A stretch of DNA of 64,000 bases, taken from Spirochaetota bacterium (GTDB taxonomy: Bacteria; Spirochaetota; Spirochaetia; Treponematales; UBA12059). Numbering within the stretch: the stretch's first letter is position 1; each line of letters opens with the position of its first letter. The position numbers were made by a program, and so were the translations under genes. Shown here one piece after another: positions 1-64,000 of the stretch. The notes beneath the pieces are model-generated. The model saw only the letters and a program-made list of their open reading frames with translations, searched no databases and had not been told where the DNA came from. The stretch is taken from NCBI GenBank assembly GCA_018816345.1, contig JAHIWG010000173.1:1-64000 (forward strand), given 5' to 3'.

Positions 1-288
1 CGCGCCTCGGAACCGCCGGCGCAGCGAAGCGAGCCGGTACGTCACGGATGACGATGCGCCACTTCACCGTAGAGCTAGAGCCGGCCGAATAGCGCAACGT
101 AGCCGCCTGGCGCCGCCGCGCGTGAAGTGGCGGCGCGCACGGACACGCGCCTCGGAACCGCCGGCGCAGCGAAGCGAGCCGGTACGTCACGGATGACGAT
201 GCGCCACTTCACCGTAGAGCTAGAGCCGGCCGAATAGCGCAACATAGCCGCCTGGCGCCGCCGCGCGTGAAGTGGCGGCACGCACGGT
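1..288. repeat. Two-copy 145-bp tandem direct repeat
   Basis: Bases 1-142 recur at 146-287 with only two differences (positions 99/244 and 135/280, both G to A), so the period is 145 bp. Each unit has internal dyads: gccacttcac at 58-67 pairs with gtgaagtggc at 122-131, and gtca-cgga-tgac gives a small stem. The period is not a multiple of three, which argues against a repeated protein segment. The first copy starts at the window edge, so the array may extend to the left. The origin of the repeat is unknown. Confidence 0.9.
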
Positions 289-470
289 GCGGTGCGAGCA
301 ATGCGCAGCACCGCAGGGGTGAGAACGCGCATTGCGCGTTCGAGGGGGGTATCCCCCTCACACCCCGACGATAGCAAGAGCCGGCACATCATAGACGACG
401 AGCCGGGACATAGGACGTTTAGGGATTCCACGCCGAGTAGCCACGAATCTAGGCAGCTGATAGAAGCCAC
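289..470. other. Gene-free stretch with two hairpins
   Basis: I see no convincing gene between the repeat and the promoter of the next gene; short open frames here lack ribosome binding sites. Two inverted repeats stand out. The first has nine-base arms gcaatgcgc (298-306) and gcgcattgc (327-335). The second has seven-base arms gaggggg (342-348) and ccccctc (353-359) with a 4-base loop. They may be transcript ends of a gene to the left or part of the repeat element. Confidence 0.5.
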
Positions 471-504
471 TTGTTTTCATATGGCTATAGTGATATAGAT
501 ATCA
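471..504 (+). promoter_or_regulatory. Probable promoter with overlapping palindrome
   Basis: A TTGTTT (-35, 471-476), 17-base spacer and TATAGA (-10, 494-499) sit in an AT-rich island just upstream of the lipoprotein gene at 520. The 14-base palindrome TGATATAGATATCA (491-504) covers the -10 and could be a regulator site. A Shine-Dalgarno sequence (agggag) follows before the ATG. Confidence 0.45.
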
Positions 505-519
505 TAAGGGAGAATAGTA

Positions 520-2544
520 ATGAAATATAAATACTATCTTATATTCAGCGTTATCGTATCTTCGCTTAGTCTAAGCGCGTGCCCGATGTTCCAATTACCG
601 AAAATAGATGCCCCGACAGGCCTGACTGCGACGACGAACCTAGATAGAAGGATAGAGCTAGAGTGGGATTCATGCTACGACTCGGACAGCATTAAGATCT
701 ACCGTAGCGAGTCTGAGGCCGGACCTTTCACGCTGCTCGCCGAGGAAGCGTCTTATTCCTCCTTCCACAGCGATAGGGATCTTGAGCCAATGTGCATTTA
801 TTATTATTACATAACAAAAGTGAGTTCTGGCACGGAGAGCGCGCCGAGCGTAGTCGCCACGGGCGGGACGGTCCTCTCGCCCCCTAACGATATCAATTTT
901 AGCAATACCTACTCGAGCGTCAAGCTATATTGGACGGTCCTTGCGAAGGCAGATTCGTACCGGGTCTATAAGAAACAATCGTCATACGAAAGCTTCTCGC
1001 TGCTCGGCGAGGTTACCGACGCGGAATATACCGATGAGACGGCGACCACGACCACCTGTTACTACGCGGTCAGTAGCGTCAGCGGCGATATCGAGAGCGC
1101 GAAGAGCGAGACCGTCGCCGCATCCACATCCTCCCTACCGGCGCCCCAGAATTTTACCCTTGTATCCACCTACGACGGGATTACCGCCTCGTGGAGCCCC
1201 GTTACCGGCGCCTCCGAATACGAGATATACTCGAGCTCGAGCTCGTATAGCTCGTTCAATCTAGAGAAGACGACCGGTGGTACCGAGTACTCGAACAACT
1301 CGGGCGTTAGCGCCTCGTCGACACGATATTATAAAGTCAGGGCCAAGCTCGCGGACGGTACGGCGGGTTCGTGGTCGACGACAGAATCTGGAAAGCGCCT
1401 TTCCTTGGCGGCTCCTAGCGCCCCGACGATCCAATGGGCGGCGTGGCCCTCGCTCGGAATCAGCTGGGCCGAGGTCGAGGGAGCTCTCTCCTACGAGCTG
1501 TATCGTAGCACCTCGAGCTCGACGTCCGCCGCCCAGACCCTGGTCGCGACAGTTACGTCGGGAACGAGCTACGCGGAAGATACATCGGCCATAACGCCGG
1601 GCACGTGGTATTATCGCGTCGTCGCGAAGAGGAACGATTACGCGAGCAGCCTCGGTGGCTTCGCGTCGAAATGGGTGATGGGCAACCCGGCCATCACTAA
1701 CGTCACGGATAGGGGTAACGCCTTGCGGGTGACCTGGCCGACGTCCAGCGCGCCCTCGTCTGTTCAGTGCGTCGTATACCGATCGAGCGCGGCCGACGGT
1801 ACGTACGAGAGCGTCGGAAGCGCCAACGCGAGCGCCGGCACCTTCGACGACGCGACCATAGCCCTCGGAGGAACGTTCTTCTACAAGATCGCCTACAGGG
1901 ACGGAGCGATAGAGACGACGACTAGCGCCGATAAGTCGGCTACCTCGAACGGGACCATTGGCGGCCTAATCGCTACAAACTCGACGGAGCTCAACGCCAT
2001 CACCGTCTCCTGGACGAGCCTCGGCCCGCTCGTCGATACGTACTCCGTCTATACGTGCGAGACGCAGGCCGGCACCTACGTCAAGATCGGCGATTCGATA
2101 GGCGCCAACTCATACCAGCACTCGGGACTCGTGAAGGGCGAGGCTCGCTGGTATAAGGTCGTCGGCGTCAAGAGCGGCTCTGAGATAGGCGCGCTATCGG
2201 GCGCGACGGCCGTTTCGGGACGCGCCTTCGGCGCCGCACCGCCCGCGATAACGGTGGAGAGCAATGCCTACCAGTCCCCATATTACTATATCCGGCTAAC
2301 GTGGCCGGCTGTTGCGGGGGCCAAGAGGTACATGATTGGAATATACAATACATCCGATACACTGGTCGGAAACATCGTGGTGTCCGGAAGCGCCTATTTT
2401 ACGGCTAGGAACATAATGTTCGATCCGCCAAATTCCGATTACTACCATTTCAGGGTCTTCGCGATCCATAGTAGTACGGGGGACCCGACGGTCGAGGAGG
2501 TATCGGAACCCGGAGCATTGTCATCGCGAGGATACGCGTTCTAG
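520..2544 (+). CDS. Lipoprotein with seven fibronectin-III-like repeats
   Basis: A 674-aa protein with a lipoprotein signal peptide (hydrophobic residues 5-20, lipobox LSAC, Cys21), so it is probably anchored in an envelope membrane and may be surface exposed. The rest is about seven repeats of 85-95 residues, each with the Fn3-like pattern of an early Trp strand (for example ITASWSPV), a Tyr-rich central strand (YEIYSSS) and a late YYKV/YYRV strand. No catalytic domain is visible. An Fn3 stack like this usually serves as spacer or in adhesion or polysaccharide binding. The start is supported by an agggag ribosome binding site 8 bases upstream. The first 100 codons are more AT-rich than the neighbours. 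It stands alone, followed by a hairpin. Confidence 0.85.
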   Translation: MKYKYYLIFSVIVSSLSLSACPMFQLPKIDAPTGLTATTNLDRRIELEWDSCYDSDSIKIYRSESEAGPFTLLAEEASYSSFHSDRDLEPMCIYYYYITKVSSGTESAPSVVATGGTVLSPPNDINFSNTYSSVKLYWTVLAKADSYRVYKKQSSYESFSLLGEVTDAEYTDETATTTTCYYAVSSVSGDIESAKSETVAASTSSLPAPQNFTLVSTYDGITASWSPVTGASEYEIYSSSSSYSSFNLEKTTGGTEYSNNSGVSASSTRYYKVRAKLADGTAGSWSTTESGKRLSLAAPSAPTIQWAAWPSLGISWAEVEGALSYELYRSTSSSTSAAQTLVATVTSGTSYAEDTSAITPGTWYYRVVAKRNDYASSLGGFASKWVMGNPAITNVTDRGNALRVTWPTSSAPSSVQCVVYRSSAADGTYESVGSANASAGTFDDATIALGGTFFYKIAYRDGAIETTTSADKSATSNGTIGGLIATNSTELNAITVSWTSLGPLVDTYSVYTCETQAGTYVKIGDSIGANSYQHSGLVKGEARWYKVVGVKSGSEIGALSGATAVSGRAFGAAPPAITVESNAYQSPYYYIRLTWPAVAGAKRYMIGIYNTSDTLVGNIVVSGSAYFTARNIMFDPPNSDYYHFRVFAIHSSTGDPTVEEVSEPGALSSRGYAF

Positions 2545-2551
2545 TCTAATT

Positions 2552-2600
2552 CGCAAAGCTTAGGACTAGGAGCCTTCTTCTCCCGATCCTAAGCATTGCG
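2552..2600 (+). terminator. Hairpin after the Fn3 lipoprotein gene
   Basis: Arms cgcaa-a-gcttagga (2552-2565) and tcctaagc-a-ttgcg (2587-2600) pair with one internal mismatch around a 21-base loop, 8 bases after the stop codon. A run of T is absent, so it may be a transcript-stabilising stem or an imperfect terminator. Confidence 0.5.
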
Positions 2601-2722
2601 AGAAAATCGACTATAATCGTTGGATGTGCATGGTCTCCCCGGCGGCGCTAGATTCGCTTCGGCGAACGCTATGGCTAGCCCGAAGCGTCGGCGCAAGAGC
2701 TTTCCGTTGACATATCTCCGCT

Positions 2723-3982
2723 ATGGAGACAGACTATCGTCCATTCATGGAGCGAACACCTAGATCGGCGCCGCAGGCGAAGGCACTGCTCCTCATAGCG
2801 GGCGCGGGGCACGGCTTCTCGCTGGCCTACGCTTACCTGATGCCCAGGGCGGCCGAGGTCCCCTCAGGCCCGGCGTACTCGATCATCCTGATCGCCTTCA
2901 GCGCCCTTCTCCTCGCCCCGCTCGCGCGATGGGCGCGCGACCCCGGCGTCGGGTTCCTGGTGCTCGGGGCCAAGGCCGGGATCGCGGTACTGGTCCTTAC
3001 GCCGCTCTGGTTCCCCAGCCCCCTCAAGGTCCTCGTCGTCTGCGTCCTCGTGATCGAGATCGCCTTCGTACTGCCCCGTCCGTGGGACGTCGCGGGAGCC
3101 GCCATCGCTATCGCCCTGGCCTTGAGCACCCAGGCCGGGCGGAAACTATGGGATATCGTCGCCGAGCCGGCCTCCGTAGACGAGCTGGCGTTCCTCGCCT
3201 TGCTACCGGCCCTGGCGGGGTTGCTCGCGGGCGGATACAAGGACGCCCTGCTGGGATACGACAGGAGCGCGGCGGAGGCCGCCCGCCTCAGGGACGGGAG
3301 CCAGGCCATAATCCTGGCTAACGTCAGGTTCCAGGAGCAGGCGCAGGAACTCGAGGACGCCAGCTCCGCCCGCGAGAGGAAGCGCATCAGCCGCGAGATC
3401 CACGACATCGTCGGGTACGCGGTCACCAACCAGGCGATGGCGATGGAAGCCGCGCTCGTGCTGCTCGAGAAGGACGACCGCAAGGAGAGCCTCCGCGCCC
3501 TGCTCGAGAACGCGAGGGACCAGTCGAGGGACGGCCTGGCCGAGGTCCGCGCGGCCCTCTACGAGATACGCAAGCGGCGTCCGCCGTACGTGGATTTCCA
3601 GAACCGCATGATACATATCTGCCGGACGTTCAACCGGGCCACGGGGGTGGAAGTCGCGTGCGAGGTCGTAGGCCAGCACGTACGGATTCCCGTGGGCCTG
3701 GACATGGCCCTGTACCGCATAGTCCAGGCGGGGCTGACCAATTCCTTCCTGCACGGCAAGGCCAGGAACGTGCGCGTCCTGATCCAGGGCGTAGAGGGAA
3801 CCCTTCATCTATCCATCCAGGACGACGGGGTCGGGGCGGCGGAGGTCCACGAGGGCATAGGGCTGGCGGGGATGAGAGAGCGGCTGTCGCCCTTCGGGGG
3901 GACGCTCGCCTATAAGGGCGACGAGGGCGGGTTCCTCGTGAAAGCCACGGTACCGCTGGACGAGAAGGACGCGCGAGCATGA
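2723..3982 (+). CDS. Sensor histidine kinase, NarL/LiaS-type (HisKA_3)
   Basis: A 419-aa membrane sensor kinase. Residues about 17-165 form five or six hydrophobic segments without a large extracytoplasmic domain, suggesting an intramembrane sensor. A coiled linker follows (about 170-215). The HisKA_3 dimerisation helix carries the phospho-acceptor His227 in ERKRISREIHD. The ATP-binding domain has an N-box around Asn340 and a G1 box with Asp367-Asp368 followed by GIGLAGMRERL. The stop overlaps the start of the response regulator by 4 bases (ATGA), so the pair is translationally coupled. The ribosome binding site is weak; a start at 2747 is possible. The signal is unknown. The convergent sugar transporter is a candidate target by proximity only. 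Confidence 0.9.
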   Translation: METDYRPFMERTPRSAPQAKALLLIAGAGHGFSLAYAYLMPRAAEVPSGPAYSIILIAFSALLLAPLARWARDPGVGFLVLGAKAGIAVLVLTPLWFPSPLKVLVVCVLVIEIAFVLPRPWDVAGAAIAIALALSTQAGRKLWDIVAEPASVDELAFLALLPALAGLLAGGYKDALLGYDRSAAEAARLRDGSQAIILANVRFQEQAQELEDASSARERKRISREIHDIVGYAVTNQAMAMEAALVLLEKDDRKESLRALLENARDQSRDGLAEVRAALYEIRKRRPPYVDFQNRMIHICRTFNRATGVEVACEVVGQHVRIPVGLDMALYRIVQAGLTNSFLHGKARNVRVLIQGVEGTLHLSIQDDGVGAAEVHEGIGLAGMRERLSPFGGTLAYKGDEGGFLVKATVPLDEKDARA

Positions 3983-4632
3983 TCAAGATACTCATAGTCG
4001 ACGACCAGAAACTATTCGCGGAAAGCCTCAGGACGGTGCTCGAGGGCACGCAGGACGATTTCTCCGTATGCGCCATTGCCGAGGACGGGGCCCAGGCCAT
4101 CGTCGCCGTCGCCGAGCACCTGCCGTCCATAGTGCTCATGGACGTTCGCATGCCCGTGATGGACGGCGTCGCGGCGTCCAGGATAATCCATAGCCGCTAC
4201 CCCGAGATCCCGATCCTGATGCTCACCACCTTCGAGGACGACGAGTACGTCAGAGAGGCCCTCGGCTACGGAGTCAAGGGCTACCTCCTCAAGAACATAC
4301 CCAGCCAGGAACTCGTCGCCAGCATCAGGGCCGTATTGAGCGGCGCCCTCCTCCTGGACCCCCGGCTCATAGGCGCGCTCGTAGGCAGGGGCCGGGACGA
4401 GGCCTCACCGAAGCCGCCCGCCTCGCACCCGGAATGGTTTGACGTGCTTTCCAGGCGCGAGCGGCAGATACTGGGCCTGATGATAGAGGGATACCAGAAC
4501 GACGAGATAGCCCAGCGGCTATGCGTCGCCCAGCAGACGGTGCGCAACTATATAAGCCGCATCTATGATAAGACCGTGACCGAGGATCGCGTCCAGGTGA
4601 TACGCCTGGCGAGAGCGAGCGGCTTGTTCTAA
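3979..4632 (+). CDS. Response regulator, NarL/FixJ family
   Basis: A 217-aa two-domain regulator. The receiver domain (1-120) has the acidic pair Asp8-Asp9, phosphorylation site Asp55 in VLMDVRMP and the conserved Lys in KGYLLKN. The LuxR-type helix-turn-helix (about 153-212) includes LSRRERQILGLM and the recognition region QQTVRNYISRIY. It is the partner of the upstream kinase (ATGA overlap). DNA targets are unknown; palindromes in front of the sugar-binding-protein gene near 7856-7905 are candidates by inference. Confidence 0.93.
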   Translation: MIKILIVDDQKLFAESLRTVLEGTQDDFSVCAIAEDGAQAIVAVAEHLPSIVLMDVRMPVMDGVAASRIIHSRYPEIPILMLTTFEDDEYVREALGYGVKGYLLKNIPSQELVASIRAVLSGALLLDPRLIGALVGRGRDEASPKPPASHPEWFDVLSRRERQILGLMIEGYQNDEIAQRLCVAQQTVRNYISRIYDKTVTEDRVQVIRLARASGLF

Positions 4633-4633
4633 G

Positions 4634-4664
4634 CGGCCGGGCCCTTGCGGCCGGGCCCGGGCCG
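4634..4664. terminator. Bidirectional hairpin between convergent genes
   Basis: cggccgggccc (4634-4644) pairs with gggcccgggccg (4653-4664) with one bulged G. It fills the whole 33-base gap between the stop of the response regulator and the stop of the opposing permease gene, so it may serve both transcripts. There is no T run on either side. Confidence 0.55.
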
Positions 4665-4665
4665 T

Positions 4666-5523
4666 CTACTCCTTCACGGCCCCCGCCGTCAGGCCCTCGA
4701 TGAACTGCCTCGAGAGGACGAGGTACAGGATCAGGATGGGCACGGTGGCCAGCGTCAGGGTCGCGAGCACGCTCGTCCAGTCGGTCTGGAACTGCCCGAA
4801 CAGGCGGGTGACGCCTAGCATCAGGGTGCGCTGGCTCTCGCTTCGTATGAGTATGAGGGGGAACCATAGGTCGTTCCAGATGTTAACCAAATTGAAGATG
4901 GCTACCGTAGCCATGGCCGGCCGGGCCAGGGGGAGCATTACGGCCCAGAAGATCCGGAAGCTGCCGGCCCCGTCGATATGGGCGGCCTGGACCAGCTCCC
5001 GCGGGATGGTCCGGAAGTATTCGGTCAGTATCATGATGCCCATGGGCATGCCCATGGCGAGGTAGATAGGCAGGAGGCCTAGGAGCTTATCGAGGAGGCC
5101 GAGCCCCTTGAGCATTATTATCAAGTTGATGCTGGCGATGCGCATGGGGATCATGAGCCCCAGGAGGAAGAATACCGATATGGCCCGCGCCAGGCGGACG
5201 TCCCAATAGACCAGCGCGTAGCTGGCGAGGGCCGCGAGGATCATCACGCCGACTATGGAGAGGACGGTGATGAACACGGAGTTGAAGAGGTAGACGAGGA
5301 AATTACCCTCCTCGAAGACCATTCGGAAGCCGTCGAATATCGGGGCCTTCGAGACGCTGAACGGAGAGAGGAATATCTCCGAGGTAGGCTTGAAGGAGTT
5401 GACTATCATCAGGTAGAGCGGCACGAGGACTATGACCGCCCAAACGCCGAGGACCAGGTACGAGAGGGCGTTACCGGCTCGCTTCCCGCTCGCGGCGGCC
5501 CCGGCGCTTCGAATTCTCGGCAT
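4666..5523 (-). CDS. Sugar ABC transporter permease (MalG type)
   Basis: A 285-aa inner-membrane permease of the carbohydrate uptake (CUT1) type with six predicted membrane segments. The cytoplasmic coupling loop that docks on the ATPase is clear at about 179-198 (QAAHIDGAGSFRIFWAVMLP, the EAA motif). It is the last gene of a three-gene operon: binding protein (7804), MalF-type permease (6489), then this gene 9 bases further on. No ATPase gene is present, so a shared MsmK-type ATPase elsewhere is expected. Substrate cannot be told from sequence. Confidence 0.92.
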   Translation of the reverse strand: MPRIRSAGAAASGKRAGNALSYLVLGVWAVIVLVPLYLMIVNSFKPTSEIFLSPFSVSKAPIFDGFRMVFEEGNFLVYLFNSVFITVLSIVGVMILAALASYALVYWDVRLARAISVFFLLGLMIPMRIASINLIIMLKGLGLLDKLLGLLPIYLAMGMPMGIMILTEYFRTIPRELVQAAHIDGAGSFRIFWAVMLPLARPAMATVAIFNLVNIWNDLWFPLILIRSESQRTLMLGVTRLFGQFQTDWTSVLATLTLATVPILILYLVLSRQFIEGLTAGAVKE

Positions 5524-5532
5524 GGGTGCTCC

Positions 5533-6489
5533 TTACTTCCTGCTCGCCGTGAGCCTTCGCATCGCGAGGACTCCCGCGAGCAACGTCACGAAGGTGATGG
5601 TGGCGATGGCCGCGCCCAGCCCCATGTCGGGAATGCCTACGGGGTGCTTCCCCGCTATGCCGGTGCGATAGAAATACGTGCCTAGTATGTCGGCCGAGTA
5701 ATTGGGCGCGCCGTTGGCCCCCGCCATGGCGTAGACCACGTCGAAGGCGTTGAAGTTGCCCGTGAACGTCAGTATTCCCACGACGCCCATCATCGGCACG
5801 AGGATGGGCAGCTTGATCAGCTTGATGACCTGCCATCCGCTGGCCCCGTCTATCTGGGCGGCCTCGAAATAGTCCTCGGGTATGCTCTGCAGGGCCGCGG
5901 TGAATATCATGGTCGGGATGCCTACCCACTGCCAGCTCGATACCAGCGAGATGATAGGCAGGGTCGTCTCCTCGAGCCCCAGCCAGGGAAGGGCCAGGGC
6001 GCGCAGGCCGATCCTCTCCAGGAGCAGGTTTACGGGGCCGAAATTCGGGTCGAGCATCAGCTTCCAGAGGAAGCCCGTGACGACTATGGCCAGCGTCGCC
6101 GGTATGAAGATGACCGTCCTGAAGAATCCGACGCCCCTGAGCCTCTTATTGCTCAGCATCAGCGCGAACATGAGCCCGAGCGAATTCTGGACGAGCATGT
6201 GAACGGCGAAGAAAATCCAGGTGTTGCCGAACGCGCCCCAGAAACGAGGCGCTATGTCGACGTCGGAGAACAGCTTCTTGTAGTTATCGAATCCGACGAA
6301 GGTATCGAGCCTGAAGCCGTTGCCCGTATAGAAGCTCAGCTTGAGCGAGGCCAGGAGGGGGAAGGCCATGAACGCCACGTAGACGGCCAGCGCGGGAAGG
6401 ATATAGAGGAACCAACTAGGTCGCCGATAGATTCCCACTCCCCAATACGAGCGGCGGGCCGTCCCCGGCTTGTCGGAAGCATGCGTCAT
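5533..6489 (-). CDS. Sugar ABC transporter permease (MalF/UgpA type)
   Basis: A 318-aa permease with an N-terminal cytoplasmic tail (about 1-25), a first membrane segment (WFLYILPALAVYVAFMAFPL) and a CUT1 coupling loop starting at Glu209 (EAAQIDGASGWQVIKLIKLP). It forms the transmembrane heterodimer with the following MalG-type gene. It is separated from the upstream binding-protein gene by a strong hairpin at 6510-6541. Confidence 0.92.
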   Translation of the reverse strand: MTHASDKPGTARRSYWGVGIYRRPSWFLYILPALAVYVAFMAFPLLASLKLSFYTGNGFRLDTFVGFDNYKKLFSDVDIAPRFWGAFGNTWIFFAVHMLVQNSLGLMFALMLSNKRLRGVGFFRTVIFIPATLAIVVTGFLWKLMLDPNFGPVNLLLERIGLRALALPWLGLEETTLPIISLVSSWQWVGIPTMIFTAALQSIPEDYFEAAQIDGASGWQVIKLIKLPILVPMMGVVGILTFTGNFNAFDVVYAMAGANGAPNYSADILGTYFYRTGIAGKHPVGIPDMGLGAAIATITFVTLLAGVLAMRRLTASRK

Positions 6490-6509
6490 TAGAACCGTCC
6501 TTAGGAAAG

Positions 6510-6541
6510 GCGAGTCCCGGCCCGCCGAGGCCGGGACTCGC
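6510..6541 (-). terminator. Intra-operon hairpin (attenuator or mRNA stabiliser)
   Basis: Perfect 13-base arms, gcgagtcccggcc (6510-6522) and its complement (6529-6541), with a six-base loop, lie between the binding-protein gene and the first permease gene. No T run follows. Hairpins here commonly protect the binding-protein mRNA and lower permease expression; that role is inferred. The same layout recurs at 18123-18146 and 45138-45196. Confidence 0.65.
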
Positions 6542-6568
6542 AGGATGCTAGCGTATCGGAGAAAAGGA

Positions 6569-7804
6569 TCAGTACGTATACCACTTGGCGAGGCCGGCGG
6601 CGAAATCGTCCGCGGCCTGCTGGGGCGTCCTCTTCCCTCCCAGGACGGCGATGGTGCTAGCCGTGATCAGGTCGTACCCGGACGGGTTCCCGGTGTTCAG
6701 GCGGGTCCAGCTGAACCTGACGTCGGTATCCCTGCCGTCGTTGAAGGACAGGAACGACTTGACCGCCGGATTGGAGAAGGGGATAGCCTTGGAGGCCTTG
6801 GCCATCGGGAAGAACCCGGTGAAATTCTCCGCTACCGACGCGATGCCCTCGTCGCTGACGAGCCACGCGACGAAGGTCTTCGCGGCGGCTATGTTCTTCG
6901 ACTTGGGATTGATCGCCATGCCGGTATCGGCGTGGAAGACCTGGGCCTGCTTCATCCCCTTGGGAGCGGGCGCCGCGAAAACGCCGTACTCGAGGCCGGC
7001 GGCCTTCATGTGCTCGGGGATGGTCCAGGAGCCGTCGAACATCATGGCGGCCTTGCCGAGCTGGAACATGACCTTGGACGAGTTATAGTCCACGGCCGCG
7101 TAGCCGCGGGGCAGATAGGGCGCGAGGTCCTTGATCGCCTGGAATACGGCGACTACCGCCTTATCGTTCCACTTCTTAGCCCCGGATTCCAGAGCCTTGC
7201 GGCCGGCCGCGCCGCCGACGTAGGTAGGGGCGAGGGTCTGGAAAACGACCTCGTTGATGTCCCACTCGTCCTTCGTGCCGTTGGCGAAGGGTATGATTCC
7301 CTTGGAGCTCAGTTTCTTGGCCGCGGCGAGCAGGTCTTCCCACGTCTTGGGCACGTCGATCTTATTATCGCGGAACAGCTTGATATTGTAGTAGATGCCC
7401 TGGCTGATGGCGAAGAGCGGCATGCCGAACGATCGGCCGTCGTCGGATTGCCAGAAGAACTTGGAGGCCGCGTCGAACTTGCCCATGAACGCCTCGGCGC
7501 TCAGGTCCAGCATGAACCCGTCCTTGAACAGCGTCTTCCCGACGTCGCCCGAGCGGGCGTAGAAGACGTCGGGCCCCGTGCCGCTCTCGAGCTGGAGCCT
7601 CAGCGTGGCGTTATAGTCGGGAGGGTTAGTCGGGTCGAATTTCACCTGGATGCCGGGATAGGCCTTGTTGAAGTCGGCGATGAGGCCTCGCCATTGGGCG
7701 ACGTCGTCGGTCCTCCACGATCCTACCGTTATGCTCTGCGCGGCGACGGAACCGGCCATTACCAGGACCATCACGGCGAAGACGATCAGTCTCGCTCGCT
7801 TCAT
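6569..7804 (-). CDS. Extracellular sugar-binding protein of ABC transporter
   Basis: A 411-aa periplasmic solute-binding protein of the family 1 (MalE/UgpB-like) type. The Sec signal peptide is residues 1-22 (hydrophobic FAVMVLVMAGSVAA, then QS). The mature part has the usual bilobed pattern, including DFNKAYPGIQVKFD near the N terminus and a late Trp/Pro-rich hinge. An aaaggag ribosome binding site precedes ATG at 7804. It is the first gene of the operon and is followed by a 13-bp hairpin, as expected for a binding protein made in excess. The ligand is unknown. Confidence 0.93.
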   Translation of the reverse strand: MKRARLIVFAVMVLVMAGSVAAQSITVGSWRTDDVAQWRGLIADFNKAYPGIQVKFDPTNPPDYNATLRLQLESGTGPDVFYARSGDVGKTLFKDGFMLDLSAEAFMGKFDAASKFFWQSDDGRSFGMPLFAISQGIYYNIKLFRDNKIDVPKTWEDLLAAAKKLSSKGIIPFANGTKDEWDINEVVFQTLAPTYVGGAAGRKALESGAKKWNDKAVVAVFQAIKDLAPYLPRGYAAVDYNSSKVMFQLGKAAMMFDGSWTIPEHMKAAGLEYGVFAAPAPKGMKQAQVFHADTGMAINPKSKNIAAAKTFVAWLVSDEGIASVAENFTGFFPMAKASKAIPFSNPAVKSFLSFNDGRDTDVRFSWTRLNTGNPSGYDLITASTIAVLGGKRTPQQAADDFAAGLAKWYTY

Positions 7805-7855
7805 GCGTTGCTCCTTTGAATAAGATATCGTCTCGATAGTGTAAGGCCGTCCTCG

Positions 7856-7950
7856 GTATCGCGATACGGTTGCCTAGTACCCGGAATGTACTCGATTTGT
7901 ACTAGCGGCCGCGGTTCCGCGGGGAAGCAGGCGCCGGCCGGTTCCGGCGC
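7856..7950. promoter_or_regulatory. Divergent control region with palindromes
   Basis: Between the divergent binding-protein gene and the isochorismatase-DUF885 gene lie a perfect 12-base palindrome (GTATCGCGATAC, 7856-7867), a 7-base inverted repeat (ctagtac 7874-7880, gtactag 7899-7905) and a GC-rich hairpin (gcgccgg 7931-7937, ccggcgc 7944-7950). The first two are plausible regulator sites for the sugar operon. I could not identify a convincing -35/-10 pair. Confidence 0.4.
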
Positions 7951-8028
7951 CCGGTATTGCCCGCCGGGCGCATATGCCGTAGCATTGCTGTATGCGCGAA
8001 GCCGGCAAGAACCGGCGGGGAGGCGATA

Positions 8029-10449
8029 ATGCCAGGGAAGAATCGCTCGGGCAGCTCGGTAAAAACGGCTCTCGTCAAGTCGGCGATCGCGGTAACGCTG
8101 GCCGCGGCGCTCGGGGCGACGGCTTGCCGTTCCGGGGGCCCGGGGACGGACGGGGCGGCGACGCCGCCCGAATACGGCGAAACCAGGCCGGAAGCCCCGC
8201 GCTGGACGGCGGACCGCGGTACGGCCCTCGTCGTCATGGACGTGCAGGAGGCGTATACGCCGGTCGTCTCGCAGGCGGCCGTCTTCAGGAACATACAGGC
8301 CCTGGTCGCCGCCGCCGACGAGGCTGGCGCCCCCGTGTTCTGGGTCTATACCGACTCCGACGCGTCCCGGATGGGTAGCAGGCTTTTCGAGCTCTCTTCC
8401 CCCTTCGTCGTCGGCCGGGGCCACGAGCGCGTCGTGAAGACGGGGCAGAACGCCTTCTCCGGTACGGGCCTCATAGAGGCGCTCAAGGAAGCGGGCGCCG
8501 GGAGGCTCGTGTTCTGCGGCCTCGCGAGCGACCAATGCGTCAAGACGAGCGTCGAGAATTCGGCGGCGCTCGGGTATAGGACGGTCGTAGCCTCCGACGC
8601 GCATACCGTCCCTAGGGGCGGGGGGGGAGCGGCCGCGATGTCTAGGATGAACGACCTATGGCGGGCGGATCCGAGGATAGAGCTGATGCCTGCGGCGAGC
8701 GTCGACTTCGACGGCCGGCCTCTCTCGGCGCGGGGCCTGGGGGCGGGCGACTGGATCCATTCCGAGGCCTTCTCCCGGTTCCTCGACTCGGCGTACCGGC
8801 CCATCCTCGCCCGCTCCCCCGAGGCCGCGACCCAGCTCGGGTTATCCTCCTGGGCGGGCCTGGACGATACCGGGCTCGACGGGCTATCAGCGGAATACTC
8901 AAAGGAGACGGGCCGCCTGGAGAAGGAAGCGCTCGAGGCGCTCGAGGCCTACGGCATGGCCGGAGCGTCGCAGGGCGACAGGCTCAGCTACGACGCGACC
9001 CGGAGGGCGCTTTCGGACTCCGTCTCGCTCCGGCGCTACGCGGACCTGGCCTACCTCGTCAACCCGACCGTGTTCGGCGTCGCGTACTCGGCGCAGGACC
9101 TATTCTCGTCGATCCATCCTCTGAAGGAGGAGGCTGACGCGCGGTCGTACGTCGCGAGGCTATCGGGACTCGGGGCGAAGATAGACGAGGCGACGGCCTT
9201 CCTCGCGCGCGCGGCCTCGAAGAGGGCTACGGCGCCCCGCGTCGTCCTGGAGAGCTCGCTCCCGGACATACGCCTCGTCGCCTCGGGCTCGCCTAAGGGC
9301 ACGGTATTCTACGAGTCCCTGGCGCGCGGGCTCGGGGCCATGCCGGGCCTGGACGCCGCGGCGAAGGAGGGCCTGCTTTCCGAGGCGGAGCGCGTCATAG
9401 GGCAGGCCGTGATCCCCGCCTATGGCAGGCTCGCGGACGAGACGGCGAGGAGGATAGAGAAGGCCCCCGAGGAGATAGGCCTCTGGAAGGTCCCCGGTGG
9501 CGACGAGTACTACCGCGCACTCCTCGCGGCCAAGACGACCACGGGCCTCGCGCCCGACGAGATACACGAGATGGGCCTGGCGGCCCTCGCGCGCATCCAC
9601 GCCGAGATAGTCGAGGCGGGCTCGAGGACGGAGCGCTTCCGGGGAGATACGGCCGCGGAGGTCGTCGGCAAGGCCTTCGGGGCGGCCGGCGCTGTCGGAG
9701 CCGGGGACGCGCTGGAGGGCTATAGGGACCTGCTCGCGGCGGCCGAGGCGCGCGCCCGTCCGCTCTTCCCCGACTATCCCGCCGCCCCGGTGGGAATAGC
9801 CGCGGCGCCCCAGGGGGGCTACTACCAGCCCGGGGCGATAGACGGCTCCACGCCCGGCGTGTTCTACGTCGCCAGCGGCGCCGGGGCGAACCGCGCCGGC
9901 ATGCCCACGCTCCTCCACCACGAGACCGTCCCGGGTCACCACCTTCAGATAGCCTCGAGCGCGGCCCTCGACCTGCCCGTGGCCAGGAAGCTCCTCTATT
10001 TCGAGGCCTACGTCGAAGGCTGGGCCCTGTACGCGGAGCGCCTCATGGCCGAGGAAGGCGCCTACGCCGACGATCCGGCCGGCGATATCGGGCGGCTGCA
10101 GGCCGAGGCCTTCCGAGCGGCCAGGCTCGTCGTCGACACCGGCATCCACGACAGGCGCTGGAGCCTGGGGCGGGCCGTCGACTTCATGGTCGAGCAGGGG
10201 CTCCTTCCTAGGCAGGCCGCGCGCTTCGAGGTCATACGCTACGCGAGCCTACCGGCCCAGGCCACGACGTACTACGTCGGGTTCCTGACCATACTGAGGC
10301 TCCGGGACGATGCCAGGCGGGAACTGGGCGAAGGGTTCAGCCTCCCGGCCTTCCATAGGACGGTCCTATCGTGCGGCCCCGTTCCGTTAGACGTGCTCGA
10401 AGGCGTCGTCGCCAGGTGGATCGCGGAATCGAAGGCGGAGCGGCGATAG
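8029..10449 (+). CDS. Lipoprotein fusion: isochorismatase-like hydrolase plus DUF885 metallohydrolase
   Basis: An 806-aa predicted lipoprotein (signal peptide to the ATAC lipobox, Cys33) with two enzyme domains. The first (about 60-235) is a cysteine hydrolase of the isochorismatase/nicotinamidase superfamily with an intact triad: Asp71 (VVMDVQEAY), Lys137 (RVVKTGQNAF), Cys170 (ASDQCVKTS). The second (about 240-800) is a DUF885-type domain with the zinc motif HHETVPGHH (His630 to His638), a family thought to be metallopeptidase-like. I chose 8029, not an in-frame ATG at 7957, because ggggaggcg precedes it and the signal peptide then begins properly. Fusion of these two domains is unusual. The envelope location suggests amide-substrate degradation outside the cytoplasm. 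The exact substrate is unknown. Confidence 0.85.
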   Translation: MPGKNRSGSSVKTALVKSAIAVTLAAALGATACRSGGPGTDGAATPPEYGETRPEAPRWTADRGTALVVMDVQEAYTPVVSQAAVFRNIQALVAAADEAGAPVFWVYTDSDASRMGSRLFELSSPFVVGRGHERVVKTGQNAFSGTGLIEALKEAGAGRLVFCGLASDQCVKTSVENSAALGYRTVVASDAHTVPRGGGGAAAMSRMNDLWRADPRIELMPAASVDFDGRPLSARGLGAGDWIHSEAFSRFLDSAYRPILARSPEAATQLGLSSWAGLDDTGLDGLSAEYSKETGRLEKEALEALEAYGMAGASQGDRLSYDATRRALSDSVSLRRYADLAYLVNPTVFGVAYSAQDLFSSIHPLKEEADARSYVARLSGLGAKIDEATAFLARAASKRATAPRVVLESSLPDIRLVASGSPKGTVFYESLARGLGAMPGLDAAAKEGLLSEAERVIGQAVIPAYGRLADETARRIEKAPEEIGLWKVPGGDEYYRALLAAKTTTGLAPDEIHEMGLAALARIHAEIVEAGSRTERFRGDTAAEVVGKAFGAAGAVGAGDALEGYRDLLAAAEARARPLFPDYPAAPVGIAAAPQGGYYQPGAIDGSTPGVFYVASGAGANRAGMPTLLHHETVPGHHLQIASSAALDLPVARKLLYFEAYVEGWALYAERLMAEEGAYADDPAGDIGRLQAEAFRAARLVVDTGIHDRRWSLGRAVDFMVEQGLLPRQAARFEVIRYASLPAQATTYYVGFLTILRLRDDARRELGEGFSLPAFHRTVLSCGPVPLDVLEGVVARWIAESKAERR

Positions 10450-10462
10450 CGCCGGAGTCAGG

Positions 10463-12052
10463 CTAGACGGGGAATTCCAGCGTTATCCGGGTTCCTCCGC
10501 CGCGCTCTATCCGCAGGGAGCCGCGCATCTGGGCGGCCAGCGACGCTACGAGCGAGAGCCCGAAGCCCGTGGAGTTCTTGAAATCGATCCCTTCCGGCAG
10601 GCCTACCCCGTCGTCCTCGACGGTGATAGCCGCGGAGGCGCAGGATCGCTCGGCCGATACCAGGATGGTCCCCTCGCTCCTACCCGCGAACGCGTATTTC
10701 ATCGCGTTCGTCAGGAGCTCCCCTATGAGGATCCCGAGCGGCTGGACCTTATCGACGCCCAGGGGAAAGTCCTCGATGCGCTTCTCGACCGTCAGGCGCA
10801 CGCGAGCGGGGAAAACCGCGAGTATCTCGTCGACCATGGCGGGCAGGTATTCGCCCGTCGACACGCTATCGAAGCTGGCGGAGCGATAGAGCTTGTCGTA
10901 GAGGACGGACATGCTCCTGACGCGGCTCTCCATGTCGAGGAGGGCGGACGTCGCCGCCTCGTCGGTCAGGCCCGCCGACTGGAGCGATAGGAGGCTGATG
11001 ACGGTATTCAAGGTATTCTTGACCCGGTGGTGCACCTCCTTGAGGAGGAGCTCCTTCTCCTCGAGCAGCTCCCGTATGCGCGCCTCGTTCTCCTTCTGCT
11101 CGGTGACCTTCCATACGACGTCCATGAGCAGCGAGACCTGCAGGACGTCGCCGGAGTCGTAGTCCTCCGCCTTGTTGGCGAGCCCCACGACCCCGACTAT
11201 GGCGCCGTCGCGGAGTACCGGCACGGTCATGAATCTCTTGAGCGGGACGTGGCATTCCGGATAGCCTTTCTTCCGGTTATCCGGCGCCGAGAAATCGTTC
11301 ACGACGACGGCGCGCCTCTCTCGGACGGCGTCGCCCCATATACCCGTCCTGTCCAGCTCGTACCGTGTGGACGGATTCCTCACCGAGCAGGCCTCCATGA
11401 CGCCCTTGGACCAGGTATTGAGCACGAATTCCCTGCTGGATTCGTCATAGCGATAGATGTACCCTATGGAGCTATCAGTCAACGCTATCGCCTGGCCCAG
11501 GGCGAAGTCGAGGAATTCCTGCGTCGTCTCGGCGGGATGCTGCAGTATATCGACGAGCCGCTCGAGCCGGTCCTTCTGCCGCGCGACTTCCTCCTCGGCG
11601 AGCACCGTGGCCGTGATATCCCGCGATATGCCGACGCTGCCGACTATGGCTCCGGAGCCGTCGCGCCAGGGGGCCTTCCTAATGAGGCACGAATGGAGTT
11701 CTTTTCCGATAAGGGCGCTCTCGGTCAGTTCCTGCACGCATCCCGTCGATATCGCCAGCTCGTCGGTACTCCTGAACGCCTTCGCCGTATCGGGCGGTAC
11801 GAGCTCGGCATCGGTCCGGCCGATGAGGCTGGAGGCAGGAAGCCCGAAAATATCAGCGCAGGCGGCGTTGGCCACTACGTACCGGCCCGCGAGGTCCTTC
11901 GCGAAGATGGCGCTAGACGACAGCTCGATTATGGACGAGAGTAGCGACCGCTGGACCGCGGCCTCGGATTCCCGGCCCTGCTCGGCCGATCCATCCGCTG
12001 GCGGCGGGGCCGTATCCTCGGCTGATCTTGGCTTCCGCGTTCCGTCAGGCAT
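10463..12052 (-). CDS. Soluble PAS-GAF sensor histidine kinase (HisKA_2)
   Basis: A 529-aa kinase without membrane segments. A PAS domain (about 40-150) is followed by a GAF domain (about 165-325), then a HisKA_2 box with phospho-acceptor His341 in KEVHHRVKNTLN and a C-terminal HATPase domain (DDGVGLPEG and STGFGLSLVASL). This class senses light, redox or small ligands in the cytoplasm. No receiver or regulator gene is adjacent, so the partner is elsewhere. An in-frame ATG at 12121 exists but has no ribosome binding site; ATG 12052 follows gaggag. It is divergent from adenosine deaminase and converges on the DUF885 fusion gene with a 13-base gap. Confidence 0.88.
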   Translation of the reverse strand: MPDGTRKPRSAEDTAPPPADGSAEQGRESEAAVQRSLLSSIIELSSSAIFAKDLAGRYVVANAACADIFGLPASSLIGRTDAELVPPDTAKAFRSTDELAISTGCVQELTESALIGKELHSCLIRKAPWRDGSGAIVGSVGISRDITATVLAEEEVARQKDRLERLVDILQHPAETTQEFLDFALGQAIALTDSSIGYIYRYDESSREFVLNTWSKGVMEACSVRNPSTRYELDRTGIWGDAVRERRAVVVNDFSAPDNRKKGYPECHVPLKRFMTVPVLRDGAIVGVVGLANKAEDYDSGDVLQVSLLMDVVWKVTEQKENEARIRELLEEKELLLKEVHHRVKNTLNTVISLLSLQSAGLTDEAATSALLDMESRVRSMSVLYDKLYRSASFDSVSTGEYLPAMVDEILAVFPARVRLTVEKRIEDFPLGVDKVQPLGILIGELLTNAMKYAFAGRSEGTILVSAERSCASAAITVEDDGVGLPEGIDFKNSTGFGLSLVASLAAQMRGSLRIERGGGTRITLEFPV

Positions 12053-12210
12053 GTGGCTCCTCGGCTCGACGTCGTTTCGCGGCGCGCCGGCCGCATCGTA
12101 TCCGTTGGTATAAGCATACATTTAAAACGGCATCGCGCAAGGCCGCGGCCTCGACTCGCGGCGTAAAGAGCGCTAGACTTGACCCTACCATGCCCACGGA
12201 GGAGCGATCC

Positions 12211-13446
12211 ATGAGCCGATACCCCGACGCCTTCATACGGGAAATTCCCAAGACGGACCTGCACGTCCACCTCGACGGGTCGCTAAGGCTGTCCTCCCTC
12301 ATAGAGATGGCCGAGAAGGGCGGCGTCGGGCTGCCTTCGTACACCGAGGAAGGCCTGCGCGAGCTAGTCTTCAAGGAGAGCTACGCCGACCTGCCCGAAT
12401 ACCTCGGGGGCTTCGCGTATACCTGCGCCGTACTCCGTGACCTAGAGAACCTCGAGCGGGCCGCCTACGAGCTGGCCATGGACAACATCGAGGAAGGCGT
12501 CTGCTACATCGAGCCCCGCTTCGCTCCCCAGCTTCTCATGGACAACCGCGAGCTGACCATGGACCGCGTACTGGTCGCCGTCGACAACGGCCTGCGGCGC
12601 GCCAAGGCCGAGTACAACGCGAGGCCCGAGGTCGGGGAGCGCGGCCTTCCGCCCTTCGACTACGGCATAATCGTCTGCGCGATGCGCATGTTCGGGGCGT
12701 CCGGCTATTCTCCGTACTACGACGCGTTCTTCGGCCTGCACCGCGACTCGGCCCCCGCAGAAGTCATAAAGATGGCCGCCGTCGAGGTCGCCCGCGGGGT
12801 CGTCAGGATCAGGGACCGGCTAGGCGTCCCGATAGTCGGCTTCGACATCGCCGGCCAGGAGGCGGGACACCCCGCCGGGCAGTTCCGGGAGGCCTTCGAC
12901 TACGTGCACGAGAATTTCATGCATAAGACGGTGCACGCGGGCGAGGCCTACGGGGCGGAGAGCATATTCCAGGCCATCACCGACCTCCACGCCGACCGGC
13001 TCGGGCACGGCTACTTCCTCTTCGACGTCGGCAAGGTCGCCGACCCGGGCATAGACGACAAGCGGGAGTACGTGGAGCGGCTGGCCAACTTCATAGCCGA
13101 CCGGCGAGTCACCATAGAGGTCTGCCTGACGAGCAACCTCCAGACCAACCCTACCCTACGCGACCTGCGCCGGCACTCCCTGGGCAGGATGCTCGAGCAT
13201 AGGCTCTCCACGACCCTCTGCACGGACAACAGGCTCGTGTCGAACACGACCGTCTCCAAGGAGATACGCCTGGCCGTCGAGAATTTCGACATCGGCCCCA
13301 AGGCCCTCAAGAACATGATCGTCTACGGGTTCAAGCGGAGCTTCTATCCCGGGCCGTACGCCGAGAAGCGCAACTACGTACGGCGCCTCATTACCCGCTA
13401 CGAGGCCGTGGCGAGGAAGTACGGAATAGAGGCCGAGTCGGAGTAG
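12211..13446 (+). CDS. add: Adenosine deaminase
   Basis: A 411-aa zinc amidohydrolase that deaminates adenosine or deoxyadenosine to inosine in purine salvage. Metal and catalytic motifs are intact: KTDLHVHLDGS (HxH), HAGEAYGAES, DRLGHGYFL and the late Asp in CTDNRLVSN. The TDN form instead of TDD resembles the actinobacterial-type subfamily as I recall it. The start at 12211 is chosen because ggaggag sits 6 bases upstream; an ATG at 12190 would place that site inside the gene. A TAGACT -10-like element lies about 35 bases upstream. The gene stands alone, with a PlsC-like gene 39 bases downstream. Confidence 0.92.
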   Translation: MSRYPDAFIREIPKTDLHVHLDGSLRLSSLIEMAEKGGVGLPSYTEEGLRELVFKESYADLPEYLGGFAYTCAVLRDLENLERAAYELAMDNIEEGVCYIEPRFAPQLLMDNRELTMDRVLVAVDNGLRRAKAEYNARPEVGERGLPPFDYGIIVCAMRMFGASGYSPYYDAFFGLHRDSAPAEVIKMAAVEVARGVVRIRDRLGVPIVGFDIAGQEAGHPAGQFREAFDYVHENFMHKTVHAGEAYGAESIFQAITDLHADRLGHGYFLFDVGKVADPGIDDKREYVERLANFIADRRVTIEVCLTSNLQTNPTLRDLRRHSLGRMLEHRLSTTLCTDNRLVSNTTVSKEIRLAVENFDIGPKALKNMIVYGFKRSFYPGPYAEKRNYVRRLITRYEAVARKYGIEAESE

Positions 13447-13485
13447 GGCCCGGCCTCGCGGCGCGGAATACCCTATACTCGAGCC

Positions 13486-14154
13486 ATGAGCCCGTATAGA
13501 GCGATCTACCATATCGTCAAGCTGCTCTTCCCCAGGATGCGGTTCGAGCGGAACGGGGTGGAGATCGTCGAGCCGGCCATATTCGTCGCCAATCACGAGA
13601 ACGCCTTCGGCCCGATAGCGCTCTTCCTCTATTTCCCGGTCAAGCTCTATCCATGGGTCATGCACGACCTGACCGACAGGCAGAAATGCGCCAGGTACCT
13701 CGAGAAGGAGTTCGTCTCGAAGGAGCTCCGCCTGCCCGGGCCCTTCAGTACGTGGCTCTCCGTCCTCATGGCGGATCTCTGCGTCGGCCTCTTCCGCTAT
13801 ATGGAGGCCATCCCGGTCTATAGGCGTAGCCGCAGGATCATGGAGACGATATCGAGGAGCATAGTCATGCTCGAGGAAGGGAAGAGCCTCCTCATTTTCC
13901 CGGAGATCCCCGACGCGGCGCTGACGCGCTATATCAACCGCTTCAACATCGGCTTCATCGAGCTCGCGAAGGAAATGGGGAAGGAGGAGCATAAGACCAT
14001 CCGCATCTACCCCGTCAGCGTCGACCGGGCGAGGAGGCGAATCGCGCTAGGCCGCCCCTCGGCGTACGACGTCGACAAGAGCTACGACGAGGAGAAAAGG
14101 AGGATCGAGGCCGAGCTCGAGGCGGAGGTCGAGGCGATGCTCGAGGGGAAATGA
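13486..14154 (+). CDS. PlsC-like acyltransferase homologue with degenerate motifs
   Basis: A 222-aa protein of the lysophospholipid acyltransferase (PlsC) fold. The first block reads NHENAFGP, so the His is kept but the Asp of the usual NHxxxxD is not. The third block reads FPEIPDA instead of FPEGTRS. The acceptor or donor may differ from classical 1-acyl-glycerol-3-phosphate acyltransferase, or activity may be lost. A TATACT element ends 8 bases before the ATG with no ribosome binding site between, so a leaderless transcript is possible. A canonical PlsC is encoded at 20658-21377. It converges on the GH36 gene with a 19-base gap. Confidence 0.7.
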   Translation: MSPYRAIYHIVKLLFPRMRFERNGVEIVEPAIFVANHENAFGPIALFLYFPVKLYPWVMHDLTDRQKCARYLEKEFVSKELRLPGPFSTWLSVLMADLCVGLFRYMEAIPVYRRSRRIMETISRSIVMLEEGKSLLIFPEIPDAALTRYINRFNIGFIELAKEMGKEEHKTIRIYPVSVDRARRRIALGRPSAYDVDKSYDEEKRRIEAELEAEVEAMLEGK

Positions 14155-14173
14155 CGTCCCGGCCGGGCTCGCC

Positions 14174-16405
14174 CTACTCCGCCTCGAGGATGAACAGGAT
14201 AGACCAGAAATCGCCGCGCGACGGGCTATCCGTCGGGGCGTCGCCGATGAGGAGCCCTATCGACATCAGCTCGTCCCCGCGGCGGATACCCTCGTTGTCG
14301 TCGCGGACCCGGTCCGGCCCCGGCGCGGGCCGCGGCCAGAGCGAGACGCGATAGGCGGCCTCGGGATCGAGCCCGCGCGCGCGGAGCCTGTCGGGAGCGG
14401 GAGCGGGCCGGTTGAGCGTCCGCCAATATCCCGCTATCGCCGTCCGCCCGTCATCCGACGCCACCATCCACGCCGTCACGTTGCCGTCGCGCTCGAACGG
14501 GCTGCGCAATCGCAGGAACCTGCCGCGCTGGAACAGCTGCCGATGGTCCTTATAGAAGGCTATCTCCTCCGATATCGCGAGCCGCTCGGCGCTCGTCAGG
14601 GCCGACGTATCGAGCTCGTAGCCGAGCACGCCGAAGAAGGACGTCGCCGCCCTCGTCGAGAGGGGCGTCACCCGGCCGGTCTGGTGGTTCGGGACGGCCG
14701 AGACATGCGCGCCCATCGACGACAGCGGGTAGCACATCGAGGTTCCCCATTGAATCGCGAGGCGCTCTATGGCGTCGGAATCGTCGCTCACCCACCCCTG
14801 GGGAGCGTACGCCAGGATGCCGGGATCGAACCTGCCGCCGCCCGCGGCGCACGACTCGAACAGGACGTCGGGGAAGTCGCTCGTGACGCGACGGTAGAGC
14901 TCGTATACGCCGAGTATGTAGCGGTGGAAGAACTCTCCTTGGCGGTCGGCGCCCAGGCTCGAGCCCCAGGCGTCGGTGATATTCCGGTTCATGTCCCACT
15001 TTACGTACGAGATGGACGCGCTTCCCAGGATCCTCGACATCTCCGCGTGGAGATGGTCTACGACGGCGGGATTCGACATGTCCAGGACGTACTGGTTGCG
15101 CGCCGAGGTGCGCTCCCGGCCGGGGACGCCGACGGCCCAGTCGGGCCTCGCCTCGAAGAGGCGGCTATTGCGGCTCACCATCTCCGGCTCTATCCAGACG
15201 CCGAATCTCATGCCCCTCGCCTCGATGGCGCTCGCGAGCCCGGATAGCCCGCCGGGAAGCTTGCGCCGGTTCTCGACCCAGTCGCCAAGCGAGCTCGTGT
15301 CGTCGTCGCGCTCGCCGAACCAGCCGTCGTCGAGCACGAAGAGCTCGACGCCGAGGTCGCGCGCCGCGTCGGCCATGGCTAGTATCTTCTCCTCGGTGAA
15401 GTCGAAGTAGGTGCCCTCCCAATTGTTGACCAGCACGGGCCTGGGCCGGTCGCGCCAGGGGCCGCGAGCGAGGCGCCCGCGGTAGAGCCGGTGGTAGGCG
15501 TCGCTAAGGGCGCCGAGGCCGTCGCGCGAATGGACTATCACGGCTTCCGGGGACTGGAAGCTCTCTCCCGGCCCGAGGCGCCACGAGAACGTCGCCGGAT
15601 CGATTCCTATGCGCGCGCGCGTCGTGCCGAAAGGACCGACCTCCGCCTCGGCGACGAAGTTGCCCGAGTACACGAGGCTCATGCCGATCGCCTCGCCGCG
15701 GCCCTCGTCGGTTCCGGGGCGCGCCAGGCACATGAACGGGCCCTGCTGGAGGCTCGACGCGCCGCGAGCGCTCGAGACTCCCTGGTGGCCCGATGCCAGC
15801 TTCCTCCTCGACTCGTGGCGCTCGCGCGCCCAGGCCCCGCCGTAGGTGCGTAGCTCCCAGTCGGAGTCGCCGAGGTCGAGGCACGCGCTCATCGCGCAGG
15901 CGATCCTCATAGGCGCCCCTCCCTCGTTCATCACCGAGACCGAACGCGAGATAGCGGGGTAATCCCTGAACACGGTATAGGAAAGGGTGACGAGAGCTCC
16001 GCCCGGCGCGTCCCTCAGGTCTATCTCCAGCGTCGTCGCCTCGCCGTCCTCCTCGACGTACGTCGACGGGAGTCCCCGTAGGACCGGCTTCCCGCCGCGC
16101 ACGCGATGGGCCTCGTAGCGGGGGTCGACCGACCTCGAGCCGTCGGCGAACTCCGCCTCCAGGGCGGGCATCCTGAAGTCTCCCCAGCCCCGCGCGGGGC
16201 ACTCCATGAGGGCGAGGTCGCCCGAGCCCTTGGAGAAGGGCGAGGCGCTCCTGCCGAGCAGGTGGCGGTACCCCGATCCCGCCGAGAGCGGCGATCCGAA
16301 ATGGAGGTGGGCGAGCCGCCCGTCGTCGCGGACGCACATGACATAGCTGAGGAAATCGTTACGGAGATGGAATTCCCGCGTCCCGGGATTATAGAGGATG
16401 TTCAT
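14174..16405 (-). CDS. Alpha-galactosidase, GH36
   Basis: A 743-aa family 36 glycoside hydrolase, the usual length. It has an N-terminal beta-sandwich (about 1-320), a TIM barrel and a C-terminal beta domain. Catalytic nucleophile is Asp471 in VKWDMNRN, and the acid/base lies in the WVSDDSDAIERL motif (Asp541-Asp544). DDGWFGERDDD and GVWIEPEMVS are also typical. There is no signal peptide, so it cleaves imported alpha-galactosides (melibiose, raffinose type) in the cytoplasm. It is the last gene of the LacI-controlled operon. I chose ATG 16405, preceded by aaagga; ATG 16420 would overlap the permease stop as ATGA and is also possible. Confidence 0.92.
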   Translation of the reverse strand: MNILYNPGTREFHLRNDFLSYVMCVRDDGRLAHLHFGSPLSAGSGYRHLLGRSASPFSKGSGDLALMECPARGWGDFRMPALEAEFADGSRSVDPRYEAHRVRGGKPVLRGLPSTYVEEDGEATTLEIDLRDAPGGALVTLSYTVFRDYPAISRSVSVMNEGGAPMRIACAMSACLDLGDSDWELRTYGGAWARERHESRRKLASGHQGVSSARGASSLQQGPFMCLARPGTDEGRGEAIGMSLVYSGNFVAEAEVGPFGTTRARIGIDPATFSWRLGPGESFQSPEAVIVHSRDGLGALSDAYHRLYRGRLARGPWRDRPRPVLVNNWEGTYFDFTEEKILAMADAARDLGVELFVLDDGWFGERDDDTSSLGDWVENRRKLPGGLSGLASAIEARGMRFGVWIEPEMVSRNSRLFEARPDWAVGVPGRERTSARNQYVLDMSNPAVVDHLHAEMSRILGSASISYVKWDMNRNITDAWGSSLGADRQGEFFHRYILGVYELYRRVTSDFPDVLFESCAAGGGRFDPGILAYAPQGWVSDDSDAIERLAIQWGTSMCYPLSSMGAHVSAVPNHQTGRVTPLSTRAATSFFGVLGYELDTSALTSAERLAISEEIAFYKDHRQLFQRGRFLRLRSPFERDGNVTAWMVASDDGRTAIAGYWRTLNRPAPAPDRLRARGLDPEAAYRVSLWPRPAPGPDRVRDDNEGIRRGDELMSIGLLIGDAPTDSPSRGDFWSILFILEAE

Positions 16406-16416
16406 TCGATTCCTTT

Positions 16417-17232
16417 TCATTTGAGCGCGCTGTCCACCATTCCCTTGACGAAGTATCTCTGCAGGAATACGTAGAGGAGCGTGACGGGGAGTATCGCGAG
16501 TATCGCTCCGGCGGCGGCGACGTGGGGATCCGATCCCGAGGTCGCGAAGAACGACGAGATGGACAGGGTAACGACCCGCATCGAGGGCCTCTGGAGGAAA
16601 TACAGCGAATACTGGAAATCGTTCCATACGGCCACCGACGTCAGGATTATGACGGTGACGGTTACGGGCTTGAGAAGCGGCAGGATGATACGGTAGTAGA
16701 TGCCGTAGATGCTCGAGCCGTCGATGACCGCGGCCTCGTCGAGCTCTCGCGGGATAGTCTTGATGAAGTTAGTGAAGAGGAAGATGGCTAGCGGAAGGTT
16801 GAAGGCGACGTGGACGAGGGTTATGCCCCAGTAAGTCGATACGGCGCGCATCCTGACGAGGAGGACGTAGAGGGGGACGAGGAGGCTCAGGGCAGGGACC
16901 ATCATGATCGACAGCACGAACGAGGAGACCGTCTTGTTGAGCCTCGAGCCCGATCTCGCCAACGGATACGCGGCCATGGCCGCTAGCAGGACGACCAAGG
17001 CGGTCGAGGCCGCCGTGATCGCGGCGGTATTCGCGAAGGCCCTGATGAGCCCCCCCGACTCGACGGCCCTGGCGAAGTTGCTCCATGCGGCGCGGACGGG
17101 AAGCGCCCAGTACGACGACAGGTCCGTCTGGGGCTTGAGCGCCACGGTCAGCGTTATGTAGAGGGGCACGAGCTGGATAGCGCATATGACGATCGCGGCG
17201 ACCCCGCGCGGCAAGGATGCCCTCCTGGTCAT
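16417..17232 (-). CDS. Alpha-galactoside ABC transporter permease (MalG type)
   Basis: A 271-aa CUT1 permease with six membrane segments and a coupling loop at Glu166 (EAAVIDGSSIYGIYYRIILP). Its start overlaps the stop of the upstream permease by 4 bases (ATGA). Its place directly before the GH36 gene makes an alpha-galactoside the likely substrate. No ATPase gene is in the operon. Confidence 0.92.
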   Translation of the reverse strand: MTRRASLPRGVAAIVICAIQLVPLYITLTVALKPQTDLSSYWALPVRAAWSNFARAVESGGLIRAFANTAAITAASTALVVLLAAMAAYPLARSGSRLNKTVSSFVLSIMMVPALSLLVPLYVLLVRMRAVSTYWGITLVHVAFNLPLAIFLFTNFIKTIPRELDEAAVIDGSSIYGIYYRIILPLLKPVTVTVIILTSVAVWNDFQYSLYFLQRPSMRVVTLSISSFFATSGSDPHVAAAGAILAILPVTLLYVFLQRYFVKGMVDSALK

Positions 17233-18095
17233 GACTGCACCTCGATCTTTCGGAAGATAGCCTGGAGCGACAGCGTGATCGCGAGTATCAGGACGAACAG
17301 GGCGAGCCCGTTCGCCGCGGCGAATCCGGCCATCTGGCTAGCGAAATAGCTGGAATGGATGAGCGTGGCGAGCGAATTAGTCGTGTATCCCGGCCCGCCG
17401 CCGGTCAGCGCCTTGATGATGTCGAACAGCTTGAGGCCGCCGATCAGGTTTATCGTGATGCTCGTAACGAAGGCCGGATAGAGGAGCGGCACCGTCACGC
17501 GCCTGAACACCTGCCATTCGCCCGCGCCCTCGATGCGCGCGGCCTCGTAGTACATGGGCGCGATGTTCTGGAGGCCGGCCATGTATATCACCATGGAGAT
17601 GCCGCAGTACTGGAGGGTATTGACGCCGAGGATGAACGATTTCGCCGAGGCCGCGCTCGAGAGCCAGAGCCGCTTCTCCCCTCCCGCGAGCGCGACGATA
17701 TCGTTCAGGGCGCCGTCGTACTGGAGGAGGTAGTACCACATATAGCCCATGATGACCGCCGATATGAGGACGGGCAGGTAGACGACGGTGCGCGTGATCC
17801 CGCGCCCGGGGAATTTCTTGTCCAGGAAGAGCGCCAGGGATAGGCCCAGGACCTGCTGGAAGAAGGTGGATCCGAAGCCGTACAGGAGCGTGTTCCAGAA
17901 TGAGGCGCGGACGTTCTCGTCCTTGAACAGCCGCACGAAATTACGCAGGCCGACATAGGAGAAGCGCCTTGAGAAGCCGTTCCAGTTCGTGAACGCTATC
18001 CTGATCCCGTCGACGAACGGATAGGCGACGAACAGCGCGAAGAGCGCCAGGGCCGGTATATAGAGAATATTCGCTTTCTTGTAGAGTGCTTCCAT
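17229..18095 (-). CDS. Alpha-galactoside ABC transporter permease (MalF type)
   Basis: A 288-aa CUT1 permease with the coupling loop at Glu184 (EAARIEGAGEWQVFRRVTVP) and an N-terminal membrane segment (ANILYIPALALFALFVAYPF). It pairs with the following MalG-type protein and accepts sugar from the binding protein encoded upstream. It is preceded by a hairpin at 18123-18146, probably to lower its expression relative to the binding protein. Confidence 0.92.
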   Translation of the reverse strand: MEALYKKANILYIPALALFALFVAYPFVDGIRIAFTNWNGFSRRFSYVGLRNFVRLFKDENVRASFWNTLLYGFGSTFFQQVLGLSLALFLDKKFPGRGITRTVVYLPVLISAVIMGYMWYYLLQYDGALNDIVALAGGEKRLWLSSAASAKSFILGVNTLQYCGISMVIYMAGLQNIAPMYYEAARIEGAGEWQVFRRVTVPLLYPAFVTSITINLIGGLKLFDIIKALTGGGPGYTTNSLATLIHSSYFASQMAGFAAANGLALFVLILAITLSLQAIFRKIEVQS

Positions 18096-18122
18096 CGGTA
18101 CGGCTCCGGGGCGGAAAAGTAT

Positions 18123-18146
18123 CGTCGCCCCGTAGGCGGGGCGACG
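18123..18146 (-). terminator. Intra-operon hairpin after binding-protein gene
   Basis: Perfect nine-base arms cgtcgcccc (18123-18131) and ggggcgacg (18138-18146) with a 6-base loop, between the binding-protein and permease genes. No T run, so mRNA protection or partial attenuation is more likely than full termination. Confidence 0.65.
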
Positions 18147-18170
18147 GTCGAGGCCAAGGGTCAGAGAATC

Positions 18171-19415
18171 CTAGCGAAGGCTTTCATAGTCGCTCTTCAT
18201 CTTAGAGACGGCCTGGTCTATGGTCATCGTGTTCGCGAGCAGGCCGGTACCGGTCTTGCAAAGCGAGTCCCACATGCCGCTCGGGAGGTACTCGCGATCG
18301 AAGTAGGGGAAGCCGCGTATACCCTTGAGCCTGTCGAAGTAGGGCGTCAGGTCGCCCAGGTCGGATGCGTATCCCGCGCCGACGAGGCCGGTCGGGTTCC
18401 CGTTGATCGTCGCTATGGCGGACACGTTCTCCGGCCTCGCGCAGAAGGCGAGGAATTTGAGGGCTTCCTTCTTGTTCTTGCCGTCTCTCCAGACGCCGAG
18501 GGCCACGCGCTCGCCCGTGATCACTGTCGGGCTGTCGGCCGTCGACGCCGCGGGAACCGGCATGAACCCGTACTCGCCGGCCGGGTTCTGCTTCTTCGCC
18601 TCTCCGATCACGTAGTTGCCGAAGAAGGCGAAGGCCACGTCGCCGGATGCCAGCTTCTTGCTGACGTCCGCCCAGGTGCCCTGGGTGTAGTCGGGGTTGA
18701 GGTAGCCGGCGTCGCGGAAATCGACGAGCAGCCTGGCGACCGGCGCCCACAGCTTCCAGTCGAACGACCCGTCCTTGAGGGTCTTCCGGGCGTTGCCCCT
18801 GTCGTTAGTGATCAGGAAGGATGGAGCGGTCCAATCGTAGAAGTTGCCGACCGTCCAATCGTCCTGGGCGGAGCCGCCGATGTGGACGGGGATCTTCCCG
18901 ATGGCCTTGACCCTCGCGCAGGCGGCCTTGAAGTCGTCCCACGTCTTGATAGCGGCCGGGTCGACCCTAGCCTGGTCGAGGACGCCTCGGTTGAAGGCCA
19001 CGCCGGCGACTTCCATATCGAACGGCAGGACGAAGAACTTCCCGGCCTTGTCGGTTATAACGCCCTTGATCGTCGGGTTGACGAGGGAGGCCCACGGCTG
19101 GCGGTTGAGCGGCTCGAGATACTCGCTGTAGCGGGCGACCGACCAGCCGTGGGTCGTCCAGAGATCGGGAAGGTCGTTGGCGGCCATCTTTGTCTTCATG
19201 GCCTCCTCGTAGCGGGGATAGGTCACGACCTCTACGCTTACGCCGCTCGTCTGCCTGTTGTAGGCGGCCGCGAGGCCCTGAAGGGCGACGAACGTCGAGT
19301 CGGTCATCGAGAAATTGACGGCTACGGTGAGTCTCTTCGTAGCTTGCGCGCTCGCGGCCGTCGTCGCCCCTAACGCTACGAGGGCGATGACGAGTCCGGC
19401 AATGGATCTTCTCAT
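18171..19415 (-). CDS. Alpha-galactoside-binding protein of ABC transporter
   Basis: A 414-aa family 1 solute-binding protein with a Sec signal peptide (residues 1-23, ending AASAQ). The mature chain shows features of the RafE/MsmE group, such as LAAAYNRQTSGVSVEVVTYP and DLWTTHGWSVARYSEYL. It captures the sugar outside the inner membrane and delivers it to the two permeases that follow. It is the first structural gene after the palindromic operator at 19435-19466. The ligand assignment rests on the GH36 gene in the operon. Confidence 0.9.
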   Translation of the reverse strand: MRRSIAGLVIALVALGATTAASAQATKRLTVAVNFSMTDSTFVALQGLAAAYNRQTSGVSVEVVTYPRYEEAMKTKMAANDLPDLWTTHGWSVARYSEYLEPLNRQPWASLVNPTIKGVITDKAGKFFVLPFDMEVAGVAFNRGVLDQARVDPAAIKTWDDFKAACARVKAIGKIPVHIGGSAQDDWTVGNFYDWTAPSFLITNDRGNARKTLKDGSFDWKLWAPVARLLVDFRDAGYLNPDYTQGTWADVSKKLASGDVAFAFFGNYVIGEAKKQNPAGEYGFMPVPAASTADSPTVITGERVALGVWRDGKNKKEALKFLAFCARPENVSAIATINGNPTGLVGAGYASDLGDLTPYFDRLKGIRGFPYFDREYLPSGMWDSLCKTGTGLLANTMTIDQAVSKMKSDYESLR

Positions 19416-19434
19416 AGAAATGCCTCCCTGACTT

Positions 19435-19497
19435 GCTTAGAAATGTAATCGATTACATTTCTAAGCATATACTCATGCCATGCGGCTTTTTTGTCAA
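19435..19497 (-). promoter_or_regulatory. LacI-type operator (32-bp palindrome) with minus-strand promoter
   Basis: A perfect 32-base palindrome (19435-19466; each half is gcttagaaatgtaatc or its complement) contains the LacI-family core TGTAATCGATTACA. On the minus strand it directly follows a promoter: TTGACA (-35, complement of 19492-19497) and TATATG (-10, complement of 19466-19471), with a longish 20-base spacer. A repressor bound here would block the start of the binding-protein transcript. The regulator gene lies immediately upstream. Confidence 0.88.
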
Positions 19498-19505
19498 CGA
19501 TTTTC

Positions 19506-20528
19506 TTAGCTGGTAGCGCGAAGGACGAGCCTCGATGATATTTCCTCCCGACTCGCCTCCCGCGCGGGGATGTAGCCCGATCGTATCCTGAGGTAGAGCT
19601 CCGCCGCCATCCGCCCCAGGTCCGCCGTGCGGAGGTCGACGGTCGAGAGCTGCGGCACGGATATCCTCGAGAGGAGCGTATTGTCCACGCTGATGACGGC
19701 GATATCGTCGGGCACGCGCAGGCCGGCGGCCTGCGCCCCCTGGAGGACGCCGACGCCGACCATGTCGTTGTAGGCGAGTATCGCCCTCGGTCGATCAGGG
19801 GAACGCGCGAGCCGCGACATCAGCTCGGCGGCGTTCGTAACCACCCCCTCGACGTTCGCGTCGCCGACCCTATGGACCTGGGCGGCGCCCGGGCCGAGGC
19901 CCGCTCCCGAGCAGAATTCGGCGAAGAGCCGTTCCTTGACGGTACAGGAGTAGTTCCCCTCGTCGCCAAGAATCATGGCGATAGGAAATAATCGTCTTGC
20001 AAGGAAATAATTCAAGGCCTCCATCAGCCCGGGCTCCTGCGCGCAGCACACGACATGATGGCGCGGATCACGATGGAGATGCTCGTTGACGAGTATCACG
20101 GGACAGTCGGCCTTCAGCCCGTCATAGAAGCTACTCGCGGCGTTGAAGCCCGGCGACTCGACGACGATGAGGGCCTCCACCTTCCGGCGAAGGAGCTCCT
20201 CGATATAGCGATGCTCCAGCTCCTCGTCGTTATTGCTGTTGCATAGGTAGATGAAGGCGTCGTTCTTAGCCAGTGTCCCCTCTATCGACTCCACGATGGA
20301 GGTCATATAGGGGTTGGTGATGAGGGAGACGATAATGCCTACCACTCCGGTCTGCGAGTGCTTGAGGCCGCGGGCGAAAATATTAGGCTTGTAGCCCTGC
20401 TCCTTGATTATCGCCTCTATTCTCTTCCTCGTAGCCGGGCTGACGCGCTCCGAGTTGTTCAGGACTCGGGAAATCGTCGCCGTAGAGACGCCGGCCGCCG
20501 AGGCGATATCATCGATCGTGACACCCAT
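19506..20528 (-). CDS. LacI-family transcriptional regulator
   Basis: A 340-aa repressor. Residues 1-50 are a typical LacI helix-turn-helix (IDDIASAAGVSTATISRVLN) with the hinge helix after it; 60-340 is a periplasmic-binding-protein-like effector domain. It sits at the head of the alpha-galactoside operon, is transcribed in the same direction, and almost surely binds the palindrome at 19435-19466. A second site (20559-20572) lies 30 bases before its own start, which predicts autoregulation. The inducer is probably an alpha-galactoside or derivative (inference). Confidence 0.93.
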   Translation of the reverse strand: MGVTIDDIASAAGVSTATISRVLNNSERVSPATRKRIEAIIKEQGYKPNIFARGLKHSQTGVVGIIVSLITNPYMTSIVESIEGTLAKNDAFIYLCNSNNDEELEHRYIEELLRRKVEALIVVESPGFNAASSFYDGLKADCPVILVNEHLHRDPRHHVVCCAQEPGLMEALNYFLARRLFPIAMILGDEGNYSCTVKERLFAEFCSGAGLGPGAAQVHRVGDANVEGVVTNAAELMSRLARSPDRPRAILAYNDMVGVGVLQGAQAAGLRVPDDIAVISVDNTLLSRISVPQLSTVDLRTADLGRMAAELYLRIRSGYIPAREASREEISSRLVLRATS

Positions 20529-20558
20529 ACCGTGATCTTAAACTGTAGCGACCGTTCA

Positions 20559-20572
20559 TGCAATCGATTTCA
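20559..20572 (-). promoter_or_regulatory. Second LacI-type operator, autoregulatory
   Basis: TGCAATCGATTTCA (minus strand TGAAATCGATTGCA) matches the LacI-family pattern TGxAAxCGxTTxCA. It is 30 bases upstream of the regulator start, so it probably lets the repressor control its own gene. Confidence 0.65.
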
Positions 20573-20657
20573 TGGCATAACGCCGCCCTCGTTCCGCGGC
20601 TCTTGCCTCTATACGGGCGTAGAAAGCTCTTAAGGCGAGGACGTTCCCGGGGAGGCG

Positions 20658-21377
20658 CTATCCTGACCGCAACGCGCCGGCGATGATAGCGCGCACCCTA
20701 TCCGGGAGCGCCTTCCGCTGCTCGGCGTCCAAGCCCTCCGTGGGGATAGGCTCGTGGACGGTGAAGGCGATCCTGCCGGGTACTATCCGGCGACGCTCCT
20801 CCCAGATACGCCACGTGCCGTCTATGGTAACGGGGACGATTACCGCCCCCGCCCTGACCGGCAGCCTGAAGCTGCCGTTGCGGAACGGCCCGATGGCCGG
20901 GCTCCTGCTACGCGTGCCTTCGGGGAAGATGGCGAGCGCCTGGCCCTTCCGTATAAGTCGTATGCCGCGGTCTATCGACTTGAGCCCTTTCCTCACGTCC
21001 TTGCGATCGATGAACACGGAACCCATCGCGCCGAGCCAGATATTCATGATCGGGACGTAAAGCCCCGCCCGCTTCGAGATGAAGCCTACCTGCCGCTTTA
21101 GCAGCGCGAGCATCGAGATGATATCGAAGTCTCCCTGGTGATTGGCGACGAAGCATAGCCTCTTCTCGGCGGGGATGCGCTCGAGCCCGGTCGCCTCTAT
21201 GGTCGAGCCGCTGACCGCGACGCAGCTGCGCGCCCAGGCACCCAGGAACCGCGCGAAGCATGCTCCCGTCGCGTTTCCGAGGCCGAGGCCACGCAAGGCC
21301 AGGAAGACGACGCAGAGGGGGGTCGATAAGACGAGGGTAATCCAGAACCACGAATAAAACGCTATAGTCCTAAGCAT
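20658..21377 (-). CDS. plsC: 1-acyl-sn-glycerol-3-phosphate acyltransferase
   Basis: A 239-aa membrane-bound acyltransferase that makes phosphatidic acid from lysophosphatidic acid. The NHQGDFD block (NHx4D) and FPEGTRS block are intact, and residues 7-30 form a hydrophobic N-terminal anchor. It is divergently transcribed from an acyl-CoA synthetase at 21498, which would fit a shared role in acyl-chain use. The divergent 120-base gap is AT-rich and should hold both promoters. Confidence 0.9.
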   Translation of the reverse strand: MLRTIAFYSWFWITLVLSTPLCVVFLALRGLGLGNATGACFARFLGAWARSCVAVSGSTIEATGLERIPAEKRLCFVANHQGDFDIISMLALLKRQVGFISKRAGLYVPIMNIWLGAMGSVFIDRKDVRKGLKSIDRGIRLIRKGQALAIFPEGTRSRSPAIGPFRNGSFRLPVRAGAVIVPVTIDGTWRIWEERRRIVPGRIAFTVHEPIPTEGLDAEQRKALPDRVRAIIAGALRSG

Positions 21378-21497
21378 ACGCCATCCTACCGGAGATAATC
21401 CTTAATAGCAATAATTACAAATTCATATTTATTGTCATTATTAGCATTGACCTCGTCGCGAAACTAGAACAGAATACGGACGTTTTAGGAGGCCTCC

Positions 21498-23441
21498 TTG
21501 GACACTAAGCTAGCCGAAATCCCGTTCCGCTCCGCCGCCAGGTTCAAGGACAGGGTATCCCATCAGTATCGGGCCGGGAACGAGACGGTAACCAGGACCT
21601 ACGAGGAATTCGCCCGGCTGATACGCGTCCTGACCGCCGGATTCGACGCGGCCGGGGTTGAGAAGGGCGCCCACGTCGCCTTCTTCGTCAATAACCGCTT
21701 CGAGTGGATAGCCACGGATTTCGCGCTGATGATACTCGGCGCCGTGTCAGTTCCCCGCGGCTCGGATACCACGCCCAAGGAAGCCGCCTTCATCTTCGGG
21801 CACTCTGACTCCGAGATGCTTATCCTCGAGAACCGCGCCCAGCTCGAGGCCCTCGACGGCGTCTTCACGGCGGAGGACTGGGAGCGCTGCCGCAGGATAT
21901 TCATAGTCGACGGGGACGGCGAAGGCTCGATCCCGCGCGGCCAGGAGGATAAGATAACTACGTATAGCGACCTGGAGACGCTCGGCGGCCAGAGGCTGGA
22001 CGGCGACCCGGGCCTCGTAGAGCGGAAATCCGCCCTTATCCTAGAGTCCGACCTGCTGACTATAGTCTATACCTCCGGGACCACCGGGAACCCCAAGGGC
22101 GTCATGCTGTCCCACGCCAATTTCCTCCAGAACGTAACGGCCAACACGCCTCGGCTCGAGATAGATCCCGAGGCCTCGGAGGCTACGGTAGTCATGCTAC
22201 CCTCGTGGCACGTCTACGAGCGCGCGTTCGAGTACTGCGGCCTGGCCTCGGGACTGCGCTTCATCTATTCCACGGCGGGGAGGTTCTCGGCGGACCTGGC
22301 CAAGGAGCGCCCGCACCTGCTCATCTCCGTGCCGCGCGTCTGGGAATCGGTGTACCAGAAGCTCATCAAGGCGCTCAGCGAGATGGGCGCCGGCAAGCGC
22401 TATCTCATCTTCTCGCTCATCAAGCTCAACCAGGTATGGCTGTCCTCCGAGCAATACCTCCGGGGATGCTATATCAGCCTCAAGCGTCGCTCGTTCCCGA
22501 GGAAGGCCGCGAGATGGGCGCTTAGCCTGCTCCGCGTCGTATTCCTGTACCCGGGGCACCGTATCGCCCACGCGCTATTCAAGCCGTTCCGGGAAAAGGT
22601 GGGAGGGCGGCTACGGGTAGCGACCTGCGGCGCGGGTTCCCTGCCCAAGTACCTGGACGAGCTGTTCAACTCCATAGGCATTACCATAGTCAACGCCTAC
22701 GGGATGACCGAATGCGCGCCGGGGATACTCTCGCGCACGATCGAGCGGAACACGTTCGGATCGGCGGGGATCCCGTTCGACAACACCGAGGTCGTAATAA
22801 GGAGAGAGGACGGCGGGCTCGCCGGGACGGGCGAGAAGGGCGTGGTCTTCTGCCGCGGCCCTCAGGTGATGTCCGGCTACTACAAGAACCCCGACGCCAC
22901 GAGGGCCGTGCTCTCCGACGACGGCTGGCTTAACACGGGGGACCTGGCCGTCCGGTCCGAGAACGGAGAGATCGTCATCGTCGGCAGGCTCAAGGACACG
23001 ATCGTGCTCATGGGAGGCGAGAACGTCGAGCCCGAGCCTATCGAGGACAAGATCAAGGAAAGCTCGTTCATCGACCACGCGGTGGTGATCGGCCAGGACA
23101 GGAAACAGCTATCCGCCATCGTGGCCGTGAACGAGGACGAGCTCATGAGGCTAGCCGGCGAGCTCAAGCTATCGCCTGCCGACATAAGCCTGGAAGGCTC
23201 CGGCTCCATAGAGAACGACGCGATCTACAAGATACTGCTCGACGAGGTAAACTCGCTCATCTCGCGCGAGCACGGTTTCAAGGCCTTCGAGTTCATATCC
23301 AGGATCCTGCCGGTCCGCAACGATTTCTCGATAGGCAGGGAGCTGACGCAAACGCTCAAGATAAAGCGGAAGTACATCGAGGAGAAATACCGCGGCCTGA
23401 TCGAGAAACTGTTCCACGACACGCACGAAAGGAACAAATAG
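21498..23441 (+). CDS. Long-chain acyl-CoA synthetase (AMP-binding)
   Basis: A 647-aa ANL-superfamily ligase that activates fatty acids through an acyl-AMP. The P-loop is YTSGTTGNPKG (191-201). YGMTECAP, LNTGDLAV and the lysine-containing C-terminal lid (LKIKRKYIEEKY) are present. It starts with TTG: AGGAGG (21486-21491) lies 6 bases before it and no upstream ATG fits. Its length and inserts match the bacterial and spirochaetal long-chain type rather than short-chain acetyl-CoA synthetases. It may recycle exogenous fatty acids, which many spirochaetes need. Confidence 0.92.
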   Translation: MDTKLAEIPFRSAARFKDRVSHQYRAGNETVTRTYEEFARLIRVLTAGFDAAGVEKGAHVAFFVNNRFEWIATDFALMILGAVSVPRGSDTTPKEAAFIFGHSDSEMLILENRAQLEALDGVFTAEDWERCRRIFIVDGDGEGSIPRGQEDKITTYSDLETLGGQRLDGDPGLVERKSALILESDLLTIVYTSGTTGNPKGVMLSHANFLQNVTANTPRLEIDPEASEATVVMLPSWHVYERAFEYCGLASGLRFIYSTAGRFSADLAKERPHLLISVPRVWESVYQKLIKALSEMGAGKRYLIFSLIKLNQVWLSSEQYLRGCYISLKRRSFPRKAARWALSLLRVVFLYPGHRIAHALFKPFREKVGGRLRVATCGAGSLPKYLDELFNSIGITIVNAYGMTECAPGILSRTIERNTFGSAGIPFDNTEVVIRREDGGLAGTGEKGVVFCRGPQVMSGYYKNPDATRAVLSDDGWLNTGDLAVRSENGEIVIVGRLKDTIVLMGGENVEPEPIEDKIKESSFIDHAVVIGQDRKQLSAIVAVNEDELMRLAGELKLSPADISLEGSGSIENDAIYKILLDEVNSLISREHGFKAFEFISRILPVRNDFSIGRELTQTLKIKRKYIEEKYRGLIEKLFHDTHERNK

Positions 23442-23468
23442 GCCGTACGCCGGCCCGCTCCCTCCGCC

Positions 23469-23503
23469 AGCGGCCAGCGGCCAGCGGCCCGCGGCCCGCG
23501 GCC
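23469..23503. repeat. Seven-base tandem repeat
   Basis: Three copies of agcggcc are followed by two copies of cgcggcc, between the acyl-CoA synthetase stop and the tRNA terminator. No gene is involved. Such short tandem repeats can vary in copy number. Confidence 0.8.
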
Positions 23504-23527
23504 CGCGACGCCGCTAGCGAAAAGAAA

Positions 23528-23559
23528 AGGCGCGCGACCTGCGGGGGCCGCGCGCCTTA
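23528..23559 (-). terminator. Intrinsic terminator of tRNA-Thr
   Basis: Ten-base arms aaggcgcgcg and cgcgcgcctt enclose a 12-base loop. On the minus strand the stem is followed by TTTTCTTTT, the classical rho-independent pattern, directly after the tRNA. Confidence 0.88.
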
Positions 23560-23562
23560 CGA

Positions 23563-23634
23563 GCCGAGACCGAGAATCGAACTCGGTACCTGCGCATTAC
23601 GAGTGCGCCGCTCTGCCAAGTGAGCTATCTCGGC
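23563..23634 (-). tRNA. tRNA-Thr (anticodon CGT)
   Basis: On the minus strand the acceptor arms GCCGAGA and TCTCGGC pair. The anticodon stem GCGCA/TGCGC encloses the loop CTCGTAA, giving anticodon CGT (reads ACG, Thr). The T arm CCGAG-TTCGATT-CTCGG is standard. Length is 72 bases with a U discriminator, and CCA is not encoded. A terminator follows immediately. Confidence 0.93.
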
Positions 23635-23687
23635 GATTCGGTCGAGAATATACATGAAAAACGGAGCGAAGGGCAAGGCCCGGCGGG

Positions 23688-24332
23688 TTACTTCTTTCGC
23701 TTGGAATTCACGAAGCGGATGAAATCGTTGATGTTCTTGACGACGATGCGGTCCGCGTACAGCTCCACCCGCCGCTGGTTGGAGAAATGGCCCAGCAGGG
23801 TCTGAACCTCCGCGGTGTTCATCCCGGCCCAATGGGCGACGTCGTCGACGGTCACCTTGAACTCGCGCCTGTCTCCCGATTCCTCGCCCTGGTTCATCGA
23901 GCCCTGGGTCTCGTCCAGCATGAGGAACACGTCGGCGATCTTGGCCTGGGGGTCGTCGAGCGTCAGTATCATGAAGCGGCGCTTCTGGTCGTATATGCGC
24001 TTGGTGAAGACCTTGAGGAGGCGCAACGCGATCTGGGGGTTGCCGATCATCAGTATCTCGAAATTGGCTCGGTTGAATTCGAGCACCTTGACGGTCTCCA
24101 GGGAAATGGCCGTCGCGGAGCGGGGCGCGCCCTCGAGTATGGCCATCTCCCCGAAAATCTCCGGGGCCGAGAGGATATCGATATTCTTCTCGATATCGCC
24201 CACTATCTTGGTGATGCGCACCCGGCCGGCCTGGATAAGATAGAAGCTATCGCCGGGCTCGTACTCGGAGAAGATAATCTCCCCGGGCTGATAGGTACGC
24301 GCGAACCGGCCGAATCCGGCGAGGTCGGCCAT
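23688..24332 (-). CDS. Crp/Fnr-family cyclic-nucleotide-binding regulator
   Basis: A 214-aa protein with a cNMP-binding jelly roll (about 10-120, including GEMAILEGAPRSATAISLE), a long dimerisation helix and a C-terminal winged helix (DVAHWAGMNTAEVQTLLGHF). This is the Crp architecture, so it is probably a DNA-binding regulator. It is the second gene of a pair, starting 2 bases after the stop of the upstream cNMP-binding protein. Such paired genes are known in Treponema; here they share an effector domain and probably a signal. Ligand and targets are unknown. Confidence 0.9.
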   Translation of the reverse strand: MADLAGFGRFARTYQPGEIIFSEYEPGDSFYLIQAGRVRITKIVGDIEKNIDILSAPEIFGEMAILEGAPRSATAISLETVKVLEFNRANFEILMIGNPQIALRLLKVFTKRIYDQKRRFMILTLDDPQAKIADVFLMLDETQGSMNQGEESGDRREFKVTVDDVAHWAGMNTAEVQTLLGHFSNQRRVELYADRIVVKNINDFIRFVNSKRKK

Positions 24333-24334
24333 GG

Positions 24335-25399
24335 TCAGGCTCCTCCCAGCGCGTTGAGCGCCTTTTTTGCCTTGATGCGCGCGCTAGAATCCTCGTCGCC
24401 CGGCATCGATAGAACCTTGGAGAAGAAAGCCTTGGCCTTGGCCTTGTCGCCCTTCTTCTCCCACGATTGACCCATGATATAGAGGATATCGGACATATCG
24501 GCGTGCTTCGGGGAACTCTGCACTATCCCGGTGAAGTGCTTGATCGCGAGGTCCCACTGGCCCAGGGCGAAGAGGCAGCGCCCCATGTCGAACTGGGCCT
24601 TGTCTGTGTATTCCGAATCGTCCGACGAGTCGGCGATCGCCTTCAGCGACTTGAACGCCTCCTGGTACTTCTCCTGGGAGAACAGGCTGACGGCGTTATA
24701 GTAGTCCTTCGCGACGTCGGAGAGGCTGGCCCCCTCGGAGGCGCGGGCGGCGGGCGGCGGCGGCGCCGAGAAGCCGTTCTCAGCGGAGAACCCGGGGGGA
24801 GGCGACGCTGGCGAAGCGGGCTGAGAACCGGCTAGCGGCGCCGGCCCCTTGCCGTCCCCGTACCTGGCCAGGGCGGCCTCGGCCGTCTCCAGGTAGCGCC
24901 CGGCCTGCTCGGCCATCTTGCCCGCGGGATAGTAGGTCAGGTAGCGGCCGAGCACGTAGCGGGCCTGGGAGTACATGCGGCTGCGAAGGTAGTACTCGCC
25001 AGTCTTGTAGAGCCCGATCTCGGCGTTGACCGCGGTGGGGTTCTCCATCAGGTTCTCGACCTGCTTGTGTATATGCCGCAGCTGGTTAGAGAACACCTTG
25101 AGCATCTTGATGATGATCCTGGTGTTGGACATCGAGAACGCCTCGAATTCGGGCACGGTGAACGCGAGGACGTTCGCGTCCTCGAGGACGACGGCGTTCT
25201 CCTCGCGGGGATAGCGCCCCAGCGCGCTCTTCACGCCGAAGAACTCGCCGGTCTGGATTATCTCGCGGATGAGCTTCCCGGTCTCGATATCGTTATAGTT
25301 GAGGCTTACCTTGCCGCGCTGGAGTACGAAAATCCTGTCTCCCTGGTCGCCCTGGAAGTAAATGACTGAGTTTGCGCGATATGTCCCTACCTTGGGCAT
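24335..25399 (-). CDS. cNMP-binding domain protein with TPR-like C terminus
   Basis: A 354-aa protein. Residues about 5-130 form a cyclic-nucleotide-binding domain (GEFFGVKSALGRYPREENAVVLED). A helical region and a Pro/Ala-rich linker (about 190-230) follow, then a TPR-like repeat region (about 235-350, DYYNAVSLFSQEKYQEAF, MGRCLFALGQWDLAIKHF) resembling the outer-membrane assembly/YbgF type. There is no DNA-binding domain, so it is likely a cytoplasmic adaptor that reads a nucleotide signal. Gaggaa precedes the ATG. It heads the operon with the Crp-like gene. Confidence 0.88.
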   Translation of the reverse strand: MPKVGTYRANSVIYFQGDQGDRIFVLQRGKVSLNYNDIETGKLIREIIQTGEFFGVKSALGRYPREENAVVLEDANVLAFTVPEFEAFSMSNTRIIIKMLKVFSNQLRHIHKQVENLMENPTAVNAEIGLYKTGEYYLRSRMYSQARYVLGRYLTYYPAGKMAEQAGRYLETAEAALARYGDGKGPAPLAGSQPASPASPPPGFSAENGFSAPPPPAARASEGASLSDVAKDYYNAVSLFSQEKYQEAFKSLKAIADSSDDSEYTDKAQFDMGRCLFALGQWDLAIKHFTGIVQSSPKHADMSDILYIMGQSWEKKGDKAKAKAFFSKVLSMPGDEDSSARIKAKKALNALGGA

Positions 25400-25494
25400 C
25401 GTTTCCTCATTACTCCTGGATTTCGGCCGAGGCGCGAACCTATGAGCCGCTCGCCCATTATAGTATATAACAAGCGATCAAGCCATGCCGATCG

Positions 25495-26718
25495 TCAACA
25501 TTCAAAAGGAAGATATTCCAGGCGCTTCTTGAAGCCTACGGCGCTGCGGATGCCCCTGTAGAGCGTCGCCGGGGCGCCCTTAGCGAGCATAGGCCTGCCG
25601 CCCACTACGATCTCCTCGTACTCGCCGCCGGCGGGCAGGATCTCCTCGAAGCGCTTCTCCGCGAGGACCGGGACGCCGTCGACCGACAGGAACTCGATAT
25701 CCTCCATCGCGGCGTTGGCCAGGTTCTCGTACGGCTCGTCCTTCCTCGCCTTGAGCACGAGGACGTCGGCGCTCATGCCCGCGTCCAGGGCCCCGACGCG
25801 ATCCGCCATGCGGAAGGCCTTGGCCGGGTTGGACGTCACCATGGAGAATAGCGTCTTAGCCGGGAGGTCCTCGCCGTACATGGCGCGGTAAGCCTCCCGC
25901 GCGAATTTCATCTCCGCGAGGAGGTTAGGAGAGCCGGTAGCCGTTGAGTCGGTGCCGATGGCGACGTTGACGCCCGCCTTCAGCATCTTCCTGATCTTAC
26001 AGGTGACGTTGAACATGAAGTAGTTGGACGCGGGGCACCACGCTACCGAGGCCCCGGCCTTGGCCGTCTTCTTGATATCGGCGTCGGAGAACCCGATGCA
26101 GTGGATGAACACGTCGTGCTCGTCCAGGCACTCGACGCGCTCGAGAATGCCTATGCCGTCCTGGGACTCGGGGTCGAACCCCTCCTCGAGATGGGTTATA
26201 TACGGCCAATCGCGCTCTACGGCCCTCGCGTGCTCGATCTCGATGCCGTCGCCCCAATGGAGGTCGAAGGAAGAGCACTCGTGCGACAGGGCGTATTCCT
26301 CGATCACCCTGATGGGGAGCCTGGGCAGGTAGGCCCCGTTTATCTCGTGGGGGAAGTGGTCGTTCGCGGTCGCGACGCCGGAGAACAAGTTCTTATAGGC
26401 GGAGAGGAAGTACATCTGCTCGACGTTGATATTGGAGCGCTCGTCGAATACGGGGGACGACTTGAGGTCGGCGTCCCAGGGCGCCCAGTTTAGGTAGAAT
26501 TTGTCGTCTTTCGGGCCTACGCGCGGAAGGTAGTTGCCCCTGAAATGATCATGGATATTAATTAAGGCCGGGTATGCGAACGACGAGCCGCCTAGATCGA
26601 ACTCCGGGCCCGACGCCTGCTCGCGCGACAAGTTCTTCCCGTTCACGAATACGGATCCGCGAGCTCGTATAGCGTCGCCGCTCGCTATGTCGACGTTCCT
26701 CATCGAATATTTCGTCAC
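25495..26718 (-). CDS. Amidohydrolase (chlorohydrolase/SsnA-like)
   Basis: A 407-aa metal-dependent hydrolase of the amidohydrolase superfamily, TrzA/AtzA/SsnA branch. Metal ligands are His56 and His58 (NIHDHFRG), a mid-chain His (HCIGFSDAD) and the late Asp in GTDSTATGS. These enzymes remove amino or chloro groups from heterocycles, often guanine or cytosine analogues. Substrate cannot be told. I place the start at GTG 26718, which has aagga 9 bases upstream; ATG 26703 is possible. An upstream open frame to 27114 has no site and runs into the divergent AT-rich region. Confidence 0.85.
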   Translation of the reverse strand: MTKYSMRNVDIASGDAIRARGSVFVNGKNLSREQASGPEFDLGGSSFAYPALINIHDHFRGNYLPRVGPKDDKFYLNWAPWDADLKSSPVFDERSNINVEQMYFLSAYKNLFSGVATANDHFPHEINGAYLPRLPIRVIEEYALSHECSSFDLHWGDGIEIEHARAVERDWPYITHLEEGFDPESQDGIGILERVECLDEHDVFIHCIGFSDADIKKTAKAGASVAWCPASNYFMFNVTCKIRKMLKAGVNVAIGTDSTATGSPNLLAEMKFAREAYRAMYGEDLPAKTLFSMVTSNPAKAFRMADRVGALDAGMSADVLVLKARKDEPYENLANAAMEDIEFLSVDGVPVLAEKRFEEILPAGGEYEEIVVGGRPMLAKGAPATLYRGIRSAVGFKKRLEYLPFEC

Positions 26719-26986
26719 ACTTGACCATCCTTGCCTCGGTGGATACCTACCGCGATAACGCGTTCCAGTATACGCCGACACTTCGTATTCGGCTCCTATT
26801 ATATTTCGGCGAGAAAGAGGAAAAAATTGACCACGAACGAATAGTGCGGATAGCGAGGCGTTTTTCGACACAAACCCTTGCATGTATACAATATACGGTC
26901 GATATATTAGAATAGTAGGATTACTGCCCATTAGCTGGATGCATATTAAAAACGCCGATTGCGGCGGGCTCGCGAGGAATAACGGC
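26719..26986. promoter_or_regulatory. Divergent AT-rich intergenic region
   Basis: This 268-base gap separates the amidohydrolase gene from the acetyltransferase gene and is much more AT-rich than its surroundings. It includes a short dyad gtata-caa-tatac (26884-26896) and a possible plus-strand promoter, TTGCAT (26878-26883) and TATATT (26903-26908), with a long 19-base spacer. I see no gene in it. Confidence 0.4.
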
Positions 26987-27487
26987 ATGATAAATATTAG
27001 GGAATATGAGCTGATGTCCTTAGAGACCGGCGCGTATCGAGACATCGAGCTTGATATCTTGAAAGAGACCCTAGCGACGTGGAAGGAACGGCCGGGTTCG
27101 CCGTTCGAGCTCATCGAGCTCAGGGACGGCGCGATCCTCGCCGGCTTCTGCCTCTATTACCACTCGCCCAACACCGATTATACCTACGACGTCCATACTT
27201 TCGTCGTCGGCCGGGACTATAAGAACAAGGCGGTCGGCCCGCGGCTAGTCGAACTGCTCGAGGAGCGCCTGCTCGAGACCAGGACCTACGCCGTGATCCG
27301 CATCGAGACGTCGAAGGTAAAGGAGGACGCGATCGGTGACGGCTTCTTCCAATCGATAGGGTTCCAGACGATCGGCCATATCCCCGCCTTCTACGACGCC
27401 GAGAACGACTATTACATCTACGTCAAGGCCGTATCGGTCCGCAAGCCTCATAAAGCCGCCGCCGAGACCGACGCGGAGGGCGAATAG
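26987..27487 (+). CDS. GNAT-family N-acetyltransferase
   Basis: A 166-aa acetyltransferase. The acetyl-CoA-binding motif A is visible as RDYKNKAVGPRLVELL, followed by the usual helix and a C-terminal strand. The acceptor is unknown. ATG 26987 has gagga 8 bases upstream; an ATG at 26882 in the same frame lacks a site. It is followed after 2 bases by a ROK fructokinase, so both are co-transcribed. Confidence 0.82.
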   Translation: MINIREYELMSLETGAYRDIELDILKETLATWKERPGSPFELIELRDGAILAGFCLYYHSPNTDYTYDVHTFVVGRDYKNKAVGPRLVELLEERLLETRTYAVIRIETSKVKEDAIGDGFFQSIGFQTIGHIPAFYDAENDYYIYVKAVSVRKPHKAAAETDAEGE

Positions 27488-27489
27488 CG

Positions 27490-28401
27490 ATGCTGCTCGC
27501 CGCTATAGAGGCCGGCGGTACCAAATTCGCGCTCGGGCTGCTCGAGAGCCGGGGCGACGGCGCGTCCCTGGAAGCCGCTCCGGCCATAATCGAGACGGCC
27601 AGGATCCCTACGGGCTATCCCGACGAGACGGTCCGCGCCGTCGCCGACTGGTTCGCCGGGGCCTTCGGCCGATACGGCCGGGCCGAGAGGCTCGGCGTGG
27701 CCTCGTTCGGCCCCCTCTCGGGCCGGTTCGGGCAGGCGTCCTGGGGCAAGCTCGGCCCGACGCCGAAGCCCGGCTGGGCCGGCTTCGACCTTCCCGGCGA
27801 GTTGCGCAGTAGGCTCGGGCTGGATCCCGCCGTCGATACCGACGTGAACGCGGCGGCTCTCGCCGAGGGACTTTGGGGCGCTTCGCGCGGCCTCTCGGAC
27901 CACGTCTACGTGACCGTGGGCACCGGCGTCGGGGGAGGCGTCGTCTCCAACGGGAAGCTGCTGCACGGCGCGGGCCATCCGGAGACCGGCCACGTACCGG
28001 TGCCGCGCGAGCCAGGCGACGGCTATCCCGGCCGCTGCCCCTTCCACGGCTGCTGCCTCGAGGGCATGGCCTCGGGCCCAGCGGTCGCGGAGCGCTGGGG
28101 CGCGCCCGCCGAGTCGCTGCCGCCCGACCACCCCGCGTGGGACCTCGAGGCGCGCTACCTTGCGTCCGGCTTCGTCCCCCTCGTCCTCGCGCTCGCCACC
28201 GAGCGCATCGTGCTCGGCGGCGGCCTAGGATCGGCCCCGGGCCTCGCGGAGAGGGTCCGCGTCCGCCTCGCCGAGCGACTGGCCGGCTACGCGCCGCGAC
28301 TCGACGAGCCTGGCGCGATGGACGCGTTCGTGGTACCGCCGGGCCTCGGAGGGCACGCCGGCCTCCTGGGCGCGGCCGCGTTGGCCCTCGGCGCGGAATA
28401 G
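27490..28401 (+). CDS. ROK-family fructokinase
   Basis: A 303-aa sugar kinase that phosphorylates fructose to fructose-6-phosphate (possibly other hexoses). The phosphate motif is IEAGGTKF at the N terminus. The zinc-binding block GHVPVPREPGDGYPGRCPFHGCCLEGMASG has the His and Cys ligands typical of bacterial fructokinases in the ScrK/YdhR group. It sits alone with a GNAT gene, 2 bases after its stop. Downstream is a GC-rich gap before the convergent pruA locus. Confidence 0.9.
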   Translation: MLLAAIEAGGTKFALGLLESRGDGASLEAAPAIIETARIPTGYPDETVRAVADWFAGAFGRYGRAERLGVASFGPLSGRFGQASWGKLGPTPKPGWAGFDLPGELRSRLGLDPAVDTDVNAAALAEGLWGASRGLSDHVYVTVGTGVGGGVVSNGKLLHGAGHPETGHVPVPREPGDGYPGRCPFHGCCLEGMASGPAVAERWGAPAESLPPDHPAWDLEARYLASGFVPLVLALATERIVLGGGLGSAPGLAERVRVRLAERLAGYAPRLDEPGAMDAFVVPPGLGGHAGLLGAAALALGAE

Positions 28402-28462
28402 CGAGGGCGGCGCGCGCCCGCGCGCCCGCGCGTCTCCCGCGTCCGCCCCCTCCTCTCCTTGC

Positions 28463-30103
28463 CTATCCCAGGAACGGATACCGCCAGTCCCGCGCGGGCG
28501 CGAAATTCTCCTTGATGGTCCTGGGGCTCGTCCACCTGACTAGGTTGAGGAACGAGCCGGCCTTGTCGTTGGTCCCGGAACCCCTCGCGCCGCCGAAGGG
28601 CTGCCGCCCGACTACAGCTCCCGTAGGCTTATCGTTGATATAGAAATTGCCCGCAGCGTGCCTGAGCGCCCCGGTCGCCGCGACGATGTCCGCCCGGTCG
28701 CGCGCGAAGACGGCCCCCGTGAGCGCGTACGGCGACGTGGAGTCGACGAGCGCGTAGGCCGCGGCCATATCGGACTCGTCGTAGGCGTACGCGGTGAGCA
28801 CCGGGCCGAATATCTCCTGGGCCATAGGCTCGGAGCGCGGATCGTCGCTCACTATGAGGGTCGGGGCTATGAAGAAGCCTTCCGACTTGTCGTAGGTCCC
28901 GCCCGCTACTATGCGGCAGGAGGTGTCGGTCCTGGCCCGCTCGATATAGCCTACGATCGCGTCGAAGGCGGCCTCGTCTATGACCGCGTTGACGAAATTG
29001 CCGTGGTCCGTCGGGGAGCCTACGCGAAGGCTCGATATCTCCGCGGCCAAGCGCTCGACGAAGGGCTTCGCGGACGAGCGCGGGACGTACAGGCGAGACG
29101 CCGCGGAGCATTTCTGGCCCTGGTACTCGAAGGCGCCCCTGACGCAGGCGGCAAGCGCCGCGTCTTCGTCCGCGTCGGGATGCACGAGGATGAAATCCTT
29201 GCCTCCGGTCTCTCCGATTAGCCTGGGATACGCCCTGTACGAGGATAGGTTGTCCGCTATTCCCTTCCAGAGGCTATTGAAGACGGCGGTCGAGCCGGTA
29301 AAGTGCAGGCCGGCCAGGTCGGGCCTCGAGAGCATCCCCGCGCTTACGGCCCGGGCCGAGCCCGGGACGAAGTTTATTACGCCCGGGGGCAGGCCAGCGG
29401 CCTCGTAGAGGCGCATGAGGACCCAGTTGGATAGCACCGACGACGACGCCGGCTTCCAGACGACGGTATTGCCCATCAACGCGGGAGCCGAGGGCAGGTT
29501 GGCCGCGATGGCTGTGAAGTTGAACGGAGTGACCGCGTAGACGACGCCGTCGAGAGGCCTATAGTCGACGAGATCGCGCTCGCCCGGGCCCGAGCGAGGC
29601 TGTTCCGCGTACAGGCGCTCGGCGAGGGCCGGGTTGATGCGGAAGAAGTCTGCTGTCTCGCAGGTGGAGTCTATCTCCGCCTGTTAGGCGTTCTTGGACT
29701 GGCCGAGCATCGTCGAAGCGTTCAGCGCCTTCCACCAGCCCGACGATATCAGCTCGGCGGCCTTGCGGAATACGGCCGCCCGTTCCTGGAACGGCGTCTC
29801 GGCCCAGCCGGCGGAGGCCCTGGCCGCGGCGTCGGCCGCCGCCAAGGCCTCCGCCTCGCCCGCCTCGTGGTAGCGGCCCAGGACGAGCGAGCGGTCGTGA
29901 GGCGCCCGAATTTCCTTGAGCCGTCCCGTCCGGACCCGCTTTCCGCCTATCACCAGGGGAATCTCCATCGGGTTCGCCGCCATGGCGCGCAGCTCGGCGT
30001 CGATGGCGTCGCGCTCGGGCGAGCCGGGCGAGAACGAGCGTACGGGCTCGTTGGCTGGAAGCGCCGGGATCGGCTCCTGCCCGTATAGGAATGAATCGTA
30101 CAT
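28463..30103 (-). pseudogene. pruA: 1-pyrroline-5-carboxylate dehydrogenase, interrupted by one in-frame TAA
   Basis: The reading frame of a full-length (about 545-residue) PruA-type aldehyde dehydrogenase is open except for TAA at 29684-29686 (codon 140). It falls in MLGQSKNA*QAEID, where homologues carry a single residue (often aromatic or hydrophobic), so one base change from TAC or TAT explains it. Catalytic Glu298 (IGETGGKD) and Cys332 (GQKCSA) lie after the stop and are intact. The enzyme normally oxidises glutamate semialdehyde to glutamate in proline breakdown. AAGGAG precedes ATG 30103. A real nonsense mutation, a base-call error, or stop readthrough are all possible; the rest shows no decay, which favours a recent mutation or an error. 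Confidence 0.88.
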
Positions 30104-30354
30104 GCCATACTCCTTTCCAAATGTAGCGGGAGGTCGCGCCCTTTCGGGCCCGGCCCATCGGCTCCGCGCCATGGCCCGCGGCCGGGGACGGACGCGTGGC
30201 TGTAGGCCGCGACGGAGCTCGAAGTATGGTCTAAAAAAGATCGAGGCCCCGGAGTCGACCGGAGCGAACCGCCGACGGCGGCGATGGATTCGGTATACCA
30301 CCTGATATATCAGAATACTAGTAGTACGCGAAGAAGTACAGCGAATAGACTCCA

Positions 30355-32361
30355 TTACCAGGCGATAGCGAAATTCGTGTATACGGTATCGTCTATCGTC
30401 GCGGAGGTATTCCCCTGAGTGAAATAGTACGCCCAGACCCTCGGCGTCTCTCCCGTCTTAAAGGACGCCTCCACACTTCGTCTCTGGATCCGCATCTCCA
30501 GGCAGCCGTCGCCGAATTTATACGGGAACCCCTCGGAGGCCCGAGACCATCGTTCAGGGCCGCCGTTCTGGTAGTCGGCCTTTAGGACCTGCGACATCCA
30601 GGCTCCTTGCCTATATTCCACATGGAACGCGAAGGTGACCCTCGAGCCGTTTTTCTGCGTATCCCCTATGAGCCTTAACGCGTACACGACCTCTCCCTTG
30701 GGCGACTGCGCCGGCCTGCCGTCCGCGAAGTCGAGCATCACGTACAGGTACTTGTCGTCATAGGCGATATAGGCAGCCTCGATATCGGTGCCCGGCTCGG
30801 AGGGTTGTCTATCGTCGTTAGCCCGATCGCCGCTCGCCGGCGCTATACCGGCCCAGTCGTCCAAGAGCCCGTCGACCTTGATGGTCCTCCGGGGCACGGC
30901 ATAGGCCTGCGCCGCGGAGGATGGAGCGCCCGACGCCCCGGCGGCCGAATCGTCGGCTATCATCTTGACCTGGACGCGATTGGAGACTCCGGCCTCGGTG
31001 ATATTGACTGTCCTGACCAGGGTCTTGAATCCGTTCTTCTGCAACTCTATCTTATGAGGCTCGAGCGACAAGGGCAAGGTATTAGCCTGCGGCAGTTGCC
31101 CGGCGTAGAGCCCGTCGACGCTCAGGAACGCGCCGTCGATATCATCGCCTACGATATATAGATACCCGAACAAGGCCGCGGGCCGCACGGTGACTACGGT
31201 CGATTCCCCGGGTACGGCCTGGAAGGAGACCTCGGGGCTAGGGCCGTAGCGCTCCGGGCCGGATGACGACTTGACTACGTGGACGCCGGGCTCGTCTATC
31301 CGGACGGTCACGGGAGCGGCGCCTACGTGGGCTCCGTCCAGCCAAATCTGGACGGCCTCCCCGACCGGCTCGCTCACGACGGTCACCGTAGCCGGTAGCG
31401 GGGCGAGCCTCAGCTCGGCCGTCCTAGGGGAATCGCCTACGCCGACCGACAGCTCCAGCGAGGCCTCGGCCCGCCCGCCCATGGTAGCCGAGACCCGATG
31501 CGCCCCGGGGGCGACGAGGCCCGTCCACGGCGATCGGCCGACGGCTAGGCCGTCGACGACGACGCTCGCTCCGGCGGGCTCGGTCGTCACCGCCAGGGGC
31601 ACCGGAGACGCCTTCAAGGCGGCCGATATAGCGAGCGCGTCCCCGTCCTCGCCCTCTACTACCTTTACGAAGGGCTCGTAGCCGGCAAGCCTGACAGTAA
31701 GCTCGTGCCTGCCCGGCCTGAGCGCCTCGAACCGGGCGGGAACGGGGACAGGCGCCGCTCCGTCGAGGGAGGCGGCCGCGCCGGCGGTATCGCAACCGAC
31801 GGAGAGTCTGAACGCGCCGGACGAGGACGGAGCGAGCAGGGACTTACGCCCGTAGATGACGGCGAGGCTAAAGGTTACGCCGGGGGCCTTAGCCTCGGCC
31901 TCGGCGGACTGCACGGCGGCGTAGGCCTTCTCCGCGAGGCCCTTGCGCCCGTATATGGCGGCCAGGGCCAAGTGGAGGCCGGGAGCCGGCCGCCCGGCGG
32001 CGACGGCCTCGGACAACGCGGCGACTAGCGAGCCTTCGGCCTCGGCGAGGAGCCCCGCGGACTCCAGCTCGGCGATGGCGCTCTCGACGGCGGCTACGTC
32101 GGCCTCGGTGGTCGCGGCCAGGGCCCCGGCCACGACGGCGAGCACGGCGGGGGACGGCGCCTCCTCGGCGGCCGGATCCTGGGCGGCCGGCTCCTCCGCC
32201 GCCGGGGTCGCGACGGGATCGGAGGGCGCCGCGGCGGGCGGAGCCGCGGCGGGCCCTGGAGCGGCGCGAGAGCAGGCGATAGCGCAGGACAGCGAAGTCG
32301 CGATAACGATAGCGATAGCGACGGCCGCGTGCCGGCCGAGAAGCGACGTTGCGATCCTCAT
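30355..32361 (-). CDS. PEGA-domain lipoprotein with CBM9-like C terminus (paralogue B)
   Basis: A 668-aa predicted lipoprotein (signal to AIAC, Cys30) with a Pro/Ala-rich linker and helical repeats (to about 180). Four PEGA-like beta domains follow (about 185-450, for example VTTEPAGASVVVDGLAVGRSPW). A C-terminal beta-sandwich domain (about 485-668) begins RTIKVDGLLDDWAGI and contains DDKYLYVMLDF, the pattern of CBM9/DOMON-type carbohydrate or ligand binding domains. It is the last gene of a four-gene operon and is clearly paralogous to the first (34190-36091). It is probably displayed in the periplasm or at the outer surface. Function is unknown; GGAGG lies 5 bases before the ATG. Confidence 0.82.
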   Translation of the reverse strand: MRIATSLLGRHAAVAIAIVIATSLSCAIACSRAAPGPAAAPPAAAPSDPVATPAAEEPAAQDPAAEEAPSPAVLAVVAGALAATTEADVAAVESAIAELESAGLLAEAEGSLVAALSEAVAAGRPAPGLHLALAAIYGRKGLAEKAYAAVQSAEAEAKAPGVTFSLAVIYGRKSLLAPSSSGAFRLSVGCDTAGAAASLDGAAPVPVPARFEALRPGRHELTVRLAGYEPFVKVVEGEDGDALAISAALKASPVPLAVTTEPAGASVVVDGLAVGRSPWTGLVAPGAHRVSATMGGRAEASLELSVGVGDSPRTAELRLAPLPATVTVVSEPVGEAVQIWLDGAHVGAAPVTVRIDEPGVHVVKSSSGPERYGPSPEVSFQAVPGESTVVTVRPAALFGYLYIVGDDIDGAFLSVDGLYAGQLPQANTLPLSLEPHKIELQKNGFKTLVRTVNITEAGVSNRVQVKMIADDSAAGASGAPSSAAQAYAVPRRTIKVDGLLDDWAGIAPASGDRANDDRQPSEPGTDIEAAYIAYDDKYLYVMLDFADGRPAQSPKGEVVYALRLIGDTQKNGSRVTFAFHVEYRQGAWMSQVLKADYQNGGPERWSRASEGFPYKFGDGCLEMRIQRRSVEASFKTGETPRVWAYYFTQGNTSATIDDTVYTNFAIAW

Positions 32362-32376
32362 CCTAGCCTCCGACGT

Positions 32377-33633
32377 TTATGGACTATTCTTAAGGTATTC
32401 CTCGTGCTCGGCTACGGCCGCCTTTATGCTCTCCAGCGTCATGGCTATGGCCGCGGCGTCCAGGGCGCCGGGTTGGACCGACAGGTACTCGGAGAGGCAC
32501 GCCTCGGCGTCCCGCAGCGTCGCCAGCCTTAGGGCCGGGTCGGGCTCGGCCTGCGCCATGATCGCGCACAGCGTCCCCCCCGCGATCCTAGACTCAGCGT
32601 GGCGGGCGTCGGCGGCCATCGCCGCCTTATAGTAGGCCAACGCCGACCCAAGGTCGGCCCCTTCCCCGAAGCGCTCGCCGGACGGGGAGAATTCGAACGA
32701 GAGCCCGAGATGGTATAAGGCGTCGGCGTCGCCGGGCTTCAGCTCGACGCAGCCCTCGAGGAGCCGCCTGGCCGAGTCGTAGTCCTGGGCGTCGAGCCTG
32801 AGGAGCGCGAGGTTATACGAGGCCCGATGATCGCCCGGATCGAGGTCCGTCAGCCTGCGGTACGCCGCCTCGGCCCGCTCCGGCCGCCCCATGGCCATGT
32901 ACGCGTCCGCCAGGAGATGCCAGGCCATCGAGAACGAAGGGTCCCGGGTGACCGCGGACTCTAGGAGCTTGGCTCGCTCGGCCTGGTCGGCGCTGGCGAG
33001 CGAACGATTGTACATGCCGTAGGCGTCCTGGTCCTCGGTGGGCCTCGCGGACAGGCGCTTTAGCTCCAGCTCGCCGAGCCTCAGGGACAGGGCCTCCGCG
33101 ACCGCCATCGCCGCGGCGTCCTGCAGGCCGAAGAGCTCCGCGGGATAGGCGCCTCGGAACTCCCTGGCCAGGGCGACGGCTCCAGAGTTGACGTGCACGA
33201 GCCTGACGTTGCACGAGACTGCTCCCCCGGCCTGGGTTACCGAGCCCAGGAGGGCGTAGTCTATCGAGACCACCGAACCGGCCCTGGCGAGCGTGGCGGC
33301 GTCGAACAGGCCCGACGCGTTCCTCTCTAGCCGTAGCTCGGAGGCCAGGCGGTCGAACTGGGAGCGCTCGTATATCTTTACGCGCTTGAGGCCGACCAGC
33401 TTCGTCGTGAGCGCCTCGGAGAAGCCCTCCCCCAGGTACGAGGCCTCGGGCGAGGCGTTGGTGCCGAAAGGGAACACCGTCAGCACGAGGACCCGATCCG
33501 ACGCCGCTTGCGCCGCCTGGGAGCGCGCCGCGGGGGCCTGCGCCGATAGAGGCGGGGCGAGGAGGGCCGAGGCGACGCACGCTAGCGCGAGGGCGACGAG
33601 CCTCCGGGGCGCCGCGCGCGGAGCGGCTCCCAT
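32377..33633 (-). CDS. CsgG/FlgO-like protein with TPR C terminus
   Basis: A 418-aa secreted protein (signal peptide about 1-28, ending PLSAQA). Residues about 40-190 match the CsgG/FlgO fold used by outer-membrane secretion and flagellar-associated lipoproteins (VKIYERSQFDRL, AGSVVSIDYALLGSV, VNSGAVALAREF). Residues about 215-400 contain at least three TPR repeats (DPSFSMAWHLLADAYMAMGRPERAEAAYRRL). Its start shares one base with the stop of the upstream CsgG-like gene (TGATG). It lies between two PEGA lipoproteins and probably builds or senses the same envelope complex. No lipobox Cys is seen. Confidence 0.82.
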   Translation of the reverse strand: MGAAPRAAPRRLVALALACVASALLAPPLSAQAPAARSQAAQAASDRVLVLTVFPFGTNASPEASYLGEGFSEALTTKLVGLKRVKIYERSQFDRLASELRLERNASGLFDAATLARAGSVVSIDYALLGSVTQAGGAVSCNVRLVHVNSGAVALAREFRGAYPAELFGLQDAAAMAVAEALSLRLGELELKRLSARPTEDQDAYGMYNRSLASADQAERAKLLESAVTRDPSFSMAWHLLADAYMAMGRPERAEAAYRRLTDLDPGDHRASYNLALLRLDAQDYDSARRLLEGCVELKPGDADALYHLGLSFEFSPSGERFGEGADLGSALAYYKAAMAADARHAESRIAGGTLCAIMAQAEPDPALRLATLRDAEACLSEYLSVQPGALDAAAIAMTLESIKAAVAEHEEYLKNSP

Positions 33634-34157
33634 CACGAGAAGTCCTCTTCGACTAGATCCGCGAGCTCCTCCTCTATCTCGAATATATCCTCCGCGTCCC
33701 CGTACGAGCTTCCCGCGTAGACTATCTCCGCCGTCTCGACGTCGACGACGCGGCACGACAGGCGCACCTGCCCCCCGACCACCGAGGCCTGGCCCAGGAG
33801 GACGAAGCGGGCGCCGGCGAGCTTGCCGACCTTGGCGGCGGTGCCCGGGTCGACGAGGCCCCCCAGGGACAGCTCGAGCTCGGAGACCACCTTCTCGAGC
33901 GCGGCGCGCTCCAGGGGCCTCACGACGCCGCCGCGCAGGAAGGCCTCGGTCAGCGCCGCCGGCACGTCGGAGGCCAGCGCCTCGTAGCCCTGGACGCTCG
34001 AGCGCACCTCGAAGTCGAAGATGGCGAGCCGGACCGGCTCCCCGCCAAAATGCTCTCCCTCAGCGTCGCCGGCGGGCGCCGGGCCGTCGCTTACGCAACC
34101 GATCGCGAGCAGCGCGACGGCGAAAGCCGCCGCAAATGCGTTCTTCATCGCTCTCAT
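33633..34157 (-). CDS. Small CsgG-like lipoprotein
   Basis: A 174-aa lipoprotein (signal peptide to AIGC, Cys21) with one CsgG-like domain: AIFDFEVRSS near the start, RPLERAALEKVVSELEL in the middle, and FVLLGQASV then VDVETAEIVYA. CsgG relatives include outer-membrane channel formers and regulatory lipoproteins; this one is too short for a full channel. It is the second gene of the operon and overlaps the TPR-containing CsgG-like gene. An alternative start at 34148 is possible. Confidence 0.8.
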   Translation of the reverse strand: MRAMKNAFAAAFAVALLAIGCVSDGPAPAGDAEGEHFGGEPVRLAIFDFEVRSSVQGYEALASDVPAALTEAFLRGGVVRPLERAALEKVVSELELSLGGLVDPGTAAKVGKLAGARFVLLGQASVVGGQVRLSCRVVDVETAEIVYAGSSYGDAEDIFEIEEELADLVEEDFS

Positions 34158-34189
34158 AGCCTTATCCGCCTTCCTTTGTCTCGGCTTCT

Positions 34190-36091
34190 TCAGAAGCTGA
34201 TTGAAACTTCCGGTCCTTGCGTCACCTTGCCTTGATCGTCATAGAGATGCACCTGGAGTCCGACGACAGTATACACGAGAGCCGACCGCGGGATCTTCAA
34301 TTCCAGGTACCGATCGCTCGAGCGCCCGGAAAAACCATTGGCGATCGTCCGGCTCTTCTTCGCCACCCAATCGTCGAACACGAGGTTGAAGGATTTTTGC
34401 TCGGATCTGTTATAGTAAGCGATGAGCGCTCCGTCACGCCGTCCCATCGCGTCGACGGAGTTATAGAACACTAAGTTATATTTATATTTACCAACTCTTC
34501 CATCGGTGGTTTCCAGAAGACAATAGACGTACTGCTCATCGCTCGCCAGGTAGAGGCCCGAGACATTGCCGACGTTCCCCTTCGACCACGCGCCCGGCGA
34601 CATGGCCTCGAATAGAGCCGCGACGCCGATCCAGTCGTCCGCCTTGCCGTCTATCCTCGGGGTAAGCCTAGACAGCGCGATAGGCGAAGAGGTCGGCGAT
34701 GGCCGCACGGGCTCGAGCCTCATCGGCCCCGAGAGGAACTTGATAGAACGCTCGAAAACGGTCTTGCCTCCCGCCACGACCTTGACCATGTGAGGCCCGA
34801 CGGCGTACTCGACCGGCCCGAAGGGCACGATGCCGGCCTTCTTGTCGTCCACGTAGACGGTCGAGCCGTCGGGGAAGCCGCCGCTCGGGGCCGATACGGC
34901 GCTCATCGTATCAGATAGGTTCACGGTCAGCCCGCGCGACTCGCCCACGGCGAGCATGACGACGGCCAGGTCCTTCGGCTCGTAGACGGAGCCGTCGGGC
35001 GCTCGATAGTAGTCCGAGGCCAGGCGGTACTCCCCGGACGGAAGGTCCCGCATGGTTAGGGGCAGGACGCCCACGTCCATGCCGTTAGCCCGGATGGGCA
35101 GCCCGGAAGGCTCTCCGGAGAGGGCGAGCGAGGCCGAGCCGTAGACGAGCTCCTTGAACACGGTAGCCGAGCCGGCGCCGATGGCTAGCGTCACCTCCTC
35201 CGACGCCGGCTCGAGCCCCCGGAGCGAGAAGCCGAGGCGATAGTCACCCGGTTCCAGCGGCCCGCGCCACGGCGTCTCTCCCAGAGCCTTCCCGTCTATC
35301 GTTACCGTGGCGCCCGAAGGATCGCTATCGACCGAAAGGACGACCGGCAGGGGCGTCAGCTCCGCGACGAGTTCCAGGAAGGCGCCGTCGCGCCCCTCGA
35401 CGGCCTCGCTCCACGGCTCGTACGCCGGATGGGAGACGACGACCTCGCGGCGCCCGGGCCTCAAGGCCGCGAAACGCGCGGTAGCGGCCTGGGCCGGGCT
35501 TCCGTCCACGCTCGCCACGGCGCCGGGGACGTCGCATCGGACCGATAGGGAGAAGCCGCCCGCGGCCGGCGCTAGCAAGGCCTTGCGGCCGTGGATCGCG
35601 GCCAGGCTGAAGCTGACGCCCGGAACCCGGGCGGACCGCTCGGCGGCCTCCACGGCGGCGTAGGCCCTGGCGGCCAGCCCCTTGCGGCCGTAGACGCTCG
35701 CCAGGGCCAGGTGGAGCCCCGGAACCTGGCGTCCAGCGGCCTCCGCGTCCGCTATGGCGGCTACGAGCGAGGCCTCGGCCTCGTCGAGGCGGCCTTCGGA
35801 GACGAGCGCGTCGACGGCTCGCTCGAGTCCCTCCGCGTCGTCGTCTGTCTCCGCGGCCAGGGCTGCGCGCACGAGGGCCTCGACCCCCGTACCCGGATCT
35901 CGGGCCGCGGAGGCCGCCGTCCCGCCTATAGCGCCGGGCGCGGGGACGACGGGAACATCAGCGATAGCGGGCGTGGCGGGGAGCGTATCCGGAGGTCGTC
36001 CCTCCCTGGAACAGCCGAGGAGCGAGCCTAGCGCGATCATGGAGACGGCGACCAATGCTATTCCCGAACCAAACCTCGAACGCCTCGCCAT
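34190..36091 (-). CDS. PEGA-domain lipoprotein with CBM9-like C terminus (paralogue A)
   Basis: A 633-aa predicted lipoprotein (lipobox LLGC, Cys27). A helical repeat region (about 60-160), three or more PEGA-like domains (about 165-440) and a C-terminal beta-sandwich (about 470-633, LTPRIDGKADDWIGV, SDEQYVYCLLE) are visible. The region VSFSLAAIHGRKALLAP through the first PEGA repeat matches VTFSLAVIYGRKSLLAP in the last gene of the operon, showing a tandem duplication around the two CsgG-like genes. Gaggagg lies 9 bases before ATG 36091. The role is unknown; peptidoglycan or surface-polysaccharide contact is a reasonable guess. Confidence 0.82.
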   Translation of the reverse strand: MARRSRFGSGIALVAVSMIALGSLLGCSREGRPPDTLPATPAIADVPVVPAPGAIGGTAASAARDPGTGVEALVRAALAAETDDDAEGLERAVDALVSEGRLDEAEASLVAAIADAEAAGRQVPGLHLALASVYGRKGLAARAYAAVEAAERSARVPGVSFSLAAIHGRKALLAPAAGGFSLSVRCDVPGAVASVDGSPAQAATARFAALRPGRREVVVSHPAYEPWSEAVEGRDGAFLELVAELTPLPVVLSVDSDPSGATVTIDGKALGETPWRGPLEPGDYRLGFSLRGLEPASEEVTLAIGAGSATVFKELVYGSASLALSGEPSGLPIRANGMDVGVLPLTMRDLPSGEYRLASDYYRAPDGSVYEPKDLAVVMLAVGESRGLTVNLSDTMSAVSAPSGGFPDGSTVYVDDKKAGIVPFGPVEYAVGPHMVKVVAGGKTVFERSIKFLSGPMRLEPVRPSPTSSPIALSRLTPRIDGKADDWIGVAALFEAMSPGAWSKGNVGNVSGLYLASDEQYVYCLLETTDGRVGKYKYNLVFYNSVDAMGRRDGALIAYYNRSEQKSFNLVFDDWVAKKSRTIANGFSGRSSDRYLELKIPRSALVYTVVGLQVHLYDDQGKVTQGPEVSISF

Positions 36092-36139
36092 CCTATCGAA
36101 CCTCCTCGAGCTATCGTCGGACCGAAATAGCATTAAATG

Positions 36140-36168
36140 ATTCTTTATCCATTTATACGCGCAGTCAA
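36140..36168 (-). promoter_or_regulatory. Promoter of the PEGA/CsgG operon
   Basis: Minus-strand TTGACT (complement of 36163-36168), 17-base spacer and AAGAAT (complement of 36140-36145), about 50 bases before the first lipoprotein gene. The -10 is a weak match. Confidence 0.4.
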
Positions 36169-36194
36169 GGCGTTTCCGATCGTCATAGTATCGA

Positions 36195-36223
36195 TTTACA
36201 GCGCGCCGATATACGCTTATTAT
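36195..36223 (+). promoter_or_regulatory. Promoter of the chemotaxis receptor gene
   Basis: TTTACA (36195-36200), a 17-base spacer and TATTAT (36218-36223) face the receptor gene, giving a leader of about 40 bases that includes gggaggg before the ATG. It is back to back with the operon promoter. Confidence 0.6.
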
Positions 36224-36269
36224 CGTACCCCACGGGTTCGATGGAGCAGTCCGATGCCGGGAGGGACTA

Positions 36270-38081
36270 ATGAGAAGAAGGATTCTGCCGAACGCGACCA
36301 TCCTAGTGAAGCTGGTCGCGCTAAGCGTCATAACGATCGCTATGGTCACCGCGCAATACGCGCTCGGATCCGCCGGCCTCCGGCGCTTCTCGACGACCCT
36401 GGACCAGATACAGAACGTGCACGTAGCGATGACGAGAGCCAGCTCGCGCCTCTCCATAGTCTGCTACGAGATGCAGGCCAGCCTCTATAAGGCCATCAAC
36501 TATAGCAGCCAGAAGTACGACCCGGCCGAGGTCACCGCCATGGTCGCCAATATCAAGTACTCCAAGTCGGCCGGCAACGATCTCGTGGCCCAGCTCGACG
36601 CGGGCTCCGGACGCTCAGAGGAGACGGACGGCCTCGTCGCGGCGGTCAGGGAAGCCTACGACGACTACCTGCGCTACCTCTCCGTGACCATATCGTTCGT
36701 GGAGGACGAGCCGGCGATGGCGCTCTCCTCGGTCCCCGAGACCGAGGAGAAATTCTCGGCGCTCTCCCAGCGGCTCATGACGTTGGAACAGTCGGTGAAG
36801 GATCGCGAGGACGTAGCCTCCATGGAGGCCATGATGGCGACGTCGGCCCTCGAGCGGAGCCTCCTCGCGGTCGTCGCCCTGGCTATAGCGGCGCTGGCGC
36901 TCGTCGTAGCCCTTACGGTCGTCTCCATCAGGCGGCCCATGGGGCGGCTCCTGGCCCTGCTGTCCACCATGGAGGAAGGGAACTTCGGTTCCAAGGCGGA
37001 GCTCTACGGCAAGGACGAGATGGGAAGGATGGGCGCGAGCATAGACGCGCTCACGGATAGCCTCCGGTCCCTCCTGGGCACGGTCAAGGACCGGGTCGGG
37101 GAGCTCGACCGGGTCGGCCAGGAACTCTCGGCCAACATGACGGAGACGGGAGCCGCGGTCGTGCAGATCAACTCGAACATCGCCAGCACGCGCACCCGGC
37201 TGGAGGAACAATCGGCCTCGGTGAGCGAGGTCTCGGCGACCATCGAGGAGCGGGCCAAGGGCGACGCCGTGCTCTCGGAGCGCATCGAGGAGCAGTCCGG
37301 CGTGGTTAGCCAGTCCTCCGCCTCGGTGGAGGAGATGATAGCCAACATCGAGTCGGTCGCGAAGGCCGCCGCGGTAGCCAAGGCGACGAGCGACGAGCTC
37401 GTGGCCCTGGGCACCGACGGGAAGGCCAAGCTCGACGAGGTGCGCGACGCCGCGAGGGATATCTCCCAGCATTCGGAGAGCCTCGGCGAGGCGGCCTCGG
37501 TGATATCCGACATCGCCAGCAAGACCAACCTCCTCGCCATGAACGCCGCTATCGAGGCGGCGCACGCCGGCGACTCGGGCAGGGGCTTCGCGGTGGTGGC
37601 GGACGAGATACGCAAGCTGGCCGAGCAGTCGACGGCCCAGGCCAAGGACATTGCCGCCGGCCTCGGAAAGGTCTCGTCGTCGATAGGCACGGTGGGGCTC
37701 GCCGTGGAGTCCGCGGTAGAATCCTACGACTCGGTTCACGACAAGTCCGAGGCGCTCGGCTCCGAGGTCTCGCGGATTAGCGACGCGATGTCGGAGCAGA
37801 GGGAAGGCGGCCGCCAGGTGCTCGAGGGACTGGCCAGGCTCCGGGAGATAACGCGGGGCATAGCGTTCGGCGCCTCCAAGATGGCCGGGGGCAACCAGAA
37901 GGTGCTCGAGCAGGTCTCGAGGCTCGACGCGATCAACCGGGCCGTGGTGCAGAACAACGACGAGATAACGATAGGCACCAAGGAGATAAACAAGGCGGTC
38001 GCCGAGACGACTAACCTCGCCTCGCACACCGCGACGCTCATCACCGAGGTGAGGCTGGCCTCCGACCGCTTCTCCTTCTAG
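36270..38081 (+). CDS. Methyl-accepting chemotaxis protein
   Basis: A 603-aa transmembrane chemoreceptor. TM1 is about 12-32, an all-helical periplasmic sensor (about 35-190) follows, TM2 is about 196-218, then HAMP (219-270) and the cytoplasmic signalling coiled coil. The conserved tip around 414-450 ([37 protein letters not shown]) binds CheA and CheW. Its presence implies motility. Its ligand is unknown. The stop codon shares CTAG with the stop of the convergent metallopeptidase, so the two genes overlap by 4 bases. Gggaggg sits 6 bases before the ATG. Confidence 0.93.
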
Positions 38082-40039
38082 GCCCCCGCGACGGAGAGGG
38101 CCGCCTCCGCGGCCGAGAGCAGGGGCCCGGCCGAGAGGCCGGAGCCCGTCGCCTCCCGCATCCATTGGTCCGGGGACAGCCGCCCCAGCCTGCACATGCG
38201 GCCCATGGACTCGCCCACCGTCCGACCCGCCATCGCCGCCTCGATCTGGAACGCGATCAGGTGGCCCAGGGGGTAGTCGGGCAGGTACATGGCGTGTTCC
38301 ACCATATGGGCGTACGATCCCAGCGCGAGGGCGTCGCGCAGGCCGAAGGCCTCGGCGAAGTAGCGGTTCCAGACGGACCTGGAGACCGCCATCGCGGCCT
38401 CCCGCAGGTCGCGCGCGTCGCACTCGGGATGGGCGTACATCCAGCGCCACAGCTCCATGTCGACGAGGCCGACGCCCGCGATCTCGCAGGTCGTCCAGTA
38501 ATCCGATAGGGCCGACGGACCGCGGGGCGCGCCGTCGACGCCCAGGATAGCGAGGTCGCGGGCCTGGAACACGAACGCGAAGGCCTCGGTGAAGGCGTTA
38601 TTCGGCACCCCGGCCAGGAAATACTCGTCGATGCCGTGGAGGGAGAATACCTGCTCCACGTTATGGCCGAGCTCGTGGCAGGCGATATTGAAGCCCTTGT
38701 AGTCCATGCCGGAATCGGGCACCCGGGTCCTCAGGCGGACGGAGTCGGAGCGCTTGGCCGCCGGCATGGCGTGCCCGGAGCCGCGGGATCGGTCTACGGC
38801 GATGCGCGCGGACAGCCAGCGCGCCTCGTCCTCCCCGAACCCGAGCGTGCCGAGGATCCGCGGCAGGTCGGCCTCGAAGGCGCGCGCGTCCGGGTAGCGG
38901 CGGCGGACGGCCTCGTCGAGAGCCGCCTCGTCCCGGGCCGGAGCGTCCCCGAAGCCCTTATACCATACGTCGAAGGCCTCGAGCGGGCGCCCGAGCCTCT
39001 CGCGGAGCGCCCCGGCCGCGCGCCCCAGGCACGCCGACGAGAGGACGTCGTGGAACAGGCGCTCGACGTCGCGCTCCGGTATCTCCCGCTCCACGGCGAA
39101 TTTCCTCGCGACGAGGGTCGGGTTGTCCGGGCACCAGAGGTCGTACTCGCGCTCCGCCCTGAAGATCGCCAGCAGGCGCTCGTATCGCCCGTCGGCCTCC
39201 CGCTCTGGCTCCATCGGGGAGCCGTCCTCGCCGGTCGCGACGCCCGAGAACGGATCCCATAGCATGCCGCGGGAATCGACGAAGGCGCGGGGTATCCGGC
39301 CCTCGACGACGCGCTCCATGGCCTTGTACAGGAGGCGCTGCCTGGGAAGGCCCTCGGGATCGGCGTAGAGCGCCTTGATCTCGTCCCGCACGTTCCAGTG
39401 CATCAGGAGCCGCTTGTCGTCGGGGAAGAGCCGGCCCGAGTCGCCGTCCCGTAGGCGGGACGGGTACAGGTAATAGCCGGCGACGTAGGCCTCGGCCTCG
39501 GCGAACGCCGAGGCGAGCCGGGAGGAGGCCTCGGCGGGAGCGCGCTCCGTGAAGCAGTCGCCGAGCCTGGCCTCCGCCCACTGCCTGCGCGTCCAGCCGG
39601 GCCCTTCCTTGAGCTTGCGCCCTATGCCCTTATAGGGGAAATTCAGGTGCACGACGAAGGCCAGCTTATTGCCGAAGAAATCGTCCGACAGGTGGGCCTG
39701 AGGCGACCACCCGGAGAGGATCGCGTCGACCGCCAGGAGCGGCCCGCTATCCACGTGGACGCCCCATTGGAAGGCCCTCGACACCGCCAGGGCCGACCCG
39801 TTCAGTTCCTCGAAGGCCGATTCGAGCCGGGAGAAGAGGGCCGAGCGCTCTTCGTCAGTCGCCGCGAAGTGCTCTACGCAGAACGCCTCGAAATCGGCGG
39901 CGGAGCCGTCCTCGTCCCGCCAATAGGCGGCGGCGCAGAGCGTCCCCTCGAGCGCTCGCTCCCTCGACCCCTCGCCCTTCTCCATGGCCAGGCGATTGAC
40001 GATACGCTCTATGGCAGCGTCGCTCATCGTGACGTTCAT
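38078..40039 (-). CDS. M3-like zinc metallopeptidase
   Basis: A 653-aa cytoplasmic enzyme without signal peptide. The gluzincin motif HELGH lies at about 455-459 and is followed 26 residues later by the Glu ligand in [12 protein letters not shown], the spacing and context of M3 oligopeptidases (VPRDFVE). The rest is helical with few recognisable blocks, so it is a divergent member. Oligopeptide breakdown is the likely role. ATG 40039 is preferred (gagga 8 bases upstream); ATG 40048 would have its site touching the start. Confidence 0.75.
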
Positions 40040-40189
40040 CCGCGGCATCCTCGCTTTCGCCTCGATCCTATACCTCTATCCGCGGGGCCGCAAGGCTCGG
40101 CGCTGGATATGGGACGCCGAATCGGCTATCCTTTATACGATGGCCGGACTATCCGGCCCTACGACGACACTCTTCGGGAGGATTGCGCC

Positions 40190-42277
40190 ATGCCTCGCTT
40201 GATCCGTATACGCCTTGCCCTCGTAGCCGTCGCCTCGATCGCCCTCTCAGGCGCTACGTCCACGTATCCGTTCGATCCGCTAGGCGACGTCCCGGCCGGC
40301 GCCATAGCCGTCGTCACCGTCGGCGACCCGGCGACGCTCTTCGTCAACGCGGTCGGCTTCCTCCGGAACGCGGGGCTGGAGGAACCGGCCGCGGCGCTGG
40401 AAGCCGCCCTCGCCTCGCTGGGCCCCGAGGCCGCGGACGGATCCGAGCCGGGGGACGAGGCGCTCTCGACCCTGCTTCGGTCGGTCGACCTTTCGCGCCG
40501 TTTCGTCCTGGCCGTCTATCAGAGCGAGGCCGGCGAGGACGGCGACGGCGGCGAGGAGAAGCCGAGCGCCATGCTGTTCGTCCCGCTTCGCCCGAGCCTG
40601 ACTCCGGCGGGACGAGAGCTGTTCGGCGCCGCCATCGCGGAAAAACTCGAGTCGGATTCCGGAGCGCCGTCCTTCTCCTTCGATTACCCCGGCTATGCCG
40701 TCGTCATGACGAGCGGGGGCGAAATACCCGCCTATGGTTCCGGCTCGACGATGGACCTCTCGGGGCTGGCGGCCTACCCCGGCTCGAGCCTGGCCGTATG
40801 GGCCGATCCCGCGGCCGGCACATCGTACCTGGACGCTGTTCCAGAGGGTCTCGGCTCGCTGCTCTCGGGTTCCGCCCTCGGGTCCGGCTACGATGACGAT
40901 TACGGCTATGACGAGTATCCCGACTACGTGGAGCCGGGTCTGGATAACGGTCTGGATAACACCGGCGATCCCGCGGCCGACGCGGGGCTCGACAACGCGG
41001 GCGCTTCCGAGGCCGCTCCGGGACTCGACAACATCGCGGCGAGCGGCGAAGGATCATCGCCTACGGACGACGAGTACGCGGAGGATTACGAGTACGCCGA
41101 GGATTACGAGTACGCCGAAGACGACGAGTACGCCGAGGATTACGAGTGGGGCGAGGACTCGTCCGGCGAAGGGCTGGACTCAGACCCGTTCTCAGGCCAG
41201 CTCGCGGGCGCGCTGGAAGGGCTCAAATCGAGCCTCGGCGATCTAGCGGGAGCGGAATTCGCGCTGATAGTCGATAAGGAACGGGCCTGGATCCGCGCGG
41301 GCGTGACGCTCGCCAGGGGCGGATCCCTGTACGCCGTCTCGGAGCGCGCCTCGGCGGGCGACAGGTCCCTCCCCTACCTCGCGTACTGCGAGGCGGACGC
41401 GCTCGCGTCGTTCGCCTGGTCGGCCCCGTACGACTGGAGCCTTCCGTTCCTAGAGCCGCTCTACAGCGCGCTCATGCCGGATGAGGGGCTCGTACAGGCG
41501 GCGATGTCGTCGATGAAGGCCTTCGCCGCCGCTACGGGCATGCAAGGCGGGGCGTCGATTCGCCTCGATCCCTCGGAGGAGCTGACGAGGGCCATAGTCT
41601 CGGATGATAAGCCTTCGGAAGAGGAAGAGATCATGGCCCTCCTAGCCAGGGGCTTGGGCCTCTCCGTCTCCGGCGCCATGGAAATTATCGATCGCCAGGG
41701 GTTCCGGGACGCGGCCGCGGCGGGCATGGATATTGTCAAGGACGACGCCTACGCCGAGATCATGGCGAGCTCGGGCTTCTCGTTCGAGATGAAGCGCTCG
41801 GTCGGCAAGGCCGAGGGCATGCCGTACGACGCGTACAGCTACCTGCTACGGCCGATAGAGGGCGAAACCGGCGCCGAGCCCGGCGCGGCGGCCGCGATCG
41901 AGCTCCTGACCGGGCTTCTATCGCCAGTCTACGTGTATAAGGACGACAAGGTTTTCCTGGGGCTCGGCTCGCCCAAGGAAGTCGCCAAGGCGATACCGTC
42001 GCAGGGCGCCGAGCGGCCGCTCCGATCCGACAAGGCCTTCAAGGCGCTAAAGGCCGGCGCGCCCGCCGATACTCGCGCCTTATTCTACGTCTCGACTAAG
42101 GCCCTGGCGCGGCTCGCTATGCGTCTCATGCCACCTAACCAGGCTCCGCTGGGCTTTAACGTAAACGACCTTTCAGGGTTGCTGGCCTGGTTCGACGCCT
42201 CTCCGGGCGCGCTCGGCGTAGGCCTCGGGATAGGCGCCGAGGACGTGAAGGCCGTCGTCGCGATAGCCGGTAAATAG
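40190..42277 (+). CDS. Secreted protein with acidic repeats, unknown function
   Basis: A 695-aa protein with a signal peptide (about 1-22, VAVASIALSGATS) that I do not recognise. The N-terminal part (about 25-235) and the C-terminal part (about 345-695) each look like compact alpha/beta regions. Between them is a low-complexity linker with GLDN motifs and four to five EYAEDY hexapeptides (41072-41161). The linker is strongly acidic (Glu, Asp, Tyr), like metal- or mineral-binding spacers. Gggagg lies 8 bases before ATG 40190. It converges on the Pot operon with a strong shared terminator. Confidence 0.75.
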   Translation: MPRLIRIRLALVAVASIALSGATSTYPFDPLGDVPAGAIAVVTVGDPATLFVNAVGFLRNAGLEEPAAALEAALASLGPEAADGSEPGDEALSTLLRSVDLSRRFVLAVYQSEAGEDGDGGEEKPSAMLFVPLRPSLTPAGRELFGAAIAEKLESDSGAPSFSFDYPGYAVVMTSGGEIPAYGSGSTMDLSGLAAYPGSSLAVWADPAAGTSYLDAVPEGLGSLLSGSALGSGYDDDYGYDEYPDYVEPGLDNGLDNTGDPAADAGLDNAGASEAAPGLDNIAASGEGSSPTDDEYAEDYEYAEDYEYAEDDEYAEDYEWGEDSSGEGLDSDPFSGQLAGALEGLKSSLGDLAGAEFALIVDKERAWIRAGVTLARGGSLYAVSERASAGDRSLPYLAYCEADALASFAWSAPYDWSLPFLEPLYSALMPDEGLVQAAMSSMKAFAAATGMQGGASIRLDPSEELTRAIVSDDKPSEEEEIMALLARGLGLSVSGAMEIIDRQGFRDAAAAGMDIVKDDAYAEIMASSGFSFEMKRSVGKAEGMPYDAYSYLLRPIEGETGAEPGAAAAIELLTGLLSPVYVYKDDKVFLGLGSPKEVAKAIPSQGAERPLRSDKAFKALKAGAPADTRALFYVSTKALARLAMRLMPPNQAPLGFNVNDLSGLLAWFDASPGALGVGLGIGAEDVKAVVAIAGK
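41072..41161 (+). repeat. 18-bp coding tandem repeat (EYAEDY)
   Basis: Four 18-base units and a degenerate fifth inside the secreted-protein gene encode EYAEDY repeats. As 18 is a multiple of three, copy number can change without breaking the frame. Confidence 0.85.
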
Positions 42278-42282
42278 GCGGA

Positions 42283-42312
42283 CGGTACCCCGGAAGCGGT
42301 TCCGGGGTACCG
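42283..42312. terminator. Bidirectional terminator
   Basis: Perfect 13-base arms cggtaccccggaa (42283-42295) and ttccggggtaccg (42300-42312) with a GCGG loop fill the gap between convergent genes (stop 42277 and stop 42314). Confidence 0.8.
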
Positions 42313-42313
42313 C

Positions 42314-43168
42314 TCAGTTCCTTTCCCTCTTCGACGAGAGGTTCAGCACAGCGAACACCGAGGCTCCGACTATCAGGAGGAGCGATATCGCGTTTATGAC
42401 CGGCGTCGACCCGTCGCGTACCTGCAGGTACAGGTTGATAGGCAGGGTCGCCTGCGAGCCCACGAGGAATACCGTCGTATTGAAGTTCTCGAACGACATG
42501 AGGAAGGCCACGGCCGCGCCTCCGAAGATAGCCGGCCGCAGGTACTTGAGCGTGATGTACCATAGGACCTGGAGGCGATTAGCCCCCAGGTTATACGCCG
42601 CCTCCTCGAGCGTCCTATCGAACTTGCGCAGGCGCGCTATCACCACGAGGGCGACTATCGTCGTGATGAACGAGAACTGGCCCGTCACCACGAGCCAGAA
42701 GCCCGGCCCGAGGACCTTGACGTACACGTCGAAGACGCGCTCGATGAGCAGGCCCATGCTATTGGCGAATAGGAGTATGGAAATGCCCAGTATGACGCCG
42801 GGGATGACCAGCGGCGCTATCATGAGGAAGTACAGGGCGCCCTTGAACCTGAAGTCCTCCTGCTCGAAGAGGAAGGCTGCGAACGTACCCACGACGGTCG
42901 ACAGGGCCGTCACCGCGAGCGCGACCTTGAACGACATGGCGATGCTCCGCAGGTTGCCCCTGTCGTTGAAGATGCCGTATTTCCGGGGGCCGTTCCCGAA
43001 GAACCAGTCGAGGGTGAAGCCTTCCCAGGGAAGCGAGGGGAACATGGAGTCGTTGAACGCCAGGACCATCGTCACGATGAGGGGCGCGAACAGGAAGGCG
43101 AAGTAGAGGCCTATGAACACCTTGAAGCCCGAGGAGTAGGCCTTGGACCGCGGCAAGGTACGTATCAT
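42314..43168 (-). CDS. potC: Polyamine-type ABC permease (PotC), system 1
   Basis: A 284-aa permease of the spermidine/putrescine (Pot) family with six membrane segments and a coupling loop at EEAAYNLGANRLQVLWYITL. Its start overlaps the stop of PotB by 4 bases (ATGA). It is the last gene of the first Pot operon (D-A-B-C order). Related transporters also carry other cationic or amine substrates, so the substrate is not certain. Confidence 0.9.
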   Translation of the reverse strand: MIRTLPRSKAYSSGFKVFIGLYFAFLFAPLIVTMVLAFNDSMFPSLPWEGFTLDWFFGNGPRKYGIFNDRGNLRSIAMSFKVALAVTALSTVVGTFAAFLFEQEDFRFKGALYFLMIAPLVIPGVILGISILLFANSMGLLIERVFDVYVKVLGPGFWLVVTGQFSFITTIVALVVIARLRKFDRTLEEAAYNLGANRLQVLWYITLKYLRPAIFGGAAVAFLMSFENFNTTVFLVGSQATLPINLYLQVRDGSTPVINAISLLLIVGASVFAVLNLSSKRERN

Positions 43169-44025
43169 TTGATCACCTTCTTTAGGCTCTGGCCCGTCAG
43201 CCTCAGGACCGCCCATATTATCAGCGACGACAGCGCCAGGAGGAGGAAGCCGAAGGCCGCTCCCTGGTTCCAGTTGAAGTAGATGATGATCTGGTTATAT
43301 ATCTGCTCGGTGAACCAGAGCGAGTTCTTCCCGCCCATCAGGTTCGGCGTCAAGTAGCTGCCGAGAACCAGCATGAACACGATGATGGATCCCGAGATGA
43401 TGCCCGGCATGCAATAAGGAATGATGATAGTGCGCCATATCGCCAGCTTCTTGGCGCCGAGGTCGTAGGCCGCCTCTATCAAGGCGTCGTCCAGGCCCTC
43501 CATGACCCCGATGACGGGAATGACCATGAAGAGCATGCTCGTGTACACGAGCCCCATGATCATCGTCACGTCGTTGTAGAGCATCTCCACGGGCTGCCTG
43601 AAGAGGCCGATCCTCACGAGCAGCTGGTTGATCACCCCAGATTCGCGCAGGAGGATCATCCACCCGTATACCCTGATGAGCTCGCTCACCCAGAACGGCA
43701 CGAGCAGGAGCACCATGAGGAAGCCCGAGGCCCTCACCCGGGCTATCTTCGTGATATAGAACGAGACGGGCAGGGCCACGACGATCACGATGAGCGTGAC
43801 GAGTATGGCGTACGAGGCGGTCCTCACGAAGGTGAGCCAGTAGATGGGCTCCTTGAAGAACGCGAGGTAATTCCTCAGGGTGAACCCCGAGCCCCCCGTG
43901 CCGACGAAAGACAGCCTGAGCAGCTCAAGCTGCGGAAGCACTATGAGGAGCAGGAGCCAGAGGAACACGGGCGTGAAGAATACGACGAAGCCCCACTTGA
44001 TGCGCCGCTTCCTATTCGTCGTCAT
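43165..44025 (-). CDS. potB: Polyamine-type ABC permease (PotB), system 1
   Basis: A 286-aa permease with the coupling loop IEAAYDLGAKKLAIWRTIIIP and an N-terminal membrane segment after a basic leader (TTNRKRRIK). The start overlaps the PotA stop by 14 bases, with ggaag as ribosome binding site inside PotA. Pairs with PotC. Confidence 0.9.
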   Translation of the reverse strand: MTTNRKRRIKWGFVVFFTPVFLWLLLLIVLPQLELLRLSFVGTGGSGFTLRNYLAFFKEPIYWLTFVRTASYAILVTLIVIVVALPVSFYITKIARVRASGFLMVLLLVPFWVSELIRVYGWMILLRESGVINQLLVRIGLFRQPVEMLYNDVTMIMGLVYTSMLFMVIPVIGVMEGLDDALIEAAYDLGAKKLAIWRTIIIPYCMPGIISGSIIVFMLVLGSYLTPNLMGGKNSLWFTEQIYNQIIIYFNWNQGAAFGFLLLALSSLIIWAVLRLTGQSLKKVIK

Positions 44026-45121
44026 ATATCTTCCAGTCCGCGCGCTTGAAGCATACCGACTTCGAGGCGTCCCAGCCGATCCGCACGCGGTCGCCGGCGC
44101 GGATATGGTCGAACTGCTTGGTCTGAGGCAGGGCGACCACGAGCTCGTCCGCGAAGCCATCGGGAGTAACGAGGAGCCTGCTATTGCCTCCGTCGAAGAG
44201 TATCGCCTTGACCGCCGCGGGCATCACGTTGAGCTCCTGCTTCGCCTCGACTGGATTGATGACGAGCGACTCGGGTCTCACGAACAGGTCGTAGGCGTCC
44301 CCGCCCGACAGGTCGAAGGCGCCGTCCACCTTGAAATCCATGCCGTTGCCGTACCTCGCGAAGAAACCGCCCCGCTCGTCCTTGTGCATGACGGCGCGCA
44401 GCTTGTTATTGTTGCCCACGAACTGCGCGACGAACGACGAGGCGGGATTATGGTAGAGCTCCTGCGGCGTCCCTATCTGCTCGAAGCGCCCGGCGTTCAT
44501 GACCGCGACCGCGTCGCTCATGACCATGGCCTCCGATTGGTCGTGGGTGATATATACGAAGGTAGTCCCGACCTGGGCCTGCAGCTTCTTCAGCTCGACC
44601 TTCATGTGCTCCCGCAGCTTGGCGTCGAGGGCGCCGAGAGGCTCGTCGAGGAGCAGGACCGTAGGATCGAGGACCAGGCACCTGGCTATGGCGATACGCT
44701 GCCTCTGGCCGCCAGAGAGCTGGTCTATCGTCTTCTTGCCCGCGCCGGGGAGCCCTACCCGCTCGAGCAGACCGTTTACCTTCTTAGCGATCGCGGGCGA
44801 CTTCTCGCCCCGCCGCCTGAGCCCGAACGCTATGTTCTCATAGACGTTCATCATCGGGAAGAGGGCGAGATTCTGGAATACCAGGTTGACGGGACGCTTG
44901 TTCGGTTCCACGTCCGTCATATCCTGGCCTCGCAGCTCGATGGTACCGCCGCTCTGCTCGTAGAAACCGGCTATCATACGGAGGAGCGTCGTCTTCCCGC
45001 ATCCCGAGGGGCCGAGTATGGAGAAGAACTTGCCGTCCTCCACCGAGAGGGACACGTCGTCCACCGCGACGAAGTCCCCGAAGCGCTTCGTTACATTCTT
45101 TACGGATAACGCGATCTGCAT
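44012..45121 (-). CDS. potA: Polyamine-type ABC transporter ATPase (PotA), system 1
   Basis: A 369-aa ATPase, the usual PotA length. Walker A is GPSGCGKTT (37-45), signature LSGGQRQRIAIARC, Walker [13 protein letters not shown], then a C-terminal TOBE regulatory domain (about 280-369). It drives the PotB/PotC channel from the cytoplasm. It is separated from the binding-protein gene upstream by a 95-base gap with hairpins. The site before ATG 45121 is weak, so it may depend on the upstream gene. Confidence 0.93.
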   Translation of the reverse strand: MQIALSVKNVTKRFGDFVAVDDVSLSVEDGKFFSILGPSGCGKTTLLRMIAGFYEQSGGTIELRGQDMTDVEPNKRPVNLVFQNLALFPMMNVYENIAFGLRRRGEKSPAIAKKVNGLLERVGLPGAGKKTIDQLSGGQRQRIAIARCLVLDPTVLLLDEPLGALDAKLREHMKVELKKLQAQVGTTFVYITHDQSEAMVMSDAVAVMNAGRFEQIGTPQELYHNPASSFVAQFVGNNNKLRAVMHKDERGGFFARYGNGMDFKVDGAFDLSGGDAYDLFVRPESLVINPVEAKQELNVMPAAVKAILFDGGNSRLLVTPDGFADELVVALPQTKQFDHIRAGDRVRIGWDASKSVCFKRADWKIYDDE

Positions 45122-45137
45122 GGCGTAGGCACCTACT

Positions 45138-45196
45138 GGCCGGATCCGCTCCGGCCCGATCAAGCGATAAGGCCGGCAGCGCTGCGGCCGCCGGCC
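45138..45196 (-). terminator. Hairpins between potD and potA of system 1
   Basis: Two stems lie after the binding-protein gene: ggccgga (45138-45144) with tccggcc (45150-45156), and ggccggc (45171-45177) with gccggcc (45190-45196). They match the pattern seen after the two sugar-binding-protein genes and probably lower downstream expression or protect the mRNA. Confidence 0.5.
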
Positions 45197-45216
45197 ATTA
45201 ATACCGGAATTCAGGA

Positions 45217-46302
45217 TTAGCGGGAGGCCTTTACCCTGTCGAGCGTCTTGCCCTCGAGCTCCTCTATCCCGACGGGGACGGTGGGATACCAGTTGATCTT
45301 GGCGAGTACCGCTGGAGGCAGGCCGCGGGTGAAGTTGGCCGCGATCTCCGGATTGAGGAATTTGACCGCGTCCTTGGAGGCGGTACCGTAGGTCTCGCGA
45401 TTGGTGAAGAAGGCGGCGTTCTCCGGGCGGAGCATGAAGTTTATCCATTTATACGCGCCGGAGACGTTCTCGGACTGGGACGGGATGGCGAAGGTGTCCA
45501 CCCAGGCGAGCGCTCCGCTCGAGGGCGCTATATAGTCGATATTCGGGTTCTCCGCGTGCAGCTTCCAGCCGGCCTGCTCCCAGGCGGAGGCGGCCCATAC
45601 CTCCTCGGACCTGAGGAGCTGGAGCAGCTGGTCGCCGTTGTCCCAGTAGGTCTTGACCGCGGGCTTGCCGGCGATAAGCAGCTTCTCCATGTCGTCGAGG
45701 AAAGCCTGGTACTTGACGGGGTCGGAATACAGGTCGAAGGGCTTGTAGCCGTGCGAGAAACCCATGCCGATGAGCGTCGGTCTCTTCAGGCGGTACGAGA
45801 CGCGGCCCGCGTACTTGGGATCGAGGAGGTCCTTGAAGTCCTTGATGCCGGGGGCCTTGGCCGTGTTCACGACGAGCCCCTCCGTCCCGTAGACGTGGGG
45901 CACCGCGTACGACTTGCCGCCCACCAGTGTGTTCTTCTTGACAGCGGCCAGGAGGGACGGGTCTATCTGGGCTATGTCCAGCTTGGAGTAGTCGATGGGC
46001 TGGTAGATGCCGTACTGCTCGACGACCGAGGATATCCTGTCCTGCGAGGGCTGGACGAGGTCGAAGCCGCCACCGCGGGTCGCCCTGAGCTTGGAGATCA
46101 TCTCCTCGTTGTTGCTAAGGGTGACCTCGACCGCGATGCCGGTCTCGGCGGTGAATTTGTCGATCAGCTCCTGCGGGGCGTACCCGGACCAGGTCATGAT
46201 GCGTAAGACCTTGTTCTCGGCCTTGGCTTCCTTCGAGCCGACCCCAAACGCCATCCCCGCGCATAGCGCCAGGACCCCGATCGCGAGTATTACCTTTTTC
46301 AT
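45217..46302 (-). CDS. potD: Polyamine-type binding protein (PotD), system 1
   Basis: A 361-aa periplasmic binding protein with signal peptide (about 1-20). The N-terminal sequence MTWSGYAPQELIDKFTAETGIAVEVT is typical of PotD/PotF. It is the first gene of the operon, with gaggag 6 bases before ATG 46302 and a clear promoter upstream. Binding residues cannot be assigned with confidence. Confidence 0.9.
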   Translation of the reverse strand: MKKVILAIGVLALCAGMAFGVGSKEAKAENKVLRIMTWSGYAPQELIDKFTAETGIAVEVTLSNNEEMISKLRATRGGGFDLVQPSQDRISSVVEQYGIYQPIDYSKLDIAQIDPSLLAAVKKNTLVGGKSYAVPHVYGTEGLVVNTAKAPGIKDFKDLLDPKYAGRVSYRLKRPTLIGMGFSHGYKPFDLYSDPVKYQAFLDDMEKLLIAGKPAVKTYWDNGDQLLQLLRSEEVWAASAWEQAGWKLHAENPNIDYIAPSSGALAWVDTFAIPSQSENVSGAYKWINFMLRPENAAFFTNRETYGTASKDAVKFLNPEIAANFTRGLPPAVLAKINWYPTVPVGIEELEGKTLDRVKASR

Positions 46303-46455
46303 CCAGAACTCCTCATCGCTATGAGCGAATTGCAGTCCGGTTGCCAGCGGTATAACGATGATGAAAGGCTCGCAGGGGGCGCCGACCTCGGGCTCAGACC
46401 TCCAGATCGCAATCCGACTCGGTAATTGAAAAAACGGCAACGCCGTATCGCACCC

Positions 46456-46485
46456 AGTATCAACCCGCTTCGTACGAGCTGTCAA
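46456..46485 (-). promoter_or_regulatory. Promoter of Pot operon 1
   Basis: Minus-strand TTGACA (complement of 46480-46485), an 18-base spacer and GATACT (complement of 46456-46461), upstream of the potD gene. The leader is about 150 bases. Confidence 0.55.
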
Positions 46486-46512
46486 ATAATTACTGAGCGC
46501 GACGGCGTCGCT

Positions 46513-46586
46513 CGCCGGCGCCGGCGGGCGGGCGCGGGCGGGCGCCGGCGGGCGGGCGCCGGCCGGCGGGCGGGCGCGGGCGCCGC
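46513..46586. other. 74-bp pure G/C tract with G-quadruplex motifs
   Basis: No A or T occurs from 46513 to 46586, ending directly at the stop codon of the second PotD (46587-46589). On the plus strand 46526-46542 is a perfect G3-N1-G3-N3-G3-N1-G3 quadruplex pattern. A second set of five G3 runs lies at 46550-46580. The plus strand is the template for the minus-strand Pot genes, so it could act as a polymerase block at the end of operon 2. It contains repeated ggcgggcgggcgc-like units. Confidence 0.8.
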
Positions 46587-47618
46587 TTAGTTGCCTACGC
46601 GGATCCGCCTCCAGGCGTCGTTGTACAGCTTGAGCGTCTCCTGGCCAAGGTCTTCCTTGAATTCGCTATTGGCGAGGTCGTCGAAGCTGTAGTTCGGCTT
46701 AACCTTCATGAGGAGGCGGCCGGGCACGTTGGGAGAGGGCAGCATCAGGTAATCCGAGACGCGCGCCGCGATGTCCGGCCTCAGCATGTAGTCGATGAAT
46801 TTATGCGCCTGCGCGGCGTTCTTCGCGCCCTTCATGACGCAGAAGCTGTCCATGTACATGGGCGTGCCTTCCTTCGGGAAGAAGAAATCGACCTCGCCGC
46901 GCCTGTCCTCCGGGTACTCTATGAAGACGTTCTCCGCGTAGCCCTGGACTACCCAGAATTCGCCGGCGGCGAAGCCCTTGGAGAACGACTCGGCGTCGAA
47001 CTTGACGAGGTTGGGCTTCCAGCGCTCGACGACCAGGCGGGCCTCCTCGACGTGGGCCGGGTCGGGGTCGTTCACCGAGTAGCCGAGCGACTTGAGCGCG
47101 GCTCCAAGCACCTCGCGCATATCGTCGAGCATCGTCATGCGGCCCTTCAGGTCGGCCCTGTCGAAGACGCTCCAGCTATGCTCGTAGCCCGAGACCCTGG
47201 TCTTGTTCACCGAGACGCCCGCCGCGGCCATCATGAAGGGCACGCTGTATCGGTTCCCCTTGTCGAAGCCTATGCGCGCTATCGCCGCCGGGTCGACGTT
47301 GGCGAGGTTAGGGACCAGCGCCTTGTCTATCGGCTCCAGGAGCCCCTCGGCGATCATGATCGACACGTAGTCGCCGGACGGGACTACTATGTCGTAGCCG
47401 GAGCCGCCCGCGACTATCTTATTGTACATCTCCTCGTTAGACGCGTACGCGTCGACGACGACCTGTATGCCCGTCTCCTTGGTGAAATCCTCGATGACGT
47501 CCTCGGGGATATAGTACATCCAGTTGAACAGGTATAGCTTCTCCGCCTTCCCGCCGCAGGACGACAGGGAGAGGGCCGCGACGGCGGCGAGGGCCGCCGA
47601 TACGATTCGCTTATTCAT
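46587..47618 (-). CDS. potD: Polyamine-type binding lipoprotein (PotD), system 2
   Basis: A 343-aa binding protein with a lipobox (LSSC, Cys21), unlike the system 1 protein, which has no such Cys. YLFNWMYYIPEDVIEDFTKETGIQVVVD is typical of PotD. It is the last gene of system 2 (A-B-C-D order), 51 bases after potC and preceded by a small stem (47637-47656). The pure G/C tract follows its stop. Confidence 0.9.
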   Translation of the reverse strand: MNKRIVSAALAAVAALSLSSCGGKAEKLYLFNWMYYIPEDVIEDFTKETGIQVVVDAYASNEEMYNKIVAGGSGYDIVVPSGDYVSIMIAEGLLEPIDKALVPNLANVDPAAIARIGFDKGNRYSVPFMMAAAGVSVNKTRVSGYEHSWSVFDRADLKGRMTMLDDMREVLGAALKSLGYSVNDPDPAHVEEARLVVERWKPNLVKFDAESFSKGFAAGEFWVVQGYAENVFIEYPEDRRGEVDFFFPKEGTPMYMDSFCVMKGAKNAAQAHKFIDYMLRPDIAARVSDYLMLPSPNVPGRLLMKVKPNYSFDDLANSEFKEDLGQETLKLYNDAWRRIRVGN

Positions 47619-47669
47619 AGTTCGTCTCCTCGTGAAGGGCCTCGCCAGGGAGGCCCGGGTGTCGCGCGC

Positions 47670-48449
47670 CTATTTGGCCGCGATGTACTTCAGGAAATTC
47701 CTCGTCGACCAGGTCAGGGCGACGGTGCCCAGGATCATCACCACGGAAAGCGCGTTTATCACGGGCGAGACGCCGAAGCGTATCGCGGAGTACACGTACA
47801 GGGGCAGGGTCGTAGCCCCGGGGCCGGTGACGAAGAAGGTGATCACGAAATCCTCTAGCGACAGGGTCACCGCCGTCAGGAAGCCCGAGATGATGCCCGG
47901 CATCGATATGGGCAGTATCACCTTGAGCAGGGTCTGGGTCTCGCTGGCGCCCAGGTCGCGCGCCGCCTCGATGATGGAGAAGTCGAACTCCTCAAGCCTC
48001 GCCAGCACCAGCAGGAACACGAACGGCAGGTTGAACGATACGTGGGCCACGAATACGGTGAAGAGGCTGAGCTTGAGCCCTATCCCGGAGAAGAAGACGA
48101 GCAGGGACACGCCGATGATTATCTCGGGGAGTATCATCGGGAGGAACGTAATAGTCCGCAGGTACTTCCGGAGCCTGAACTTGTACCAGTTGACGGCGAC
48201 CGCGCCGAGCGTGCCTATCATCGTCGCGACGAGGGCCGAGGATAGGGCCACGATGACGCTATTACCGAACGCGCGCCAGAGCTGGGGCGAGTCGGTGAAC
48301 AGCTTCACGTACCAGCGGAGCGAGAACCCGGTCCAGCTACCCGACTTGGACTCGTTGAACGAGTACAGGACGAGCACGAGGAGGGGCAGGGACAGGAACA
48401 CGATCGTGCCTATGAACACGGCCTTGGAGAAGCTCGAGCGCTTCCTCAT
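47670..48449 (-). CDS. potC: Polyamine-type ABC permease (PotC), system 2
   Basis: A 259-aa permease with six membrane segments and coupling loop IEAARDLGASETQTLLKVILP. The start overlaps the PotB stop by 4 bases (ATGA). This is the classical PotC length. Confidence 0.9.
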   Translation of the reverse strand: MRKRSSFSKAVFIGTIVFLSLPLLVLVLYSFNESKSGSWTGFSLRWYVKLFTDSPQLWRAFGNSVIVALSSALVATMIGTLGAVAVNWYKFRLRKYLRTITFLPMILPEIIIGVSLLVFFSGIGLKLSLFTVFVAHVSFNLPFVFLLVLARLEEFDFSIIEAARDLGASETQTLLKVILPISMPGIISGFLTAVTLSLEDFVITFFVTGPGATTLPLYVYSAIRFGVSPVINALSVVMILGTVALTWSTRNFLKYIAAK

Positions 48450-49396
48450 CTTGAGCCCCCTATCGCCTGGGCCCCGTACGCGGCCGCGGACGAGGCCTCC
48501 GGCACGGGTTTCTCCCCGTCGCCCGAGCCGCCCAGGACACTCGTCCCGTTGGCGCGGAGGAGGAGGAGCACGCCCATGGTCGTCACGAGGGTGATCACGA
48601 GGGATATGGCCGAGGCCAGCGGCCAGTCTCGGCTCTTCGTCAGCTCGTCGGCTATGAGGTTGCCCAGCATGTACGAGTCAGTGCCTCCGACCAGCAGCGG
48701 GACGGCGTACGCGCCGAAGATAGGGATGAAGGTAAAGAGGAAAGCCGTCAGTATCCCGCCCTTGATATTGGGGAGGAGCACCTTGTTGATAGCGCCTAGC
48801 TTGCTCGCCCCGAGGTCGCGGGCCGCCTCGAGCAGGGAGAAATCGAACTTGTCTATGGTCGAGTACAGCGGGAGTATCGCGTACGGCAGGTAGGTATAGA
48901 CCAGCACCAGCATCACCGCGCCCCGGTTATAGAGGAAGCGCACGCTCTGCCTCGCCAGGCCCGTCGCTATAAGCAGGTCGTTGAGGAAGCCCTCGTTGCC
49001 CAGGATCGCGATCCACGCGTAGATGCGGATGAGGAAGTTGGTCCAGAACGGTATCATCACGAGCATGAGGAGCAGGGTCTGCCGGGAGCTCCTGGCCATG
49101 TAGTAGCCGCAGGGCACCGCGATGAGCATCGTGACGGCGGTGGCGCCTATGGCGACGACGATGGTATTGAGCGTAACGCGCGCGAAGCTCGGGTTGGCTA
49201 TGGCGCGGTAGGCGTCGAGCGTAGGCTTCCACTCCACGCCGCCCCGCGGGCCGGGCGTCAGGAAGCTGTACGCGACGATAATCGCGAGCGGCGCGAGGAA
49301 GAACACCGTGAGCCAGAATAGCGACGGGGCGGCGTACAGCCCGCCGGGCGAGCCGGCCCCGCCTGCAGCTCCGGCCCGACCGGGGGAGCGCTTCAT
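48446..49396 (-). CDS. potB: Polyamine-type ABC permease (PotB), system 2
   Basis: A 316-aa permease with a Gly/Ala-rich N-terminal extension (about 1-20) before the first membrane segment (LFWLTVFFLAPLAIIVAYSF), and a coupling loop LEAARDLGASKLGAINKVLLP. The start overlaps the PotA stop by 4 bases. The C terminus has an extra 25-residue tail. Confidence 0.9.
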   Translation of the reverse strand: MKRSPGRAGAAGGAGSPGGLYAAPSLFWLTVFFLAPLAIIVAYSFLTPGPRGGVEWKPTLDAYRAIANPSFARVTLNTIVVAIGATAVTMLIAVPCGYYMARSSRQTLLLMLVMIPFWTNFLIRIYAWIAILGNEGFLNDLLIATGLARQSVRFLYNRGAVMLVLVYTYLPYAILPLYSTIDKFDFSLLEAARDLGASKLGAINKVLLPNIKGGILTAFLFTFIPIFGAYAVPLLVGGTDSYMLGNLIADELTKSRDWPLASAISLVITLVTTMGVLLLLRANGTSVLGGSGDGEKPVPEASSAAAYGAQAIGGSR

Positions 49397-50529
49397 CGCT
49401 TGACCTCGACCAGGTACGCGTCCTCGGCGCTGAAGGAAAGCCAGACCGAATCCTTCCAGGCTATCTCCGGCCCCTCGTCGGACCAGTCGGCGTGCTGCTT
49501 GATCACCTTGAGGACCTGGCCGGACGGCGTGCGCACGTAGAACTTGCTCTGGAATCCCGAGTAGATGGGCTCGTCGACTACGCCGGACACGGCGTTGATG
49601 CCGTTCCGGGAGGAGCGCGGCTCCTCGAGGCCGATGCGTATCTTCTCTGGGCGTATGGTCCAGCTTACGCGGGATCCGACGGGAGGGGGCTCGGTCGCCG
49701 TCACCTTGATGATCCCGAAGCCCTCGACCGACAGCTCTACCGTCTCGCCGGACACCGAGACGACGTCCGCCTCGTACAGGTTCGTCTCGCCTATGAACTT
49801 GGCCACGAAATCCGTGGCCGGGGCCTCGTATATCTCCTGCGGCGTCCCGATCTGGAGCACCTCGCCGGCGTTCATCACGGCGATACGGTCGGAGACGGAC
49901 AGGGCCTCCTGCTGGTCGTGGGTCACGTAGATGAAGGTGATGCCTATCTTGTCGTGGATGGAGTCGAGCTCTATGAGCATGTGCTGGCGGAGCTTGGCGT
50001 CCAGGGCCGACAGGGGCTCGTCGAGGAGGAGCACCGACGGCTCGTTGATGAGCGCGCGCGCTATGGCGACGCGCTGCTTCTGGCCGCCGGACAGCTGGGA
50101 AGGCTTCTTCTTGGCGTGGGCCTGGAGCTCGACGAGCTGGAGGTAATCGGCCACCTTAGCCCGTATCTCGGATTCCGGGGCCTTCTTAAGCCGCATGGAG
50201 AACGCTACGTTCTCGAACACCGAAAGGTGCGGGAACAACGCGTAATTCTGGAATACGGTATTAACGTGCCTGCCGTCGGGCGGAAGGGACAGTACGTCGC
50301 GGCCGTCGAGGAGGACCGCGCCGCTCTCCGGGCTCTCGAAGCCCGCGAGGATCCGCAGCAAGGTCGTCTTGCCGCAGCCGGATGGACCCAAGAGCGAGAA
50401 GAACTCGCCCTTCTTGATTCCAATGCTAACATCGTCCAGCGCCTTGAAATCGCCGAACGACTTGCGTACGTGCTCAATGACTACGTCGCTCCCTTTCACC
50501 GTCTTTTGCTTTGCCCCTCCGTATTCCAT
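49393..50529 (-). CDS. potA: Polyamine-type ABC transporter ATPase (PotA), system 2
   Basis: A 378-aa ATPase: Walker [10 protein letters not shown] (48-56), signature [14 protein letters not shown], Walker [17 protein letters not shown] domain at the C terminus. It is first in operon 2. ATG 50529 has aaagg 7 bases upstream; ATG 50544 is an alternative. The upstream region carries a long inverted repeat. Confidence 0.93.
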
Positions 50530-50639
50530 GATGCCGCCTTTCATGGCGGCCGTTTCCGGGTGCCGATACCGGTCCGGGGCGGAATTCGATCCGCCTTGCT
50601 TTACTAATCGAGCGCACAATGGGGCATTAATGGCCACCG

Positions 50640-50731
50640 TGTCAATCGGCAAGCGGCCGATCGCATGCACTGTTTATACGACGCTTATGCACTTTTCCAT
50701 GCATATTATTCACGCGGCATGCAATCGGCCG
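50640..50731. promoter_or_regulatory. Divergent control region with 15-bp inverted repeat
   Basis: Between Pot operon 2 and mazG, the arms cggccgatcgcatgc (50654-50668) and gcatgcaatcggccg (50717-50731) are complementary at 14 of 15 positions around an AT-rich 48-base spacer. A minus-strand TTGACA (complement of 50640-50645) lies just outside the left arm and could be the -35 of the Pot operon, though the -10 is unclear. The repeat could bind a dimeric regulator or form a long stem. Confidence 0.5.
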
Positions 50732-50800
50732 ATCGCGGGCGCGGCGGAAGGCCGGCCCGGCGGTCTTGCCTAAGAGGGCGGCCGTCGGCAGAATGTCGGC

Positions 50801-51634
50801 ATGAACGTTACGAGCGATCCCAAGGAAGCCTTCGGGCGCCTCTACGATATCTTCGTGCGCCTGCGCTCGCCCGAGGGCTGCCCCTGGGACAGGGAGCAGA
50901 CGCCCGCGAGCATACGCGGCAACCTCATAGAGGAGGCCTACGAGTGCGTCGAGGCGATTAACGACGGCGATATCGAGCACGTCAAGGAAGAGATAGGCGA
51001 CGTCATCCTGGTGGCCACCATGATGGCCGTCATCTACGAGGAATCCGGCGCCTTCACGACCGCCGAGGCCCTCGACACGATATCGGAGAAGCTCGTGCGC
51101 CGCCATCCTCACGTCTTCGCGGACGCCGAGGCGGGCACCCCGGACGCGGTGCTCAGGCAATGGAACGACATCAAGGAGAACGTCGAGGGCAGGCGCAGGA
51201 AGGACTCGGTCCTCGACTCCGTTTCCAAGGCTATGCCCCCCCTCGAGCGCGCCTACAGGCTCCAGAAGGCCGCCGCCAAGGTCGGTTTCGACTGGCCCGA
51301 CCCGACGGGCCCCTGGGACAAGCTCGAGGAGGAGCTGCGCGAGTCGAGGGAGGCCTGCGTCGCCATCGAGGCCAAGGCCGCCTCCGGCGGCGACGACTCG
51401 GCCGAGCGGGCGGCCCTCGAGGACGAGCTGGGCGATCTCTTCTTCTCACTCGTCAACGTGGCGCGCAAGCACCGCGTCGATCCCGCCATCGCGATGCACA
51501 GGGCCGTCGAGAAGTTCAGCTCCCGCTTCAGGCACGTGGAGAAGCGAATGGCCGCCGCCGGCGAGAAGATGGAGCATGGCAAGCTGGAGATGATGGACAG
51601 GTATTGGGACGAGGCCAAAGAAGCCGGCCGGTAG
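50801..51634 (+). CDS. mazG: Nucleoside triphosphate pyrophosphohydrolase MazG
   Basis: A 277-aa all-helical NTP pyrophosphatase that hydrolyses (d)NTPs to monophosphates and pyrophosphate. The first MazG domain holds CPWDREQT and the metal-binding EEAYECVEAI/EEIGDVIL motifs; the second has EDELGDLFFSLVNVAR. Two-domain length is typical. The ribosome binding site is weak. It is alone, divergent from Pot operon 2. Confidence 0.93.
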   Translation: MNVTSDPKEAFGRLYDIFVRLRSPEGCPWDREQTPASIRGNLIEEAYECVEAINDGDIEHVKEEIGDVILVATMMAVIYEESGAFTTAEALDTISEKLVRRHPHVFADAEAGTPDAVLRQWNDIKENVEGRRRKDSVLDSVSKAMPPLERAYRLQKAAAKVGFDWPDPTGPWDKLEEELRESREACVAIEAKAASGGDDSAERAALEDELGDLFFSLVNVARKHRVDPAIAMHRAVEKFSSRFRHVEKRMAAAGEKMEHGKLEMMDRYWDEAKEAGR

Positions 51635-51662
51635 CCGCCTATCGGCTCCCGGCCTCGTAGGG

Positions 51663-54254
51663 TTATTCCGCGAAGTCGATATAGAACACGGGAGTAGTCA
51701 GGTTGCCGTATTCCCAGTCGCCGGAATCTAGCGTGTGGGCTAACTTGATACTCGTCGGATAGACGGCCCCGCTAATGTACTTTAATACCTTGTCGATAGG
51801 AATTCGCTGTACGAGGGTGTTCGTCGTCTTATGGAACGATATCGGGTTATCGATTATGGTTTCATATGACGAGCCGCTATGAATACCGAGTCTCGTAGTC
51901 GTATCCCCTTTGTCCTTCACGTAGTCTATTCCCAGGCTCAGGGATCTTCTATCTCGCAAGCCGAACTGCAACAATGACAGGATCTTCTTCTTCGTACCCT
52001 TCGGGAACCTATACAGAGGATTCGCCGATTCGAAGTCGATTCGCCAGTAGAAGTACTTATCGTCCCGGCACATGTACACCTTGGTTATACCCATGCCAGC
52101 CTGAGTCAACACCCCTCCGGTAGCGCGTATAGGGACCGTGGGCGCCAGGATAGGCGGTATCCCGTTCCACGATTCCGGCTTCCTGATGTCGATGACGCGA
52201 CGCTCGAGGCGCGCGGCGAGCTCGGGACGGCTACCCCAGGCCACCCGCTCCACGGCATCGGGCGAGAGGATCAGGGTCTGGGCTCGGGATGGCTCCTCGG
52301 CTCGATCGAAGCGCAGGCTCAACGCTCCGGCAGGGAAGCTCAGTCTCCCGATCGGGGTGACGCCAACCTTCTCGTCGCCCGAGTACACGGAATATCCGGG
52401 CGGTACCAGTTCGAAGCTTACCTCGCCCGAGCCTTGCTTCGCCTTGAGCGGTATGGCGATGCGGCCGCTCTCGGGAACCGAGACCCACTCCGGCGTCTGC
52501 TCGACGTAATATCGTCCGTCGACGAAGCACCTCTGTACCCTGATGCGGTGGGCGCCGGGCGTTAGCTCCAGGTCGACGGGGGTCGTCACGTTGCTATCCT
52601 CGTCGATCATGACCATGATGCCGGGCGGGTCGCTGGTGAGCGACAGTATCCCCTTCCCTGCGGGCGCGCTGGCGCCCGTCGCGGCAGTCGCGCCCGTCGC
52701 GGCAGTCGCCGACGGAAGCGACGCTACCGCGGGCTGGGCCGCCGGCGTAGCCGGCCTCATGGGCCGGAGCGGCGGCACGCACACGACGTCCTTGCCGACG
52801 GGGACGAACACCGAGACCTCGGCCCTCTCCCAGCCCGCGCCATCGAAGCGCAGGGCGTAGGTGCCCGTGGGGAAGGGACCGAGGACGAGGCTCTCGTCGG
52901 CCTTGCCCGCGCTGGCGAGGAAGGTATCCTTCGCGTATACGCTCACGCCCTTCGGGAGCCCGCCGACGACTATCGCGCCGCCCGCGAATTTTAACGCGGC
53001 AGTCTTGCTCGGCTCTATCGTAGCCTCGTAGTCAGCGGGCTCGGACCACAGCCCGTAGGAGACGCGCGCCTGTATCTTCCCGGCCGGGAGGCCCGCGACC
53101 TCGAGGCCGCCGGAACCGACGGTTCCAGCCTCGGCCCCGTTCAGGTACAGCGTCGCCCCCTCGGGGAAGCCGGAGAGCGACAGGCCGCCCGTGGTAACCG
53201 GCTTGAAGGTAAGGACCAGCTCGGCGACGGCCCCCGGCGCGACGGTCACCCGCCGCTCCTCGACGGAGCCGGCGTAGCGGATCTCCACGCGCCGCTCCCC
53301 GACCTGGAGATTCGATAGCGCGAGGGCCGCGCCCGGCGAGACCCGCCCCGCCTTCTTGCCGTCGACGTATACCTCGGCCTCGGCGGCCGCGGAGATCGAC
53401 AGACCCCCGGTCGTCGGCTTGAGGAACAGCGCGTACGCGGCGCCGGTCTCGTTGCCGGGGATAGTGCCGATCAGCGGCTCGCTCTTGGTGACGCCGCGGC
53501 GTATCCTGTCGAACATGGTATGGGGGTCGAGGACCGGCTCGGTATTGCGCTCTAGGATCGACACGAGCTGGCGGCCGAACTCGCTCTCGTCGGGGACCGT
53601 CTCGGACGCCCCCGAGGTGAGCACCTGCCGCGCCGTCAGCCTCAGGGCCTTCTTGAAGAAGGCCGAGTCGACCGTCGGCCCCGCGCCCCTCGTCACGTTG
53701 AGGAAATCCCCGGAGAAGCACGCGTCGGCGATGAGGAGCACCCGCTGGACCTTGAGCCCGGCGATATAGTTACGCAGCTGGGCGTTGGGGATCCAGCTCC
53801 GCTGGCTGTAGACGTCCTTGGCGCCGTCGGACGCTATCCAGAAGCCGGTCTTCGACTCGTCGAGGTACCCGTGCCCCGCGTAGAATATGAGGAGCGAATC
53901 CTTCAGGCCCACCTTGCCGGGCAGCACGTCGAGGAACAGCCTCCGTATGCCGCTCGCCGTGGCGTCCTTGTCGTACAGCTCCAGGAACTCGTCGATGAAG
54001 TAGCGCTCCCCGAGGATGCGCCGCACGTCCCTGGCCTCGGTCGCCGCGCCCTTGAGCGACGGCCACTCGTCGTACTTGTCGATGCCGATTATGACCGCGA
54101 ACTGCCGGCCGACGTCGAAGTCGTCCGCGCCGACTACGCCCTTGGCGATGACCGAGAGGCCGCGGTCTTGGGCGACGGCGGCTTGTACGCATAAAAAGGG
54201 GATTAATGACGCCAGTAGCGCGCTGATCGCGCGGACTCGAGCGGACGCTCCCAT
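51663..54254 (-). CDS. Secreted caspase-like (C14) protein with PEGA repeats and CBM9-like C terminus
   Basis: An 863-aa protein with signal peptide (to about 28, AVAQ). A caspase/metacaspase domain (about 40-260) has an intact His128 (YAGHGYL) and Cys179 (ADACFSGDF) dyad. It is followed by about five PEGA-like domains (about 280-660), an Ala/Thr linker encoded by a duplicated 18-base unit (52672-52707), and a C-terminal beta-sandwich (about 690-863, ITKVYMCRDDKYFYWRIDFE) related in pattern to those of the two PEGA lipoproteins at 30355-36091. It probably acts in the envelope as a cysteine protease with Arg/Lys-type specificity; targets are unknown. It stands alone. Confidence 0.85.
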   Translation of the reverse strand: MGASARVRAISALLASLIPFLCVQAAVAQDRGLSVIAKGVVGADDFDVGRQFAVIIGIDKYDEWPSLKGAATEARDVRRILGERYFIDEFLELYDKDATASGIRRLFLDVLPGKVGLKDSLLIFYAGHGYLDESKTGFWIASDGAKDVYSQRSWIPNAQLRNYIAGLKVQRVLLIADACFSGDFLNVTRGAGPTVDSAFFKKALRLTARQVLTSGASETVPDESEFGRQLVSILERNTEPVLDPHTMFDRIRRGVTKSEPLIGTIPGNETGAAYALFLKPTTGGLSISAAAEAEVYVDGKKAGRVSPGAALALSNLQVGERRVEIRYAGSVEERRVTVAPGAVAELVLTFKPVTTGGLSLSGFPEGATLYLNGAEAGTVGSGGLEVAGLPAGKIQARVSYGLWSEPADYEATIEPSKTAALKFAGGAIVVGGLPKGVSVYAKDTFLASAGKADESLVLGPFPTGTYALRFDGAGWERAEVSVFVPVGKDVVCVPPLRPMRPATPAAQPAVASLPSATAATGATAATGASAPAGKGILSLTSDPPGIMVMIDEDSNVTTPVDLELTPGAHRIRVQRCFVDGRYYVEQTPEWVSVPESGRIAIPLKAKQGSGEVSFELVPPGYSVYSGDEKVGVTPIGRLSFPAGALSLRFDRAEEPSRAQTLILSPDAVERVAWGSRPELAARLERRVIDIRKPESWNGIPPILAPTVPIRATGGVLTQAGMGITKVYMCRDDKYFYWRIDFESANPLYRFPKGTKKKILSLLQFGLRDRRSLSLGIDYVKDKGDTTTRLGIHSGSSYETIIDNPISFHKTTNTLVQRIPIDKVLKYISGAVYPTSIKLAHTLDSGDWEYGNLTTPVFYIDFAE

Positions 54255-54373
54255 GGGACCCTCCCTACCGCCGAGACGGTATCGTCGCGCGCTGAACTAG
54301 GCTAGCAGGGTATACGCCTCGGCTGGAACATAGTACTAGGATTATACCACCGTATCGTATCCATATCGACAGC

Positions 54374-55009
54374 CTATCCCAGCCTCTTCCCGTACATGAT
54401 GCCCTCGCACTCCCCGACGCCGCTCCAGAACGTATCGGGAGCCCGCTTTAGGACCTCGTAGCCGCGCTTCTCGTAGAACGGCAGGGCCTTGGCGTTCAGG
54501 CTCGACGTATGCAGGTGGATGCCCTCTACTCCGAGCCCCCGGAGCCGCTCCTCGTAGGCGCGCACGAGGCCGCCGCCGAGCCCGAGCCGCTGATGGCTGT
54601 CGAGCAGGTTGATGTGGAGGAAGGCGGGATAGCCTTCCGGGGGCGGGCTATCCGGCTCCTTGAGCCGAGCCCAGCGCATGACCTCGCGGAACGACTCGGG
54701 GTGGCGCCACCAGGTATACGATAACATCCTCCATACGATGCGGGGCTTCATGAGGCGGTCGAAGCGGCGCCCGTATCCCGCGGCGTCGCGGGCGCCTATG
54801 ACGTAGCCGACGACCTTCCCCCCGTCGTCGGCTACGAAACAGTTCTCGATCTCGTACATGACGAAATACAGGCAGAAGAGGTAGCCGAACAGTCGCCTGT
54901 CGTTAAAACGGCCCAGGCCCTCCAGGTCCTCGCCCATGAAGCCCGTATGCCAGCAGACGTCCATGACGCCGGCCGCGTCGCCCTTCCTCGCCGGCCTGAT
55001 GACGGTCAT
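54374..55009 (-). CDS. GNAT-family N-acetyltransferase
   Basis: A 211-aa acetyltransferase with motif A SHQRLGLGGGLVRAYEERL and the late HTSSLNAKALPFYEKRGYE block. The start overlaps the stop of the oxidoreductase gene by 4 bases (ATGA), so the two are co-expressed. The pair may modify and oxidise one sugar or amine substrate; the substrate is unknown. Confidence 0.85.
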   Translation of the reverse strand: MTVIRPARKGDAAGVMDVCWHTGFMGEDLEGLGRFNDRRLFGYLFCLYFVMYEIENCFVADDGGKVVGYVIGARDAAGYGRRFDRLMKPRIVWRMLSYTWWRHPESFREVMRWARLKEPDSPPPEGYPAFLHINLLDSHQRLGLGGGLVRAYEERLRGLGVEGIHLHTSSLNAKALPFYEKRGYEVLKRAPDTFWSGVGECEGIMYGKRLG

Positions 55010-56340
55010 AGGCTCACGACCCGCCCGCCCGCGCGGGACTCGTGGGCGGCGAAGGCCATCCTATGGCTCATGAGCGCCTCGTCCGCCGGGGACGCTTCCG
55101 TCCGTCCCTCGAGTATCTCCGTGAAGCGCTCTATCATGCCGCGGTCTCCTTCCGCGTGGCCGTAGGCGTCCGACCGTACGGGATATCGCGCGCGCCGGCC
55201 GTCGCGGTGCCTATGCACCTCGAGGCCGCCGCCGCCGCCGAAGGTCCCGAGGAGGGTTCCCCTCGACCCGTCTATCCGGAGCGTCCTACCCTCGAGGTGG
55301 GAATGGCCCTGCATCCTGAGCGTCGCCGTCAGGCCGCCCTCGAAATCGAATATGGTCTCCTGGTGGTCTACCTGGTCGTTATCGCAGGCGTAGACGCAGC
55401 GCCCGTACGGGCCCTCGCGCAGGGCGCGCATGACGCCGGCCTCGCTCAGGTCCGTCGTGATAGTCGACGTGGGCCACTCGGGCCAGTCGACGTAGCGCCC
55501 GAGGCCGGGCACGAGCCGACAGAGCCCGGGCGCGCGGAGGAGGAGTCCCATCGCGGCGCGTACCGGAGCGGAGCCGGCCTTGCGCAGGGCCAGCTTCATG
55601 TGGCGCCCTCGGAGGTAGGTGTCGACGGCGTCGTACTGGCATTCCGCCCGGCAGCCGTCGGTACAGCGCGGCGTGGCCCCGGGAGGCGCGTTCTCCGGCC
55701 TGAAATGCGACAGGGCGCCGAACGAGGCTACCCTCAGGGGCCTCCGGCCGGCCAGCCAGGCTATGAGGTCGAGGTCGTGGCAGCATTTCGCCAGTATCAT
55801 GGGCGAGGCCGACGCGCTGTCGCGCCAATTGCCCCGGACATAGGAATGGGCCATGTGATGATAGGAGACGTTCTCGGCGTGGAAGATGGAGTAGGGCTCG
55901 CCTATATCGCCCCGGTCAACGACGGCCTTCGCGGCCTTCCAGAAGGCCGTGTGCCGCAGGACGTGGCAGACGGAGAGCGCTCGGCCGCTTCCGCGCGCCG
56001 CCTCGGCGACGCGGGCGCAGTCCGGCTCCGAGAGGGCCATCGGCTTCTCCAGGAGGACGTGGTAGCCGGCCTCGAAGGCGGCCAGGCAGGGCTCGACGTG
56101 GAGCCTGTCCTGGGTGGCGACTATACAGCCGTCGGCCAGGCGCGGCTCGGCCAGGAGCTCGGCCCAATCCCGATAGCGCCGCTCGGGCGGTATGCCGTGA
56201 AGCCGGGCCGCGCGCTCGCGCCGGGCCGGATCGGGCTCGGCCACGGCTACCACCTTGAGCCTCTCCGGATGGGCCAGCGCGAAGCCCGCGTATATCATGC
56301 CGCGGTCGCCCGCTCCTATCAGTACCGCCGTCGCCGCCAT
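55006..56340 (-). CDS. Gfo/Idh/MocA-family oxidoreductase
   Basis: A 444-aa NAD(P)-dependent dehydrogenase. Rossmann motif GAGDRGMIYAG is at the N terminus. The sugar-dehydrogenase block LLEKPMA and the catalytic-region block KCCHDLDLI follow. A Cys-rich insert (PRCTDGCRAECQY) around residues 225-240 could be a metal site; it is unusual for this family. It is followed by an overlapping acetyltransferase gene. Confidence 0.88.
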   Translation of the reverse strand: MAATAVLIGAGDRGMIYAGFALAHPERLKVVAVAEPDPARRERAARLHGIPPERRYRDWAELLAEPRLADGCIVATQDRLHVEPCLAAFEAGYHVLLEKPMALSEPDCARVAEAARGSGRALSVCHVLRHTAFWKAAKAVVDRGDIGEPYSIFHAENVSYHHMAHSYVRGNWRDSASASPMILAKCCHDLDLIAWLAGRRPLRVASFGALSHFRPENAPPGATPRCTDGCRAECQYDAVDTYLRGRHMKLALRKAGSAPVRAAMGLLLRAPGLCRLVPGLGRYVDWPEWPTSTITTDLSEAGVMRALREGPYGRCVYACDNDQVDHQETIFDFEGGLTATLRMQGHSHLEGRTLRIDGSRGTLLGTFGGGGGLEVHRHRDGRRARYPVRSDAYGHAEGDRGMIERFTEILEGRTEASPADEALMSHRMAFAAHESRAGGRVVSL

Positions 56341-56433
56341 CGCCGTGCCTCCCGTCTCCGAGGCGAACGCCTCCCGTCGCCGCGCGCCTATAGTCTAGCA
56401 TCGTTCAGGAGAAGCCAGTAGCTAAAACGAGCC

Positions 56434-56462
56434 TTGACTCCTCGGGGTACTTCGCCTATCAT
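56434..56462 (+). promoter_or_regulatory. Promoter of the nitronate monooxygenase-fabF pair
   Basis: TTGACT (56434-56439), a 17-base spacer and TATCAT (56457-56462), giving a leader of about 35 bases before ATG 56504. Confidence 0.65.
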
Positions 56463-56503
56463 CAATGGACATTTTGACGCAATCTGTCAGTTAGGAAAAT
56501 ACA

Positions 56504-57955
56504 ATGAAGCATCCGCGAATAATTCAGGGCGGCATGGGCGTCGGGGTCTCGGACTGGAGGCTCGCGAGGACGGTAGCCATGCGCGGGGCGATGGGCGTGG
56601 TATCGGGCACGGCCCTAGACGCGGTGCTCGCGCGGCGACTGGAGCAGGGCGACCTCGACGGCCACATGAGGCGCGGGATAGCGGCCTTCCCCGACCGCGC
56701 CGTAGCAGGGCGCGTGCTCTCGGCGTACTATAGGCCCGACGGCTCGCCCGACACCCACGATTTCAGCTCGGCCGCGATGCGCCGGGCCGACGCGCCCGAC
56801 GCCCCGCGGGCCGACCCGCGCGTCGACGAGCTGACCGTCGTAGCCAATTTCGTGGAGGTCTTCCTGGCCCGCGAGGGCCATGGGGGAGCCGTGGGCATCA
56901 ACTACCTCGAGAAAGTGCAGCTACCTAACCCGGCGGCCATCTACGGCGCGATGCTAGCGGGAGTCGACTACGTGCTCATGGGGGCGGGCATACCTCTGGA
57001 GATACCCGGCCTGCTCGACCGCTACGCCCGCGGAGAAGGCGGCGAGATACGGCTACAGGTCGAGGGCGCGTCCAAGGACGAGCGCTTCTACGCCCGGTTC
57101 GATGCCGCCGCGGTCCTCGCCTCGCCTCCCCCGAGCCTCAAGCGCCCCGCGTTCCTGGCCATCGTCTCGTCGTACATCCTGGCCGCGACCATGGCGACGC
57201 GGGCGTCGGGCAAGGTGGACGGCATAATCGTGGAGAACCATAGCGCCGGCGGGCACAACGCGCCTCCGAGGGGCGCCCTCGAGCTCGACGGAAACGGGGA
57301 GCCCGTATACGGTCCCAAGGACTCGGTCGACTACGCCCGCATGGTAGGGCTGGGCATCCCGTTCTGGCTGGGCGGATCGTACGGCAGGCCGGAGTCGCTG
57401 TCCGAGTCCAGGGCCGAGGGGGCCGCGGGCATCCAGGTTGGGACGCTGTTCGCCTTCTGCAGGGAATCCGGGTTGCTACCGGAACTGAAGAAGCGTTTCC
57501 TCAAGGCCCTGGAGGCGGGCAAGGCGCTCGTCAAGACCCACCCCGAGGCCTCTCCCACGGGCTACCCGTTCAAGATAGCGGCGCTCGAAGGCAGTCTGTC
57601 CGGGGAGGACGTATTCGCCGCGCGGAAGCGCGTCTGCAACATGGGCCTGCTCCGCGAGCTCTTCAAGACGGGTACGGGGACGATAGGCTACCGCTGCCCG
57701 GCCGAGCCGGAGGCCGCCTACGAGGCGAAGGGCGGAGACGCCAAGAAGGCGACCAACGCGCGCTGCCTCTGCAACGCGCTCCTGGCCAACATAGGCCTCG
57801 GCATGGAATACGCGGGAAGCTATCTCGAGAAGCCGCTCCTGACCGTCGGGAAGCAGCTCGAGTCGCTCCGGCAGCTAGTGAAGCGCTTCGGCCTCGACTA
57901 CTCCGCCGTCGACGTGCTCGAGTTCCTAGGCCTCGCTCCCGAGGCGGCGTCGTGA
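56504..57955 (+). CDS. Nitronate monooxygenase / 2-nitropropane dioxygenase family FMN protein
   Basis: A 483-aa FMN TIM-barrel protein. IIQGGMGVGVSDWRLA starts the barrel, and ENHSAGGHN contains the family active-site His. The C-terminal part has a Cys-rich block (RKRVCNMG, YRCPAEP, ARCLCNALL), seen in longer members of the family that include PfaD-like enoyl reductases. Its stop overlaps the start of FabF by 4 bases (GTGA), which points to a fatty-acid role such as enoyl reduction rather than nitronate oxidation. That is inference. Confidence 0.87.
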   Translation: MKHPRIIQGGMGVGVSDWRLARTVAMRGAMGVVSGTALDAVLARRLEQGDLDGHMRRGIAAFPDRAVAGRVLSAYYRPDGSPDTHDFSSAAMRRADAPDAPRADPRVDELTVVANFVEVFLAREGHGGAVGINYLEKVQLPNPAAIYGAMLAGVDYVLMGAGIPLEIPGLLDRYARGEGGEIRLQVEGASKDERFYARFDAAAVLASPPPSLKRPAFLAIVSSYILAATMATRASGKVDGIIVENHSAGGHNAPPRGALELDGNGEPVYGPKDSVDYARMVGLGIPFWLGGSYGRPESLSESRAEGAAGIQVGTLFAFCRESGLLPELKKRFLKALEAGKALVKTHPEASPTGYPFKIAALEGSLSGEDVFAARKRVCNMGLLRELFKTGTGTIGYRCPAEPEAAYEAKGGDAKKATNARCLCNALLANIGLGMEYAGSYLEKPLLTVGKQLESLRQLVKRFGLDYSAVDVLEFLGLAPEAAS

Positions 57956-59193
57956 GAGGTGACCCGGTAGTCGTGACCGGCTTGGGAGTAGTCTCGAGCG
58001 TCGGCGTAGGCGTCGAGGAATTCTGGGAGAGCTGCGCGGCCGGCGTCTCGGGAGCCGCGCGGATTAAGGCCTTCGACCCGACGGGCTTCCATAGCGAGAT
58101 AGCCTGCGAGGTCAAGGATTTCGATCCGGATCGGCGCATGCCCAAGAAGCAGTCTAGGCGCCTCGCGCGCTTCTCGCAATTCGCCGTCTACGCCGCCGCC
58201 GAGGCCGTCGAGGCGGCCGGCCTGGATATCCAGGCCATGGTCCCTTCCAGGATAGGATGCCTCGTCGGCGCGGCCGCCGGCGGCTACGACGTCCTCGAGG
58301 AGCAGTACGCCTCGTTCCTAAAGAACGGCCCGAGGAACGGCAACCCGCTCGCCGTGCCCAAGACGATAGCCAACATGGCCGCCTGCGCGGTCGCTATAAA
58401 CCTCGGCATAACCGGCCCCAACGCGGCGGTCCTGAGCGCCTGCGCGACGGGCGCGCACAACATAGCGCTCGCCAAGATGATGATTCAATCCGGCTACGCC
58501 GACGTCGTCGTGGCGGGCGGGGCCGAGGCGGCCATCACGCCCATGGTGGTCGACTCGTACGGCTGCATGGGCGTCCTATCGACCCGCAACGGCGATCCGG
58601 CCAGGGCGTCGCGCCCGTTCGACTCCGGCCGCGACGGCTTCGTGATAGGCGAGGGCGCGGGCGTGATGGTCCTGGAGAGCCTCTCCCACGCGACCCGCAG
58701 GGGGGCGGCTATCCTCGGCGTACTCGAGGGCTTCGGCATGACAAGCGACGCCCAGAGCATAGCCATTCCCGACCCGGAGGGCCGCTTCGCCGCCGAGGCG
58801 ATGCGCCTGGCCATCGCCGACGCCGGGCTGGGACCCGGGGACGTGGATTACGTCAACGCCCACGGCACGTCCACGGCGGCCAACGACGCCGTGGAGACCA
58901 AGGCGATCCGTCTGGCCTTCGGCTCCCGCGCCGACGCGCTTTCGATAAGCTCGACCAAGTCGATGATAGGCCATACCCTGGGCGCCGCGGGCGCCATAGA
59001 GGCCATCGTCGCCGTCCTGTCCTTGCGCGACGGGCTCGTCAGCCCAACCATAAACCTCGAGGATCCCGACCCCGCCTGCGACCTCGATTACACGCCCGGG
59101 ATCGCCAGGCGCAGGCCGCTCGCCCATGCTATATCCAATTCCTTCGGCTTCGGCGGCCAGAACTGCTCGCTGCTGTTCGGGAAGAGCCCGTAG
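57952..59193 (+). CDS. fabF: 3-oxoacyl-ACP synthase II
   Basis: A 413-aa condensing enzyme of fatty-acid elongation with the triad Cys164 (SACATGAH), His304 (NAHGTST) and His341 (IGHTLGAAGA), the same spacing as E. coli FabF. The start is GTG, overlapping the stop of the FMN gene. A gene pair like this suggests a dedicated fatty-acid or lipid branch; other fab genes are not in the window. Confidence 0.93.
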   Translation: MRGDPVVVTGLGVVSSVGVGVEEFWESCAAGVSGAARIKAFDPTGFHSEIACEVKDFDPDRRMPKKQSRRLARFSQFAVYAAAEAVEAAGLDIQAMVPSRIGCLVGAAAGGYDVLEEQYASFLKNGPRNGNPLAVPKTIANMAACAVAINLGITGPNAAVLSACATGAHNIALAKMMIQSGYADVVVAGGAEAAITPMVVDSYGCMGVLSTRNGDPARASRPFDSGRDGFVIGEGAGVMVLESLSHATRRGAAILGVLEGFGMTSDAQSIAIPDPEGRFAAEAMRLAIADAGLGPGDVDYVNAHGTSTAANDAVETKAIRLAFGSRADALSISSTKSMIGHTLGAAGAIEAIVAVLSLRDGLVSPTINLEDPDPACDLDYTPGIARRRPLAHAISNSFGFGGQNCSLLFGKSP

Positions 59194-59203
59194 TGACGCG
59201 ACA

Positions 59204-59254
59204 GGCCTCGTTCCGGCCTCATTCCGGCCTCGTTCCGGCCTCATTCCGGCCTCC
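59204..59254. repeat. 11-bp tandem repeat at a gene end
   Basis: Four 11-base units (ggcctcgttcc alternating with ggcctcattcc) and a partial fifth. The repeat covers the stop codon (59241-59243) of the small minus-strand gene, so a copy-number change could alter its C terminus. Confidence 0.85.
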
Positions 59255-59492
59255 AGACGTGCCTCATGGCGTATTCGATGGCCTCCGGGACTTCCTCGCC
59301 CGATTCGTAACGCTCACGCCAGAAGGCCTCCCCCAGGTCCGCCGCCAGGGCCCTCGTGACGTCGCCGCCAATATCGTCCAGGTAGCATTGGAGGGCTTCG
59401 TACCACAGCTCGAAAATCACGGCGCCGCGGCTTAGCCTGAGGGCCTGTATCTCCTTGCGGGTCAGGCCCTTGTACCGTAACGACAGTTTCAT
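59241..59492 (-). CDS. Small hypothetical protein, 83 aa
   Basis: A compact helical protein (KLSLRYKGLTRKEIQALRL at the N terminus) I do not recognise. GGAG lies 6 bases before the ATG and codon use fits the neighbours, so it is probably real. It follows the hydrolase gene on the same strand. Confidence 0.6.
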   Translation of the reverse strand: MKLSLRYKGLTRKEIQALRLSRGAVIFELWYEALQCYLDDIGGDVTRALAADLGEAFWRERYESGEEVPEAIEYAMRHVWRPE

Positions 59493-59580
59493 GGCGACTC
59501 CGGGGAAGGGAGGCCCGCCGGACGGCCGATGCCGCCTGACGGGCCGGAAGGCCCGGGGGTACCGGGCCGGGACGCTCGGC

Positions 59581-60501
59581 CTAGCGCAGCGTCTTGGCGA
59601 AGAAGCCGGAGACGGCGCTCACGGTGTCCAGCTTTACCTGGGGATCGCCGCCGTAGAATCCGTAGCCGTGATCGGCGCCCTTGATAGTAACGAGCTCCAC
59701 GCCGGAGCTCTTGGCGGCGGCGGCGGCCGACTCGTTGACGACCGGCTCGACTATTATCGTATCCTCGGCCCCCCGCACGTAGATGACGGGTCCCGAATAG
59801 GCTCGGATGGCGGCGATGCACTTGGCGGCACCGTTATCCTCGAACCACTTGGCCCCGAGGTCCTGGACCTGGCCGAACGGCGTCGTGAAGACCACGTGCC
59901 CCTCGGCGGCGGCCTTGGCGGCCATGGCCGCGTAGGCGTCCGCGCCGCCCATGAAGGAGAACATCGCGTCCGGTCCGTCGGTCGCCACGGGCGCGAGCAG
60001 TCCCAGCGCCTTGTAGGAAGCGTTCCCGGTGGAGAGGATGGCGAGCCTGCCGCCCATGCTGTAGCCGAACATGCCGACGCGCCTGGCGTCGATCGGGGCG
60101 TTGGCGATCGCGTAGAGCCTGGAAGCCTCTATGTCGGCTAGCATGTTAGTAAGGTTGTTCTGGGTGAAAGGCTCGACGCTCACGCCGCATCCCGGGAAGT
60201 CCATCCTGATGCTCGCGATGCCTTCCGCCGCCAGGGCCTCGGCTATGGACGTGAAGCCGCCGTTCTCCTCCTTGCTGCCGCCGTGGCCGTGGGCCATGAC
60301 GACGAGCGGCACCTTGGCGCCGGAGACGGGCGCCGTCAGCACGGCGGGCACGGCGACGCCCCGGGACATTACGGCCACGGTCCTGGCCTCGAACGGTCCG
60401 GGCGCCTGCGCCGCCGGGCCGGAGACGCAGGCGACGAGCGCCGCGGCGAGCGCGACCGCGACCGCGACGGCCGCGAGCTTGGTAACTGCTACGTTTCTCA
60501 T
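59581..60501 (-). CDS. Alpha/beta hydrolase lipoprotein
   Basis: A 306-aa lipoprotein (lipobox LVAC, Cys25) with a dienelactone-hydrolase/esterase-like alpha/beta fold. Nucleophile Ser148 is in GYSMGG, the oxyanion region is HGHGGSKEENGG, and the His is in KGADHGYGF. It probably removes acyl or sugar esters outside the cytoplasm. AAGGAG sits 6 bases before ATG. Confidence 0.85.
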   Translation of the reverse strand: MRNVAVTKLAAVAVAVALAAALVACVSGPAAQAPGPFEARTVAVMSRGVAVPAVLTAPVSGAKVPLVVMAHGHGGSKEENGGFTSIAEALAAEGIASIRMDFPGCGVSVEPFTQNNLTNMLADIEASRLYAIANAPIDARRVGMFGYSMGGRLAILSTGNASYKALGLLAPVATDGPDAMFSFMGGADAYAAMAAKAAAEGHVVFTTPFGQVQDLGAKWFEDNGAAKCIAAIRAYSGPVIYVRGAEDTIIVEPVVNESAAAAAKSSGVELVTIKGADHGYGFYGGDPQVKLDTVSAVSGFFAKTLR

Positions 60502-60550
60502 TATATGCTCCTTACGAAGGACTAAGATCGATGATCGGGGAGGGCCGTCG

Positions 60551-61363
60551 CTAGAAGACCCTCCTGCGATGATAGCGCCTGAGCGTGACGCTCCATTCCC
60601 GTATCGAGGCGACGGCCGAGGCGAGGCGCCCCGAGTCGCCGTCAGGCCTGGAACGCAGCACGACCTGCCTAGCCATATCGGGGCTGCCGCCCTGCTCGTC
60701 GTACGCGTCCAGGTACTGCAGCCATTCTTCCGAGCGATCCTCGGAGCCTCCGTCGAGATCCTCTCCCTTGACGACGCACAGCCCTATCCTGCCGGTCAAC
60801 GAGGAGAAGGAATCCATCACGGCGTCGAAGCGGGGGCTGTGCCCGGGTTCCCAGGCGATCTTGACGAACGGATGATCCGCGGCGGAAAGCATGGACGCCG
60901 CGGCCGAATAGGAAGCTAATACCGAGTCGGGCGATACGCCGACGCAAATGGTAATGCCGAACTTGCCGGTCTCGTCGCCAAGGCGCCGCGCCTCGTCTAC
61001 GAAAGCCGCGGCGTCGGCGTCGGGACAGGCGCCCCTGGGGGCGGACCAGGCGCGGACGAGGGGCGAGTTAAGCTCGCGCGCGGTCGCCAGGACATCGCCG
61101 AACGCGGCCCTGTCGTGGGATCCGACGCGGAACAGCGTAGCGTACGAGACGGTGCAGAGCCCCGCCCGGAGCGTCTCGATCATCGTCTCCCTCGCGCAGG
61201 GCAGGTCTCCGGGGCGGACGAACCCGTCGTCGGTCCATTCTATGCCTTGGGTTCCGAGCTCTACGGCCGTATCTAGTACCTTTTTTACATCGTCCCCTAT
61301 GAAGGCCGACGAGGAGAGCGCCGCGTATATCATCGTAAGATAGGATTCTATAGGAAGCCACAT
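60551..61363 (-). CDS. Sugar-phosphate isomerase/epimerase-like TIM barrel
   Basis: A 270-aa protein resembling xylose isomerase-like TIM-barrel enzymes (AP endonuclease 2 superfamily): MIYAALSSSAF, QGIEWTDDG, and KIAWEPGHSPRFDAV hold the expected acidic metal ligands. The substrate is unknown. ATG 61333 (start of the first strand) is an alternative start; neither has a clear ribosome binding site. It is divergent from the isomerase-GH31 pair. Confidence 0.68.
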   Translation of the reverse strand: MWLPIESYLTMIYAALSSSAFIGDDVKKVLDTAVELGTQGIEWTDDGFVRPGDLPCARETMIETLRAGLCTVSYATLFRVGSHDRAAFGDVLATARELNSPLVRAWSAPRGACPDADAAAFVDEARRLGDETGKFGITICVGVSPDSVLASYSAAASMLSAADHPFVKIAWEPGHSPRFDAVMDSFSSLTGRIGLCVVKGEDLDGGSEDRSEEWLQYLDAYDEQGGSPDMARQVVLRSRPDGDSGRLASAVASIREWSVTLRRYHRRRVF

Positions 61364-61419
61364 CGGATTACAACCGTGACCGGCCTATGAAGCCGCGCCT
61401 GCGGCGCCCGCGACCACAA

Positions 61420-61467
61420 TTGACAGGACACCGACCCCATGCTTTACTTTCATCTAGAAAGTAAAGC
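61420..61467 (+). promoter_or_regulatory. Promoter overlapped by 11-bp inverted repeat (operator)
   Basis: TTGACA (61420-61425), a 17-base spacer and TTTACT (-10, 61443-61448). The inverted repeat gctttactttc (61441-61451) and gaaagtaaagc (61457-61467) has a five-base centre, and its left arm covers the -10. Binding of a repressor would block initiation. The regulator is not in the window. Confidence 0.78.
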
Positions 61468-61477
61468 AGGAGGATAC

Positions 61478-62797
61478 ATGAAATATACCGTTCGCCTAGG
61501 GGTGGCCTGCCTCGGGAGGACGACCTTCGACGTCGCGGCGGCCCGGATCCAATGGGCCGAGACTAAGAAGGCCCTAGCCGCCCTCGAGAACGTCGTAATC
61601 GTGGCGCCGGACGACCTCGTCATAGAACCCGACGAGGCGAGGTCGGCCGCCGACCTGTTCGCGAGGTCCCGCGTCGACGGGCTCGTGATACTCTCTGGCA
61701 CGTTCCACCTGGGGCACCTCGCCCTCGAGCTGGCCAAGGCCCTGCCCGCTACGCCCATGATGCTCTGGGGCCTGCCCGAGCTGCCCTACGACGGAGGCAA
61801 GATCAGGCTCAACTCCGTATGCGGCGTCAACCTCAACGCCTCGAACCTCTACAAGTCGGGCGTCAGGAACTACCACTACGCCATAGGGCCGAGCATAGAC
61901 GAGGACTGGGTCGACGGCGTCCGCGTCCTCGCGTGCCTCAAGGCGGCCAGGGTCGGCATAGCCGGCTACCGGGCCCACGGCTTCTTCAACCTCTCGGTCG
62001 CGGACCCGGCGGTCTACCGCGCCACCGGCGCCATCGTCGACCACTACGAGCTGGACGAGATATGGAGCGCCCCGGCCCCGGACGCCGAGGTGGCGAGGAG
62101 GACCGAGCAATACCGGTCGATCTTCGACGTATCCGGGATAAGCGCCGACCAGCTCGCCAAGGTCTCGGCCCTGGCCGTAAGGCTCGACTACGTCATGGAG
62201 ACGAAGGGGCTCTCGGCGATGGCGATACGCTGCTGGCCCGAATTCGCCGGCCGCTACGGCGTCTCGCCCTGCGCCGCGATGAGCCTCCTCCAGTCGGAAG
62301 GCCGCGTCCTCGCCTGCGAGGGCGACGTCGAGGGAGCGCTGTCGATGCTCGCCCACAAGGCGCTCGGGGCGGAGACGCCGTTCCTGTTCGACTTCTCCCA
62401 GGTTGACCTCGAGGAGGACTTCGCGCTGTTCTGGCACTGCGGCGTGGCGCCGTGCAACCTCTGGGACGGCCGCTGCGTCCGCTCGCTCGACACCTATTTC
62501 GCCGGAGGCAAGGGGGTCACCGCCGATTTCGTCCTCAAGGACGGCGACCTGTCGATCGTGCGCCTCGACTCCGTGGACGGCAAGTACAGACTCTTCATAC
62601 AGAACGCCCGCGCGGTGCCCATGGAGAAGCTCCTCAAGGGCACCTACATGAAGGCCAGGTTCGATAGGCCGGTGGCGGACGTGCTCGACCTCGTCGTAAG
62701 GAACGGTATTGCCCACCACGCGTCCGTGGTATATGGTGACTACCTCCGGCCCCTGCGGCTCGCCGCGAGCGCGGCCGGATGGGAGGTCATCGAGTGA
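61478..62797 (+). CDS. Arabinose/fucose isomerase-like protein
   Basis: A 439-aa protein resembling the L-fucose/L-arabinose isomerase fold: a Rossmann-like N domain (VDGLVILSGTFHLGH) and a C-terminal active-site region (FLFDFSQVDLEEDFALFWHCGVAPCN). These enzymes interconvert an aldose and a ketose with a metal ion. Aggagg lies just before ATG 61478, behind the promoter/operator. The stop overlaps the GTG of the GH31 gene by 4 bases. The sugar is unknown; isomerases of this type are reported in sulfoquinovose loci, which would fit its partner. Confidence 0.8.
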   Translation: MKYTVRLGVACLGRTTFDVAAARIQWAETKKALAALENVVIVAPDDLVIEPDEARSAADLFARSRVDGLVILSGTFHLGHLALELAKALPATPMMLWGLPELPYDGGKIRLNSVCGVNLNASNLYKSGVRNYHYAIGPSIDEDWVDGVRVLACLKAARVGIAGYRAHGFFNLSVADPAVYRATGAIVDHYELDEIWSAPAPDAEVARRTEQYRSIFDVSGISADQLAKVSALAVRLDYVMETKGLSAMAIRCWPEFAGRYGVSPCAAMSLLQSEGRVLACEGDVEGALSMLAHKALGAETPFLFDFSQVDLEEDFALFWHCGVAPCNLWDGRCVRSLDTYFAGGKGVTADFVLKDGDLSIVRLDSVDGKYRLFIQNARAVPMEKLLKGTYMKARFDRPVADVLDLVVRNGIAHHASVVYGDYLRPLRLAASAAGWEVIE

Positions 62798-64000
62798 TAC
62801 GACTAGAGGCCGCCGAGGACGGATTCGCCGTATACCTCGACGGGCGCAGGGCGCTGGTCCATTCCGGCCGCGCTCCCCTCCTCGAGCTCGGCTCCGCCGA
62901 GCCGGCTATACGTCAGCGCAAGGGCGGCTTTACGATTCGCCAGAAGAAGCGTACGCGCGTGAAGGCCAAGGCCTGGAAGCAGGTCTCGGCCCGGGACGAC
63001 TTCATAGACGTCGAATTCGAGGGCCTGATCCGCATGACCGTCAGGGAATCCGCCGGAGCCCTCCGCATCACCTTCTCGCGCTACGACTCGTCGTATAACC
63101 GGTTCCTCTTCAGGCTCCCCGCCTCGCAGGGCGAGAGCGTATTCGGGTGCGGGGAGCAGTACTCGAGGCTCGACCTCAAGGGCAGCCGCGTGCCGCTCTG
63201 GTCGGAGGAGCAGGGCGTCGGGCGGGGCAAGGACCTCATCACGCTGGCGGCCGACCTATGGGGCGGCGCCGGCGGGAACTGGCACACGACCTACTTCGGC
63301 CAGCCGTCCTTCGTCACCAGCGATCGGTCCTACGCGCACGTCAATACGACGGCCTACTGCGTCTTAGACTTCAGGCGGCCGAGGGTAACCACGCTGTCGT
63401 CGTGGGCCGTGCCCGAGGAGCTGGTCGTCGGGTTCGCCGACGACGCCCCCTCCGCGGTAGGCGCCCTGTCCGCCCTCGTCGGCAGGCAGCCCAAGCTCCC
63501 CTCGTGGACCTGGGACGGCGTATGGCTAGGCGTTCAGGGCGGCGCGGCCGAGATACGCGGCAAGCTCGACTCGGCCAAGGCCGCGGGCGTCAAGGTCGGC
63601 GCGGTCTGGGCCCAGGACTGGTGCGGCAGGCGCGTCACGAGCTTCGGCAAGCAGCTCCAATGGGACTGGATCCACGATAAGGCCCTCTATCCCGAACTCC
63701 CCGACGACATCGCGAGGCTCCGTCGCGAGGGAGTGAGGTTCCTGGGCTACATTAACCCCTTCCTCTCCGTCGAGGGGGCGCTCTACGCCGAGGCCTCCGC
63801 GGCCGGCTACTGCGTACGGCGGCAGGACGGGACGGATTACCTCGTCACGGTCACCACCTTCCCCGCGGCCATGGTCGACCTCTATAACCCGGCGGCCTTC
63901 GCGTGGATCAAGTCAGTCATCAAGCGAGAGATGCTGGGCATCGGCATGGCGGGCTGGATGGCCGACTTCGGGGAGTACCTGCCCGCGGACGCCGTCCTGC
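62794..64000 (+). CDS. GH31 glycosidase of the YihQ (sulfoquinovosidase-like) type, partial
   Basis: The first 402 codons; the gene runs off the window. GCGEQYSRLDLKG, LWSEEQGVGRGKD, AQDWCGRRVTSFGK and GWMADFGEYLP match YihQ closely and without gaps, with the nucleophile at Asp391. The start is GTG 62794, overlapping the upstream stop. Compared with the E. coli sulfoquinovose pocket as I recall it, Gln248, Gln274 and Trp290 are kept, but the sulfonate-binding Arg301 is replaced by Gln287. It may therefore act on another alpha-glucoside. It has no signal peptide, so it is cytoplasmic. Confidence 0.85.
   Translation, partial: MIRLEAAEDGFAVYLDGRRALVHSGRAPLLELGSAEPAIRQRKGGFTIRQKKRTRVKAKAWKQVSARDDFIDVEFEGLIRMTVRESAGALRITFSRYDSSYNRFLFRLPASQGESVFGCGEQYSRLDLKGSRVPLWSEEQGVGRGKDLITLAADLWGGAGGNWHTTYFGQPSFVTSDRSYAHVNTTAYCVLDFRRPRVTTLSSWAVPEELVVGFADDAPSAVGALSALVGRQPKLPSWTWDGVWLGVQGGAAEIRGKLDSAKAAGVKVGAVWAQDWCGRRVTSFGKQLQWDWIHDKALYPELPDDIARLRREGVRFLGYINPFLSVEGALYAEASAAGYCVRRQDGTDYLVTVTTFPAAMVDLYNPAAFAWIKSVIKREMLGIGMAGWMADFGEYLPADAVL

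Follow-up and report, generated by a model that had tools for sequence, protein, structure and literature searches.

PelB and PelC of the Pel exopolysaccharide exporter are among the closest described systems to the locus presented here and offer a precedent for it. PelC is a CsgG-fold lipoprotein ring that binds the TPRs of PelB, and its copurification is lost when the TPR/stalk region of PelB is removed (PMC12141448). Other proteins close to it are LpoB, the activator of PBP1b, the FlgO and FlgT proteins of the flagellar H-ring, and CsgG, the curli channel. Membrane hairpins are what makes CsgG a pore, and CsgG-fold proteins are usually annotated by default as curli secretion components. We found no open-access paper mentioning the PEGA domain together with CsgG and no description of the four-gene system analysed here. 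It lies in a stretch of 64,000 nucleotides from an uncultured Spirochaetota bacterium (the window, contig JAHIWG010000173.1) as a tight minus-strand operon of four same-strand envelope genes, A-B-C-D, with the following features:

34190..36091, minus strand: gene A, 633-residue lipoprotein (lipobox LGSLLGC) with YGRK module, four PEGA domains and CBM9/DOMON-like head
35564..35884, minus strand: YGRK (degenerate TPR-like) module of A (profile match, E 3.2e-37)
34697..35554 (outer limits approximate), minus strand: PEGA domains of A, four stretches (Pfam PF08308, 94.5 bits)
34193..34675, minus strand: CBM9/DOMON-like head of A, by alignment homology to the D head, with the fold taken from the D model
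33633..34157, minus strand: gene B, 174-residue lipoprotein (LLAIGC) with a CsgG/LpoB/TolB-N-type domain, predicted to lack membrane hairpins (Pfam 44.7 bits, AlphaFold model, structural matches)
32377..33633, minus strand: gene C, 418-residue exported protein with signal peptide, CsgG-like domain and then TPRs
33067..33495, minus strand: CsgG-like domain of C, homologous to B (alignment)
32599..33027 (limits approximate), minus strand: TPR region of C (Pfam TPR_16, 63.4 bits)
30355..32361, minus strand: gene D, 668-residue probable lipoprotein with a non-canonical lipobox (AIAC or SLSC), of the same build as A
31825..32145, minus strand: YGRK (TPR-like) module of D (E 1.9e-37; six helices in the model)
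30952..31812 (residues ~184-470), minus strand: four PEGA domains of D (Pfam 85.3 bits; strands in the model)
30358..30897, minus strand: CBM9/DOMON-like head of D (Z 9.7-10.3 to CBM9, CBM74 and DOMON structures)
36140..36168, minus strand: weak sigma-70-like promoter match upstream of A (9/12, consensus match alone)

The original prediction of an envelope operon with four genes in one direction is supported, and the gaps of 32 (A/B), -1 (B/C) and 15 bases (C/D) were verified, the B/C overlap being a TGATG stop/start. The promoter match of A sits in the gap between A and a chemotaxis receptor gene transcribed divergently from it. A foreign island was considered and rejected on base composition, GC being 0.68-0.69 in the operon and 0.61-0.68 nearby, and on the lone B of G014 described below.

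The lipoproteins A and D

A and D share one build: a TPR-like module marked by a YGRK motif at the N-terminus, then four PEGA domains, then a CBM9/DOMON-like head. Their Pfam PEGA scores exceed the cut-off of 20.8 bits with four matching stretches in each protein, the AlphaFold model of D shows six helices at residues 71-176, and the two proteins are 36% alike over ~560 residues (E 1.9e-79). The common build of helical repeats, PEGA domains and a C-terminal sandwich was thus predicted correctly; the further idea that the PEGA domains bind cell-wall material is not supported here. The PEGA part of A also contains a stretch matching the LIC10124-family lipoprotein of Leptospira (NF047815) at 24 bits, but the cut-off of that family is far above this, at 650, and the match lies outside the YGRK module.

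The head belongs to the CBM9/DOMON-like fold class as judged from the D model, of which it is a moderate-confidence part. It matched the CBM9 structures 7nwn (Z 9.8; 154 residues aligned, rmsd 4.4) and 1i82 (Z 9.7; 152, 4.3), CBM74 of Sas6 (Z 10.1) and the DOMON protein 2ivf_C, ethylbenzene dehydrogenase gamma (Z 10.3). Profile searches placed PEGA and CsgG above their cut-offs, as anticipated, whereas CBM9 fell short: none of six heads matched Pfam CBM9 at E<=10, no Pfam model recognises the head, and its fold was assigned from the D model. A haem-binding DOMON of the ethylbenzene dehydrogenase gamma type was rejected because none of the axial haem ligands Met, Lys or His is invariant among the six heads. 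A single Trp is invariant across these six heads.

Tandem duplication, which had been read from the paired sequences, is unsupported because neither A nor D has the other as its closest relative. A pairs with the A-position protein of G022, a second genus of the family (support 93/94), and D groups elsewhere; a solo YGRK-PEGA-CBM9 protein of the same genome pairs with the D protein of G325 (99/98). A clade of A and D is disfavoured yet not rejected (p-AU 0.085). The two have the appearance of ancient paralogues, not of the products of a recent tandem duplication.

Distribution and linkage

C, B and the YGRK module occur in exactly the same three of 393 sampled Spirochaetota genomes (G000, G325 and G276). 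In these, C orthologues were found at E<=8.6e-74 (next genome 1e-14), B orthologues at E<=1.9e-37 (next genome 1.5e-27) and the YGRK module at E<=4.8e-34 (next genome 3e-5). The coincidence of two such independent sets has a probability of ~1e-7, a figure that assumes independence and ignores phylogeny. Within a family set of 23 genomes, all three are present in G022 too, as a linked A-B-C, and G325 keeps the order B-C-D, so the expected conservation of gene order in other spirochaetes was borne out, also by B-C pairs at further loci. B and C are adjacent in the window, G022, G325, L041, L043 and L044, and both orders occur. A YGRK or CBM9-head gene adjoins the B-C pair, or C, in the window, G022, G325, L041 (a head fragment), L043 and G276; the pair of L044 has no YGRK neighbour within 9 kb. 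Contig ends truncate some genes of G325 and G276, and others there are masked or interrupted, so that no A could be seen in G325 and no C-B adjacency in G276, where the two genes stand close to the ends of separate contigs that share no end sequence.

Seven other searched genomes of the genus lack the operon. The corresponding site in sister species contains either none of the four genes or an intact B by itself. The latter is the case in G014, whose B has a dN/dS of ~0.11 relative to B of the window and whose genome contains neither A, C or D nor a YGRK protein of any kind. Because of this lone B, loss is favoured over recent gain; B can do something alone there, or it is a recent relic. Overall, A-B-C-D is well supported as a unit, and the system is rarely kept.

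Fold of B and C and alternative functions

Both B (44.7 bits) and C (30.4 bits) exceed the Pfam CsgG cut-off of 20.8. Among structures, the AlphaFold model of B matched TolB-N (Z 12.8), FlgT (12.5), LpoB (12.0), PelC (11.9) and the LPHT ring (11.7); CsgG itself followed with Z 8.3-10.0 and large unaligned insertions. B aligns to 117/135 residues of LpoB and 118/138 of PelC, versus 115-121 residues spread across ~200 of CsgG with ~80 unmatched. In the model, strands 118-127, 130-139 and 144-154 follow one another with 2- and 4-residue loops between them, in the part that in CsgG holds the two membrane hairpins. As modelled, B is a TolB-N/LpoB/PelC fold without membrane hairpins. The signal peptide of C closes with SAQ, and most orthologues retain the A-Q at this point. 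The CsgG-like domain of C aligns to B with equally short loops and is followed to the C-terminus by a helical TPR part with no beta-barrel.

LpoB is the best PDB sequence-profile match of B (E 0.003; the single B sequence gave no PDB match), and B shares its fold, size and lipid anchor and passes Pfam LpoB (24.9 bits, cut-off 22.3). B could accordingly regulate peptidoglycan synthesis by acting LpoB-like on a penicillin-binding protein, with C, A and D tuning it or sensing the wall. We regard this as unlikely: the NCBIfam LpoB equivalog scores 22.9 versus a cut-off of 110.55, the same fold also serves TolB, PelC, FlgT and others, B is paired with C and A/D in an operon without a penicillin-binding protein gene, and hardly any of the sampled spirochaetes, the majority of which make a wall, has the system.

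Alternatively, a PelC-like ring of B on the TPRs of C might guide a glycan bound by A/D during polysaccharide export or modification. The PelC match and the PelBC precedent for a CsgG fold combined with TPRs speak for such a role, and CBM9-like heads would suit a glycan. It is nonetheless improbable, given that C lacks a beta-barrel, that the operon encodes no synthase, deacetylase or glycosyltransferase, and that the FGE-sulfatase and SnoaL heads found elsewhere do not fit.

The Pfam CsgG matches and the lipoprotein nature of B speak for CsgG-type secretion, in which B and/or C would be an outer-membrane channel exporting A/D or another substrate. The CsgG-like assignment and the TPRs of C stand, but the secretion pore is largely refuted by the missing hairpins in the B model. 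Since C is equally short in this region, the pair does not appear to be a CsgG-type channel; the operon also holds no barrel or curli partner gene (csgA/B/E/F), and a channel is very doubtful. Equally slim is the prospect that B and C are FlgO/FlgT-like H-ring accessories of the flagellar basal body. They share the CsgG/TolB-N fold class, B matches FlgT and the LPHT ring, and the chemotaxis receptor gene is the divergent neighbour of A, yet Pfam FlgO reached 12.3 and 19.2 bits with a cut-off of 22.6, nothing here ties the operon to flagellar genes, G017 keeps the receptor gene without the operon, and nearly all sampled members of this largely flagellated phylum lack the system. That four unrelated envelope genes are chance neighbours, as their absence from the seven congeners might suggest, is hardly credible and in the main refuted by the coincident phyletic pattern, together with the B/C translational overlap and a linkage kept across genera and families.

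A putative dock for exchangeable heads

We give about an even chance to the reading that A-B-C-D is one accessory envelope system in which a dock of CsgG fold and TPRs serves swappable lipoprotein heads. B, a membrane-anchored lipoprotein by its lipobox as read from sequence, and the exported C would form a periplasm-facing platform, most likely an oligomer or ring like PelC. A and D, also lipid-anchored, would dock on it through their TPR-like YGRK modules, by analogy with PelC-PelB docking minus the barrel, and the four-PEGA stalk would present the head to its ligand, for which a glycan from the cell wall, the sheath or the surroundings is the likeliest candidate. We infer such a physical complex and the membrane leaflet it would occupy. 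PelB-PelC is similar in placing a hairpin-less CsgG-fold lipoprotein beside a TPR protein; unlike PelB, C is a protein of 418 residues that lacks a beta-barrel and brings a CsgG-fold domain itself, and the operon adds PEGA/CBM9 lipoproteins and contains no pel genes. The B-C pair is most likely not a pore, despite the default curli annotation of CsgG-fold proteins.

The YGRK module bears CBM9-like heads in the window and G325, LamG and FGE-sulfatase in L043, and FGE-sulfatase and SnoaL in G276. Because relatives bear other heads on the same module, it is the head that can be exchanged and the putative dock that stays constant. Counting against this reading are the SnoaL and FGE heads, which are as a rule no sugar binders, the lone B of G014, the L044 pair with no YGRK neighbour, and the gene for the solo YGRK-PEGA-CBM9 protein of the window's own genome, which lies far from any B-C pair. 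The sugar-sensing or surface-anchoring complex first proposed suits the CBM9-like heads here but not the relatives with FGE-sulfatase or SnoaL heads, and a dock for swappable heads appears to be the better description of the general role. More tentatively, this could be a modular system of the spirochaete envelope that has so far gone undescribed, where a dedicated TPR-like YGRK docking module fits different extracytoplasmic heads (CBM9-like, LamG, FGE-sulfatase, SnoaL) to a constant CsgG-fold/TPR platform, like a shared tag fitting many cargos to one machine. Linked lipoproteins that have their anchor in common and whose heads can be exchanged would provide a concrete, testable example of how such a platform might display a variety of binding functions in the envelope of a diderm.

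Operon layout and predicted proteins

Two PEGA lipoprotein genes flanking two genes for CsgG-like proteins had been predicted, and both this layout and the domain assignments were upheld. By Pfam, A and D have four stretches of PEGA apiece, and B and C match CsgG, with TPRs as well in C. The four genes are:

A, 36091-34190, minus strand: PEGA lipoprotein
B, 34157-33633, minus strand: CsgG/LpoB-fold lipoprotein (predicted)
C, 33633-32377, minus strand: exported CsgG-fold protein with TPRs
D, 32361-30355, minus strand: PEGA lipoprotein (probable)

B and C overlap in a TGATG, Shine-Dalgarno-like stretches precede A, B and D, a single weak promoter-like site lies upstream of A, and no terminator-like sites were found across 29900-36500. 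A methyl-accepting chemotaxis receptor gene (36270-38081, plus strand) is divergent from A.

The B model (mean pLDDT 67, pTM 0.60; globular part mostly 59-87) has a beta-alpha-beta-alpha-alpha-beta-beta-beta-alpha topology and aligns with TolB-N (Z 12.8), FlgT (12.5), LpoB (12.0) and PelC (11.9), all above CsgG (8.3-10.0). In contrast to CsgG, B as modeled would leave no room for membrane hairpins. The first domain of C is homologous to B and just as short, and the TPRs come next. Signal peptides and lipoboxes were read directly from the sequence, by which B is a predicted lipoprotein; C is probably soluble, since its signal peptide ends in SAQ and most orthologues have an A-Q ending.

In both A and D, a lipoprotein signal and an N-terminal helical module lead into four PEGA domains, and the C-terminal part is a sandwich, the head. 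The module carries the YGRK motif twice (in D, LAAIYGRKGL and LAVIYGRKSL) and looks like a degenerate TPR; TPR matches of YGRK modules from related locus L043 and genome G276 were weak. AlphaFold models D (mean pLDDT 76.6) with an uncertain domain arrangement (pTM 0.38); the model comprises:

residues 71-176: six helices
residues 184-470: chain of small beta domains
residues ~527-668: sandwich

In structural alignments, this predicted sandwich matched the DOMON domain of ethylbenzene dehydrogenase (Z 10.3), CBM74 of Sas6 (Z 10.1, 20% identity) and CBM9 structures (Z 9.8 and 9.7). Sas6 was also picked up by a six-head profile (E 0.002), and no Pfam model matches the heads.

Distribution and head exchange

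Among 393 Spirochaetota genomes, the same three hold orthologues of both B and C as well as the YGRK module, in each case with large score gaps to all others. They represent three families, one outside the order; the chance that two sets of 3/393 coincide is ~1e-7 assuming independence, which is overstated owing to phylogeny. In the family sample (23 genomes), G022, from another genus, joins the carriers; G014 carries just B. When one genome per species was scanned (84,980 species), C relatives turned up at six loci, every one in a spirochaete metagenome-assembled genome.

The expected conservation of gene order was found in part: A-B-C in G022 (contig also extracted as L039), where A lacks the CBM9 head and an unrelated SDR gene follows, and B-C-D in G325, from another family of the order, where any A would fall past the contig end and an additional solo YGRK-PEGA-CBM9 gene lies elsewhere. 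L041 has a CBM9-like reading frame immediately upstream of B-C; L044 has C-B only. L043 has C-B and, on the opposite strand, four genes: one for a YGRK-PEGA-LamG protein, one for a YGRK-FGE-sulfatase protein, and two others, of which one encodes a small lipoprotein. In G276, C is divergent from a small lipoprotein of this type and a YGRK-FGE-sulfatase protein, and a second contig has the type again with a YGRK-PEGA-SnoaL protein. The window genome holds a third, solo YGRK-PEGA-CBM9 lipoprotein gene without B-C (contig C41, L006 9045-10976), flanked on one side by a metal-transport (HMA-domain ATPase) cluster and on the other by a gene for a peptidyl-prolyl isomerase.

B-C and the YGRK module are the constant part and the head is the variable part. 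In PelC-PelB, a precedent, a CsgG-fold lipoprotein docks on TPRs (PMC12141448). Most economically, B-C would be a dock gripping the lipoproteins through their YGRK module, and PEGA stalks would present the heads. Because the window heads are CBM9-like, a glycan would be their likeliest ligand. For the A-D system, we infer the docking and stoichiometry as well as the leaflet and ligand. All domain classes are already known; we found no descriptions of the domain combination, the YGRK module or head exchange in the open-access literature.

The small lipoprotein family (~150-170 aa), immediately before a YGRK gene at L038 1554-2057, L043 13601-14056 and L086 6617-7132, may also belong to the system; Pfam gives no match for the L038 copy. 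Between both YGRK genes of L043 (10923-12494) is a protein of caspase-like look (LIIYLSSQGI...) without a Pfam match. By eye, L044 5586-9454, downstream of C-B, encodes a FecR-domain-like protein as well as one more that may be CsgG-like.

History of the locus

In sister species the flanking genes are present and the operon is missing. The aldehyde dehydrogenase gene is directly joined to a peptidase gene in G015 and G019, while in G017 a ROK-type gene directly adjoins the gene for the chemotaxis receptor, which (66% identity to the window's) is kept without the operon. In G014 an intact B lies between the dehydrogenase gene on one side and, on the other, a homologue of the gene at 40-42 kb in the window:

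L101 6987-7499 (C17:239010-239498): lone B of G014, at the operon's site

It shares 77% protein identity with window B (dN/dS ~0.11), and no C or YGRK protein was found in the G014 genome. The sister loci with flanks alone and this lone intact B point to an ancestral operon since lost, and to an accessory role.

The tandem duplication of A and D originally proposed was not borne out. In a tree of their relatives, A pairs with the protein in the A position of G022, and D of G325 with the solo protein of the window genome; the paralogues thus probably predate the genus.

The window's aldehyde dehydrogenase (1-pyrroline-5-carboxylate dehydrogenase-like) gene (28463-30160, minus strand) has one in-frame stop near 29684, either a pseudogene or a sequence error; the frame is intact in sister species (~570-630 aa).
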